From assembly GCA_940746715.1 (NCBI GenBank), contig CALNWN010000001.1, positions 310,001-374,000 on the forward strand: a DNA stretch of 64,000 bases, given 5' to 3'. Source of the DNA: an uncultured Paraburkholderia sp. (lineage in GTDB: Bacteria; Pseudomonadota; Gammaproteobacteria; Burkholderiales; Burkholderiaceae). This document shows positions 1-64,000 of this stretch, one piece after another. Under the pieces are notes generated by a model, which worked only from the letters and a program-made list of their open reading frames with translations, was not told the DNA's origin and searched no databases. A program made the translations under genes and the position numbers. The first letter of the stretch is position 1. Each line of letters begins with the position of its first letter.

Positions 1-2
1 TA

Positions 3-929
3 CTGCTGCGGGTCAGCCGCGTGGGTATCTGCGGCACGGACATGCACATCTACTCGGGGAACCAGCCCTACCTGCAATATCCGCGCGTCATGGGGCACGA
101 GTTGTCGGCCATCGTCGCCGATGCCGATCCCGGCGCGCATGTCGAGGCCGGCGACCCGGTCTATGTCATGCCCTATCTGTCGTGCGGAACGTGCATCGCG
201 TGCCGGCAGGGCAAGACCAATTGCTGCGTCAATATCAAGGTGCTCGGCGTGCATCGCGACGTTGCGCTGATGGAATATCTGTCGGTCCCGGCGCAGTTTG
301 TGCACAAGGCCGATGGCGTGACGCTCGATCAGGCCGCGATGCTCGAGTTCCTCGCCATCGGCGCGCACGCGGTTCGCCGTGCCGACGTGTCGGCCGGGCA
401 GCGCGTGCTTGTCGTGGGCGCGGGGCCGATCGGCATGGCGGCCATGCTGTTCGCGAACCTGCGCGGCGCAAGCGTCACCTGCCTCGACACGCGCGCCGAC
501 CGTCTCGCGTTCAGCCGCGAGCACCTTGCGGTTGCCACGGTGCAGATCGGGCCGCATGACGTCGACGAGCTTGCGGCGCTCACCAACGGCGAATTTTTCG
601 ACGTCGTGTTCGACGCGACGGGAAACGTCAAAGCAATGAACCGCGGTTTCGAGTTCATTGCGCACGGCGGCAAATACGTGCTGATTTCAATCGTGCCCGG
701 CGAGATCAGCTTCTCCGATCCGGAGTTTCACAAGCGCGAGGCGACGCTGCTCGGCAGCCGCAACGCCACCGCCGAAGACTTCGAGACGGTGCTTGAAGCG
801 ATGCGCGCGGGGCGCATTCCGGACAAGGCGCTCAACACTCACCGCATGCGCCTGTCCGACGTCCCCACCGAGTTCCCGAAGCTGATGGAGCCCGGACAGA
901 CCGTCGTCAAGGCGCTGGTGGAATGCTAA
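3..929 (+). CDS. zinc-dependent alcohol/polyol dehydrogenase, 5' end cut by window edge
   Basis: Frame open from the window edge (LLRVSRVGICGTDMHIYSG...GHE...), GxGPIG Rossmann motif, Cys-rich structural zinc loop CGTCIACRQGKTNCC. Confidence 0.85.
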   Translation: MLRVSRVGICGTDMHIYSGNQPYLQYPRVMGHELSAIVADADPGAHVEAGDPVYVMPYLSCGTCIACRQGKTNCCVNIKVLGVHRDVALMEYLSVPAQFVHKADGVTLDQAAMLEFLAIGAHAVRRADVSAGQRVLVVGAGPIGMAAMLFANLRGASVTCLDTRADRLAFSREHLAVATVQIGPHDVDELAALTNGEFFDVVFDATGNVKAMNRGFEFIAHGGKYVLISIVPGEISFSDPEFHKREATLLGSRNATAEDFETVLEAMRAGRIPDKALNTHRMRLSDVPTEFPKLMEPGQTVVKALVEC

Positions 930-953
930 CCGGACCTGCTGGAATCGTTCGAG

Positions 954-2114
954 ATGAGTGAACCCATTCTTCAATTCGGCACCAGCCGGTTTTTGCAGGC
1001 ACATGTCGCGCTGTTCGTTTCGCAGGCGCTCGAGCGGGGTCAAGCAATCGGCGGCATCAGCGTCGTGCAGACTACCGGCAACCCGGCCAGCGAGGCGCGC
1101 ATCGCCGCCCTCGCGCAGGCAGGCAGCTATCCGGTGAGAATCCGCGGCAGGGAAAACGGCGCGGTCGTCGACACTGTGGTTCAATGCGGCGCGGTGCGCG
1201 CCGCCTGGGTCGCGAAGCGCGACTGGGCTGCGATCCGGCAAGCGGTCATTCACGACGTGCGCGTGATCGTGTCGAATACGGGCGATGCGGGCTATCGCCT
1301 CGACGAGCGCGACTCGCCCGCCGTCCTCGCGCTTCATGACCGGGTGCCGCACAGCTACCCTGCCAAGCTGCTCGCGCTCCTTCATGCACGGTGGCGCGAG
1401 CGGCCCGGCGCGGGCGTGTCGATTTTTCCATGCGAGCTCGTCGCGAGCAACGGCGACACGCTGCGCGATCTGGTCATCGGCCTCGCCGAACGGTGGGCGC
1501 AGCCCGCACCATTCATCGCCTATCTGTCGCAGCAGTGCGTGTGGGTCAACTCGCTCGTCGACCGGATTGTTTCCGAACCGATCGAGCCGGTGGGCGCCGT
1601 CGCGGAACCGTATGCGCTATGGGCGATCGAGCGGCATCCCGGCATGGAGTTGCCGTGTACGCACGACGACATCGTCGTGACCGACGACCTGCACAGCTAT
1701 GAGCAACTGAAGCTGTTCTTTCTGAACCTCGGACACACGTGGTTCGCCGACCAATGGCTCGCAGAGCGCCGAAGCGCCGACGAGACGGTGTTCGACGCGA
1801 TGAACGACGCCGCGCTGCGCGCAGGCATCGAGGCGGTGTGGGGGCAGGAGGTGTTGCCCGTCTTCGGTACGATGGGTCTGGGCGATCGTGCGCAGCAGTA
1901 CCTCGCGAGCGTGCGCGAACGGTTGATGAACCCGTATCTCGATCACCGCATCGCCGATATCGCCCAAAACCACGTGGAAAAAGTGCAGCGGCGAATCGCT
2001 CCGCTGATCGCGTTGGCCGATTCGCTCGCGGTCGCGCCTCATCAGACGCGCCTGCGCGAAACCTTGGCGCGCCATGGACTGGCACCCACAGCGCAAGCAG
2101 CGGCCGCATCGTAA
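954..2114 (+). CDS. mannitol dehydrogenase family oxidoreductase (D-mannonate/tagaturonate reductase-like)
   Basis: 386 aa ORF, N-terminal QFGTSRFLQAHVALFVSQ typical of the family; follows the polyol dehydrogenase. Confidence 0.8.
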   Translation: MSEPILQFGTSRFLQAHVALFVSQALERGQAIGGISVVQTTGNPASEARIAALAQAGSYPVRIRGRENGAVVDTVVQCGAVRAAWVAKRDWAAIRQAVIHDVRVIVSNTGDAGYRLDERDSPAVLALHDRVPHSYPAKLLALLHARWRERPGAGVSIFPCELVASNGDTLRDLVIGLAERWAQPAPFIAYLSQQCVWVNSLVDRIVSEPIEPVGAVAEPYALWAIERHPGMELPCTHDDIVVTDDLHSYEQLKLFFLNLGHTWFADQWLAERRSADETVFDAMNDAALRAGIEAVWGQEVLPVFGTMGLGDRAQQYLASVRERLMNPYLDHRIADIAQNHVEKVQRRIAPLIALADSLAVAPHQTRLRETLARHGLAPTAQAAAAS

Positions 2115-2130
2115 AAGGCCGCTGCGCGCG

Positions 2131-2829
2131 TCACATTGGTGCGTGCACGTAACGCCATTCGAATCCGCTGCCCGAGCGCCCGACCTTGCCCGCGGACGTC
2201 TCGGGAAAATGGGCCGCGAAAACTGTCGCGTCTGCTTGCCATGGCGCGATGCCGTGCGCGGCCAGCCAGGCATTACCGCCGCCCGCCGCGGTCGCCGACA
2301 GCAGCATGCCGCCGCCGAACAAGGCCAGACCGCCGCCCACATACGGGCCGAGCATAAAGGCGCTGCTGGCGCGCGCAACGCGGCGCGGCGCGAAAAGGTC
2401 GCTGAAAATCGATAACGCGGCGGGACTCAATGCGGCTTCTGCGATGGCCGTGCCGGCACGCGCGAGCAGCAGCTCGGAAAAATTGCTGGCGAACCCGCAG
2501 GCCGTGGTGGAGATTGCCCAGATCGCAATGCAAGCGGCAATCAACTTCACCCGATTCGCGCGATCGACGAGCCGTGCCACGAACACGCCTGCTGTCGCGT
2601 AGCACATCGTGAACGAGAAGCCTTGCAGCAGGCCGATTTGCGTATCGGTGAGCCCGAGCGACTGCTTGATGGGCGGCACGAGAATGCTGACTACCTGCCG
2701 GTCGAGGTACGAGAACGCAAAGCAGATAAAAAACAGCAGCACGATGTAGACCGAATGGCCTGCATTCCCACTGGAGGTACTTCTGGCTAATTCATCGGCC
2801 GGCTCGGCCGAACAAGTCTGCGCGCTCAT
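2131..2829 (-). pseudogene. MFS transporter, N-terminal ~200 aa only
   Basis: FSYLDRQVVSILVPPIKQSLGLTDTQIGLLQGF...; MFS similarity stops near 'GIAPWQA' (~2255), followed by an unrelated tail; the C-terminal half is absent before the next gene. Confidence 0.75.
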
Positions 2830-2898
2830 CTTTCGTCTCCGTATCGTTTAATGGCTGTTCAGATTTCGCTTCGCTGCGCGGCTGCATGGCGGCACAGC

Positions 2899-3930
2899 TC
2901 AATCGATATTCGCTTGCGAAGCCAGCAGCGCAATGCAGTCGCCCGGCTCCACGCGGGCAAATGTGCGCATGCACATGACCTTGCCGTCGCCGCGAAATGC
3001 GATCTCCTCCGGCGGCTGCCAGGGACGGTGCGGATCGAAGAGGCGCCCGGCCAACTGACCAGCGCGCACCTCGTCGCCTAACGCGAACATGGGCTCGAAC
3101 ACGCCGGCGTGCGGCGAGTACACATAGTGGTGCGCGCCTTCCACGCGCAGAAAACGTGTGCGCTGCGCGCCAGGGGCCGTGTTCGCGTCGGGCGTCATGC
3201 CGAGCCGATGCAGCACCCGCTGCAGCCCGGCCTCGACGATCGCGAGGTTGGCGGCATCGCAGCCCGCATGGCCGCCGAACTCTCCGCACAGAAAGAGCTT
3301 GCCGTGGCGCCCGGCTGCCGCGGCGAAGGTCCGGTCCTCGCCGAGCAGGTCCATGATCATGGTGTTCGGCGCGCCGAACTCGCGAACCAGCGCCATGTAG
3401 AGCGCCCGTCGTGCTCCGCGTTGTTCTCCTTGATCCGGCGGCGACGCGAGCAGCGTCGGCAGATGATCGAACGAAGCGCCGCCGGCGTGAAGGTCGATCA
3501 CGACATCGGTTCACGGCAGCAGTTCGGTTTCCACGTAGTGCGCAATCATTTCCGTCGGCTGGCCGTTGCGTGCGCCCGGAAACAGGCGGTTCAGATTGCC
3601 GTGGTCGATCGGCGACGTGCGCGAACCGTTGATGAACGCCGGAAAGTTGAGACCCAAAATCACAATCAGGCGGCCCCGTATCGTCATCGAAGGCAGCCGC
3701 TGCAGCAGTTTCATCAGCGCGACGGGGCCTTCGTATTCGTCGCCGTGGTTGCCGCCCGTCAGGAGGACGGTCGGCCCGGACCCGGCGCCTGCGTTATGCA
3801 CCGCCACTGGAATGGGAATATGGCCGTAGGCGGAACGATCGTGCGACCACGGCAAGCGCAGCGTGCCGGTCTGAAAACCGACGCGCTCGAATTCGATGTC
3901 CGTGGCGATGAGAGAGGCAGAACTGGTCAT
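2899..3930 (-). pseudogene. M14-type succinylglutamate desuccinylase/aspartoacylase family deacylase with internal TGA
   Basis: Two same-frame ORFs separated by TGA at 3511-3513: ...TEMIAHYVETELLP*TDVVIDLHAGG...; GGNHGDEYEGP zinc-site motif. Confidence 0.8.
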
Positions 3931-4045
3931 GGCGGCACACGTGAAGAGGAAGTTGTTCACTATCGCTGACGCCGGACGGCGGCGCCAATGCCGATTTCTG
4001 CCGCGGCTGATGCCTTGCAGGCATCGCACCGGAATGCGCCGCCTG

Positions 4046-4922
4046 CTACCGCAGTTGCTCGACGAAACGCGCCAGCGCGGGGTTCGCGTCTGCCGAAGCA
4101 AAGCAGAATTCGAGCGGCAGCGGCACCGACAGATCGCGCAACTCGACAAAACGCACACGTACCGGCGGCCGATAGCGGTTCGCAGCATTGACGATGGCGG
4201 CGCCCATGCCCGCGGAAACCAGCGAAAGAATCGCGGTTTCCGTCGACGCCTCCTGACGGATATCGAGCGTCAGCCCGCGCTCGGCACAAGCCGATAGCAG
4301 GCGGTCATAGTAAGCCGGATAAATGCGGCGAGGAAACGCAATGAATGGCCTACCCACGAGTTCGCTCGTCATCACGGCGCCTGTACCGCCGAGCGGCCAT
4401 GCTTGCGGCACGGCCAGCACGACGTTCTGCTCGAGCACCGGAATGCTTGCGAGCCCCTGCGGCAAGGTGCCGAGGCCGGTAACAGAAGCCGCCGTCGAGC
4501 TGTCCAGCTGCAATCGCCTCGAACTGCTCGGGCGTGTTCATCGGCGTCAGTTGGAGCGCGACGTGCGGCGAGCTCTGTTCGAATGCGCTCAATGCATGCG
4601 AGACGACACCGATCCACGCGGCGTTTTCGACAAAGCCGATCCGCAGATGGCCATGCACGCCGGCCGCAATGCGCCGCGCGAGCCGGTTGGCCGCATCGAC
4701 ACGTGTGAGGATATCCCTCGCCTGCGCAAGATACGCAGTGCCCGCCGCCGTCAACTTGAGGCCGCGTGGCGTGCGCTCGAACAACGCCGCGCCGACCGCG
4801 TCTTCAAGATCCTGGATCTGACGGGAGATCGCCGGCTGCGTGACATGCAACTGCTCGGAGGCGGCCCGCACGCTGCGCAGTTCGGCGACAGCAATGAAAT
4901 AGCGAAGATGTCGAAGCTCCAT
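4046..4922 (-). pseudogene. LysR-family transcriptional regulator, frameshifted
   Basis: MELRHLRYFIAVAELRSVRAASEQLHVTQPAISRQIQDLE... continues in another frame (LGTLPQGLASIPVLEQNVVLAVP...) after ~4480. Confidence 0.8.
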
Positions 4923-5126
4923 GGTCGTTTCGTACGGGTCAGGTCGTCGGCAATGATAGAGCAGGACGAAAAGAACAATGGCTGCACACCCTCGCGCAAT
5001 CGCCGTTGCTGTTACGATAACGTGGACCTGCGACGGCGCGCGAAAGAGCCTCTGCACGCCACCCCGCAGCAGGTCACAATTGCCGCGCAGACCGCCCTTG
5101 AAGTAATCCTTTCTGGAACCCGCCTC

Positions 5127-5383
5127 GTGAACCTGTCTCAACGCAACAACGTCCGCGTAGCGGGAAACGGCCCGGCAACGATGATCTTCTCGCATGGCTT
5201 CGGCTGTGATCAAACCATGTGGCGCTACGTCGCGCCGACATTCGAGGGACGCTACCGGACGGTGCTGTTCGATCTCGTCGGCAGCGGAGGATCGGATCTC
5301 GCGAGCTACGACTACCAGAAATATGGATCGCTGCACGGCTACGCGGCCGATGTATTGCAGATCGTTGAAGAGTTCGCGACCGG
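5127..5383 (+). pseudogene. RsbQ-like alpha/beta hydrolase, N-terminal fragment
   Basis: VNLSQRNNVRVAGNGPATMIFSHGFGCDQTMWRYVAPTFEGRYRTVLFDLVGSGGSD...; ends abruptly at a junction with histidine kinase sequence. Confidence 0.75.
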
Positions 5384-6105
5384 GTGCGGCTCGCGCAAAT
5401 CACGCAGAATCTGCTGAACAATGCGCTTCGCTACACGCCTCCCGGCGGCAAGATCTGGCTCGCGGTCTCGAGGCAAGGCGACGAAGCGGTGATTGCAGTG
5501 CGCGACAACGGCATCGGAATTCCCGCAGAAGACTTGCCGACCATCTTCGACATGTTTGCCCAGGCGGCCTCGGGGTGGGACTGGCGCTCGTGCGCGCGCT
5601 GGTCGAACTGCATCAGGGGCGCGTAACGGTTCACAGTTCTGGGCCTGGTCAGGGAAGCGCGTTCGAAGTCCGATTGCCCGCCTTACGTGAAGCTCCGCAA
5701 CCGTTAGCTCAGCCAACTAATCAGTCTCGCACGCCGTGCTGGACTTCGCGCCGCGTGCTGGTCGTCGATGACAATGAGGGAGCGGCTTCGAGTCTCAGTA
5801 CCTTGCTCGAGGTGGAAGGACACACGGTACACATGGCAACGAGCGGGCTCGAAGCGCTACGCTCAGTAGACGACTTCGTTCCTGAAGCCGTGATTCTTGA
5901 CCTGGGCTTGCCCGATATAGACGGAAGAGAAGTCGCGCGGCGCATCCGCGAGAACCACGGTTCGAGCGTCGCGCTGATTGCCCTCACCGGCTGGTCCCCG
6001 GACAAGGATGCCGCCGCGCGGCCGACCGACTTCGATGCTTACCTCGTGAAACCAGTCGACGTCGACGCGCTGCTGAGCGCGCTCGAGCGGATATCCGCGC
6101 AATGA
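5384..6105 (+). pseudogene. hybrid sensor histidine kinase/response regulator, C-terminal fragment with internal deletion
   Basis: VRLAQITQNLLNNALRYTPPGG (N box) and DNGIGIP (G1) in one frame, GLGVGLALVRALVELHQGRV (G2) plus receiver domain (VLVVDDN...LDLGLPDIDG...KPVD) in another. Confidence 0.8.
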
Positions 6106-6257
6106 GCCCGCCCGCGAGGGAAAACCCCTAAGTCCCGCCGCCCCGCCCCACATGGCTTTGCCCGCTTCGCGCTGCGAATCGTTAGCTTGACGATAACAAA
6201 CGCTTGCCGAAGGTGATTGAAGCCGCTTCCCCGTTTCCTCTAGAGTCACCCTGTCGT

Positions 6258-6298
6258 GGACAAAGCGGCGCCCGGCATTCACGAATGCCGCCTTGTCC
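6258..6298. repeat. imperfect hairpin (GGACAA...CGGCATTC-AC-GAATGCCG...TTGTCC)
   Basis: Inner 8-bp perfect arms and outer 6-bp perfect arms upstream of madL. Confidence 0.5.
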
Positions 6299-6407
6299 GC
6301 GCAACGCCGCCTCGCCAGAGGCCGATAAAGCCCGTCAGCAGCACTTCGCGTGAAAGCCGGGTAAGACACTAAAGCAAGCGTCGACGACGGTCGACTGGAG
6401 ACACGAG

Positions 6408-6807
6408 ATGATCATCTACGGAACTGCGCTGCTCGCTTTCTGCCACCTTGCGGGACTCTTTCTGGGCGATCTGCTCGGAGCCGCGATCGGCGTCAAGACC
6501 AACGTCGGGGGCGTCGGTATCGCGATGCTGCTGCTGATCTTCCTGCGCCTCTATCTGCACGGCAAAGGACTGCTGCCGAAGGAAACGGAAGCCGGCGTGG
6601 GCTTTTGGGGCGCCATGTACATCCCCGTCGTCGTGGCGATGGCGGCCAACCAGAACGTCGTCGCCGCGCTCAATCAAGGGCGGACCGGTCGCGCTGCTTT
6701 CGGCCTTGGGCGCAGTCGCCTTGTGTGCCGGCTGCATCGCGGTGCTGTCGCGCACCGGCCGCGACAGCACCTCGTTCATCAACGCCCCGCAACCCGAAGA
6801 GATCTGA
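6408..6807 (+). pseudogene. madL: malonate transporter subunit MadL, frameshifted
   Basis: MIIYGTALLAFCHLAGLFLGDLLGAAIGVKTNVGGVGIAMLLL...; native end KGGPVALLSALGAVALCAGCIAVLSRTGRDSTSFINAPQPEEI* is in the next frame after ~6672. Confidence 0.8.
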
Positions 6808-6821
6808 ACGAGGAGCCCGCC

Positions 6822-7589
6822 ATGATCCATATGATCGACAAAGTACTGATACAGAACGGCCTCGTCACCGCGTTTGCGCTTGTGGGACTCATCATGTGGG
6901 TCTCGTCGCTGATCTCGCGCAAGCTCACGTTCGGCCGCGTGCACGGCTCGGCGATCGCCATTCTGATCGGCCTCGTGCTCGCCTATCTGGGCGGCGCCTT
7001 CACCGCGGGTCAAAAAGGCTTGGCCGATCTGCCGCTCTTTGCCGGCGTCGGGCTGATGGGCGGCGCCATGCTGCGCGACTTCGCGATTGGCGCGACGGCC
7101 TTCGAGGTGCAGGCCACCGAAGCTCGCAAGGCGGGGCTCATCGGCGTGGTCTCGCTGCTGCTCGGCACGGTGCTGCCGTTTATCGTCGGCGCGAGCGTCG
7201 CTGACGCGTTCGGCTATACCGATGCGGTCAGCATGACGACCATCGGTGCGGGCGCGGTCACCTACATTGTCGGTCCGGTGACCGGTGCGGCGATCGGCGC
7301 GAGTTCCGACGTGATCGCGCTCAGCATTGCAACGGGTCTCATCAAGACGATCATCGTGATGATCGGCACGCCGCTCGCAGCCAATTTCATGGGCCTGAAG
7401 ACGCCGCGCTCGGCGATGATTTTCGGCGGCCTCGCGGGCACCGTCAGCGGCGTGAGCGCAGGCCTCGCGGCAACCGACCGGCGGCTCGTTCCCTACGGTG
7501 CGTTGATCGCCACGTTTCACACGGGCGTGGGTTGCCTGCTCTGACCTTCGCTGCTGTTCTTTACGACGCGCGCGCTGGTGGGCGCCTGA
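6822..7589 (+). pseudogene. madM: malonate transporter subunit MadM with internal TGA near the C terminus
   Basis: MIHMIDKVLIQNGLVTAFALVG...FHTGVGCLL*PSLLFFTTRALVGA*; TGA at 7542-7544 in frame with the expected end at 7587-7589. Confidence 0.8.
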
Positions 7590-7637
7590 GCCGTAAGCAA
7601 GCGGCTCGCGTGCGATACCGCGCGCGGTGCGACGTGC

Positions 7638-8545
7638 TCACCCCTGGTCGCGCGTGCGCAGGCGGCACACGGCCATGAGCGCGAGCAGGTTCGGGTCGCG
7701 CTCGCGCGCCCGCAGGAAGCTGACGCCGATGGTCTGGTGCATCATGTATTGCCGTTTGAGCTGGATGAACTGCACCTTGTCGCCGAACACGCCGCGCACG
7801 CGGCCCGGCAACAAGGTGTAGCCGACGCCTCCGCTCACGAGGTTCATCAGCGAGTAGATGTCGCCGACCTGCATCGTTACCTTCGGGGTGAAGTCCGCGA
7901 CGCGAAACGCCTCCTGAAAGCCGTGATAGGTCGCAAAGCCCTCGCCGAGCGAGACGAAGGTTTCGTCGCGGCAATCGCGCAGGTCGACCGCTTCGAGGTT
8001 GGCGTACGGCGAATTCGCGGGCGCCGCGAAGAAGATGTCGTCTTCGAAAAGCGGAATGGATTCGATCTCGGGCTCGGCATCGGGCAACGCCATCAACGCG
8101 GCGTCGATTGCGCCCTGCTTCAGCTTCTCGATCAATTCGGCGTTCGGTCCGAGCACGAGTTCCACCTGAAGCGTAGGCCGGCGCACCTTGATGTCGACGA
8201 CAATGCCAGGCACGGTCCTGATGGTGAGCGAATACAGCGAGCCGATTTTCAGCCGGTCCGACGAATAGCCCGCCGCGTCGCGCGAATGCCGTCGGACATG
8301 AGCGTGAGGACTTCCCCGGCGACGTCCGCGAGCATTTGCGCGGCGTCGGTAGACCTGAGATTGCGGCCTTCATGGCGAAACAGCGCGCAGCGCACGCCCT
8401 GTTCGAGCGAATGCAGCGCGCGGTGCACGCTCACCGTGCTCACGTTCAGCACCTCGGCCGCCTTGGCGAGGCTGCCGGTCCGCATGAAGGCGAGCAGCAC
8501 TTCCAGCTTGCGGAAGGTGATTTCGTCGTCGATTCGGTCGCGAAT
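7638..8545 (-). pseudogene. LysR-family regulator (malonate-utilisation regulator-like), frameshifted
   Basis: N-term IDDEITFRKLEVLLAFMRTGSLAKAAEVLNVSTVSVHRALHSLEQ and effector domain (PGIVVDIKVRRPTLQVELVLGPN...) lie in different frames; break ~8250. No ATG in frame upstream (ATT at 8543-8545). Confidence 0.7.
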
Positions 8546-8700
8546 GGGGAGCTGGGGAACGGTCGGAACCCTTCATTATCAGCTCGTGCGAGCCCGCGGC
8601 AAATAGCGTTACCCCGACGCGCGGGGGCGAGGCCGCGCGCTGCTTGTCTCACGCCGCCTCGCGTGCGCCGGCCTTGCTAAACCGCCTCGGTGATACCGCC

Positions 8701-8865
8701 TCAGTTGCGATGCTGATGGCGCTGCCAATGCCACACAGGCGTCTGGTCCAGTTGCCGCAGCATTTGAGTGCGGCGATATTCCCGCCGATAGTGGCCGACC
8801 GCGAAGATGATGCCGATCACGAGGACGGCCAGACCCATCACGACGCATACCAGTTCTTCGTCCAT
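8701..8865 (-). CDS. small single-TM hypothetical protein
   Basis: 54 aa MDEELVCVVMGLAVLVIGIIFAVGHYRREYRRTQM... Confidence 0.4.
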   Translation of the reverse strand: MDEELVCVVMGLAVLVIGIIFAVGHYRREYRRTQMLRQLDQTPVWHWQRHQHRN

Positions 8866-8914
8866 GGCTACCTTTCTCGTCAAAATTTCGATGCAACGAT
8901 GACAGGTTCGCGGC

Positions 8915-9111
8915 TTAGCGTTTGCGCGCCACCGCGTTGAGCATTGAATGCCCTGCGCCGGTGACATGCAGGCGCTGGTGTCCGGAAGCGAGTTCTTCGA
9001 GTGCGACGAGCTGGCGTTCAAGCAATGTGTCGAGCTCCCGCGACACATGTCGATCTGATCCGGAGCCGCCTTGACGAGCATGAGGGTGGCGAACTCCTTT
9101 GGGCTTAGCAT
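8915..9111 (-). pseudogene. small conserved hypothetical protein, frameshifted
   Basis: MLSPKEFATLMLVKAAPDQIDM / SRELDTLLERQLVALEELASGHQRLHVTGAGHSMLNAVARKR in adjacent frames. Confidence 0.5.
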
Positions 9112-9850
9112 AGTTGTCTCTCACAACGTTCTATTAATCCGGACGGAAGCACGAATTACCGCAGAATACCCGCCCGAGGGCAAATACCAGCAATTGTTTC
9201 CGGTTCGTTTTGATTATCGGGCAGCGACGCCTCGGAGTGTTAATTGTAAACTGAAAAAGTCCGATTACGGCGAATGAATAAATGCATTGACGCGCAGACG
9301 CGATAGTTGCGAATTAAACATATCATATGCGGCGGCTGGCGGATTACGCCATGTGGCGGCAGGAGCCGCCCGTTACTATGAGGAAAAGCGCGCTGCACGG
9401 CTCGCGGTCATGGCGTCACAGGGACACGGCGTTTAAATATGCAGCGGCGATTTACGGGTGAATTTATTAATCGCTATTTAATCCGCTTTTATGCAACCGG
9501 TATTTATTATGCGTTTTGATGACCGTCAATGAATTGACATACTATCATGACACCGTTATTACAATTTTCGGGCCGGACTGAATCGCTGCCCTCGTTGCCT
9601 CGCGGTTTAACGCCGAGCGTTATCTCGCCGCCGCGCTGCGCTGGCGTGAACGCGCGGGGCGCCATGGACCGCGCAGGCGCGCCGGTCGTGGATTGGCCGC
9701 ATGCCGTTGTTGCACGGCGCCCTCTGTTTCAGCGGCCGACATGGCGATACCGGCCTCGCGCTCGTCGTTGAACCCGCGGCCTGAATCGATCGCGCGCAGC
9801 AGCGTTTGCAGTTTCTTCGTCATCACAGCAAGGTTCCTCGTCAGCGACGC

Positions 9851-11290
9851 TCAGGCCGCGTTTAGCCGCGCGAGCTCCGTATCGACCAGAAGCTTCCTCA
9901 ACTCCGACACACACGAACCGCAGTTGCCGCCCGCCTTCAAACACGCCGTGATGTCGGCAGCGGTCTTGAGGCCCTGCTCGCGAATCGCCGTGCAAATCGT
10001 ATTGCGCCCCACGCCGAAGCACGAACAGACCGTCGGCCCCGTATCGGCGCCCTTGCCGATCGGCTGGCCGGACAGCACGCCGATGCGGTCCGCTTCGTCG
10101 AGCCTGTCCTTCGCAAACAGGCTCGCGAGCCATTCACGCGCGGGCAACTCGGGACGCGCCGAGAGAAACACGCAGTTCTCGATACGATCGTCGACCAGAT
10201 GCACCGCGCGATAAATGCCCGCCGCGCGGTCCTCGTATTCGAGCCAGTCCGCATGCGCGTCGTCGACGCCGAAGAGCGCGCGCCCAAGCGCCACGTTCAC
10301 CCTGCTCTCGCCAAGGGTATTGCGACCGGCAAGCTCGTAGCGCACGAACTGCGTGCCCTGCACGCGCGTCCAGTAGGTCACGCCGTCGAGCAGCGGCGCG
10401 CGCCGGCTCAGCGAAAAGCCATGCCACGCGACATGAAACTTGTCGACCCGCACCGGCGTGTGCTTGAACTCGGGCTCGCCGGAAACCGGATCGACCACCG
10501 GATTCACCACGGCGCCCACGCGCGCGTCGGACGCAACCTGATCGTTCCAGTGAATCGGCACGAACACGCTGCCGCGCGCCATGCCGCCGCCGTATTGCAC
10601 GCGCGACCATCGCGCCCCAGCGGCTCGATACGCGCGCGAGGTCGCCTTCGCGCACACCGCACAGCAACGCGTCCTGCGGGTGCATGTCGACGAATGCTTC
10701 CGTCACATGGCCCGCGAGTTTTTCCGATTTGCCCGTGCGGGTCATCGTGTGCCACTGATCGCGCACGCGGCCGGTGTTCAGCGTGAGCGGATAGTCGTCA
10801 TCGGGCGCATGGGCCGGCGCGCGCGGCGGCGTGGCGATGAAACGCGCGCGGCTGTCCGCGTGACTAAAGCGGCGGTCGTCGAAAAGACGCGCGGTGCCCG
10901 GCGCGGCCGCGTCGCCGCTCGCGCGCACGGGCCACTGCACAGGCCGCAAGGACCCGTAGCCGTCGCTGCCGAGGCCGACCAGCCCGGCGAGATTGAACGC
11001 ACGACGCACGCCGCCGCTGTGTTCGTCGCCCGATTGCGCGGCGGCTTCGCTATCTTCGTTGCGCCATGCGCTGAGCCGCGCGTGTTCGTCGAAGATCTAG
11101 TGCTGGCTCGCGAAGCCGAAGCCCGCATAGCCCATGCGCCGCGCCACGTCGCAGATGATTTGCCAGTCCGGGCGCGCCTCGCCCGGCGCCGGCAGAAAAG
11201 CACGCTGGCGCGAAATCCTGTGCTCCGAATTCGTCACCGTGCCGTCCTTCTCGCCCCAGCCGAGCGCGACCTCCCGCTGACGCCGGGCGC
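9851..11290 (-). pseudogene. assimilatory nitrate reductase large subunit (NasA-like), C-terminal remnant
   Basis: VALGWGEKDGTVTNSEHRISRQRAFLPAPGEARPDWQIICDVARRMGYAGF; NTGRVRDQWHTMTRTGKS; C-terminal CSCFGVGRNTI...GGNCGSC BFD-like [2Fe-2S] domain. In-frame TAG at 11097-11099, frameshift ~10600, N-terminal part absent. Confidence 0.8.
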
Positions 11291-12174
11291 CCGCGACGTC
11301 GAGCAGCACCATGATCGAGTCGCCCGCCTGCGGCGCGGGCCGCGACATGACCAGATAACGCGTGGTGTGGCCAGGGCGGCGCGGATCCGGAAAGCGGCCG
11401 AGCCACGCGCCCGCGCCCCAGTCGCCGATGCGCCGGTACTGCAGCGGCTCGACGTTGCGTCCCGCGTATTGGCGCGATGCCTGAATCTCGCGCTGCTGCT
11501 GCGCGGTGATGGGTCGTAGCGCGGTGAACTTCCAGGCGGCGACGGTCGAGATGACGATCACGCCATTGCGGTCGATCACCATCGCCGCTTCATTCGGACG
11601 GCGCCACGCCGCCTCCAGTTCGTCGACGCTGACCTTGACTGCCGGCCGCGCCGACCGGCGTGCCGCCGTCGCGCACGGCACTCGCGAAATAAAACCCCGG
11701 AATGCCGGTATTGGTGCCGATGCCGAAGAAGCGCCCGGCGCCACGCGCGAGCGCGTCCTTGAAGTAAGGCCGGTACGAAAAGTTGGTGCCGACAAAGCTG
11801 ACCGGCTGATTCCGGTTGCTCGCGGCAATCACCGAGCCTTGCAGGTCGATCACATCCACGGCGACGCTGCCCGCCTCCTGATTCACGGCTTCCAGATAGG
11901 TATTGACGCTGTGCAAAAGCGCAGCGGTGGCGCGCGGTCCGGCTTCGAGCAACGCGCGCACGCTGTCCTGTCGCGCGACGATGGCGGGCATCGTCTCGAA
12001 GCGGCCGAGTTCGCTTTTCAGGCTCGCGCCGTACAAATCGAGCTGATGGGCGCCCGCCTCGGCGAGCGCGTCGATCGCGCGGTTCCAGGCGAGTTCGATC
12101 GCCGCCGCGGCCATGCCGACGTACAGCAAGGCCGCAACCGCCCACGCCCACAGCGGTATCCCTCTTATTCTCAC
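11291..12174 (-). pseudogene. DctB-like sensor histidine kinase, periplasmic sensor fragment
   Basis: AIELAWNRAIDALAEAGAHQLDLYGASLKSELGRFETMPAIVARQD...FFGIGTNTGIPGFYFA..., frameshift ~11655, then VKVSVDELEAAWRRPNEAAMVIDRNGVI...; joins nitrate reductase at ~11290; kinase domain absent. Confidence 0.75.
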
Positions 12175-12244
12175 TTGATGTTCGACCTCGCGATGACCCG
12201 ATGCCCGACGACGCCACGCGCGCGCCGCACCGGAGCGCGACGCG

Positions 12245-13526
12245 TTACACCCCATGCGCGAGCACGATGAGCGTGAGCGTGACGACAATCGCGCCGCCGA
12301 TGCGCGTGGCGATCTGCGCAAACGGCATCAGTTGCATGCGGTTGGCCGCCGTGAAGATCGCGACGTCGCCGGTGCCGCCCTGCCCGCTGTGACATGCGTT
12401 CACGATCGCGGTGTCGATAGGGTACATCTTAAGCTTGCGGGCAACCAGAAAACCGGTGCCCATCAGCGTCGCCACGGTGGCGACGATCGTCACGATATTG
12501 GCGATGGTGAACGCGGCGGTCAACTTGTCCCACAGCGTCATCGCCACGCCGATGGCAAACAGCAGCGGATACGTCACCGCGGTCGAGAAGAACTTGTAGA
12601 CGACGAACGCGCCCTCCTGCAGTTGCGGGGACACGGCCCGCGCCAGCTTCACGAGCACCGCGAGAAACAGCATCGCGACCGACGCGGGCAGGCCGAACAG
12701 GTTGCGGCACATCAGGCCGAACAGATACAGCGTGATGGCCGTGATGCCGGCCGCCGCGATGTGCGTGACGTCGATATGGCTGCGGATTTCCTCTTCCGCG
12801 GGCGCCATTTCGTCGGTCTCGCCGACTTGTAGACGTCCGTCGCCGGTGAGATGCGGAAAGCGCTTGCCCAGCATGACGGGCGGCAGGACCTGCGCAAAGA
12901 GCTCGCCCTGCGGCAAATGCATGATTTCCGAATAGCCGACCGACAGCGGAATCGCCCCTTCGCTGACACCGCCCGCCATGATCGGCACGACGATATAGAG
13001 TAGCGTATGGCGTGCGCCGAGGCCGAATGCCGAGCCGACCGCAATGCCCCACAATGGCGGCGGCCAGCGAACCGAGCGCGAGCGGCACGAAGATCTTCAC
13101 GAAGCCCTTGATCAGCACGCGCCGGTCCATGCTCAGAATACTGCCGACGATAATCGACGCAATGAACAGATACAGGAAGTTGGTCGACTTGGTGAATTCG
13201 GTCGTGAGATGAAGGATCGGCTTCGGCAGCACGTGGTAGTACGTGAGCGCCGAAGGCACGAAGGTCGCGCAGATCGCCGCCGCGCCGATATTGCGCAGAA
13301 GCGGCAGACGCTTGCCCAGCTCGGCGCAGGTGAAACCGAAGAACGGGAGCACGGCGATCGCCATGGAAATCTCGCCCGGCATCTTGCCCGTCACGGCAAA
13401 GCCGACGATCAGCGCCAGCAGAATGAAATAGACCGGCAGCGGAATGATGCCGATGCGGTATTCCATCAGCTTCCACCAGCCTTCGGGCCAGAATCGGGTG
13501 GTCGCATTGGACGCGTTGGGACGCAT
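12245..13526 (-). pseudogene. 2-hydroxycarboxylate transporter family (CitS/MaeN-like) permease, frameshifted
   Basis: MEYRIGIIPLPVYFILLALIVGFAVTGKMPGEISMAIAVL... frame change ~13050 then GIAVGSAFGLGARHTLLYIVVPIMAGGVSEGAIPLSVGY...ACHSGQGGTGDVAIFTAANRM. Confidence 0.85.
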
Positions 13527-13834
13527 TCGCGGCTTCGGGCGTGGGCGTCGGGCGCGAACGGTCGTGGATATGGGCGGGTGTGGACAAAACAGATCTCCTT
13601 GCTTGGGCGCGCCACAGTCGCGTGGCGGCGTCGCGTTTCAATGCGGATGTCGGCGCATTCGGCTGCGGCTCTTCGAGCCAGGTACGAGGCGGATCGGGTG
13701 AAACCCCGAAGGGGAAGTTGAAATGGAGCGCGCCGGGTCAGCGTCGCGCAGGCCGGCGAGGCGTGTGCAGGGTCATGACTGTCTCCGTGAGGGGTCTTGT
13801 GGATTGCGCTCGGGTGCTCGTGGATACCTATAAT

Positions 13835-13863
13835 GCAAGGCCCATGCCAGTGGCGGGCCTTGC
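13835..13863. repeat. perfect 9-bp inverted repeat GCAAGGCCC-N11-GGGCCTTGC
   Basis: Direct reading; no T-tract, so a terminator is not claimed. Confidence 0.5.
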
Positions 13864-13973
13864 GGGCCGCATCGCAAACCATTGATTTTTCTAATTAATT
13901 TTCTTGACTAAACGATGCCGGAATCAGCGCGTTCCGGGAGTTCAGAATTAGCGCCGGCGAGCAGGCTGAGAGT

Positions 13974-14806
13974 TCAGCCGTCCGTGGAAAGCGTGACCGC
14001 CTCCCACGCAGCGATTTCGTCGGACAGCGTGGAGAGCTTCGCGCGTACGAGGCCGAGCGCATCGCTTCCCAGCAGCAGATGCGCGGGCGGCTCACCGGCG
14101 GCGATGGCGGCCAGCATGGCGCGCGCGGCTTTCATCGGGTCGCCAGCTGCTTGCCGCTTTTCTCCTGACGCGCCTTTCGCACGGGATCGAACACCGCGTC
14201 GTAGTCTGCAATGGAGCGCGGCGTGCGGGCCATCGAGCGCCCCGCCCAATCGGTGCGAAACGAGCCGGGCGCCACGGCGGTGACGGCGATCCTGAACGGC
14301 CGTACTTCCTGGCCGAGCGCTTCCGAGATTCCCTCGAGCGCGAACTTGCTGCCGCAGTAGTATGCAATGCCGGGCATGGTGATGAAGCCGCCCATCGACG
14401 TGATGTTGAGAATGTGGCCGCGCCGGCGTTTGCGCATGTAGGGCAGCATGGCTTTCATCATCGCCACCGCGCCGAACAAGTTGACGTCGAACTGCCGGCG
14501 CATTTCGGCAAGCGGCGCCTCTTCCATGACGCCTTCGTGGCCATAGCCGGCGTTGTTCACGAGGACGTCCACCGGTCCGACGCTTGCCTCGATGTCGGCA
14601 ACGACGCCGTCGATCCGCTCGAACTCCGTCACGTCGAGCAGGCGGCCGAATGCGCTGCGGGGCGCGAGCGCCTCCAGCTCGGCGCGTGCCGCCTCGCTGC
14701 GCACGGTGCCGACCACACGATGGCCCGCCGCGAGCGCCTCCTGAGCCAACGCGCGGCCGAAGCCGCTGCTTGCGCCGGTAATGAGCAATGTTCTGCCTGA
14801 TGCCAT
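13974..14806 (-). pseudogene. short-chain dehydrogenase/reductase, 3' frameshift
   Basis: TGASSGFGRALA, NNAGYG, YYCGSKFALEG motifs intact; C-term PMKAARAMLAAIAAGEPPAHLLLGSDALGLVRAKL is in the next frame (~14145). Confidence 0.75.
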
Positions 14807-14964
14807 GACATCCCTTTCCTGAAGTTAAACGGAAAGTGCATACTATTCTCCCGCCGCCGCTATTTTTAGGCCCAATCGTGGCATTTTCTTGCCTGTTTCT
14901 ATGAGCATTCAACGAGCGCAGACCACGCGCCGCGCGCGCACCTTCTCGCCAGGACCGCCGGGAC

Positions 14965-15874
14965 ATGACAGCGCTCCTGCGCGCGCTGGCTCCGAAGGAA
15001 GGCTACAACCTCACCGCGCTTGAAAGCGTGCGGATTCTGCGCTCGGACCGCAGCCTCGCGTCCACGCCCGTGCTGTATGACCCGGGCATCGTGATCGTCT
15101 GCCAAGGAAGCAAGCGCGGCTATTTCGGCGATCAGTTGTATGTGTATGACGAGCAGCACTATCTGGCGGTGTCGGTGCCCGTGCCCTTCACGATGGAGAC
15201 CGACGCGACGCCCGGGCATCCGCTCCTTGCCGTCTACCTGCATCTCGACTTCAAGCTCGCCGCGGAACTCATGGCGCAAATCGAAGCTCACTCTCTGCCC
15301 CGGCGCGCGCAGGCGCCGCAAAGCATGATGTCGAGTCCGCTGGACGACGCACTGCGCAACACCGTGCTGCGCCTGCTGGACGCGCTGAACCGGCCGCTCG
15401 ACGCAGCGGTTCTCGATCCGTCGCTGCTGCGCGAGCTTTACTTTCGCGTGCTCACCGGTCCGCAGGGCGACGCAATGCGCGCGGCGCTCGGCATGCACGG
15501 TCAGTTCGGCAAGATCGGCAAGGCGCTGCGCCGCATCCATTCCGACTACGCGCGCGCTCGACCTCGCCCTGCTGGCCCGCGAGGCCGGCATGAGCGTTCC
15601 CACGTTTCATGCGCATTTCAAGGCCGTCACGCAGACCTCGCCGATGCAGTACGTCAAATCGACGCGCCTGCACCAGGCCCGCCTGCTGATGCTGCGACAG
15701 GGCATGACCGCGGAGGCCGCGAGCGATGCGGTCGGTTACGCAAGCACCTCGCAATTCAATCGGGAATTCAAGCGGCTCTTCGGACTCACGCCGGCAGCGG
15801 AGGCGCGGCGCATGCGCGCGAGCTTCGCGATTCCGCCCGCGCATGCCGGCTCTGAATATGTGTCGTCGCATTGA
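14965..15874 (+). pseudogene. AraC-family regulator, frameshifted before the HTH
   Basis: MTALLRALAPKEGYNLTALESVRILRSDRS... and HTH part MSVPTFHAHFKAVTQTSPMQYVKSTRLHQARLLM...VGYASTSQFNREFKRLFG are in different frames; break ~15555. Confidence 0.75.
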
Positions 15875-16880
15875 ACCGGGAGCTGGGCCGTCGCCCGGTG
15901 TCAGGCAGCCGCGCCGTCGCGCGGAAGGGCGCGATCTTCGGACGGGCGCGGCGCTGGGCGGCGTGCTCGCGCCCCTCGCGCCCTTCACGGGCAGTGCCGC
16001 GCACGCGCAAGGCGACAGCAAACGCATCCGCATCGGCTTTCAGAAATACGGCAACTTCGTAGTGCTGAAGGCGCGCGGCACGCTGGAGAAGCGGCTCGCC
16101 AGCGAGGGCATCGCTGTGCAGTGGCTCGAATTCCCCGCCGGGCCGCAGTTGCTGGAAGGGCTGAATGCAGGTGCCGTCGATGTCGGCACCGTCGGCGAGA
16201 CGCCGCCTATCTTCGCGCAGGCGGGACGCGTCGACTTCGTTTATATCGGCAACGAGCCGCCTGCGCCGCGAGGCGAAGCGATCGTCGTCCCGCAGAATTC
16301 CCCCATTCGTACGGTCGCACAATTGCGCGGCAAGAAGGTGGCGTTCAACAAGGGCTCGAATGTCCACTATCTGCTCGTGAAGGCGCTGCAGCAAGCGGGA
16401 CTCACCTACTCCGACATCGAGCCCGTCTACCTGACACCCGCCGATGCGCGCGCCGCCTTCGTGCAAGGCAGCGTGGACGCGTGGGTGATCTGGGATCCGT
16501 ATCTCGCCGCGATCGAACGGCAGGCGAATGCGCGCACCATCGCGAATGGCGAGGGGCTCGTGCGCAATACGCAGTACTACGTCGCGGCACGCAAGTTCGC
16601 GGCAACGCAGCCGCAAGTGCTGAATGCACTGCTCGAAGAGGTGAACGCCGTCGACAGTTGGGGACGCGAAAATGTGCCGCAAGTGGCGGCGCTGCTGTCG
16701 CCGCTCGTCGGCCTCGACGCGGCCACGCTCGAAGTCGCGCTCAAGCGCACCGGCTACGGCGTGCAGCTGATCAGCGAGGCGACGCTCGCTTATCAACTGC
16801 AGATCGCCGACACGTTCAGCGCGCTGAAGCTGATTCCCGGCAAGCTGAGCGTCGCGGACGCGCGCTGGAAAACCACCTGA
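15871..16880 (+). CDS. aliphatic sulfonate ABC transporter substrate-binding protein (SsuA-like); 5' end ambiguous
   Basis: IRIGFQKYGNFVVLKARGTLEKRL...GTVGETPPIFAQAG...LRGKKVAFNKGSNVHYLL; mature domain complete but the signal-peptide start is not clean in this frame. Confidence 0.7.
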
Positions 16881-17005
16881 CGCGATGAGGGACTGCGTCC
16901 GGCGCGCCCGCATGGCGCTAACGCCGGGGACGCTTGCATGCGCTGGCGCGGCTCCGTACAACGCGAATCGCTTTATGCAACGCGGGCGGTCAGCGCGCCG
17001 TGCCC

Positions 17006-17476
17006 TCAGAGAGTGCCCTCGTATGCCGCCCTCAGTGCGGCGACATCGAACTTCACCATTTTCATCATCGCCTCGGCTGCGCGGCGCGCCTTGTCCGCGT
17101 CGGCGTCGCCCATCATCGAGATCACATCGACGGGCGCGATCTGCCACGACACGCCGAAGCAGTCCTTCAGCCAGCCGCAGGCCTCCGGCGCACCGCCGCC
17201 TTCCAGCAGCGCGTCCCAGTAGCGGTCAATTTCCGCCTGATCCGCGCAACTGACGAGGAACGAGACGGCGTGATTGAAGGGCTCCTTACCGCCCGAACTC
17301 ATCGCGAAGAACGTCTGCCCGAACAGCACGAACTCGACGACCTTCGTCGACCCGGCGCTCGGCACGTCCGTGACGCGGACGACGCGCGAGTCCGGAAAGA
17401 TGCCCGCGTAGAAAGCGGCGGCCTCCTCGGCCTCGTTCGAATACCAGAGAAAAGGGGTGATCTTCTGAATCGTCAT
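17006..17476 (-). CDS. VOC/PhnB-like family protein
   Basis: 156 aa intact ORF MTIQKITPFLWYSNEAEEAAAFYAGIFPDSRV... Confidence 0.85.
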   Translation of the reverse strand: MTIQKITPFLWYSNEAEEAAAFYAGIFPDSRVVRVTDVPSAGSTKVVEFVLFGQTFFAMSSGGKEPFNHAVSFLVSCADQAEIDRYWDALLEGGGAPEACGWLKDCFGVSWQIAPVDVISMMGDADADKARRAAEAMMKMVKFDVAALRAAYEGTL

Positions 17477-17755
17477 CGCGAGTCTCCTGTCAATATCGGT
17501 CAGAGGGCGGCCATGCCATGCCGCTTATGGAGACGACGAAGAAAAACCAGCGGAATCGACATGTCCGGGAAAATTTTTTTGCTCTGCCAGATCTTCCCAG
17601 ACACGCTTCTCCGTCGCCCCATTCAGCGCCGATTATATGGAGCGTTTCGCACTTATACATTGTGCCGGCGCGCGCCCGCGCCGTTTCACGCTGGCGCCCG
17701 AGGCGGCGCGCGCGACAGGTCACGCCGTAACCGCCTCGATACATTTAACAGAAAA

Positions 17756-19235
17756 CTAATGGCTCGCGCCCTCCACCGCGCCGATGCCGGTTTCCGAGCG
17801 CACCGCCTAGGCGTCGAAGCCCGCCTGGTCGATGCGTGCGCGCGCGGATTTGTCGGTGACCGAGAAAACCCAGATACCGGCGAAGCCGATGGCCATCGAA
17901 AAGAGCGCGGGCGACGCATACGGAAACGGCGCGCTCGCGTAGTGGAATACATCGACCCACACCGCCTTCGACAGCACCGTCAGCAGCACGGCCGAGAGAA
18001 GTCCGAGGAAGCCGCCGATCGCCGCGCCGCGCGTCGTGCAGCCGCGCCACAGCACGGACAAAAACAGCACCGGGAAATTCGCCGAGGCCGCTACCGCGAA
18101 CGCAAGCGAGACCATGAACGCAATGTTCTGCTTTTCGAACACGATGCCGAGCACCACCGCGACGATGCCGAGCACGACAGTCGTGATACGCGACACAAAG
18201 AGCTCGTTCGCGCTCGATGCCTTGCCATGCTTGAACACGGTCGCATACAGATCGTGCGACACGGCCGACGCACCGGCGAGCGTCAGTCCCGCGACCACCG
18301 CGAGAATCGTTGCGAACGCAACGGCCGAGATAAAGCCGAGGAACACGTTGCCGCCCACCGCGTTGGCCAGATGCACGGCCGCCATGTTGCTGCCGCCTAG
18401 CAGCTTGCCGGCCGCGTCCTTGAACACCGGGTTGCTGCTCACGAGCACGATCGCGCCGAAGCCGATGATAAACGTGAGAATGTAGAAATAGCCGATCCAC
18501 GTGGTGGCCCAGAACACCGATTTGCGCGCCTCCTTCGCATTCGGCACCGTAAAAAAGCGCATCAGGATGTGCGGCAGGCCGGCCGTGCCGAACATCAGCG
18601 CGATGCCGAACGAGATGGCCGAGATCGGGTCCTTGATGAAGTTGCCCGACGCCATGATCGACGCTTTCTTCTCGTGCACTTCGACGGCCTTCGCAAACAG
18701 CGCCTCAGGGCCGAAATGAAACTGCCACAGCACCATGAAGGCCATATGAACGAGGCGCCCGCGAGCAGCAGGCATGCCTTGATGATCTGCACCCACGTCG
18801 TCGCCGTCATGCCGCCGAAGAGCACATACACCATCATCAGTGCGCCGACGATCACCACCGCGATCCAGTACTCGAGTCCGAACAGCAGCTTGATGAGCTG
18901 GCCGGCTCCCACCATCTGCGCGATCAGGTAGAACGCGACCACAACGAGCGTGCCAGACGCGGCGAATGCACGTATGGGTCCTTGCTTGAAGCGGTAAGCG
19001 GCCACGTCGGCGAATGTGAAGCGGCCCAGGTTGCGCAGCCGTTCCGCCATCAGGAACGTGATGATCGGCCAGCCCACGAGAAAGCCGATCGAATAGATAA
19101 GACCGTCATAGCCGTTCGTGTAGACAGCAGCCGAAATGCCGAGGACGAGGCGGCGGACATGAAGTCGCCCGCTATCGCAAGGCCGTTCTGGAAGCCCGTG
19201 ATGCCGCCGCCCGCGATGAATCGGCGCGTATTCAT
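17756..19235 (-). pseudogene. actP: acetate/cation symporter ActP, multiply disrupted
   Basis: [23 protein letters not shown] / [25 protein letters not shown]... / [22 protein letters not shown]... in three frame segments; 5' deletion after MNTRRF; TAG at 17807-17809 before AVRSETGIG. Confidence 0.85.
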
Positions 19236-19537
19236 GCGGCCTCCCGCTTGATCTGGTCGGTGAGTTCGTCGTACGCGCTGTTCGCGCGCCGCACGTAAAA
19301 GCCGGTGATCGCCACGGTGAACACAATGACGAAGAGCCCGATCGGCATGCCCCACGTCGTGACGCCCGCGCCGATTTTCGCCGCGAGCACGTCTTTGTTG
19401 AATGCAATGAGCAGCACGTAGCCGTAGTAGAAGACCAGCACCAGCGCCGTCAAGGTCCATCCAAGCCGCGAGCGCTTTCGCACCAGTTCGCGGTAGGCCG
19501 CGTTCGATCTGATCTTGTCCGCGAGTTTCACGTCCAT
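19232..19537 (-). CDS. DUF485 (YjcH-like) membrane protein
   Basis: [46 protein letters not shown]...; overlaps the actP start (ATGA). Confidence 0.85.
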
Positions 19538-19857
19538 CTTCGTCTCCTGCTTGAGTATCTTTCGCCCAATCAATGCGCTCGCGCATGCAATGTGTTTTCG
19601 TTGTTTCGATGCGCTCGACCATACGTTAAGAGCCTCCCCTTACCCGGTTCTTACGGCGGGGCTTTTCTGGTGGCGGGGTTTACGCGAAGAGGAGACCGGA
19701 GTGCGCGGTGCGTGCTGCAAAGTGCCGCGGAGTGCGGCCGATTGGCGGAGCACGAACGCCGCACTCATCACGCGAGTTCCGGCAGCGCGAACCCGGAGCG
19801 CTGGGGCGGAACCCACTTTCAATGCATTAATTACTGGCTATGCGCGGATGCGAGCCG

Positions 19858-20283
19858 TTAAACGATGGTCAGCGTCACGTCGATATTGCCGCGCGTTGCA
19901 TTCGGGTACGGGCAGACAATATGCGCTTTATCGACGAGCGCCTGTGCGGCGTCGCGCGCCATGCCCGGCAGCGAGATCTTCAATTCGACTTCGATGCCGA
20001 AACCGTTGGGAATCGCCCCGATACCGACGCTGCCGTCAATCGACACATCCGCGGGAATGGCAATCTTGTCGCGAGCAGCGACGAACTTCATCGCGCCGAG
20101 GAAGCACGCGCTGTAACCGGCCGCGAACAGTTGCTCGGGATTCGCACCCTCGCCGCCTGCCACGCCGAGCTCGCGCGGCGTGGTCAGCTTGAAGTCGAGC
20201 TTGCCTTCCGGCACGACGGCGCGGCCGTCGCGGCCGCCGGTAGCGTGAGCATGAGCGCGATACAGGACTTTTTCGATCGACGT
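19858..20283 (-). CDS. Ohr/OsmC-family organic hydroperoxide resistance protein, apparent ACG start
   Basis: [23 protein letters not shown]...[35 protein letters not shown]...[18 protein letters not shown] upstream of ACG at 20281-20283. Confidence 0.8.
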
Positions 20284-20317
20284 GGTGAAGCTCCTTTATG
20301 AACAGGTTTAAAAGTTA

Positions 20318-20337
20318 TCTATCTATCGAAAGATAGA
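20318..20337. promoter_or_regulatory. operator-like inverted repeat TCTATCT-atcgaa-AGATAGA
   Basis: Perfect 7-bp arms, 6-nt spacer, upstream of ohr. Confidence 0.7.
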
Positions 20338-20397
20338 TGACAAGAGAGGACTCGACATGTGAAACGTACAGCTTTTTCAGACTACCACTTACTCAAG

Positions 20398-20417
20398 TCT
20401 ATCTACTACAAGGTAGA
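20398..20417. promoter_or_regulatory. operator-like inverted repeat TCTATCT-actaca-AGGTAGA
   Basis: Same architecture, one mismatch, in the ohr-tetR intergenic region. Confidence 0.7.
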
Positions 20418-20466
20418 CAATATAAAAACAGAAAGACAACCCTCCCGCTTTGCTTGCCAGCTCCCG

Positions 20467-21033
20467 CTACCGCACAATCCTGACCGACGCCTCGACATCT
20501 TCAAGCCGCGCCTTCGTATTGAACAACCGGCTCGCCAGCACGCTGCCCTGGAAGGCTGCGAAGAGCGCCCGCGCCGCATTCTCCGGCTTGCCGTTGACTG
20601 CCAGCGTACCGGCTTGCGCACCTTCCGCCAGCACCTTGGCGAGCCACTTCTCGTTCGCCTTGAAGAACGCCTGCACCGCCTGGCGGATGTTGTCCGGCAA
20701 GGTTTCGATGTCGGCCGCCAGCATGCCGCACAGGCAAATCTGGTGTCCGTCGCCGAGCGTGCGTCCGAACAGCTTCGTATACTTGCCGAGCCGCACCTCC
20801 GCCGGCAACGATTCGTCGATCCCCTTTAGAGTACTCAGCACCTCGCTGCTATAGGTGCTCACTGCCTCGAGGACGAGGTCGTCTTTTGACGGAAAGTAAT
20901 AGTGAATGCTCGACGTCTTCACTCCAACAAGGCTCGACAGATCCCGATAGCTGAAACCGTTATAGCCGCGCATCATGATCAACGTGATGGCGTGGTCGAG
21001 AATCTGTTCGCGCACTGAAGTTGTCGTGTCCAT
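20467..21033 (-). CDS. TetR/AcrR-family transcriptional regulator
   Basis: MDTTTSVREQILDHAITLIMMRGYNGFSYRDLSSLVGVKTSSIHYYFPSKDDLV... Confidence 0.9.
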   Translation of the reverse strand: MDTTTSVREQILDHAITLIMMRGYNGFSYRDLSSLVGVKTSSIHYYFPSKDDLVLEAVSTYSSEVLSTLKGIDESLPAEVRLGKYTKLFGRTLGDGHQICLCGMLAADIETLPDNIRQAVQAFFKANEKWLAKVLAEGAQAGTLAVNGKPENAARALFAAFQGSVLASRLFNTKARLEDVEASVRIVR

Positions 21034-21042
21034 GGGCTACAC

Positions 21043-21062
21043 TCTATCTACTTGAAGATAGA
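21043..21062. promoter_or_regulatory. operator-like inverted repeat TCTATCT-acttga-AGATAGA
   Basis: Perfect 7-bp arms, 6-nt spacer, immediately upstream of the tetR ATG. Confidence 0.7.
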
Positions 21063-21236
21063 CTGTCAAGCACGATTGTTTCTATGAAATGCAACATACT
21101 GTTCGCGATAGCGAATGGCGCTCGATCTTTGTGTGCGAGGCGACGCGATCGCCCCGCCCCGCCCGGCCGCGCAGCGTGTCGCGAGCCGGAATTGCGGCTA
21201 CAGCACCATCTGGACGCAACGCGGAAGCCCGCGCCC

Positions 21237-22045
21237 TTATTCGATGCGCCGGCGGGTGGAAATAGCAGAGGCGGTGGAAATGACGAGATCGGCGAAACGC
21301 TTTTCGTCGCGGTCAGCCTGCCAGCGCGAGCGCGCCACCGCGATATTCACCGCGCCGATGCCGCGCCCGTGCGCGTTCGTGATAGCCGCCGTCGAAATAT
21401 CGCTGACAAAGTACTCGTCTTCCGTATGCGCGTAGCCCTGCTTGCGGATTTGCACGATCCGTTCCTTGATCTTGCGCGGTTGGTACACGGTCGAGGCCGT
21501 ATAAGGCACGAGGTTCGTGCGCGAGAGAATGTCGTCGATCTCACCATCGGGCAGGGTCGCCAGAATCGCGAGGCCCGGCGCCGTGCAATACGCGGGCAGA
21601 CGCGAGCCCGTAATGACGTGCGCGAACACGTTGCGGCTGACGATACGCAGTACGAACACGATGTCGGTGTCGTCAAGCACCGTGAGGTTAGTCGCCTCTT
21701 CTGTCTCCGAGCCGAGCTGCTGCAGATAAGGTGTCGCGCGGCTCACCAGATCGTTCGACGTCAGATAATGGTAAGTGAAGTCGAGCAGCCGCGGCGACAG
21801 TTCATACTTGCGGCTGTCCGGGTCTTTGAAAAGATAGCCGAGCGCGGCGAGCGTATAGGTAAAACGCTGCGTTGCGCTCATGTCGAAGCCCGTGGACGCC
21901 GCGATCTCCGAGAGCGACAGCTGACGCTTGCTGCCGTCGAACGCGGTGAGCACCTTCATGGCCTTCTCCACCAACTGCACGTAGAGCGAAGACGCGGTCG
22001 GGTCGGCCACCTCCGCGGGCAGCCTTGCCGCCGAAGTGTTGCGCT
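21237..22045 (-). CDS. IclR-family transcriptional regulator, fused in frame to an upstream permease remnant
   Basis: SSLYVQLVEKAMKVLTAFDGSKRQLSLSEIAASTGFDMSATQRFTYTLAALGYL... HTH plus effector domain; same ORF as the permease (21237..23630). Confidence 0.75.
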
Positions 22046-23689
22046 TGGGCAGCGTCGAGTTGATGCCGCCGGAAACGAAGATCGCGATAGTCAGGTCATC
22101 GAACGAAACGAGGAAGGCGAACAGGAACGCAGCGGTCACGCTCGCCATCAGCAGCGGCAACACGATCGACGTGATGCGCCGCAACGGCGACGCGCCCATC
22201 ACGCGCGCCGCGTCGTCGAGGCGCCAGTCGAAGCGCTGAAAACCTGCCGCGAGCGTGACGACGACATAGGGAATGGCGAGCACCGTGTGGCCGATCACGA
22301 GGCCGAGGTTGGTGCCCGTCAGCCCGAAACGCCCGAACAGATAGAGCAAACCGACGGCCACTACGATACGCGGCACGATGAGCGGTGCGACCAGCAGCGC
22401 GAACACGGGCTTGCTCGCGCGGCGCGGCATGCGCGTCATGGCGAGCGTCGCGCCGAGGCCGAGCAGCAGCGACAGCAACGCCGTGCCGAGGCCGACTTCG
22501 AATGAGCGGATCACCGCGCTTTGCCACACGGGCGAATCCATGAATGTGCCGAACCAGCGGACGCTGAAGAGTTTCGGCGGAAACGCGATGTAGTCGCTCT
22601 TCGTGAACGCGTAAGGAATTACCGAGAGCACCGGCACGACGAGCAACAGCATCACGACGCACGTATAGAGACCCAGCGGGCTCGCCGCACGCGCGCCTTC
22701 TTCGCCGTGAACCTTGCGGCGCATCACTAAAGGCGCGAAGACGCGCCCCGCCGTCATCAGAAGCGCGAGCTTGAGTCCTTGCGCACGCGAGCCGCGCTGA
22801 CGCTCCGCCACTTCGCCGGTGAGCGAGGTGAGACCCACCATGCGGTCGTAGATGAAGAAGATCACGATCGAGCAGATGAGCAGCACGGTCGAAAGCGCGC
22901 CGGCAAAGCGCATGTCGAAGAGCTCCAGCACCGACGAGATGACCAGTTGCGCGATCATCGTTTCTTTGGGCGAGCCGAGAAGTGCGGGGACAATGAAGAA
23001 GCCGAGGCTCGAAATGAAAACGAGCAGACCGGCCGCCGCCACGCCCGGCGACGACAGCGGCAGAAATACCGTGAAGAAGCTCGTGCTGCGCTCAGCGCCA
23101 AGCGTTTCGGCGGCTTGCGTCAGGCGGTCGTCGATGCCGCGCATGACGGGCAGCATCGTCATGACGGCGAGCGGCAGCATGGAATGCACCATGCCGATCA
23201 GGACGCCCGTCAGCGAAGGAATGGTGCCGCTCGTCTCATGCACGAGGCCAAGCGCGAGCGCGATTGTCGACAGCACGCCGGTCTTCGAGAGCAGCAGCAT
23301 CCACGCATAGGTCTTGACGAGATAGCTCGTCCAGAACGGCAGCATGATCCACAGCAGCCAGCGTTCGCGTGCGCGCTCGGACAGGCGGCGACCGGGTAGC
23401 CGAGCAGAATGGAAAGCGCCGCCGTCATGAACGAGATCGCGAAGGTGATCCACAGCACCTTTGCATAGACAGGCGTGCGCGCGATGCGCTCGAACTGCGC
23501 AAGGCCCACCTGCCCGTTCGCGTCGACCAGTCCGCCTTGCAGAATCTCGCCAACCGGCATGATAAAGAACACCAGCAGAAACAGAAGCGTCGGCACGATC
23601 GGCAAAAAGCGCACGCAGCGCGCGAGCCACACCGACCGGCCACGCCGCGAGGCTTCGCTTTCGCGCTGCGCATGAAGAGCGATGGTCAT
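22046..23689 (-). pseudogene. spermidine/putrescine-type ABC permeases (PotB-like + PotC-like), frameshifted and 3' truncated
   Basis: MTIALHAQRESEASRR...LLGYPVA frameshift ~23400, RLSERARERWLLWIMLPFWTSYLVKTYAW..., second permease GLYTCVVMLLLVVPVLSVIPYAFTKS... truncated at FVSGGINSTLPK. Confidence 0.75.
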
Positions 23690-23700
23690 TCTGATCCCTT

Positions 23701-24805
23701 TCAGCTTTGCAACAGCGTCGTGCGATACGGGTCCCACACGAGGCCCACCTTGTCGCCGACGCGCGGCGACAGACTGCGCTCGCAGCGCACGGTGAGTTCG
23801 CTGCCGTCGTTCATCGCGAGTTGCACGCGCGTGTCGCTGCCGAAGAACACCACGTCCGCAATCGTGCCGTCCACAAAACCGCTCGCCGGTTCGACAAGGC
23901 GCGGCGCTTCAGGCCTCACGAGCAGCGTGTGACGGGCAGCGAAAGCCGCAGATGCGCCTTTCCCGTTCGGCGCCTTGATGGCGTTCATCGCGTTCATCGC
24001 GTTCATCGGCAGAGGAATGCGGCCGCCTGCCGAGAGCAGGATGGGTTCGCCGCTCGGGCCGCGGGAATCGTCGAGTGCACCTTCGAGCAGATTCGAATGG
24101 CCGATGAAGCCGGCCGCGAAGCGCGTCGCCGGACGGTCGTACAGATCGGCGGGCGTGCCCACCTGCTCGATGCGTGCCTGATTCATGAGGCAGATGCGGT
24201 CAGAGAACGTGAGCGCTTCATCCTGATCGTGCGTCACGTACACGAAGGTTGCGCCGAGCTCCTTGCAAGCGGCGAATTTCGGACTGCATGTGCTCGCACA
24301 ATTTTTTGTCGAGCGCGCCGAGCGGCTCGTCGAGCAGAATCACCGAAGGCCGGTACGCGAAGCAGCGCGCGAGCGCGATGCGCTGCTGCTGCCCGCCGGA
24401 CAGCTCCTTCGGGAAGCGCTTTGCGTACTCGCTCATGCGCACCATGGCGAGCGCGCCGTCCACTGCCGCGCGCACTTCGTCGCGCGACTTGCGGCGCATG
24501 CGCAAACCGTATGCGACGTTGTCCCACACGCTCATGTGCGGAAAGAGCGCATAGCTCTGGAACACCATGCCGATGCCGCGTTTGCCCGGCTCAATATGCG
24601 TGACGTCGCGCCCGTCAATCTCGATGCGCCTCGCGCTCGGCGCGACGAGACCCGAGATCATTGGCAGGAGCGTCGTCTTGCCCGAACCCGAGGGACCGAG
24701 CAGAGTCAGGAATTCGCCCGCCTGCACGGCGAGGTCCGTCGCCTCCAACGCCACCGCATCGCCGTAGCGCTTTGCAATGCCTATCGCCTAGAGTTTCGAA
24801 CTCAT
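23701..24805 (-). pseudogene. ABC transporter ATP-binding protein (PotA-like) with early TAG and frameshift
   Basis: [44 protein letters not shown]...LSGGQQQRIALARC...LLDEPLGALDKKL, frameshift ~24250, then VTHDQDEALTFSDRI. Confidence 0.85.
23981..24007. repeat. 9-bp tandem repeat (gcgttcatc)x3
   Basis: Perfect triplicate encoding MNAMNAMNA on the minus strand. Confidence 0.85.
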
Positions 24806-24815
24806 CGTGCAGTCC

Positions 24816-25877
24816 TTATGAAATGATCCATGAATTGAACCGTTCGGTGACTTTCTGACGGTTCTCCTCCCACCATTGCGGACTCGGCAGCCGCATGTCG
24901 CGGATGTTGTCAGGCGCCGTGGGGAGCAGCGTCGCGCGATCTTTCGAAATCGCCTCAAACGCTTTCCGGTTGGTCGGACCATAAGCGAGCGTGCGCGTGA
25001 GCAGCGCCTGGCGCTTCGCGTCCGCGCAAAAACGGACGAATTGCTTCGCCGCGTCCGCGCGCGGCGTGCCCTTCGGAATGCCCCAGCCCTCGATCGAATA
25101 CAGTCCCTCATTCCAGACGATCGTGACCGGCGCGCCCGCGTCTTTCGCGGCTTGCGCACGGCCGTTCCACGTCGAGATCATGTCGACGTCGCCGCTCTGG
25201 ATGGCCTGCATGGCTTGTGCGCCGGAGGTCCACCAGATGTTGACGTGCGGCTTGATCCTGTCGAGGCTTTTGAACGCGCGGTCGACGTCGAGCGGATAAA
25301 GCTTGTCGAGCGGCACGCCGTCGGCAAGCAGCGCCTGTTCGAGCGTGTCGAGCGGACTGCGCCGCAGCGAGCGGCGACCCGGGAATTTCTTCACGTCCCA
25401 GAAGTCCGCCCACGACTTCGGCCCGTTGCCTTTGAACCTGTCGGCGCGATACGCGAGCACGGTGGAATACACATCCACGCCCAGCCAGTTCGGCGCGATG
25501 GCCTCGGGCATGACGTCCGGATAGTCGCTTGCCTTCAGGCCGATCAGCTCCAGCAGCCCCTTCGCTTCGAGATACGGAATATCGGCCGAAAGCGTCAGCG
25601 TGGTGACGTCCCACACATAGTTCTTCGTCTGCACCATCGCCGCGAATTGCGCGACGGGCTGCGATTCGCGCGCGACGCTCACGACCTTGATGCCGGTCGC
25701 TTTCTCGAAAGGGTCGTAGAACGCCTCGCGATAAGCCGTCGTGTAAGGACCGCCCGGGTCCGACACCACGATCTGCTTTGCCTGTGCACGGGCGGCGAGC
25801 GGCAGCGCGCTCGCCACGGCAAGCGCGCCCGCGCCGTGAAGAATACGGTGGCGCGCCGGATTGAAGTCTTGCGTCAT
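24816..25877 (-). CDS. ABC transporter substrate-binding protein (PotD-like)
   Basis: 353 aa: ALPLAARAQAKQIVVSDPGGPYTTAYREAFYDPFEKATGIKV... Confidence 0.85.
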   Translation of the reverse strand: MTQDFNPARHRILHGAGALAVASALPLAARAQAKQIVVSDPGGPYTTAYREAFYDPFEKATGIKVVSVARESQPVAQFAAMVQTKNYVWDVTTLTLSADIPYLEAKGLLELIGLKASDYPDVMPEAIAPNWLGVDVYSTVLAYRADRFKGNGPKSWADFWDVKKFPGRRSLRRSPLDTLEQALLADGVPLDKLYPLDVDRAFKSLDRIKPHVNIWWTSGAQAMQAIQSGDVDMISTWNGRAQAAKDAGAPVTIVWNEGLYSIEGWGIPKGTPRADAAKQFVRFCADAKRQALLTRTLAYGPTNRKAFEAISKDRATLLPTAPDNIRDMRLPSPQWWEENRQKVTERFNSWIIS

Positions 25878-25935
25878 TGTTCAGGTCTCCGCACTAAAGT
25901 TGAGAGGGGAACAGCCCGACTTTGGCCTTGGCCGG

Positions 25936-26696
25936 CTACTTTGCGCGCTGACGGAAAAACTCTTCCATCATGCGTGCGGGCTCTCCGGAGTCATACGCTT
26001 CGCGCTGAATGCGCTCGCCCGCTTCGATGCAGTCGATAAAGCCGGGCTCCGTCATTTCGCGGAAACGCTGCTTGTCGAGCCGCATGGCGACGGGCGGCTT
26101 GGCCGCGAGTTCGGTGGCGATTTCCAGCGCCTTCTCGAACACCTTGCCTTCTTCCACGAGGTGATGAATGAGGCCGATGCGATGGCACTCTTCGGCGTCC
26201 ATCAAACGGCCTGTCAGCGTGAGTTCGATGGTGCGCGACATGCCGAGCATCGCGTTCATGATCCACGGTCCCGTCGTGCTGGCGATGCCCGCGTTGATCT
26301 CGGGCTGCCCCATGCGCACGCCGGGATGGCCGACCCGGATATCGCCGAGCAGCGCCACCTGAAAAGCCGAGCCCGCGGCCGTGCCGTTCAGCGCCATGAC
26401 GAGCGGCTTCGACAGGCTGCGCAGCGCCGTGTAGTAGCGCTGCCATTCCTTGACCCACGCGGCCGCGCGTTCGCCGTCGAAATCATGAGCTTCCGAGAGA
26501 TCCTGCCCCGCCGAGAACGCGCGATTGCCGGCCCCCGTCATGATGATCGCCGCCACCTCCGGATCCCGGTTGAAGCGTTCCAGCGCCTCGATAATCGTCT
26601 CGCGCATCGGCGTGGTCCACGCGTCAGGCGCTCAGGGCGGTTGAGAGTGATGACCGCGACACGGCCGTGATTCGATAACAGCACATCATTGCCCAT
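25936..26696 (-). pseudogene. enoyl-CoA hydratase/isomerase family, 5' frameshift
   Basis: MGNDVLLSNHGRVAVITLNRPERL then frame change ~26620, MRETIIEALERFNRDPEVAAIIMTGAGNRAFSAGQDLSE... Confidence 0.8.
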
Positions 26697-27366
26697 GATT
26701 TATCGCATTGCAATATTTGATGGTGAATAGCAATATATGTTCACCAGAATAGCGATGCAATCGGGCTTACCAGCGAGAAAGCAAGGTGAGCGCAAGGCGA
26801 ATGAATGCCGGCGCAGGCGGCGGGCGACATCGCCGGGCGCATCCATGAGGATCGACGGGAAAGTGATTTTTCGTGAAGCTGACGCGGCGCGGCGAACTGC
26901 GCGCCTTGCAGGAAAGATGCGCCGCCGTCGTGGCGGGCCGCGGCGCCCGCACGCAGCGAGCGAACAGTTGCGCTTTTGCGTCGCTCGGCGCGCGCCCAGA
27001 AAAAGCTGCAGACAAGCTGCGGCCGAAAAACAAACACACACGCCGAACGTTTGGGAACGCTGACGCCTTACAAATCGTATCCACGTTTGCGTAGCGCGAG
27101 AATCGGGTGTTTTGTATGAAAACATGCCCGCTTCCCGGCAAAAGCCGATAATAAGCCGGAGTTCGCGTATTGAGGACTGCGACGCGTCGCAAAAAAACAA
27201 CGGCGGTCTGAGTCGGCTGGCCGAAAAATCACAGGACGTGGCAGTGATCGCCATAGACGGCCCTGCGACGATGTGGAATCATCCACCGACCGGCCCGCAC
27301 CGAAATTGTGCCGACGGCCAGCTCCTGCTAACGCGCAGTCAACCACGTGGACACAGATCCCGCGCA

Positions 27367-27826
27367 ATGAGTCAACGCCCGCCGCATGAAGATGAGGGAC
27401 AGTTCGCCTTGTGGCGCGAGAAGCGTTCTTCCAGCGGGATCGACTCGCGCAGTGTCGTCGTGGCGCACGCGGATGTGCCGGCCGGGAGAGTCCATCGCCC
27501 TGCTGCTGAGGCTCAAGGGTTTTGTTTCTGTCGCGACATCCACCATCGAAAATCTCGAACTGATGCTCGAGCATTGGAAGCCGCGGGCGTTGCTGATCGA
27601 CACGCGGCTATGCCGGGCGGAAGGCTTCCGGTTCGTCCGCAAAGCCGCCCGCGATTCCGCGTTCAATGCAGTTCTGCTCGTCGCCATGACAAACGTGTTT
27701 CCGCCCGAGAGTCCGGGCGACATCCGCGAGGCCGGCTTTGACGGCCTGTGTCGCAGGCCGTGTCCCGTGTGGCGGCTCGCGGATATGCTCGAAAGCCATT
27801 TCCGCTCCTCGACGGATCGCGCGTAG
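27367..27826 (+). pseudogene. receiver-domain-like (response regulator) protein, frameshifted
   Basis: SRSVVVAHADVPAG / ESIALLLRLKGFVSVATSTIENLELMLEHWKPRALLIDTRL... in two frames, break ~27487. Confidence 0.55.
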
Positions 27827-27942
27827 CGCCAGCGCGGCCCACGCCGCGCGTGAGGAGGTCAGGCCGGAACCTTGCTACTGCACACATTGCATGGCCGGAC
27901 GGCAAAACGCGAACCGGCTGACTGACCCTTGCAGGTTCCTGT

Positions 27943-28710
27943 TTGACTCCCCTATCCGTCTACATACTCACTTATAACAGCGAGCGTCATCTCGACAAGG
28001 TTCTGACTGCCACAAGGCGCGCCGCGGACGATTTACTGATTGTGGACAGCGGCAGCCGCGACTCGACGCTCGCGATTGCCGCAAGGCACGGCGCGAGAAT
28101 CGTGCATCGCGCATTCGATAACTTTCGCGCGCAACGTCAGTTCGCCAACGACCTGTGCCTGCATGAAACCGTGATGTTTTTCGACAGCGACGAAGTAGCG
28201 AGCGATGCGCTGATCGACGAAGTCCTCGCATTGAAAAGTCGCGGTTTTGCGCACGACGCCTACGCGGTCAGGCGCGACTGGGTGGTCATGGGCAAGCTCA
28301 TCCACGCGCTGATGCCCGTGTCGTGTCCGGACTACCCGATCCGTATCTATCGACGGGACACGTTGTATTTCACCGGACACAGCGTGCATGAAACGCTGAT
28401 GGGCCATGTAAGCGGCGGACGGATCGAGGCTCCGCTCGTTCATCATACGTTCGAGAACACCGCCGAGATCAGGCAAAAGCTCGATCTGTACACAGACCTC
28501 GCCGCGCTCGACCTGCTGCACAAACACGAGCCCGCTGCCGTGCTCTGGCTCAAGGGCTTGACGAGTCCATTCGGCGCATTCACGAAGTGGTACATACGCA
28601 AGGGGAATTTCCGCGACGGCCGTGTCGGTTTGATTTTGGCGCTTTACGCTGTGGCTTATACGCGTCGCAAGTATCGCAAGGCGTTTTCGCGGCGCTGTCG
28701 CGATCGTTGA
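27943..28710 (+). CDS. family 2 glycosyltransferase (WaaE/KdtX-like), TTG start
   Basis: LSVYILTYNSERHLDKVL...LLIVDSGSRDSTLAIA...FFDSDEV; full length. Confidence 0.85.
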   Translation: MTPLSVYILTYNSERHLDKVLTATRRAADDLLIVDSGSRDSTLAIAARHGARIVHRAFDNFRAQRQFANDLCLHETVMFFDSDEVASDALIDEVLALKSRGFAHDAYAVRRDWVVMGKLIHALMPVSCPDYPIRIYRRDTLYFTGHSVHETLMGHVSGGRIEAPLVHHTFENTAEIRQKLDLYTDLAALDLLHKHEPAAVLWLKGLTSPFGAFTKWYIRKGNFRDGRVGLILALYAVAYTRRKYRKAFSRRCRDR

Positions 28711-28815
28711 CGCGCCCTTTTCGTCGACGGCTGCGAGCGGAATGAAACTTGCGTCGTCGATACTGGATCGCTTCACGCGATCGACTTCGCAGCGGCGCCG
28801 ACCGGGAGTTCCCCC

Positions 28816-29224
28816 ATGACCGTATCGCTGAATACGCGTTTCGCTGTTCCCGCCGGTTTGCGTACGGGCACCATCGGGCTCACACTGGCGCTCTTCGTGT
28901 CGAGCGCCGACGCCGCATCGAGCTGTCCGACGGTAATCACGACCCCAGCGGGCAGCGCGTTCGACATGGCCTCGCTCATTGACGACACCGGCTCGCCGCA
29001 AGCGGCGCTCACCAAGTTGCGCGCGATGTTGTCGAAGCTCGGCTTGGGGCACGCGTTGCACCATGCTGCGCGACGTCAATGCGTGCAACGAAACAGTCGA
29101 CCTCGCGAAACGCGCAGTCGTCGCGCTGGAGGCGTGTGCTCCCACGGCGCCGCCAGAAACCGGCGCCGACCGGCGAGTCGAAAAAAATCGCGGGCGGCCT
29201 CAATCCGCCGAACTCGACCAGTGA
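28816..29224 (+). pseudogene. exported hypothetical protein, frameshifted
   Basis: Signal-peptide-like MTVSLNTRFAVPAGLRTGTIGLTLALFVSSADA..., break ~29045, continues MLRDVNACNETVDLAKRAVVALEACAP. Confidence 0.45.
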
Positions 29225-29317
29225 AGCCGCGCGCGGCCGCATGCAGTCCTTAATGATGCTTTTTGGCGGCGCCCCACGCAGATTCACTTGCATTCCTTAA
29301 AATCAGGCGTACTGAGG

Positions 29318-30700
29318 TTACTTTTCACCCGCCGGCAGCGCGCTGACCGCGCCGATTTCCAGTGGCGCACCTGCCTGTCCCGGTGCGGATTCGTCAGACC
29401 GGGATCGGTTCATCACGAGAACGGCGATCGTCGCAACGACTGCCGGCAACGCAATGGCCACGAAGTTCAGGCTTAGTGGCAGCGCCATTTCCACCAGGAT
29501 GCCGATGATGATCGGCGCAAGAATCGCCCCGCTTCGGCCCACTCCCGATGCCCAACCGATTCCCGTCGACCGGATCGACGACGGATAGAACTGCCCCGCG
29601 TAGGCGTAAGTGAGAATCTGCGTACCGATCGTCGACGCTCCGGCAAGCCCCACCACGCTGAACAGCGCCCACGTCGGCAGAGGCATGCCGAGCAGGCTGA
29701 TCGACACCGCGGCGAGCGCATACATGGACGCGAGCACCCGGTTGATGTTAAAGCGGTCCGCGAGCCAGCCGCCTGCTATCGCACCGATCATCGCGCCGAA
29801 GTTCAGCACCAGGACGAACGTCAGCGCGGAGCCCAGCGTGTAGCCCGCGCCGGCCATCAGCTTCGTGAGCCATGAACTGAGCGCGTACACCATGAAGAGG
29901 CACGTGAAGAATGCCGTCCACAGCATGACGGTTCCGAGCGCGCGTCCGTTCTGGAACAGCTTGCCGATTGCGGCGCTGCCCACCGCTTCGTCGTCGGACA
30001 GGATAAAGCGGTCATCGTGTCTCGGCTCATGAGCCCGCACGAGGCGCGCGAGGATGGCTTGCAATGCCTGTGTGCGGCCTGAGCGGACAAGAAAGGCCAT
30101 GGACTCGGGCATCAGCCAGAACACGAACCACGAACGGAATCACCAGCACGGGCAACCCCGCCGCGATGAACACGGATTGCCAGCCAAACCGCTCGATCAT
30201 GCCTTTGCCGACGAGCGCCGCCGCATGCCGCCAATCGAATAGCCGCTGAACATGAGCGTGACCATCGTGCTGCGGATCCGGCGCGGCGAGTATTCGGACA
30301 TCTGCGCGACGACGTTCGGCATCACACCGCCAATCCCGAGACCGGCGATGAAGCGGAACACGCCGAACGTGACGGGGTCTTTCGCGTAACCCGCGGCGGC
30401 CGTGAAGACGCTGAACAGCAGCACACACGCGGCCATAGTCCAGCGCCGCCCGACGCGATCGGCGATGGTCCCGAAGAACACCGCGCCGAACATCATGCCG
30501 AAGAGCGCGGAACTCACCATGAAACCGGCGCTGGTCGCCTTGATGCCCATCTCGGCCATGATGGAAGGCAACGCGATGCCGGCGACCGCCAGATCGTAGC
30601 CGTCGAAGATGATCCACCAGCGTGCAAAGCGACAGCACGGTCGCATGCAGACGCGTAAAGCGCGCGTCTTCGCAAAAGCGGTGGACGTTGATTTCCGCAT
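29318..30700 (-). pseudogene. aromatic acid:H+ symporter-type MFS transporter (PcaK/BenK-like), several frameshifts
   Basis: IIFDGYDLAVAGIALPSIMAEMGI...DRVGRR (30197..30700) and FWLMPESMAFLV...GWLADRFN... (29318..30124) with the linking segment in a third frame. Confidence 0.8.
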
Positions 30701-30820
30701 GCCAAATCTCCTTGACTGGCTGAGTTACCGCGCGCAGTGAGACCGCCTGTGCCCGCAGCGTGGCGCTTCGCTGGGCATCGGCGGCGAACGGTCAGGTGGC
30801 CGTGAATCATCGGATGAAAC

Positions 30821-30841
30821 GGTGCAGGACTGTCTTGCACC
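30821..30841. promoter_or_regulatory. 21-bp near-perfect palindrome GGTGCAGGACTGTCTTGCACC
   Basis: One mismatched pair; upstream of the minus-strand symporter pseudogene. Confidence 0.4.
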
Positions 30842-31213
30842 AGACCTTGTGGGCCGTGGAGTGTCGCATCGTGCTGCACTATAAAGCACTTATACGATGC
30901 AACATAATGCTCGTTTACGCTACTGTAAGGCCGGTGGGATCCTTTGGCCCGGGACGGGTCGGACATGGGCGAGCGGCGCAGCAGGAGCGCTCCTGCGGAG
31001 CGTTGGCGAGGCGATGCGGGCAGGAAGGGAGCAAGACGGCGCGGATCTGTTGACATTCCGCAGCGACGACAGGGTCGGCAAACTGCTCGCAGCTCATCTG
31101 GTGAACAGGCAGCGGCTTGGGATTTATCTTGTGATTCTTCGGCGTGGCGAGCCGGGCAGCGCGATTCCCCGACGCATTCTGGCGCCGACTCGCCTCTTCT
31201 TTTTGTCCGCGTC

Positions 31214-31498
31214 TTATGCCGGCGCCGCCTGATGAGCCGCGAGCGTGGCGCCGAGTTCTTCGTCGGACATCGCAGGAGTGCACGTGAACGAGAACAGATC
31301 ACCCCATTGAAGCACCCATCGTGCGAGTCCACTCGCATCGGTTGCCTCGACGATGGCAAAGCCGCTCAACTCGCCGATCGCATGCCAGCGTCCGAGAAGC
31401 TCGACGCTTTCCGGCGGACGGCCACCCGTTTTGAGGAAACGCTCGATTGCAGGCCGTTGTGTCGTCGGCAGCCCCTTCCATTGAACGATGAATTTCAT
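31214..31498 (-). CDS. DUF3303-like protein
   Basis: MKFIVQWKGLPTTQRPAIERFLKTGGRPPESVELLGRWHAIGELSGFAIVEA... Confidence 0.75.
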   Translation of the reverse strand: MKFIVQWKGLPTTQRPAIERFLKTGGRPPESVELLGRWHAIGELSGFAIVEATDASGLARWVLQWGDLFSFTCTPAMSDEELGATLAAHQAAPA

Positions 31499-31963
31499 TG
31501 CAGCCTCCAGTGCGGAGATTAGCGAGGCCGGCTCGTGGCGGGCCAGCGACACGCCATACGCCGCGATGCCGCGGCGCTTTAACGTCCGGGATCGGGGTTG
31601 GATAGTCTTCCTATCTACACGATCGGCATGAGGCCACGAGGCGCATAGCTCATCATAGATGGGCCCACGGAATCGACATCGTCGGAATACAGCAGCGAAT
31701 GGCCAACTTTTATAGCGACGCCGCCATGTCTAGTGTCGGATGGCATGAAGCAACTGCTGTTGTGGATTGTGCAGTGATGGGCTGTGCCGGAGGTCTGGCA
31801 TTGCCGCGCGGGGCGCGCTTCAAGGAAGATGTACCGTTACGCCGCGTGACGGTATCAAGGGGGGCGCGTCCGCGAAGAGACAGAGACGCCGACGCCGTAC
31901 CGTCGCCGATGCCGTCGGTTACGCGTCGTTGTCAGCGGACGGCGGCAGACCAAGATAGGAAGC

Positions 31964-31995
31964 AACCCTTGACTTCGCTGGGGAAATCAAGGGTT
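31964..31995. repeat. 9-bp perfect inverted repeat AACCCTTGA...TCAAGGGTT downstream of guaA
   Basis: Direct reading; a second stem CCTCTGC...GCAGAGG lies at 32002-32023. Confidence 0.6.
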
Positions 31996-32031
31996 TATAG
32001 ACCTCTGCAAGGCACGGCAGAGGACGCTAAT

Positions 32032-33615
32032 TCACTCCCACTCAATCGTCGCCGGCGGTTTGCCCGAGATGTCATACACCACCCGGTTGATCCCGCGCAC
32101 TTCGTTGATGATGCGATTCGACACATGCCCGAGCAGCTCGTGCGGCAGATGTGCCCAGTGTGCGGTCATGAAGTCGAGCGTCTGCACGGCACGCAACGCG
32201 ACCACGTACTCGTAGGTGCGGCCGTCGCCCATCACGCCGACGCTCTTCACCGGCAGAAACACCGCGAACGCCTGGCTCGTCAGGTCGTACCAGGACTTGC
32301 CGGTTTCCTTGTCGATGAACGTGCGCAGCGTTTCGATGAAAATCGCGTCAGCGCGGCGCAGCAGATCCGCGAAATCGCGTTTCACTTCGCCGAGAATCCG
32401 CACGCCGAGACCCGGGCCCGGGAACGGATGGCGGTACACCATGGCCGGCGGCAAGCCGAGCTTCACGCCGAGTTCGCGCACTTCGTCCTTGAAAAGTTCG
32501 CGCAGCGGCTCGAGCAGCTTCAGGTTCAGCGTCTCCGGCAGGCCGCCCACGTTGTGGTGGCTCTTGATGGTCTGCGTCGCCTTCTTGCCCTTGCCCGCCG
32601 ACTCGATCACGTCCGGATAGATCGTGCCTTGCGCGAGCCACTTCGCGTCAGTCAGCTTGCCGGCTTCGGTCTGGAACACTTCGACGAACTCCGCGCCGAT
32701 GATCTTGCGCTTCGCTTCCGGGTCGGTCACACCTTCCAGCTTGCGCAGGAACACATCGCTCGCATCCACGTGAATCACCTTCACGCCGAGGTGATCCGCG
32801 AAGGTGGCCATGACCTGCTCCGCTTCGTTCAGGCGCAGAAGGCCGTGGTCGACGAACACGCACGTGAGCTGATCGCCGATCGCGCGATGCAGCAGCGCCG
32901 CCGCCACCGACGAATCCACGCCGCCCGACAGGCCGAGAATCACATGCTCGTTGCCGACCTGCTCGCGAATCTTCGCGACCGCCTCGTCGATGTAATGGCC
33001 CATCTCCCAATCGGCCCGCACGCCGCAAATCTGCAGCACGAAACGTTCGAGCATCGCGCGGCCCTGCACCGTGTGCGTGACTTCCGGATGCCATTGCAGG
33101 CCGTAGAAATGGCGCTTCTCGTCGGCCATCGCGGCGATCGGGCACGATTCCGTCGATGCCATCAGCGCGAAGCCCGGCGGCATTTCCAGCACCTTGTCGC
33201 CGTGGCTCATCCACACTTTCAGCATGCCGTGGCCTTCCGGCGTCGTGAAGTCGCTGATGCCTTCGAGCAGGCTCGTGTGATTGCGCGCGCGCACTTCGGC
33301 GTAACCGAATTCGCGCAAATGGCCGATGTCGACCTTGCCGCCCAGCTGCTCGGCCATGGCCTGCATGCCGTAGCAGATGCCGAGCACCGGCACGCCGAGT
33401 TCGAACACCACTTGCGGCACGCGCGGCGTGTCGGTTTCGGTGACGGAGCTCGGGCCGCCGGACAGGATCACGCCCTTCGGCGCGAAGTCGCGAATGAACG
33501 ACGCATCGACGTCATACGGATGAATTTCCGAATAGACGTTGGCTTCGCGAACGCGACGTGCAATGAGTTGGGTGACTTGCGAACCGAAGTCGAGAATCAG
33601 GATCTTGTCGTGCAT
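32032..33615 (-). CDS. guaA: GMP synthase (glutamine-hydrolysing)
   Basis: [33 protein letters not shown]...[18 protein letters not shown]... Confidence 0.97.
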
Positions 33616-33741
33616 GGCAGCGGACTGTGTCAAAAGTGAGCGGATACGGAATGCCGCGCATACAGCGCGGCGTTGAATTCAAAGCGGTCCACGTGGGAAC
33701 GAACGGCCGGTTGCTTCGGCAGACGAGCGGCGGCGAGCGGC

Positions 33742-34554
33742 TCAACCATGAAACGGAGGCCGGGGCGCATGCGGCGCATCGGCGGCGGCTTCGGCTCGTG
33801 CCGCCCGCTCCGACGGGCTCGACACTTCGCCCGTCGTTGCGCACAAAGGTGCCGAGGACGCCGGGTCGAGCGGACGTGCCTCGTGCGCCGCGGGCACGAC
33901 AGTCGCTACCGGCACAGTTCCCGCCGGCGCCACAACCGTCTTCGCTGCTGCGTCATATGCGAGTGCAACCCCGGGCGCCACGCCGGGAGGCACGGCGGGC
34001 TCGCCCACCGGCTCCGCGCGATACACCGGAAAACCTGCCGTGGCCGGCACCACCGGTTCCCGGCGGTTTGCCTCGCGGTTCGCCGCGTTTTTTGCGGCGT
34101 CTTTTGCAGCCTGCCTGTCGGCGCGCTCGGCCGCCACGGCTTCAGCCACGCGCAACTTTTCGCGCCGCCGCACCGCGCCCGCCAAACGCACGCCGCCAAG
34201 ACCGAGCACGAGCAGCACCACACCCGTAAGCACCGCGACGATCTGGCCGAAGCCGTTCAGCGACGGCGTATGCAGCCCGAGCAGCCAGACCAGCATCAGC
34301 ACGCCGGTGAGCCAGTTCACGTGACCGACCGCCCTTGCGACCGACGACGTCAGCGCCCCGTCGAACGACGCATGCAAGGCAAGCCACGCGAGCCCGACGA
34401 GCGCGACGCCAAACGCCTCTGGCCGACCAGCGCCGGCTGCGTTTGCACCAGCAGCAGCGTACAACGAAGTCCAGGGCGTCAGCAGGAACAGCAGGCCGAA
34501 CCCAAGCAGCAACAATGCATCGACGACGAGTACAGCGCGCAGCAATGGCTTCAT
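33742..34554 (-). CDS. hypothetical membrane protein between guaA and guaB
   Basis: 270 aa, four hydrophobic segments, Ala/Arg-rich C-terminus. Confidence 0.6.
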   Translation of the reverse strand: MKPLLRAVLVVDALLLLGFGLLFLLTPWTSLYAAAGANAAGAGRPEAFGVALVGLAWLALHASFDGALTSSVARAVGHVNWLTGVLMLVWLLGLHTPSLNGFGQIVAVLTGVVLLVLGLGGVRLAGAVRRREKLRVAEAVAAERADRQAAKDAAKNAANREANRREPVVPATAGFPVYRAEPVGEPAVPPGVAPGVALAYDAAAKTVVAPAGTVPVATVVPAAHEARPLDPASSAPLCATTGEVSSPSERAARAEAAADAPHAPRPPFHG

Positions 34555-34560
34555 TGGCGA

Positions 34561-36048
<1,488 letters not shown>

Positions 36049-36270
36049 TTATACGCGATACCTCCCCGCTTTTCACTGCGCGAACAGCAGCTTAGCGAAT
36101 TTCCGCTGGTTTTTTTAATGGCTTTTGTCCCTCCGATTTCGCTTCGCCGTTCGCCTCGGGTTCGATCACGTTTCGTTTGCTCGGACTCGAATGCAGAATC
36201 AAACAAGACGGCCTCGGCGCCCAGCCGCTACGCTTGCGACCATCATTCCAGTTCTTTGCAGGAGCAGTCG

Positions 36271-37324
36271 ATGCAGCGCGGTGTGGCCTATGGCGTCATG
36301 GCCGGAGCCCTGTGGGGCATGGTTTTTCTGGTGACGCGCGTGCTGCCGGACTTTTCGCCGCTGTTGCTGTCCGCCGGCCGCTACACCATGTACGGCGTGG
36401 TGTCGCTCGCGGCGGCCTTGCCCGTGGCGCGCTCGCTCGTCAAACGGCTGACGCGCGAAGACCTCGCCGCGCTCGTCAAGCTCGCGCTGGTCGGCAACCT
36501 TTTGTACTACCTGCTGCTGACGGCCGCCGTCCACCTGGTCGGCATTGCGCCGGCGTCGCTGATCGTCGGCGTGCTGCCCGTCACCGTCACGCTAATGGGC
36601 CGCGGCGATCGCGGCGCCGTGCCGCTCGCCCGCCTCGCCTGGCCGCTCGCGATGGTGCTGGCGGGCATCGGCTGTATCAATGTCGACGTCTTCACGGCGG
36701 CGGATCACCGCGCCGGCCAGCGTCCTGACCCGACTGCTCGGCCTTGCCTGCGCGGTGGGCGCGCTCGGCTGCTGGACCTGGTTCGCCGTCGAAAACGCCC
36801 GCTATCTGCAGCGGCAGACGCATTTCAGCGGCAACGAGTGGTCCGTGCTGTGGGGCGTCGTGACGGGCCTCCTTGGCGCAGCGCTCTGGCTCGCGATCGC
36901 CGTGCTGCCGCCCGGCGGCCCGCAGGGGGAACTCGCGCAAGGCCGCTGGCATAGATTCTGGCTGCTCAATCTCAGCCTCGCCATCGGCGCGTCATGGGTC
37001 GGCAACGGGCTCTGGAACGCGGCGTCGAAGCGGCTGCCGCTGACGCTTTCGGGCCAGCTGATCGTGTTCGAGACGCTGTTCGCCCTGCTCTACGCGTTTA
37101 TTTACGACGGCCGCCTGCCGCGGCCGCTGGAACTGGCCGCGATCCTGCTGCTGGTGGCGGGCGTGTGCTGGTCGGTGGCCGGCATGCGAACGACGATTCG
37201 GGCGGCACCGCGCGGGTCGGGAACAAGGCGCAAGGTTCGGCCCGTTGAGGCGCGATGTTCCGGGAAGCTGGCCGGCGAAAGCGGAGGAGCGGACGGAGCC
37301 GATAGAACCGGACGAAGCGGATAA
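36271..37324 (+). pseudogene. DMT/EamA-family permease, frameshifted
   Basis: MQRGVAYGVMAGALWGMVFLVTRVLPDFSPLLLSAGRY... break ~36705, then SVLTRLLGLACAVGALGCWTWFAVENARYLQ... Confidence 0.8.
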
Positions 37325-37395
37325 AAGCGGTCAGAGCGGACAAAGGCCGCCGACAGGGCGCCGTTCGATTTGCCGACGCCCCCCGCGCCAAACTG

Positions 37396-37728
37396 TTACC
37401 GCGAATCCTTGTTCAGCCAGCGGCGCCCTTCGATCGAGCACGCCTTGCGGGTTTTCTCGACGCGGCGCTGGCGCGCCACTTTCGGATCCACCAGTAGCGG
37501 CCGGTAAATCTCCACGCGATCGTGGTCGGCGAGTACCGTGTCGAGCGGTTTCAGCTTGCCGAATATTCCGACCTGTTGCGTCCCGAGATCGATCTGAGGA
37601 TAACGCCTGAGCAGGCCGCTCGCCTCGATTGCCTCGCCGAGCGTGGCGCCCACCGGCAGTTCCACGGCGACGAGCGCCTGCTCGTTCGCGAGCGCATAAC
37701 AGACCTGAACCGACAGACGCCCGCTCAT
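37396..37728 (-). CDS. RnfH family protein
   Basis: MSGRLSVQVCYALANEQALVAVELPVGATLGEAIEASGLLRRYPQIDL...; ATGA overlap with the upstream RatA-family gene. Confidence 0.85.
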   Translation of the reverse strand: MSGRLSVQVCYALANEQALVAVELPVGATLGEAIEASGLLRRYPQIDLGTQQVGIFGKLKPLDTVLADHDRVEIYRPLLVDPKVARQRRVEKTRKACSIEGRRWLNKDSR

Positions 37729-38162
37729 AGCTTGCCGTAGCGCTGATCCGCGCGCTTCACGAAAGATTCGACGAAAGTATTGGCGATGTGATTGAACACC
37801 GGCCCAATGATCTTCTCGAGCAGGATATTGGTGAACTCGTAGTGCAGCGCGAACTCGATCTTGCAGGCGTCCGCGCGCAATAGCGTGAAGCGCCAGAAAC
37901 CGGTGAACTTGCGAAACGGCCCGTCTGCGAATTCCATGTCGATGCGCGTGGGCCGCTCCATGCTGTTGCGCGTCGCAAAGTGCTGCTTGATGCCCTTGAA
38001 GTTGATGTCGATCTTCGCCTCCATGCTGGTTTCGTCCCGATGACGGATCTCGACTCCGCCGCACCACGGCAGGAAGTTCGGGTAATCGGCGACGTCGGTG
38101 ACGAGGTCGAACATCTGCTCCGCCGAATGACGGATCAACACGGTTTTCTGGACATCTGCCAT
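37725..38162 (-). CDS. RatA-family (START/polyketide cyclase-like) protein
   Basis: MADVQKTVLIRHSAEQMFDLVTDVADYPNFLPWCGGVEI... Confidence 0.88.
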   Translation of the reverse strand: MADVQKTVLIRHSAEQMFDLVTDVADYPNFLPWCGGVEIRHRDETSMEAKIDINFKGIKQHFATRNSMERPTRIDMEFADGPFRKFTGFWRFTLLRADACKIEFALHYEFTNILLEKIIGPVFNHIANTFVESFVKRADQRYGKL

Positions 38163-38262
38163 AAATTGAACAGCGCGTGGCAAGGGTGGACGGGCGCCGC
38201 GGGCTTTCCTTGCCCCACTTTGCTAAAATCGTAATTTTAAACGAGTTGGGCACTTTCCATTC

Positions 38263-38709
38263 ATGAGCATTATCGACAACAGAAAAGCGTTCTTCGACTA
38301 TTCGATCGAAGAGCGCTACGAGGCAGGGCTCGTGCTCGAAGGATGGGAGGTCAAGGCTCTGCGCGCCGGGCGCGGCCAGATCAAGGAAGGTTACGTCGTG
38401 ATCAAGAACGGCGAGCTGTTCCTGATCGGCACGCACATCAGCCCGCTGCCTGAAGCCTCGACGCACATCAACCCCGATCCGGTCCGCACGCGCAAGCTCC
38501 TTTTGCACAGCGAAGAAATCAGCAAACTGATCGGCAAGGTCGAGCAGCGCGGCTATACGCTCGTGCCGTTGAACTTCCACTACAAGGGCGGCCGCGTCAA
38601 ATGCGAGATCGGTCTTGCCAAGGGCAAGAAGCTGCACGACAAGCGCGAGACGGAAAAGAAACGCGATTGGGAGCGCGAAAAGGCGCGTTTGATGCGCTCG
38701 CCGACCTGA
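38263..38709 (+). CDS. smpB: SsrA-binding protein
   Basis: [51 protein letters not shown]... Confidence 0.97.
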
Positions 38710-38799
38710 AGCTACTGTACCGCGCCGGAGGTTCGCTCCGCCCGCGGATATGCCGCACTTTGCGCAAGCTCGCGCGTCTTTTTTGCTATCTCGAACGAA

Positions 38800-38835
38800 A
38801 ATGGCCCGCCATCCATGATGCGGGCCATTCTTTTT
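38800..38835. terminator. Rho-independent terminator between smpB and the convergent SPFH gene
   Basis: AATGGCCCGC...GCGGGCCATT perfect 10-bp stem followed by CTTTTT. Confidence 0.8.
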
Positions 38836-38873
38836 GCCAGCGCCTCATCGCACGGCGCGTTGAGCCGACGCCC

Positions 38874-39806
38874 TCAGCGCGCGTCCGCCACGCCCTTGCC
38901 CTTGTTCACGATGGCGAGCGCCGATGCGATCATCAAACTCATATCCGCGAGGTTGCCCGGCACGATCAGCGTGGTGCCCTGCTTGGCCACATTGCCGAAC
39001 GCATTCACATATTGCTCGGCGACCTTCAGGTTCACCGCTTCCATGCCGCCATTCGACTGGATGGCCGCGGCAATCTTCTGAATGGCCTGCGAATTCGCCT
39101 CTGCCACCGCGAGAATCGCCGCGGCCTGACCTTGCGCCTGGTTGATCGCCGCCTGCCGCTCGCCTTCGGATTTCTGGATCGCCGCCTCGCGACCGCCCGA
39201 CGCGATATTGATCTGCTCCTGCTTGCGTCCTTCCGATGCCGCGATCAACGCGCGCTTCTCGCGCTCGGCGGTGATTTGCGCCTGCATCGCGTGAAGAATT
39301 TCCTTCGGCGGCGTCAGATCTTTGATCTCGTAGCGTAGGACTTTGACGCCCCAGTTCGCCGCGGCTTCGTCGAGCGCGGAGACGATACTGTGGTTGATGA
39401 AGTCCCGCTCCTCGAAAGTCTTGTCGAGTTCCAGCTTGCCGATCACCGAGCGCAGCGTGGTCTGCGACAACTGCGTGATCGCGAACACGAAGTTGCTCGA
39501 TCCATACGACGCCTTCATCGGATCCGTCACCTGGAAATACAGCACGCCATCTACCTGCAACTGGGTGTTGTCGCGCGTGATGCAGACCTGGCTCGGCACT
39601 TCGAGCGAAATTTCCTTGAGGATGTGCTTGTAAGCAATCCGGTCGACAAACGGGAACACGAAGCTGAGGCCAGGCGTGAGCGTGCGGTGATAGCGGCCGA
39701 GCCGCTCCAGAACCCACGCGTGCTGCTGCGGCATGATCTTGATGGTCTGCGCCGCCAGCACGATCACAATGACAAGCAGCACTGCCCCGACGATGGTCGA
39801 ATCCAT
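38874..39806 (-). CDS. SPFH/stomatin family protein (QmcA-like)
   Basis: MDSTIVGAVLLVIVIVLAAQTIKIMPQQHAWVLERLGRYHRTLTPGLSFVFPFVDRIAYKH... Confidence 0.9.
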   Translation of the reverse strand: MDSTIVGAVLLVIVIVLAAQTIKIMPQQHAWVLERLGRYHRTLTPGLSFVFPFVDRIAYKHILKEISLEVPSQVCITRDNTQLQVDGVLYFQVTDPMKASYGSSNFVFAITQLSQTTLRSVIGKLELDKTFEERDFINHSIVSALDEAAANWGVKVLRYEIKDLTPPKEILHAMQAQITAEREKRALIAASEGRKQEQINIASGGREAAIQKSEGERQAAINQAQGQAAAILAVAEANSQAIQKIAAAIQSNGGMEAVNLKVAEQYVNAFGNVAKQGTTLIVPGNLADMSLMIASALAIVNKGKGVADAR

Positions 39807-39858
39807 TTACCCCCTCCCACCTTTAGTTCGATTAATTAAATCGGCGAATTGGCGACGC

Positions 39859-40343
39859 TTAGAGCGGTTTGGCGTGATGTCTCGCGGACTGCTTCGCCGC
39901 GACGACGAGACAGCTGCCGCGCAACTCCGTGATTTCGTAGGTCTGCGCGTCCTCCGGCTCGCCGGGCGCGAGCTCGACGTCCCATTGCGCGCCGCGATAG
40001 GTCCCTAGGTCCCGCGCGCGACGCTGCTGCCAGGCCGGCACGGTAAGCGTTTGCCCGATGTCGAGATTGACGTCGGGGTTGCGCGACGCCTCCTTGCGCG
40101 CCTTGCGGCCAAAGCGCGAACGCCGGAGCACGAGCACAGCCGCCAGCGCGACGACCGCGGCGACCGCGAACTGCACGTCGGCGGTTGCGCCCGCGATATG
40201 CGCAATGCCGCCGCGATGCACCCAAGCGCGATCATCAACATATAGAAAGTGCCGCTCAGCAACTCGAGCACGATCAGCACGCCTGCCCCGACCCACCAGA
40301 ACAATCCACCTGGCGCCACGTTGGCCTCCACAAAGCAAAACAC
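39859..40343 (-). pseudogene. NfeD family membrane protein, frameshifted
   Basis: VEANVAPGGLFWWVGAGVLIVLELLSGTFYMLMIALGCIAA (one frame) then AHIAGATADVQFAVAAVVALAAVLVLRRSR...LDIGQTLTVPAW (another); break ~40210. Confidence 0.75.
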
Positions 40344-40363
40344 CCCGGATCTACCGGGGTGTT
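40339..40363 (-). terminator. Rho-independent terminator after ppsA
   Basis: AACACCCCGG-atcta-CCGGGGTGTT stem, T-rich tract (TTTTGCTTT) on the minus strand. Confidence 0.7.
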
Positions 40364-40485
40364 TATAGCACGAAGCGCAGGCAAATGACCGGCATTCAGA
40401 GACGCCGTCTAGCGTGCCTTTCAGCGACCGTTGATCGGCCTCAGCTTCGTTATGCGTGCCGCGTAGGACGCGGCACGCGCGGCGC

Positions 40486-42891
40486 TTACTTCGTCGACGA
40501 TTTCGCCAATTGCTGCCACGTCTCGATGATCGTGTCGGGGTTCAGCGAGATCGACTTGATGCCCTCATCCGTCAGCCATTGCGCGAAGTCCGGATGATCC
40601 GACGGACCCTGACCGCAGATGCCGACGTACTTGTTCAGGCGCAGACACGTTTCGATCGCGCGCTTCAGCATGAACTTGACCGCCGGATCGCGCTCGTCGA
40701 AGTCGACGGCGAGCAGTTCCATGCCGGAGTCGCGGTCGAGGCCGAGCGTGAGCTGCGTGAGGTCGTTCGAACCGATCGAGAAGCCGTCGAAGTATTGCAG
40801 GAACTCTTCGGCCAGAATCGCGTTCGACGGCACTTCGCACATCATGATGAGACGCAGGCCGTTCTCGCCGCGCTTCAGGCCGAACTTCTCGAGCAGCCCG
40901 ACCACGCGCTCCGCCTGCTTCAGCGTACGCACGAACGGCACCATGATCTCGACGTTGTCGAGGCCCATTTCTTCGCGCACCTTCTTCAGCGCGACGCATT
41001 CCATCTGGAACGCCTCGGCGAAGTCTTCGGCGATGTAGCGCGACGCGCCGCGGAAGCCCAGCATCGGGTTCTCTTCATCCGGCTCGTAGCGCGAACCGCC
41101 GATCAGTTTCTTGTACTCGTTCGACTTGAAGTCGGACATGCGCACGATCACGGGCTTCGGATAGAAAGCCGCCGCGATCGTGGCGATGCCTTCCGTCAGC
41201 TTGTCGACGTAGAACGCGCGCGGCGACGCGTGACCGCGCGCAACGCTTTCCACCGCCTTCTTCAGGTCCTGATCGACGTTCGGGTATTCGAGAATCGCCT
41301 TCGGGTGAACGCCGATGTTGTTGTTGATAATGAACTCGAGGCGCGCGAGACCCACGCCTGCGTTCGGCAGTTGCGAGAAGTCGAAAGCCAGTTGCGGGTT
41401 GCCGACGTTCATCATGATCTTCACCGAAATCGGCGGCAGTTCGCCGCGCTGGACTTCGGTGATTTCGGTTTCGAGCAGGCCGTCGTAGATCTTGCCTTCG
41501 TCGCCTTCGGCGCACGAAACCGTCACGAGCGCGCCGTCCTTGAGCACGTCGGTCGCGTCGCCGCAGCCGACCACTGCCGGCACGCCGAGTTCACGCGCGA
41601 TGATCGCCGCGTGGCAGGTACGGCCGCCGCGGTTCGTGACGATCGCGGACGCGCGCTTCATGACCGGTTCCCAGTTCGGGTCGGTCATGTCGGCGACCAG
41701 CACGTCGCCCGGCTGCACACGGTCCATTTCCGACGGATCGTGAATCACCCGCACCGGGCCCGCGCCGATCTTCTGGCCGATCGCGCGGCCGGTGGCGAGC
41801 ACGTTCGACTGGCCCTTCAGCTTGAAGCGCTGCTCCGCCTTGCCGGAAGCCTTGCTCTTCACCGTTTCCGGGCGCGCCTGCAGGATGAAGATCTTGCCGT
41901 CGCGGCCGTCCTTGCCCCACTCGATGTCCATCGGACGCTCGTAGTGCTTTTCGATAATGACCGCGTACTTCGCGAGTTCGATCACGTCTTCGTCGGTGAT
42001 CGAGAAGCGGTTGCGCTGTTCGTGCGGCACGTCGACGGTTTTCACGCGGCCTTCTTCGCCAGCCTTCGTGAACTCCATCTTGATGAGCTTGGAGCCGATG
42101 GAGCGGCGGATGATCGGATACTTGCCTTGCGCGAGCGTGGTCTTGTAGACGTAGAACTCGTCCGGATTCACGGCGCCCTGCACGACTGTTTCGCCGAGGC
42201 CGTAGCTCGACGTGATGAACACCGCGTCCTTGAAGCCCGATTCCGTGTCGAGCGTGAACATCACGCCGGCTGCGCCGACGTCCGAGCGCACCATGCGCTG
42301 CACGCCCGCCGACAGGGCGACTTCAGCGTGCCTGAAGCCCTTGTGGACGCGATAGGAAATAGCGCGGTCGTTGTATAGCGACGCGAACACGTGCTTCATG
42401 CGATCGAGCACGTCTTCGATACCGACCACGTTGAGGTAGCTCTCCTGCTGACCTGCGAACGATGCGTCCGGCAGGTCTTCCGCCGTTGCCGACGAGCGCA
42501 CGGCAAACGACAGCTCTTCGGGCGAGCTGTTCTGCAAGGTGTCGAAACCTGCGCGAATATCAGCCTCGAGCTTGGGCTGCAGCGGCGCCTCGACGATCCA
42601 TTGACGGATCTCCTTGCCCGCTTCGGCGAGCGCCTTCACGTCGTCGACGTCGAGCGTCTCGAGACGTTTGGCGATGCGCTCGGTCAGGTTGTTGTGATGG
42701 AGGAAGTCGCGGAAAGCCAGTGCCGTCGTGGCGAAACCGGTCGGCACGCGCACGCCGGCTTCGGCGAGTTGACTGACCATCTCGCCAAGCGACGCGTTCT
42801 TGCCGCCGACAATCTCCACATCGGTCATCCGCAACTGCTCGAACGGAACTACATACGCCTTGTCCTTTGCGACGGTAACTGCGTTAGTCAT
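40486..42891 (-). CDS. ppsA: phosphoenolpyruvate synthase
   Basis: [38 protein letters not shown]...[21 protein letters not shown]... Confidence 0.97.
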
Positions 42892-43421
42892 ACAAGCCCC
42901 TAAGTGTGAAAGAAATTCACGGCTGTGCAAGTGGGCTCGAACGCGAGACGCCCATTGGGAGCGTGACCTCGCGTCTTGCACAACCTGTTGGAGAAACAAT
43001 CGCTTGCGCCCGCGCCGCCGTGCACATTAGCGTGACGAAGAAGGCGAATGAACGGAATTAGCGCCAGATTCACCGCGTTGCGTTCATTTTGACGCCCGAT
43101 AGCGTCGCGTTGAACGACCGTTCGCAGTGAGTTAGGCGCCAATCGCCTGCAATTGCTTATCCAACAGGTTGCCGCTATCCTACCCTGCCGACTCTCGAAA
43201 TGTGACGGTCGGATGAGAATTGTGCCTCGAATCGCGCCCGAATGTGCCGCGGCGCTCTTTCCATGCCGTCAAAGAGTTCCCCGGCCGTCCCGGCGCAGTA
43301 GCGGTGCCCACGGCGCGCTGCTTCGACGGCGCTGCAGGAGCGGTCAGCCACCGCGCAGCGAAGCCGATGCAGCAATGTTCCATTCGAGCGCTTTTTGCCG
43401 CTCACGTTCCCTGTCCCACTG

Positions 43422-44237
43422 ATGCCGCCCACCGTATTCATCGTCTCCGACGGTACCGGGATCACTGCCGAAACCTTCGCGCATTCGATCCTCTCCCAGT
43501 TCGACCAGAAATTCCGCCTGGTTCGGGTGCCTTTTGTCGACTCGACCGAGAAGGCTTACGCCACGCTCGAAAAGATCAATGAGGCGATCATCCAGGACGG
43601 CCGCCGCCCGATCGTCTTCACGACGCTCGTGGACAGCGCGTCGAATCAGATCGTGAAGGGCTCCAATGCGCTCGTGCTCGATATGTTCCAGACCTTTGTG
43701 GAGCCGCTCGAGCAGGAGCTGGAGCTGAAGTCGAGCCACGCAATGGGACGCGGACACCAGAACGCCGACACCGAGGAATACAAGAACCGGATCGAGGCAA
43801 TCAACTTCTCGCTCGCGCACGACGACGGCCAGTCGAACCGCAATCTGGCCGATGCCGACGTGATCCTCGTCGGCGTGTCGCGCAGCGGGAAGACGCCCAC
43901 GAGCCTTTACCTCGCCATGCAATACGGCGTGAAAGCGGCCAACTATCCGCTCATTCCGGAAGATTTCGAGCGCGGCAAACTGCCTACGCCGCTGTTGGCG
44001 CATCGGCAGAAAATGTTCGGCTTGTCGAGCGATCCGCAGCGGCTTTCGGAAATCCGCAACGAGCGCCGGCCGGGCAGCAAATATGCGGCGCCGGAAAATT
44101 GCCGTTACGAGATCAACGAAGCCGAAGCGATGATGCGTCGCGAAGGCATCAAGTGGCTGTCGTCGACGCACAAGTCGATCGAAGAGATCGCAACAACGAT
44201 CCTGCAGGAAATCAAACTGGACCGGCCGTCGTACTGA
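43422..44237 (+). CDS. ppsR: PEP synthase regulatory kinase/phosphorylase (PSRP, DUF299)
   Basis: [27 protein letters not shown]...[20 protein letters not shown]; divergent from ppsA. Confidence 0.93.
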
Positions 44238-45030
44238 CGAGCCTTCTTATGCGCGGCGCGCGCTGCTGTCTGCACTGCTCGAACACGCAGATGGCGGCGG
44301 CTGCCGCCACGTTGAGCGATTCCATGCCGCCCGGCTGCGGAATCGTCACCCGCAACGAGACCGCGTCGCGCCAGGCTTGCGACACGCCCGCGCCATTGCC
44401 GAACACCTAGGCCAGTTCGCCGCTCAGGTCGCAGTCGTCAATCGCCTCGGCGCCGTGCGAATCCGTGATTACGATTGGCACCGCGAGGCGCCCGATCAAC
44501 GCGGCGGCGTCGACATCTTCGTGAATCTGCAACAGGAAGTGCGCGCCCATGCCCGAGCGCAGCACCTTCGACGACCACGCGTACGCCGTGCCCGGCGCGC
44601 AGAACACCCGTTGAATGCCGGCCGCGGCCGCGCTGCGCAGAATGGAGCCGACGTTGCCCGCGTCCTGCACGCCGTCGAGCACGATGCAGGTTTCTTCGAC
44701 GCTGTCGAGCAACGGTGCACGGAGCTTTTCCACGAGCAGCAGCATGCCGACGCCGTGCACCACGCTCGACAACTGCCCGAACAACGCATCCGGCAGCGTG
44801 ACGATGCGGTGATCCTCGATGCGCGACACGATGGCCTGCGCTTCGTCATGGGCAAGCGCGCCTTCGGTGACGATGCACATGTCCGGCTGGCCCGCGACGT
44901 CCAAATACGCGCTCGCCAGATGAAAGCCTTCGAGCAGCGCGTGGCCGCTGCGGCGTTGCTGGTGCGTCGACCCGGCCAGCGCCTTGAGGCGTTTATAGAG
45001 CGGATTGTCCCGCGAGGTGATGGCTTTCAC
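44212..45030 (-). pseudogene. TrmH/SpoU-family RNA 2'-O-methyltransferase with internal TAG
   Basis: ...DDCDLSGELA*VFGNGAGVSQAWRDAVSLRVTIPQPGGMESLNVAAAAAIC...; TAG at 44407-44409, same frame on both sides. Confidence 0.85.
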
Positions 45031-45130
45031 AGGCAGCGAGGGCGTGATGAATGAGGGAAAGAGTTCGTGATGATCGGCAAGCGGTGCGGCGGCGCTGCGT
45101 GAACGGCTGCGTCACGTCGACGCTCGAGCC

Positions 45131-45910
45131 TCATGCTCCTGCGCCGCTGCGCTCGCCGAAAGGATCCGTATCGAGCAGCGCATCGTCCAGCATGCCGTCC
45201 GCCAGCATCTCCGGCACCGCGATAATCTCGCCCGCCGGCAGCGGCACGCCGGTGCCGAACCGCAGATGCGCTTCGCGCACGGGCGCGAACGAGCGCCGGT
45301 GATGTTCGCACGGCCCATGCTCGCGCAACGCCGCCAGATGCTGCGGCGTGCCGTAGCCGGCATGCGCATTGAAACCGTACACGGGATAAGTCTGGTGCAG
45401 CTCGAGCAGCATCCGGTCGCGCGTGACCTTGGCGAGAATCGACGCCGCCGAGATGCTTTTCACAAGCGCGTCGCCGCCGATCACCGCTTCGCTGCGAATG
45501 CTCAGCGTCGGGCAGCGATTGCCGTCCACTTTCACGAGCGTGGGCGTGACCGACAGACCTTCCACGGCGCGCTTCATCGCCAGCATGGTGGCATGCAGGA
45601 TGTTCAGCGAGTCGATTTCCTCGACGGTTGCCGAGGCGATGCAGTAAGCGAGCGCCCGGTCGACGATCTTCTCGTACAGTTCGTCGCGCTTTTTTGCGGT
45701 GAGCGCTTTGGAATCGTCGAGGCCGCGAATCATCGGCTTTGACGGATCGAAAATCACCGCCGCGGCGACGACCGGGCCGGCCAGCGGACCACGCCCGGCT
45801 TCGTCCACGCCGCAGACGATGTCGTCCGCCGTCTCGAAGTTCAGGCCCACCTGCCGACTGGCCGCGGCCGTTGTTGCGCGGGGGCGTTCGCTGGCGCGCG
45901 GCCTGGTCAC
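45131..45910 (-). CDS. rnhB: ribonuclease HII
   Basis: [23 protein letters not shown]...[18 protein letters not shown]. Confidence 0.95.
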
Positions 45911-47076
45911 GGCCGCGCCCCACGCCTTTCGACGATGCTCGCGACAACCTCCGCCGCACGCTGCGCGGTATTCTGCTTCAGCACGTGATGCATCTCCGTG
46001 AAGATTTCCGTCAGCGTGCGCCGGTTGGCTTCATCGCGCAACTGTTTCAGCGTGGCCTCGGCGAGCGCCTGAGGCGTCGCGAAATGCTGCAGAATTTCCG
46101 GCACCACGAAGCGCCCGGCCAGAATGTTCGGCAGGCCGACATACGGCAGATAGCCCTGCCGGCGCATGATCTGGCCGGTCAGCCAGGGCACCTTGTAGGA
46201 GATGACCATGGGCTTTTTGAGAAGCGCCGCCTCGAGCGTGACCGTGCCGCTTTTCACGAGGATGGCGTCGGCGGCGGTCATGGCGAGCTGTGACTGGCCG
46301 TCCGTAATGGTGAGCGCGAGCCCCGGGTGCGAATCGACCAGCGGGCGCAGCATCTCACGCAAAACCGGCGTCGCTGCCGGCATCACGAAGCGCAAACCAG
46401 GCTCCTGGTGCTGCATCATTTCCATGGCGGCGAAGAACGTCGGCCCGATCAGGTCGATCTCGGAGCGGCGGCTGCCCGGCAAGACCGCGATCACCGGACC
46501 GCTTTCCGCGAGACCCAGCGTGCGGCGCGCGCCGAGCGTGTCCGGTTCGAGCGGAATCTCGTCGGCGAGCGGGTGGCCCACATACGACGCGGCGACGCCC
46601 GCCTTTTCCAGCAGCGCGGTTTCGAACGGAAACACGCAGAGCATGTGGTCGACCGCCTTGGCGATCTTCTTGATGCGCCCGCCGCGCCACGCCCAGATGG
46701 ACGGGCACACGAAGTGGACGGTCGGAATGCCCGCCTCGCGCAGCGGATGCTCGAGCCCGAAGTTGAAATCGGGCGCGTCCACGCCGACGAACACCGCAGG
46801 TGGCTCGGCCAGCAACTGACGCTTCAGATCGTTGCGGATGCGCAGGATTTCGGGAATGTGCCGCAGCGCTTCGACATAGCCGCGCACGGACAGCTTTTCC
46901 ATCGGCCAATGGGCGTCGAAGCCCGTAGCGATCATGCGCGGGCCGCCGATGCCGTAGTAATGCGTGGCGGCAGGCAAGCGGCTCGCGAGGCCGCCCAGCA
47001 GCGACGAGGCCAGCAGGTCGCCGGACGGCTCGCCGGCCACCATGGCGATGCGCAGCGGACTGGGTTGCAATGCCAT
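45907..47076 (-). CDS. lpxB: lipid-A-disaccharide synthase
   Basis: [23 protein letters not shown]...[11 protein letters not shown]. Confidence 0.96.
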
Positions 47077-47079
47077 CGC

Positions 47080-47868
47080 TTAGCGGATGATGCCGCGCTG
47101 CGACGCTTCGACGAATGCCAGCAGCGTGGCCACCGGCTCGTCGCCGTCGCCGCCGGCGGACGCCAGTTCGCGCAGTTGCGCCTTGGCTTCCTCGAGCGAC
47201 AGGCTGTTCTTGTACAGCAGACGGTACGCCGAGCGCAGCGCCGAAATGGCGTCTGGCGAAAAACCGCGGCGGCGCAAACCTTCCACGTTGATGCCGTGCG
47301 GCTCCGCCTTGTTGCCGGCCGCGATCACGAACGGCGGAATGTCCTGCACGAGCGCGGACGCGCCGCCCAGCATGGAATGCGCGCCGATGCGCACGAATTG
47401 ATGCACGCCCGACATGCCGCCGACGATCGCAAAGTCGCCGATCGTCACATGGCCGGCCATTTGCGCGTTGCTCGACAGAACCACGTTGCTGCCGACGTGG
47501 CAGTCGTGGCCGATGTGCACGTACGCCATGATCCAGTTGTCGTCGCCGAGTGTGGTCACGCCGGCGTCCTGCACCGTGCCGGTGTGAATCGTGGTGAACT
47601 CGCGGATCGTGTTGCGGTGGCCGATTTCGAGCCGCGTCGGCTCGTCCTTGTACTTCATGTCCTGCGGACGGCCGCCAACCGACGCGTAATGGCCGATGCG
47701 GTTGTCTTCGCCGATGGTGGTGTGACCTTCGATCACACTGTGCGAGCCGATCGTGGTCCGCGCGCCGATCGTCACGTGCGCGCCGATCACGGCATACGGT
47801 CCGATTTCGACGGATTCGTCGAGTTGTGCGCCCGGTTCGATGATCGCAGTGGGATGAATCCTGCTCAT
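47080..47868 (-). CDS. lpxA: UDP-GlcNAc O-acyltransferase
   Basis: [35 protein letters not shown] hexapeptide repeats. Confidence 0.97.
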
Positions 47869-47982
47869 GCGTCCTCGCTTCTGATTCTGTTGCGTTGTCT
47901 GGATGCGCTGCGGCCAGCCGGCTGGCCGAACGTTGACCCGGCCGCCCGGGCGCCCGCGCGCCCGTGGCGCTCGCGCTGGGCG

Positions 47983-48447
47983 TCAGGCGTCCTTGTCCCT
48001 GTGACGCACCGCGCACATCAGGTCGGCTTCCGCCGCCACGACGCCGTCCACCTCGGCTCGCGCCTTGAACTTCCAGATGCCGCGCATATGCCGCTCGAAC
48101 GTGCAGTTCAGGATGAGCTGATCGCCCGGTTCCACGACGCGCTTGAAGCGCACGTTGTCGATACCGACGAACAGGTACAGCGTGTTCGACGGATCGCCCG
48201 GCTCTTCCGAGAACGTCAGAAGCGCCGCTGTTTGCGCGAGCGCCTCGAGGATCAGCACGCCCGGCATGACCGGACGCGTCGGAAAGTGCCCCTGGAAATA
48301 CGGCTCGTTGATCGACACGTTCTTCAACGCTTTGATGCTCTTATGCGGCTCAAGTTCGAGCACCCGGTCGACCAGCAGGATCGGGTAACGATGGGGCAGC
48401 AGCGTGAGAATCTTATGAATGTCGAGATTGATTTTTTCGGTGCTCAT
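47983..48447 (-). CDS. fabZ: 3-hydroxyacyl-ACP dehydratase FabZ
   Basis: [34 protein letters not shown]...[20 protein letters not shown]. Confidence 0.97.
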
Positions 48448-48616
48448 GGTGTTTCTGCTCACGCATTGACTGCGCGATGATGACTGCGGATGCTGGTGCA
48501 GGTGGATTGTCAGCGGGTTGAGAGCCGTTCTGAGTGCTTGCTGCCGACGCTCGCCGTAAACGGATTGCCGTGCCACCGGGTCGCGGCAACCGTCTTCGCT
48601 TAACTGTGTTCGCCCG

Positions 48617-49771
48617 CTATTTTACGCGGTGTCGGCGGCCCGCCGGGAAATCTAGCTTTTGCCGCCCCGTGCCTGCCGTGCTCGCTGCCGCTGCCGCCGG
48701 CTGACTGCCCGGCTGCTGGGCTGCGGCGCTTTCCAGCGCCTTGATACGGTCGCGCAGCTTGTCGATGTTACGCAGCAAGGCCGCACTTTTTTTCCAGTCG
48801 GCGTGATTCACAGCCGGAAACGCGCTGGTGTACATGCCAGGCTTCAACAGCGACTTCGACACGCCGGACTTGGCCGTGACGATAACGTAGTCGGCCAGCG
48901 TCACATGGCCGGCAATGCCGACCGCGCCGCCGATCATGCAATGGCGGCCGATGGTCGTGCTGCCCGCAATGCCCGCGCAGCCGGCAATCACGGTGTACGC
49001 GCCGATCTTGCAGTTGTGCCCGATCTGCACGAGGTTGTCGATCTTCACGCACTCCTCGATGACCGTGTCGGCCATCGCGCCGCGGTCGATCGTGGTGTTC
49101 GCACCGATTTCGACGTCCGCCGCGATCGACACGCCGCCGACCTGCGGAATCTTGACCCAGCTACCGGTACGCGCGTCGCCTTCGCCGACGAAATCCGGCG
49201 CGAAGCCAAAGCCGTCCGAGCCGATGACCGCGCCCGCTTGGACGATCACGCGTTCGGCGAGCTTGCAGCCGTGGTACACCGCCACGTTCGGATACAGATG
49301 CGAACCGGCGCCGATGCGCGTGCCGCGGCCGATCACGACGTTCGCGTCGAGCCGCACATTGTCGCCGATCACCGCGCCAGCTTCCACCGTGACGTGCGGT
49401 CCGATCACCGCGCTCGCGGCGATCTGCGCGGAAGGATCGATCGTCGCGCTCGGATGGATGCCCGGCGCGACCTTCGGCGTGGCGAGGTCGATGAAGGTTT
49501 GCGCGACGCGCGCGAAGTAAGCGTACGGATTCGGCGTGACGATGAAGTTACGGCCGCTGCGCGAGCTGAGCTTGGCGAGGTCGTCGGCATTGATCAGCAC
49601 CGCGCCCGCGCGAGTCGTTTCGACTTGCGACAGATACTTCGGGTTGGCGAGGAACGCCAGCTGGTCCGGGCCTGCCTGGTCGAGCGGCGCCAGACTGCCG
49701 ACGCGCTGCGAACCGTCTCCCACTACTTCACCGCCGAACCGTTGAACGATGTCCTCGAGCGTAAAAGCCAT
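48617..49771 (-). CDS. lpxD: UDP-3-O-acylglucosamine N-acyltransferase
   Basis: [24 protein letters not shown]...hexapeptide repeats. Confidence 0.96.
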
Positions 49772-49846
49772 GCCTATCCTGTCTCCTGCTGTTCAGTGCA
49801 ACCTGTTGGTGCGACGTATCTTTGGACTTTTCCGTGCCCGCCGCCT

Positions 49847-50356
49847 TCAGTTGCCCGAAGCCGCCAGCGCCTTCAGCACCTGATCCGTAATGTCGATGCG
49901 CGGGCTAACGTACACCGCTTCCTGCACGATCAGGTCATAGTGCTGCGCCTCGGCGATCTGCTTGATCACCTTGTTCGCGCGGTCCAGCACCGCCGCCAGT
50001 TCTTCATTACGGCGCTGGTTCAGGTCCTCGCGAAATTCACGTTGCTTGCGCTGGAAGTCGGTGTCGAGCTGCGACAGATCGCGCTGCTTTTGCGCACGGT
50101 CCGTGGGCGACATGGACGCGCCGTTCTTGTCGAGCGAATCGGACATGGACTTGAGTTTCTGCGCCATGTCCGCGAGGTCCTTGTCGCGCTTGGCGAACTC
50201 GGCCTCGAGCTTGACCTGGGCCGCCTTCGCCGCGGCCGATTCCCGCAGAATCCGGTCGGAATTCACCGCGGCGATCCTAGCTTCCTGCGCGTGCGCCACT
50301 CCGACGCCCAGCGTCAATGCCAGCGCCAGCGCGCAAGCCACACGTTTCGAAAACAT
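49847..50356 (-). CDS. skp: OmpH/Skp family periplasmic chaperone
   Basis: MFSKRVACALALALTLGVGVAHAQEARIAAVNSDRILRESAAAKAAQ... Confidence 0.92.
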   Translation of the reverse strand: MFSKRVACALALALTLGVGVAHAQEARIAAVNSDRILRESAAAKAAQVKLEAEFAKRDKDLADMAQKLKSMSDSLDKNGASMSPTDRAQKQRDLSQLDTDFQRKQREFREDLNQRRNEELAAVLDRANKVIKQIAEAQHYDLIVQEAVYVSPRIDITDQVLKALAASGN

Positions 50357-50415
50357 ACCGGTTAGCAAAGTGATCCTCTCGATACTGTTGTTTGGCGAGC
50401 CGTCCGCAGCGCGGA

Positions 50416-52728
50416 TCAGAACGCCGTCCCGATCTGGAACTGGAACTTCTGATACTGATCGCCCGTGTGCTTGGTGAGCGGGAAGCCCAGGCTCAACTTG
50501 AGCGGCCCGATCGGCGAAATCCACGCGAGACCGACACCGTAGCCGTAACGCAGACCGTTGGCGCCGTTCGCCGTGGCGGCACTGCTCGCGTCCGCCCAGA
50601 CATTACCGGCGTCGAGGAACGTGAACACGCGCAAGGTGCGATCATAGCCGGTGCCCGGCAGCGGGAATGTCAATTCGATATTGCCGACGAGCAGCTTGGA
50701 GCCGCCGATCGGGTCGCCGGTCGTCTTGTCGCGCGGACCCAGCGAGCTCGGCTCGTAGCCGCGGACCGAACCGATACCGCCCGCATAATAGTTCTTGAAG
50801 ATCGGGTACGGCTTGCCGCCCATGCCCTTGCCGTAGCCGCCCTGGAAGTTGAAGCCCAGCACGAAGCCACGCGCGAACGAGTAATAGTACTGCGCGTTGA
50901 TGTCGGCCTTGTAATACTGCGTGCCGCCGATCGGCGTGCCGTATTCCGCGTTCGCCTGCGTGAAGTAGCCGCGACTCGGCACGAGCGCGCTGTCACGCGC
51001 ATCGCGCGACCAGCCCACCGTGACCGGCACGTTGTTCGACACGCGGCCGAAGTCCTTCACGTATTGCTTGTACGACGCGGGAGTATTGTTGTCGACGTCG
51101 AGCTTGTTCTGCTCGAGGCCCGCGCCGAAGTAGACCGTGTCGACTTCCGAAAACGGAATGCCGAACTTGAGGTCGCCGCCCATGGTGACGATCTTGAAGC
51201 TCGAATCAGTGGAGTAATACAGCGGCTGATACGTGCGGTAATAGACGTCGGTAATTCGCTTGATGCCGTCCACCGTGAAGTACGGGTCGACCTGCGTGAC
51301 CGTCAAGGTACGGTACGTCTTCGCGGTGTTGACGTTCACAGCGAGGCTCGTGCCCGAACCGAACACGTTGTCCTGCGAGACGCCCGCGGACAGCACCACC
51401 TTGTCCGTCGACGAGAAGCCCGCGCCGAGCGTGATCGCGCCGGTCGGCTTTTCAGCGACCTTCACGTCCACGTCGACCTGGTCCGGCGGGCCTTCCACCG
51501 GCACCGTGGTCACGTCGACGTCGGTGAAGTAGCCAAGACGGTTGATACGGTCTTTCGACAGTGCAAGGCGGTTCGAGTCGAACCACGAGCTTTCGAGCTG
51601 GCGCATTTCGCGGCGCACCACTTCGTCGCGCGTGCGAGTGTTGCCGACCACGTTGATGCGGCGCACGTAGACGCGGCGGCTCGGGTCCACCTGCAGCGTC
51701 AGGTCGACCTTGTGGTTGGCCTGGTCGACCTGCGGCTGCGCGTTGACGGTGGCGAACGCGTAGCCGTATTCGCCCAGTTTGTCGACGATCGCCTTGGTCG
51801 TGGACTGCAGCTTTTCGGCCGAAAAGCGGTCGCCCGGTTTGATCTTGATGAGCTTGGCGAGCTCCGGCTCGCGGTCGAGCAGATTGCCGGCCAGCTTGAT
51901 GCTCGAGATCGTGTACGGCTCGCCTTCATGCAGCGTGACCGTCAGATACATGTCCTTCTTGTCCGGCGTGATGGACACCCGGGTCGACTCGATATTGAAC
52001 TCGAGATAGCCGCGGTTCAGATAGTAGGAGCGGATATTTTCGAGGTCGCCGGTGAGCTTGTCTTTCGCGTACAGGTCGTTCTTCGTGTACCACGAGAACC
52101 AGTTCGGCGTGGACAGCTGCATTTCGTCGCGCAGCGTGCCGGTGCTGAACGCCTTGTTGCCGATAAAGTTGATCTGGCGAATCTTGGCGCTCGGGCCTTC
52201 CGCCACCGAGAACAGCACCGAGACGCGGTTGCGGTCGATCGGCGTGATGGTGGTGGTGACTTCGGCCGCATAGTAGCCGCGCGTCAGGTACTGGCGCTTC
52301 AGTTCCTGTTCCGCTTTGTCGACGAGCGCCTTGTCGTAGTAACGGCCTTGCGACAAACCGACCGCGCGCAGCGCCTTGGTCAGGTTTTCCTTGTCGAACT
52401 CGTGAATGCCCGCAAAGTCGATCGTGCCGATGGCCGGACGCTCCAGCACCTGCACGATCACCACATTGCCTTCGGTGGCGATCTTGACGTCGTTGAAGAA
52501 GCCCGTTGCGTACAGCGCGCGAATGGCTTCGGACGCCTTGTCGTCGGTAAACGTGTCGCCCTGCTTGATGGGCAGATACGCGAACACGGTACCAGGTTCG
52601 ACGCGTTGCAATCCCTCGATCCGGATGTCCTGCACCACGAACGGCGTCGTTGCGTGAGCAACGAGCCCATGCGCGGCGAGTGCCGCGGTTATAACCGTCT
52701 TCGGAACAAAGCGATGAGGTTTAAACAA
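50416..52728 (-). CDS. bamA: outer membrane assembly factor BamA
   Basis: 770 aa, PFVVQDIRIEGLQRVEPGTVFAYLP POTRA repeats and barrel. Confidence 0.97.
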   Translation of the reverse strand: MFKPHRFVPKTVITAALAAHGLVAHATTPFVVQDIRIEGLQRVEPGTVFAYLPIKQGDTFTDDKASEAIRALYATGFFNDVKIATEGNVVIVQVLERPAIGTIDFAGIHEFDKENLTKALRAVGLSQGRYYDKALVDKAEQELKRQYLTRGYYAAEVTTTITPIDRNRVSVLFSVAEGPSAKIRQINFIGNKAFSTGTLRDEMQLSTPNWFSWYTKNDLYAKDKLTGDLENIRSYYLNRGYLEFNIESTRVSITPDKKDMYLTVTLHEGEPYTISSIKLAGNLLDREPELAKLIKIKPGDRFSAEKLQSTTKAIVDKLGEYGYAFATVNAQPQVDQANHKVDLTLQVDPSRRVYVRRINVVGNTRTRDEVVRREMRQLESSWFDSNRLALSKDRINRLGYFTDVDVTTVPVEGPPDQVDVDVKVAEKPTGAITLGAGFSSTDKVVLSAGVSQDNVFGSGTSLAVNVNTAKTYRTLTVTQVDPYFTVDGIKRITDVYYRTYQPLYYSTDSSFKIVTMGGDLKFGIPFSEVDTVYFGAGLEQNKLDVDNNTPASYKQYVKDFGRVSNNVPVTVGWSRDARDSALVPSRGYFTQANAEYGTPIGGTQYYKADINAQYYYSFARGFVLGFNFQGGYGKGMGGKPYPIFKNYYAGGIGSVRGYEPSSLGPRDKTTGDPIGGSKLLVGNIELTFPLPGTGYDRTLRVFTFLDAGNVWADASSAATANGANGLRYGYGVGLAWISPIGPLKLSLGFPLTKHTGDQYQKFQFQIGTAF

Positions 52729-52794
52729 CGTGCTTCCCCAGTGTGTATAGCTGCATCAGGCCGGACGGCCGCCATTTGAGCGCCGCCGGACACT

Positions 52795-54216
52795 TTAAAA
52801 GTGGATTAAACGAGCGAGATCGTTAAACAGTGCAATCGCCGACAAAGCGACGATGCAGGCGAGACCCGCCCTCTGAAAAACGAGTTGCCAGCGATCGGAG
52901 ACAACTTTACCGGTCACAGCTTCAACCAAATAATATAACAGATGCCCCCCGTCCAATACCGGAATTGGTGGCAGGTTCAATACACCGAGGCTAATACTGA
53001 CGAGGGCAAGGAACGACAAAAATGCAGAAGGACCAAGACGTGCGCTCTTTCCTGCGTAATCCGCGATGGTCACCGGACCCGACAGATTCTTGAGCGATGC
53101 GTCGCCGACGATCATGCGGCCGAACATACGCACCGAGTACGCCGCAAGATCCCACGTACGACGCCCGCCCAGCCGAAGGCTTTCGACAGGTCCATAACGC
53201 ACGTTGATGGACGGGACCTGGGTCGCGAGTTCGGCGCCGATGCGGCCGACCTGCTCTCCGGTTACCGGGTCGCGCTGCGCTTGCGGCACGATGCGGATGT
53301 CTTCGAGCTTGCCCGGCGCCTGGCCCTGCGTTTGCCTCTGCGTTTGCGTTTGCCCCGCGTCCGCCCGCTCCACCTGCAGGGTCAGCGGCTGGCCGGCGTG
53401 CGATTTTACATACGCGATGAAGGCCGTGGCATTGTCAGTCGCCATACCGTTGATCGCGCGCAAACGGTCGCCCGGACGAAGCCCCGCCTTCTGCGCCGCA
53501 CTGCCCGGCTGCACGCCCGCCACTGTCAACTTTCCGCCGCCGGGCTCGAAACCGAGGCGCGACATGAAGTCGTCGTCGACGTCTTTTTCAGTGAGACCGC
53601 GCAGGTCCAGCTGGAAGTCCGACGTGCCGTCCGCGCCTTTTGCGCTCAGCACGACGCGCTTGTGATCGAACGCCGCGCCGAGCAGCTTCCACCGCAAGTC
53701 GGACCAAGAGCGCACCGGCTCGGATTCGGCGGCATTCTCCGCGCGCACGGCCACCACCGTTTCGCCGCCTTCGAAACCGGCCACCGCAGCCGCCGTGTTG
53801 GGCGCGGGCGTGGCGAGGATCGCCGCCGGCTCCGTCACGCCGGTGGCGAACACAAGGCTGAACAGCACGATGGCCAGCAGGAAATTGGCGACCGGGCCGG
53901 CCGCGACGATCGCAATGCGGCGCCACACCGACTGCCGGTTGAACGCATGCGGCAACGCTTCGGCGGGAATCGGCGCATTGCCGGTCTCGCGCTCGTCGAG
54001 CATCTTCACATAGCCGCCGAGCGGCAGCGCGGCGATCGTCCACTCGGTGCCGCTTTTCGGGCTGACCCACTGGAAAAGCGGCTTGCCGAAGCCGATCGAA
54101 AAGCGCAGCACCTTGACGCCGCACAGCCGCGCCACGCTGTAATGCCCATATTCGTGGACGACCACGAGCACGCCAATCGCGACCGCGAAGGCGAGCACTT
54201 CGATCAGCAGATTCAT
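52795..54216 (-). CDS. rseP: RIP metalloprotease RseP
   Basis: VVHEYGHYSVARLCGVKVLRFSIGFGKPL, PDZ domains, C-terminal NLPPIPVLDGGHL. Confidence 0.95.
   Translation of the reverse strand: MNLLIEVLAFAVAIGVLVVVHEYGHYSVARLCGVKVLRFSIGFGKPLFQWVSPKSGTEWTIAALPLGGYVKMLDERETGNAPIPAEALPHAFNRQSVWRRIAIVAAGPVANFLLAIVLFSLVFATGVTEPAAILATPAPNTAAAVAGFEGGETVVAVRAENAAESEPVRSWSDLRWKLLGAAFDHKRVVLSAKGADGTSDFQLDLRGLTEKDVDDDFMSRLGFEPGGGKLTVAGVQPGSAAQKAGLRPGDRLRAINGMATDNATAFIAYVKSHAGQPLTLQVERADAGQTQTQRQTQGQAPGKLEDIRIVPQAQRDPVTGEQVGRIGAELATQVPSINVRYGPVESLRLGGRRTWDLAAYSVRMFGRMIVGDASLKNLSGPVTIADYAGKSARLGPSAFLSFLALVSISLGVLNLPPIPVLDGGHLLYYLVEAVTGKVVSDRWQLVFQRAGLACIVALSAIALFNDLARLIHF
53327..53356. repeat. imperfect hexanucleotide array in rseP (tgcgtt/tgcctc/tgcgtt/tgcgtt/tgcccc)
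   Basis: Encodes the low-complexity QTQTQRQTQGQ insertion. Confidence 0.7.
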
Positions 54217-54223
54217 AGGCGCC

Positions 54224-55429
54224 TCACTGGACGGCGCGTTCCGTGCGGCAGGCGGCGTCGGGCAGACGCGCGATGAATTCGGCTGCGGCGCGGCGCGCGG
54301 TGGCGTCCGCTTCGATCACGTCTTCGAGCGCGTGCGCGCTGCGGTTAGGCAACGCGTTGAGCACCGAGTCGACCACCTGCGCGATGGCCATGAAGCCGAT
54401 CTGGCGGGACAGGAACGCTTCAACAGCAATTTCGTTAGCGGCGTTCAGCGCCGCGCTGGCAACGCCGCCTTCGGCGAGCGCGTTCATGGCCAATGCGAGG
54501 CAAGGGAACCGCGCGTAGTCCGGTTTTTCGAACGACAGCGACGCGATTTCCGCGAGGTCCAGCTGCGCGACCCCGGAATCCACGCGATCCGGGAACGCGA
54601 GCGCATGGGCGATCGGCGTGCGCATGTCGGGATTGCCGAGTTGCGCGAGCACCGACCCGTCGGCATAGGACACGAGCGAATGGATCACGCTTTGCAGATG
54701 AATCAGCACGTCGATACGCTCGCCTGGCAAGCCGAACAGCCAATGCGCCTCGATCACTTCGAGGCCCTTGTTCATCATGGTGGCGGAATCGACCGAAATC
54801 TTGCGGCCCATTACCCAGTTCGGATGCTTGCAGGCCTCTTCCGGCGTCACGTCGACGAGCGTGGCCGGTTCGCGCGTGCGAAACGGGCCGCCCGACGCGG
54901 TCAGAATGATCTTGGAGACGCCGCCATGCAGCGCGGCTTCGCGCGGCAGGCACTGGAAAATGGCGTTGTGTTCGCTGTCGACCGGCAGCAGAACCGCGCC
55001 GTTGTCGTGAACCGCGTCCATGAAGATCGCGCCCGACATGACGAGCGCTTCCTTGTTCGCGAGCAGGATGCGCTTGCCGGCGCGCGCGGCAGCGAGGCTC
55101 GGCGCGAGGCCGGCGGCGCCGACGATCGCCGCGACCACCGTGTCGCAGCCGTCGCTCTTCGAGACGTGAACGAGCGCCTCGGCGCCATGCGTCACCTCGG
55201 TTTTGCAGCCCGCGTCGCGCAGCTTCGCCGCGACCCGCGCGGCCGTCTCGGCGTCGCCGACCACCGCGACTTCGGGCCGAAAGCGCAGGCATTGCTCGAC
55301 GAGCTTGTCGCCGTTGCGGTGCGCGGTGAACGCATACACCGAAAAGCGCTCCGGATGACGCGCGACCACGTCGAGCGTGCTGTCTCCAATCGAGCCCGTG
55401 GAACCGAGCAATGTCAGACGTTTTTGCAT
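54224..55429 (-). CDS. dxr: 1-deoxy-D-xylulose-5-phosphate reductoisomerase
   Basis: [34 protein letters not shown]... Confidence 0.97.
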
Positions 55430-55439
55430 ATCTCTTTCT

Positions 55440-56261
55440 CTAGCCGAGGAGCAGCATGGCGAGCGGCAGCACCGGCAACAGTGCGTCGATGCGGTCGAGC
55501 ACGCCGCCGTGCCCCGGCAACAGGCCGCTCAAATCTTTCACGCCGGCCTGGCGTTTCATCATCGATTCAAAAAGGTCGCCCACCACGCTGAACGCCACCA
55601 GCAGGGTCAGCGCGAGCAGCGCGCGCGGGGCGCCCCAGCGCGCCCACAACTCAGAATACAGGGTTGGCTCGAACGCATGCAGAAGGACGGCCGCGAGCGC
55701 GACGATCATGACCGCCGCCCAGCCGCCGATCGCGCCCTCCCACGTCTTGCCGGGGCTGATGGCGGGCGCGAGCTTGTGCTTGCCGAACGCCTTACCCGAG
55801 AAGTATGCGCCGATATCGGCGAGCCATACCAACAGCAGCAGCGACAGCACGAAAGGCACGCCCTGCAGGCGAGCGGCGACGAGAGCATGCCAGCACGCGA
55901 CGAATATCACAATCCCGGCAAGAAACAGAAAGCTGCGCCACGCGCCTTGTGCGAGCGTGGGCTTGCGCAGCAGCACGAACGGGCCGGCGATCACCCAGAA
56001 AATGGCCGCCGCCTTGTAAAACGGCCGCGCGCCGTCCACGCCGATGCCAAGCCGGGTGCTGGCGACGAGCGCAACCGCCGCCACGAGCGCGTAGACCACT
56101 GGACCTGCGCCGCCCAGCTTCAGCAGACGGGCCCACTCCCACGCGGCGAACACGACGACGAAAGCGATCAGCGCGCCGAACGCGCCGACCGGTGCGAACA
56201 ACGTGACTGGCAAAAACACCGCCAGGAGGACAACCGCCGTGATGACACGGGTTTTTAGCAT
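55440..56261 (-). CDS. cdsA: phosphatidate cytidylyltransferase
   Basis: [19 protein letters not shown]...[35 protein letters not shown]; terminates with TAG. Confidence 0.95.
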
Positions 56262-57037
56262 GGAAGCGAATCGACGTTTTGCGATTGCGGCTCGAGCTGA
56301 GCACTGGTGCGACCGAAACGGCGCTCACGTTCGCCGTACGAAGCAATGGCGCGGCCGAGCGCGTCGGCGTCGAAGTCCGGCCAGAAGGTGTCGGTGAAAT
56401 AGAACTCGGTGTAGGCGAGCTGCCAGAGCAGGAAATTGCTCACACGCCGCTCGCCGCCCGTGCGGATGAACAGGTCCGGCTCGGGCGCATAGGCCATGGA
56501 CAGATGCTCGGCGAACGATTCCTCATTCACCTCGACAGCCTCGCCCGTCTGCGCCGCCTGTTCGACCAGCTTGCGGGTGGCCTGCATGGTGTCCCAGCGG
56601 CCGCCGTAATTGGCCGCGATGGTCAGCGTGAGGCGGGTATTGCGCGCGGTCTTGGTCTCCGCGCGCCTGATCAGATCGCGGATGCGGGTGTCGAAACGTT
56701 CGAGATCGCCGACCACGCGCAAACGGATACCGTTGGCGTGCAGTTTGCCGATTTCGCGCTCCAGCGCGGTGACGAACAGGCGCATCAGGAACGACACTTC
56801 GTCGTTCGGGCGGCGCCAGTTTTCGGAACTGAAAGCAAACAGCGTCAGATATTCGACGCCCTGCCGTGTGCACGCCTCGACGGTCGCGCGCACCGCGTCG
56901 ACGCCGCGGGTATGACCGGCCACGCGCGGCAAGCGGCGCTGGGTCGCCCAACGGCCGTTGCCGTCCATGATGATCGCGATATGTCGCGGCACCGCCGCGA
57001 CATCAGGCACGCGCACGGTTGAGCTGGTATAGGTCAT
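56255..57037 (-). CDS. uppS: undecaprenyl diphosphate synthase
   Basis: [26 protein letters not shown]...FSSENWRRP. Confidence 0.96.
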
Positions 57038-57190
57038 GGCCGTCGGGACAATAACTGCAAAAGAAGAAGTAAAAATCCTGAAAGTGGTGAGTGCTCCCAG
57101 ACCTGGCGCTTCACGACCTGGACTTCAGGCGCGCCCCGGCTAAACAGTAACGCCGGAATATGCCGGCGTTCTGTTCGGAGCCTCGCAGCC

Positions 57191-57751
57191 TTATACCGTC
57201 ATGATCTCTGCTTCTTTCGTCGCGACGAGTTTGTCGATTTCGGCGACGAACTTGTCCGTCAGCTTCTGCACGTCGTCACCTGCACGGCGCTCGTCGTCTT
57301 CCGAAATTTCCTTGTCTTTGACGAGCTTTTTCAGTTGCTCGTTCGCGTCGCGGCGCAGGTTGCGCACGGCGACCTTGGCCGTTTCCGCTTCGCTCTTGAC
57401 CTCTTTCGTCAATTCGCGGCGGCGCTCTTCGGTCAGCGCGGGCATCGGCACGCGGATCACGTCGCCCTGCGTGGCGGGGTTCAGGCCGCGGTCCGACTCG
57501 CGGATCGCCTTTTCGACGACCTGCACCATCTTCTTTTCCCACGGCTGCACGCCGATCGTGCGTGCGTCGATCAGCGTGAGGTTGGCGACTTGGGAAATAG
57601 GCACCGGCGAGCCGTAATAGTCGCACTGGATATGATCGAGCAGGCCCGTGTGCGCACGGCCCGTACGGATTTTCGACAGATCGTTCTTGAACGCGTCGAT
57701 GGAACGCTGCATTTTTTGCTCAGCGCCCTTCCTGATATCAGCCACAGACAT
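57191..57751 (-). CDS. frr: ribosome recycling factor
   Basis: [57 protein letters not shown]... Confidence 0.98.
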
Positions 57752-57849
57752 TTTTAAACCTCCGAACCTTCAAAACGGGCGAGCCGGCCGGCACGCGAGG
57801 TATGCGGCGGCCCGGGCTCGCACAAAGCCCACGTTATGTGAACGAGAGT

Positions 57850-58563
57850 TTACACGTGGACGAGGGTGCCCTCGTCCTCGCCGAGCACGATGCGCTTGAG
57901 CGCACCCGGCTTGACGATCGAAAACACGCGGATCGGCAGCTTCTGGTCGCGGCACAGCGCGAACGCGGTGGCGTCCATGACCTGCAGGTTGCGGCCGATT
58001 GCCTCGTCGAAGCTGATCGTGGTGTAGCGCGTCGCGCTCGGATCTTTCTTCGGATCGGCGGAATAGACGCCGTCCACCTTGGTGGCTTTCAGCACGACTT
58101 CGGCGCCGATTTCCGAGCCGCGCAGCGCAGCGGCCGTGTCGGTCGTGAAGAACGGGTTGCCGGTGCCGGCCGCGAAAATCACGACTTTGCCTTCTTCGAG
58201 CTGGCGAATCGCGCGCGGGCGGATATACGGCTCGACTACCTGGTCCATGCGCAGCGCGGATTGCACACGCGCCTCGATACCCGCGTGGCGCATGGCGTCC
58301 TGCAGCGCCAGTGCGTTCATCATGGTGGCCAGCATGCCCATGTAGTCGGCCGTGGCGCGGTCCATGCCGGCCGCGCCGCCTGCCACGCCGCGAAAGATAT
58401 TGCCGCCGCCGATCACCACGGCCATCTGCGTTCCGAGACGGACTACTTCGGCCACATCCGCCACCATTCGTTCGATGGTCGCGCGATTGATGCCGAAGGC
58501 ATCGTCGCCCATCAGAGCTTCACCGGAGAGTTTGAGCAGGACGCGTTTGTAGGCAGTGGGCAT
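57850..58563 (-). CDS. pyrH: UMP kinase
   Basis: [29 protein letters not shown]... Confidence 0.98.
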
Positions 58564-58780
58564 AGAGGTATCCAGATCGCGCAGAGGGCAACAAGGAAGG
58601 GACTAATGTAGGGGTGAAACGCTGATTCGGGCAAGCGCCGCCAAATTCACGGACCCAAGGGATCCGCTAACGGCGGCTGCGCTGCGAGGATCGACCCGCG
58701 CGCAGCCTTGCAGCGCAGCCGACCGCGGCACAGTCTTGCCGTGCCGCGGGTACAACGGTACTGATTGAGACTGGCGATGC

Positions 58781-59662
58781 TTATTGTTGCTTTGCAGCAG
58801 CCACTTGAGCGGCCACTTCAGCCGCGAAGTCGTCCTGCTTCTTCTCGATGCCTTCGCCGACCACGAACAGCGCGAACTTCTGGACGCTCGCATTGCCGGC
58901 CTTCAGCATCTGCTCGATGGTCTGCTTGTCGTTCTTAACGAACGGCTGGTTCAGCAGCGACACTTCCTTCAGGTACTTCTGCACGCTGCCGTCGACCATC
59001 TTCGCGACGATTTCAGCCGGCTTGCCCGATTCGGCCGCCTTCTGTTCAGCGATGCTGCGTTCCTTCGCGATCAGATCCGCCGGCACGTCTTCCGACGACA
59101 GCGAGACCGGCTTCATTGCAGCGATGTGCATGGCCACGTCTTTGCCGACCTGCTCGTCGGCGCCCGTGTACTCGACCAGCACGCCGATGCGCGTGCCGTG
59201 CAGGTACGCAGCCAGCTTGTTCGACGTTTCGAAGCGCACGAAACGGCGGATAGACAGGTTTTCGCCGATCTTGCCGACGAGCGCGAGGCGCACTGCGTCG
59301 ACGGTCTCGCCGTCGAGCGGCAGAGCCGACAGCGCCGCCACCTCAGCCGGATTCTGCTTCGCCACCAGCTCGGCGATCTTCTTCGAGAAAGCCAGGAAGT
59401 CGTCGTTCTTCGAGACGAAGTCGGTTTCGCAGTTCAGTTCGACGAGCGAACCTGCATTGCCGTCGATGAACGACGCGACCACGCCTTCAGCCGTGACGCG
59501 CGATGCAGCCTTGCTCGCCTTGTTGCCCAGCTTCACGCGCAGCAGCTCTTCGGCGCGCGCCATGTCGCCGTCGGCTTCCGTCAGCGCCTTCTTGCATTCC
59601 ATCATCGGCGCGTCGGTCTTTGCGCGCAGTTCTGCAACCATGCTTGCGGTAATTGCCGCCAT
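58781..59662 (-). CDS. tsf: elongation factor Ts
   Basis: [46 protein letters not shown]... Confidence 0.98.
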
Positions 59663-59823
59663 CATTTGCTCCTTGAGTCCCGTCTGTGTTCCGTCTGTCA
59701 CACGCCGCCCGCACTTCGATGCCGGCGGCAAGAATTCGTTTCAACGTTATGCGCATTTTTTACGGCCAACGCGCTGAGCGCCGCTCCAGCCCTGGCCGGC
59801 GCCCCACTACAACGTCGCGGCTT

Positions 59824-59857
59824 AAAAAAGGGGGCCTGTAGAAAGCCCCCTTTTTTT
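59824..59857 (-). terminator. Rho-independent terminator/attenuator between rpsB and tsf
   Basis: AAAAAAGGGGGC-ctgtagaaa-GCCCCCTTTTTT stem with A/T tracts on both sides. Confidence 0.8.
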
Positions 59858-59875
59858 GCCGGACACGGGGCAGCT

Positions 59876-60628
59876 TTACGCCTCCGAGTTGACCTCGACG
59901 AACTCGTCGCCGTCGTCGCCACGGGCAGCCTGCACCACTTCGTTGACCGCGTTCGCACGGCCTTCGAGGATCGCGTCGGCCACGCCGGCCGCGTACAGGG
60001 CGACAGCCTTGCTCGCGTCGTCGTTACCCGGGATCACGTAGTCGATGCCTTCCGGCGAGTGGTTCGTGTCGACCACTGCGATAACCGGCACGCCGAGCTT
60101 GTTCGCTTCGGTCACGGCAATCTTGTGGTAGCCGACGTCGACCACGAAAATCGCGTCAGGAATACCGCCCATGTCCTTCACGCCGCCGATCGACTTTTGC
60201 AGCTTGAGCATTTCGCGTTCGAACAGCAGCGCTTCCTTCTTGCTCATGCGCTCGGTTTCGCCAGCTTCCAGCGCTGCTTCCATGTCCTTCAGGCGCTTGA
60301 TCGAAACCTTCAGCGTCTTGAAGTTGGTCAGCATGCCGCCGAGCCAGCGTGCGTTCACGTACGGCATGCCGGCGCGCTGTGTTTCCTGGGCGATCGTGTC
60401 GCGCGACTGGCGCTTCGTGCCGACGAACAGAATGGTGCCGCGATTCGCCGCCAGCTGACGCGCATATTTCAGGGCGTCGTTGTACATCGGCAGCGTCTTT
60501 TCGAGGTTGATGATGTGAATCTTGTTGCGATGACCAAAAATGAAGGGGGCCATCTTCGGGTTCCAGAAGCGCGTTTGGTGACCGAAGTGGACACCGGCTT
60601 CCAGCATCTGACGCATGGTAACTGCCAT
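59876..60628 (-). CDS. rpsB: 30S ribosomal protein S2
   Basis: [45 protein letters not shown]... Confidence 0.98.
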
Positions 60629-60908
60629 GAAAATCTCCGCGAGGGTTGGGTCTTAAGCCGGCTGCCGTATCCGCCGCGCTGCCCTGCACGCTTGTGCTGT
60701 AAGGCAGAGCGCCGCGACCACCCTGGGTGCGCCGGCTTGCGAGTTTGCCGCCTGGATACTACGTTCGACCCGCGGCTCAGGCGATAGCGCCACGGGAAGC
60801 TTCGAACCGCCCCTCGCTGCTCATCATTGCCCCAGCTACTTCCTACTTCCCCCGGGACAACGTGAACAACCACAGCAAAGACCAAAAGAGGGATCGGCTT
60901 AGCCAAAC

Positions 60909-60938
60909 ATTATAGCATGGGACTATCGGCCGACTCAA
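60909..60938 (-). promoter_or_regulatory. sigma-70-like promoter, probable rpsB-tsf promoter
   Basis: Minus strand TTGAGT-N18-TATAAT about 280 nt upstream of the rpsB start, leaving a long leader. Confidence 0.6.
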
Positions 60939-61187
60939 CCCGCGCGGTAGCTCCCATTGCGGGCCGCGGGTTGCACCCTGCGGTTCCCGGGCGCAATTGA
61001 AAGCCCAGAACACAGGCGGGCGCAGGCAAAGCGGGCCCTATCCGCGAAGGTGACACAAACTGGGGGCAAACCGCAAACAAGCGGCCCGAAAAGCACATCG
61101 CCACAGCACCCGAACCCGGGCAAAAGACTGCGGCACAGGGAATATGGTGCGATAATCTCGCAATAAATCGCATTTCAGGCCCGACTC

Positions 61188-61997
61188 ATGGCTATCACGC
61201 TCAAAAACGAACACGATATCGCGCAAATGCGCGTCGCCTGCAGACTTGCGAGCGAAGTGCTCGACTACATCACCCCGTTCGTCACCGCCTGTGTCACGAC
61301 CGGCGAACTCGACCGCCTGTGTCACGAATACATGCTGAAGGAACAGGGCACCGTGCCCGCGCCGCTGAACTATCAGCCGCCCGGCTACCCGCCCTACCCC
61401 AAGGCCACCTGCATCTCCGTGAACGACGTGATCTGCCACGGCATTCCCGGCGACAAGACGATCAAGAACGGCGACGCGCTCAATATCGACATCACCGTCA
61501 TCAAGGACGGTTATTTCGGCGACACGAGCCGGATGTTCATTGTCGGCGAGGGCTCGATTCTCGCCAGACGCCTCGTGCAGACCACTTTCGAATGCATGTG
61601 GCTCGGCATCGACCAGGTGCGCCCGGGCGCGCACCTCGGCGACATCGGCCATGCAATCCAGAAACACGCCGAGGCGCAAGGCTACAGCGTGGTGCGCGAG
61701 TATTGCGGCCACGGCATCGGCACCGTGTTTCACGAAGACCCGCAGATTCTGCACTACGGCCGCCCCGGCACCGGCCTCGAACTGCAGGCGGGCATGATCT
61801 TCACCGTCGAGCCGATGATCAACGCCGGCCGCCGCGACATCCGCACCATGCCGGACCAGTGGACCGTCAAGACGAAAGACCGCAGCCTCTCGGCGCAATG
61901 GGAACACACGGTGCTCGTGACGGAAACCGGCTACGACGTGCTGACCGTCTCCACAGGCACGCCCGCGCGCCCGCCGGTCGTCGCCGCCACGGCCTGA
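61188..61997 (+). CDS. map: type I methionine aminopeptidase
   Basis: MAITLKNEHDIAQMRVACRLASEVLDYI...YCGHGIGTVFHEDPQ. Confidence 0.97.
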   Translation: MAITLKNEHDIAQMRVACRLASEVLDYITPFVTACVTTGELDRLCHEYMLKEQGTVPAPLNYQPPGYPPYPKATCISVNDVICHGIPGDKTIKNGDALNIDITVIKDGYFGDTSRMFIVGEGSILARRLVQTTFECMWLGIDQVRPGAHLGDIGHAIQKHAEAQGYSVVREYCGHGIGTVFHEDPQILHYGRPGTGLELQAGMIFTVEPMINAGRRDIRTMPDQWTVKTKDRSLSAQWEHTVLVTETGYDVLTVSTGTPARPPVVAATA

Positions 61998-62027
61998 CCG
62001 CATTCGTCTCTTTACCGCCCGCCGCTC

Positions 62028-64000
62028 ATGAGTAGTGTTCCAGCCGTCGCCCCATCGCATGCCACGTCACTCAAGGCGGACTACAAAGTGGCCAAAGCCC
62101 AGTTGCTGGAACGCTTCAGGACCGCCACCAAAGTCGAGGCGTTGATGGCGGCGCTTGCCCGCACCACCGACGACTCGCTGCGCGCCGCTTGGAACACCTG
62201 CGAACTTCCGGCCGACCTCGCGCTACTCGCGGTCGGCGGCTATGGGCGCGGCGAACTGGCGCCGCATTCGGACATCGACATTCTGGTGCTGCTGCCGGAC
62301 GCGCCGTTCGAGCATCTCGAAGCGCGCATCGAGCGGTTCATCAGCCTCGCGTGGGATCTCGGGCTCGAACTCGGCAGCAGCGTGCGCAGCGTTTCGCAGT
62401 GTCTCGAGGAAGCCGCCAACGACGTGACCGTGCGCACGTCGCTGCTCGAGGCGCGGCGCATCACGGGCAGCGCCGCCCTCTTCGACGACTTCGCGAAACG
62501 CTACCGCGAGGCGCTCGACCCGAAAGCGTTCTTCTAGGCCAAAGTGCTGGAAATGCGCCAGCGCCATGCCAAGTTCCAGGACACGCCCTACGCGCTCGAG
62601 CCCAACATCAAGGAAAGCCCGGGCGGCTTGCGCGATCTGCAACCCATTCTCTGGGTCACTCAGGCGGCCGGTTTCGGCAGCAGCTGGCGCGAACTCGAAG
62701 CGCGCGGGCTCATCACCGAGCGCGAAGCACAGGAACTGCGGCGCAACGAAGGCTTCCTGAAGTCACTGCGTGCACGCGTGCACGTCACCGCCGGCCGTCG
62801 CCAGGACATTCTGGTATTCGACCTGCAAACGCCGGTGGCAGAGAGCTTCGGCTACCACCCGACTGCCACCAAGCGCGCCAGCGAACAGCTGATGCGCCGC
62901 TATTACTGGGCGGCCAAGGCCGTCACGCAGCTCGCCACGATTCTGATCCAGAACATCGAGGCGCAGTTGTTCCCGAGCACGAGCGGCATTACGCGGGTGT
63001 TGTCGGACCGTTTCGTCGAAAAGCAGGGCATGCTCGAAATTGCCAGCGACGACCTGTTCCAGCGCGAGCCGAACGCCATTCTCGAAGCCTTCCTGCTCTA
63101 CGAGCAGACGCCCGGCGTGAAGGGTTTGTCGGCGCGCACGCTGCGCGCGATCTACAACGCCCGCGACGTGATGGACCAGCACTGGCGGCGCGATCCGGAA
63201 AACCGGCGCCTTTTCATGGACATCCTGAAGCAGCCGGCCGGCATCACGCACGCGCTGCGCCTCATGAACCAGACGAGTGTGCTCGGACGTTATCTGCTGA
63301 ACTTCCGGCGCATTGTCGGCCAGATGCAGCACGACCTGTATCACGTCTACACGGTCGATCAGCACATTCTGATGGTGCTGCGTAATCTACGGCGCTTTGC
63401 GGTCGCGGAACACGCGCACGAATATCCGTTCTGCAGCCAGTTGATCGTCAGCTTCGACCGGCCATGGGTGCTCTACGTCGCGGCGCTCTTCCACGATATC
63501 GCCAAGGGCCGCGGCGGCGACCACTCGACGCTCGGTATGGCCGACGCGCGGCGCTTCTGCCGCAACCACGGCATCGAAGGCGAAGACGGCGAACTCGTTG
63601 GTCTGGCTGGTGCAACTAACCATGAGCCAGGTTGCGCAAAAGCAGGACACGAGCGATCCGGAGGTTATAAAGCGTTTCGCGGAACTGGTCGGCACCGAGC
63701 GCCGCCTGACGGCGCTGTATCTGCTGACGGTGGCCGATTCCGCGGAACGAGCCCCAAAGCTGGAACACGTGGAAAGGCAAGCTGCTGGAAGACCTGTACC
63801 GCGCGACGCTCGCCGTGCTCGGCGGCGCGCGGCCGGATGCGCACTCGGAACTCGAGTCGCGGCAGGAAGAAGCGCTCGCGCTGCTGCGCCTCGAAACCGT
63901 GCCGGAAGGCGCGCAGAAGGCGCTGTGGGACAAGCTCGACGTCGGCTATTTTCTGCGCCACGACGCCGCCGACATTGCGTGGCAGACGCGCTTGCTGTAC
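62028..64000 (+). pseudogene. glnD: [protein-PII] uridylyltransferase GlnD, amber plus frameshifts; runs off the window
   Basis: [26 protein letters not shown] nucleotidyltransferase motif; TAG at 62535-62537 ([13 protein letters not shown]...), HD motif [15 protein letters not shown], frame breaks ~63605 and ~63735. Confidence 0.88.

Follow-up and report, generated by a model that had tools for sequence, protein, structure and literature searches.

The window, a stretch of 64,000 nucleotides from an uncultured Paraburkholderia sp., carries a reading frame in which part of a DctB-like sensor runs on into assimilatory nitrate reductase, which raises the question of whether such a frame represents a new fusion gene, an error of assembly or the debris of two lost genes. 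The original prediction described a nitrate reductase fused to the sensor by a deletion near 11290. The frame is indeed present in the sequence, and comparison with related genomes led us to conclude, with a probability of about 0.95, that a chromosomal deletion of 10,350 bp between perfect 11-bp direct repeats in dctB and nasA left this feature behind as a scar. The coordinates of the remnants are collected in Table 1.

Table 1. Remnant genes, lesions and deletion junction at the dctB/nasA locus (window coordinates)
Feature	Position	Strand	Basis
Pseudogene of a 2HCT-family (2-hydroxycarboxylate) transporter, next to dctB on its upstream side	12245..13646	-	Pfam and alignment with LMG 22037
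dctB', pseudogene consisting of the 5' half of the DctB-like sensor kinase gene and limited to the periplasmic sensor part	11258..12255	-	
dctB +1 frameshift (one-base insertion)	11643	-	Comparison with LMG 22037
Deletion junction, the one copy left of the 11-bp direct repeat CGCGCTCGGCT	11258..11268	-	Comparison with LMG 22037
'nasA, 3' half of the assimilatory nitrate reductase gene, pseudogene	9851..11268	-	Pfam and DNA identity
nasA nonsense codon, GAG to TAG	11099-11097	-	Comparison with LMG 22037
nasA 2-bp deletion (frameshift), approximate	10604..10606 (~10605)	-	Comparison with LMG 22037
243-aa ORF of the original prediction, chance open frame over the scar, not a gene	11097..11828	-	ORF list and frame analysis

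The closest named relative found was Paraburkholderia phenoliruptrix LMG 22037, whose contig NZ_CADIKB010000005.1 (G041:C5, hereafter C5) aligns with the window end to end, in reverse orientation, at ~92-96% identity. In this strain the dctB-like gene and nasA are both whole, lie 10.3 kb apart and have the same order and strand as in the window. A narK-nirB-nirD-nasA cluster stands there beside an operon of 2HCT transporter, dctB and regulator; genes, order, strand and neighbours are like those of the window, which differs in that it is without the 10,350 bp between the repeats and in that its remnants are broken. Both outer flanks of the join are collinear between the two genomes. The same order and strand of dctB and nasA were also found in P. 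rhynchosiae WSM 3937 (G044, also listed as G109; ~10.3 kb apart) and in genome G143 (10.4 kb apart), whereas P. ginsengiterrae and some other relatives carry nasA upstream of 2HCT-dctB. In P. phenoliruptrix HU18 (G011:C2:168000-187000), nasA and both outer flanks are kept and no 2HCT-dctB-regulator block separates the nitrate cluster from the short-chain dehydrogenase gene next to it; the block seems to have been lost from this locus independently.

Two blocks of C5 meet at the join: window positions 5377-11268 align with C5:137518-131566, and positions 11258-15932 with C5:121226-116456. In the window the two blocks share 11 bp; in LMG 22037, 10,339 bp separate them. The repeat CGCGCTCGGCT occurs in LMG 22037 twice as a perfect match, once in dctB (C5:121216-121226) and once in nasA (C5:131566-131576), and exactly once in the window, where dctB and nasA flank it directly and no bases have been added. 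With one copy left, the gap and the overlap together give a deletion of 10,350 bp, and since the order is intact in LMG 22037 and the repeat stands at each breakpoint, the scar is best explained as a deletion between short direct repeats. The proposed deletion between the sensor gene and nasA, as well as the search for direct repeats by comparison with an intact relative, is thereby borne out; the join itself lies at 11258-11268 and not near 11290. It is in frame because both copies of the repeat share the same codon phase. Each half is ~92% or more identical to its own orthologue over ~1 kb, the matches end sharply at the repeat, and an exact match of at least 11 bp was seen in only 0.05% of 2,000 random position pairs, so that chance is not an issue. 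No match spanning the junction was found in the other genomes of the genus that were searched, and the matches of the relatives split at the repeat.

The surrounding 280 kb contain 23 clean deletions of at least 64 bp, eight of them with exact repeats of at least 7 bp at the join, compared with 1.1% at random positions; the dctB/nasA deletion is the largest of the 23 and has the longest repeat. Further deletions relative to LMG 22037 (88 bp to 1.8 kb) lie at window positions 2238, 5383, 19214, 21171, 22050 and 38764; their joins show exact repeats of 2-7 bp. Stretches of 119, 90 and 70 bp (26868-26986, 31868-31957 and 33914-33983) are unmatched on the LMG 22037 contig and were not found a second time in the surrounding 280 kb.

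The deletion would most likely have arisen by RecA-independent misalignment or strand annealing at the short repeats, which would leave one repeat copy. RecA-independent deletion between short direct repeats is known in bacteria, for example in E. coli K-12 (PMC5426353), where the sequence between the repeats is lost and one copy is kept, as in the window. The E. coli work was a genetic assay, whereas the present deletion is deduced by comparison and its RecA independence is presumed from the shortness of the repeat. We assume a single deletion event, although a history of several steps may have reached the same end point, and the deletion might have become fixed because the genes were dispensable.

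What is left on either side of the join is broken. The sensor remnant has 92% DNA identity to the LMG 22037 block and shows a weak Pfam match to dCache_1, below the curated cut-off. The LMG 22037 orthologue has the kinase domains; the window copy is reduced to the sensor half, which carries a frameshift, and the combination of periplasmic sensor, HisKA and HATPase_c expected of a DctB-like sensor histidine kinase is not found in the window. The nasA remnant retains the last 40 positions of Molybdopterin, a Molydop_binding domain divided between two frames and a BFD-like [2Fe-2S] domain, with a DNA identity of 85% to HU18 and 92.7% over the LMG 22037 block. All four NasA domains (Fe4S4, Molybdopterin, Molydop_binding and BFD) are present in the LMG 22037 orthologue; the window does not hold them in one frame. 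The TAG at 11097 and the frameshift near 10600, both of which had been predicted, were recovered as the GAG to TAG change and the 2-bp deletion of Table 1. Judged from these domains and lesions, the nasA and dctB copies of the window are both pseudogenes. The neighbouring transporter gene, with a 2HCT match at 12245-13054 (Pfam, E 2.1e-85), carries an 8-bp deletion (~13519), a 1-bp insertion (~13050) and an in-frame 45-bp deletion (~12875) relative to LMG 22037.

The 243-aa frame follows from this arrangement. Up to residue 191 its sensor part shares 87-89% identity with the DctB-like proteins of LMG 22037 and P. rhynchosiae, and from residue 188 on the frame is up to 95% identical to NasA, with a Molybdopterin match in the C-terminal part (Pfam, E 2.4e-10). 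The protein matches switch at residues 188-191, and most relatives match either the sensor or the NasA part. The passage from sensor to nitrate reductase is in frame across the join, as had been claimed, but not at the start, where the first ~62 residues come from dctB in a frame not its own; the proper one is entered only past the one-base insertion. Because of this insertion, translation from the native dctB start gives 221 residues and then meets a stop at 11592-11590, ahead of the join, and no fusion protein is therefore expected. The term "fused" calls for correction, since the join, in frame by coincidence, lies beyond the reach of translation from the dctB start.

A real fusion gene, in which an expressed sensor part feeds into or tethers the nitrate reductase fragment, could be argued from the in-frame join and from the length of the open frame. 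Such a gene is hardly conceivable, since no frame stays open from the native start through the join, the beginning of the ORF is out of frame, the TAG ends it ~56 codons past the join, and the nitrate reductase fragment lacks the Fe4S4 domain as well as most of the molybdopterin domain; an in-frame join is expected by chance in one case out of three. The open frame across the join is, on the reading of the frames, a coincidence without a working fusion protein. A tandem duplication or other rearrangement, joining the end of dctB to an upstream nasA, was an early idea taken from the gene order of P. ginsengiterrae and several other relatives, from which a simple deletion cannot give the join. 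It was dropped as extremely improbable, given that dctB lies upstream of nasA, at a distance of ~10.3-10.4 kb, in LMG 22037, P. rhynchosiae and G143, and that the outer flanks are both collinear with the window.

It is also very unlikely, if slightly less so, that the join is an artefact, i.e., a mis-join at the 11-bp match or the collapse of a region, while the cell itself has whole copies of dctB and nasA. The draft assembly consists of 51 contigs, and the join, which is known from the assembly sequence, sits on a short repeat. Against an artefact, the join is internal to a contig of 1.02 Mb, both remnants bear further disabling mutations, many similar deletions occur nearby, and rpoBC and the nuo genes are open. 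Moreover, nirB, nirD, narK and the N-terminal half of NasA are on no other contig of an assembly with a completeness of 99.93%. Intact copies around a collapsed region, named beforehand as a possible refutation, did not appear: a search for the missing segment in the rest of the assembly found it absent, the matches being mainly kinase and regulator paralogues at 66-75% identity and a few short ones. A deletion between the repeats remains by far the preferred reading.

The segment deleted relative to LMG 22037 comprises, on the sensor side, the HisKA and HATPase_c domains and an NtrC-type sigma-54 response regulator. On the nitrate side it comprises a NarK-family nitrate/nitrite transporter (284.6 bits, under the model cut-off of 311.7), NirB, NirD, a NirB-like FAD reductase of 525 aa and the NasA N-terminal half, which contains the Fe4S4 domain. 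The original prediction was right that the kinase domain and the N-terminal part of NasA are gone, and right about a loss of nitrogen functions, the extent of which it understated by nirB, nirD and the NarK-type transporter. No NirB above the family cut-off was found in the whole genome; NirB is present in 140 of the 148 genomes of the genus, and several of the exceptions are small genomes (4.1-5.2 Mb). The gene content predicts that neither nitrate nor nitrite should serve the cell as a nitrogen source via NasA/NirBD. An amt-family ammonium transporter is intact. The gene glnD (protein-PII uridylyltransferase; 62028-64597, reaching beyond the window end to contig position 374597), which had been described as broken, carries several frameshifts and a TAG.

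The decay extends beyond this locus. The genome measures 5.18 Mb, against 7.3 Mb in a relative, and is about 5% diverged from LMG 22037. Among 215 genes predicted on the 285-kb LMG 22037 contig, 85 are intact here, 74 frameshifted or stopped, 22 partly deleted and 34 gone; this census is approximate, as it used a simple gene finder, covers the matching contig only and would score as gone any gene outside the 280 kb taken from the window genome (contig C1, 200001-480000). Small frameshifts amount to 0.63 per kb and are weakly clustered by gene, so that on this evidence alone they might be sequencing errors. However, rpoB, rpoC and nuoA-N (~23 kb; most nuo identities judged by order and length) are all open and of normal lengths where ~15 frameshifts would be expected, and 28 stops were made by substitution; we therefore take the decay as real. 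The gene mutS, the only one checked for a mismatch-repair defect behind the many 1-nt indels, is open and above its cut-off. At codon positions 1 and 2, counted with outgroups as a test of relaxed selection, the dctB and nasA remnants showed no clear excess on the window branch (29:28 against 26:31 on the LMG branch, p = 0.7), a pattern that gives no clear sign of neutral decay and may fit a recent loss; the other broken genes gave a weak signal of relaxed selection by codon position (p = 0.03).

Whether these observations describe a lineage in an early, fast phase of erosion, in which small indels and short-repeat deletions have broken or removed ~60% of the orthologues sampled, with nasA, nirBD and glnD as casualties fitting a host that supplies reduced nitrogen, we regard as evenly balanced. 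Host restriction of the lineage would be the natural inference; literature searches turned up no symbiont closely related to P. phenoliruptrix. Paraburkholderia bonniea and P. hayleyella have reduced genomes in which nitrate reductase genes were reported absent (PMC9601139), a loss shared with the window genome. The genomes of these two species are described as stable and without an excess of pseudogenes (PMC9601139), whereas the window genome is full of recent pseudogenes.

The scar clearly illustrates known processes; as a routine deletion scar, it implies that the strain should not assimilate nitrate. Annotators should not take the 243-aa frame, a "nitrate reductase" with a sensor-like N-terminus, for a gene. 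Less usual is the heavy erosion at only ~5% divergence from a 7.3-Mb relative. Our analysis provides a well-resolved step of reductive evolution, for which the base-level breakpoints, the repeat, the lost genes and a close intact relative are all known, and this genome is well suited to dating gene losses at the onset of genome erosion.
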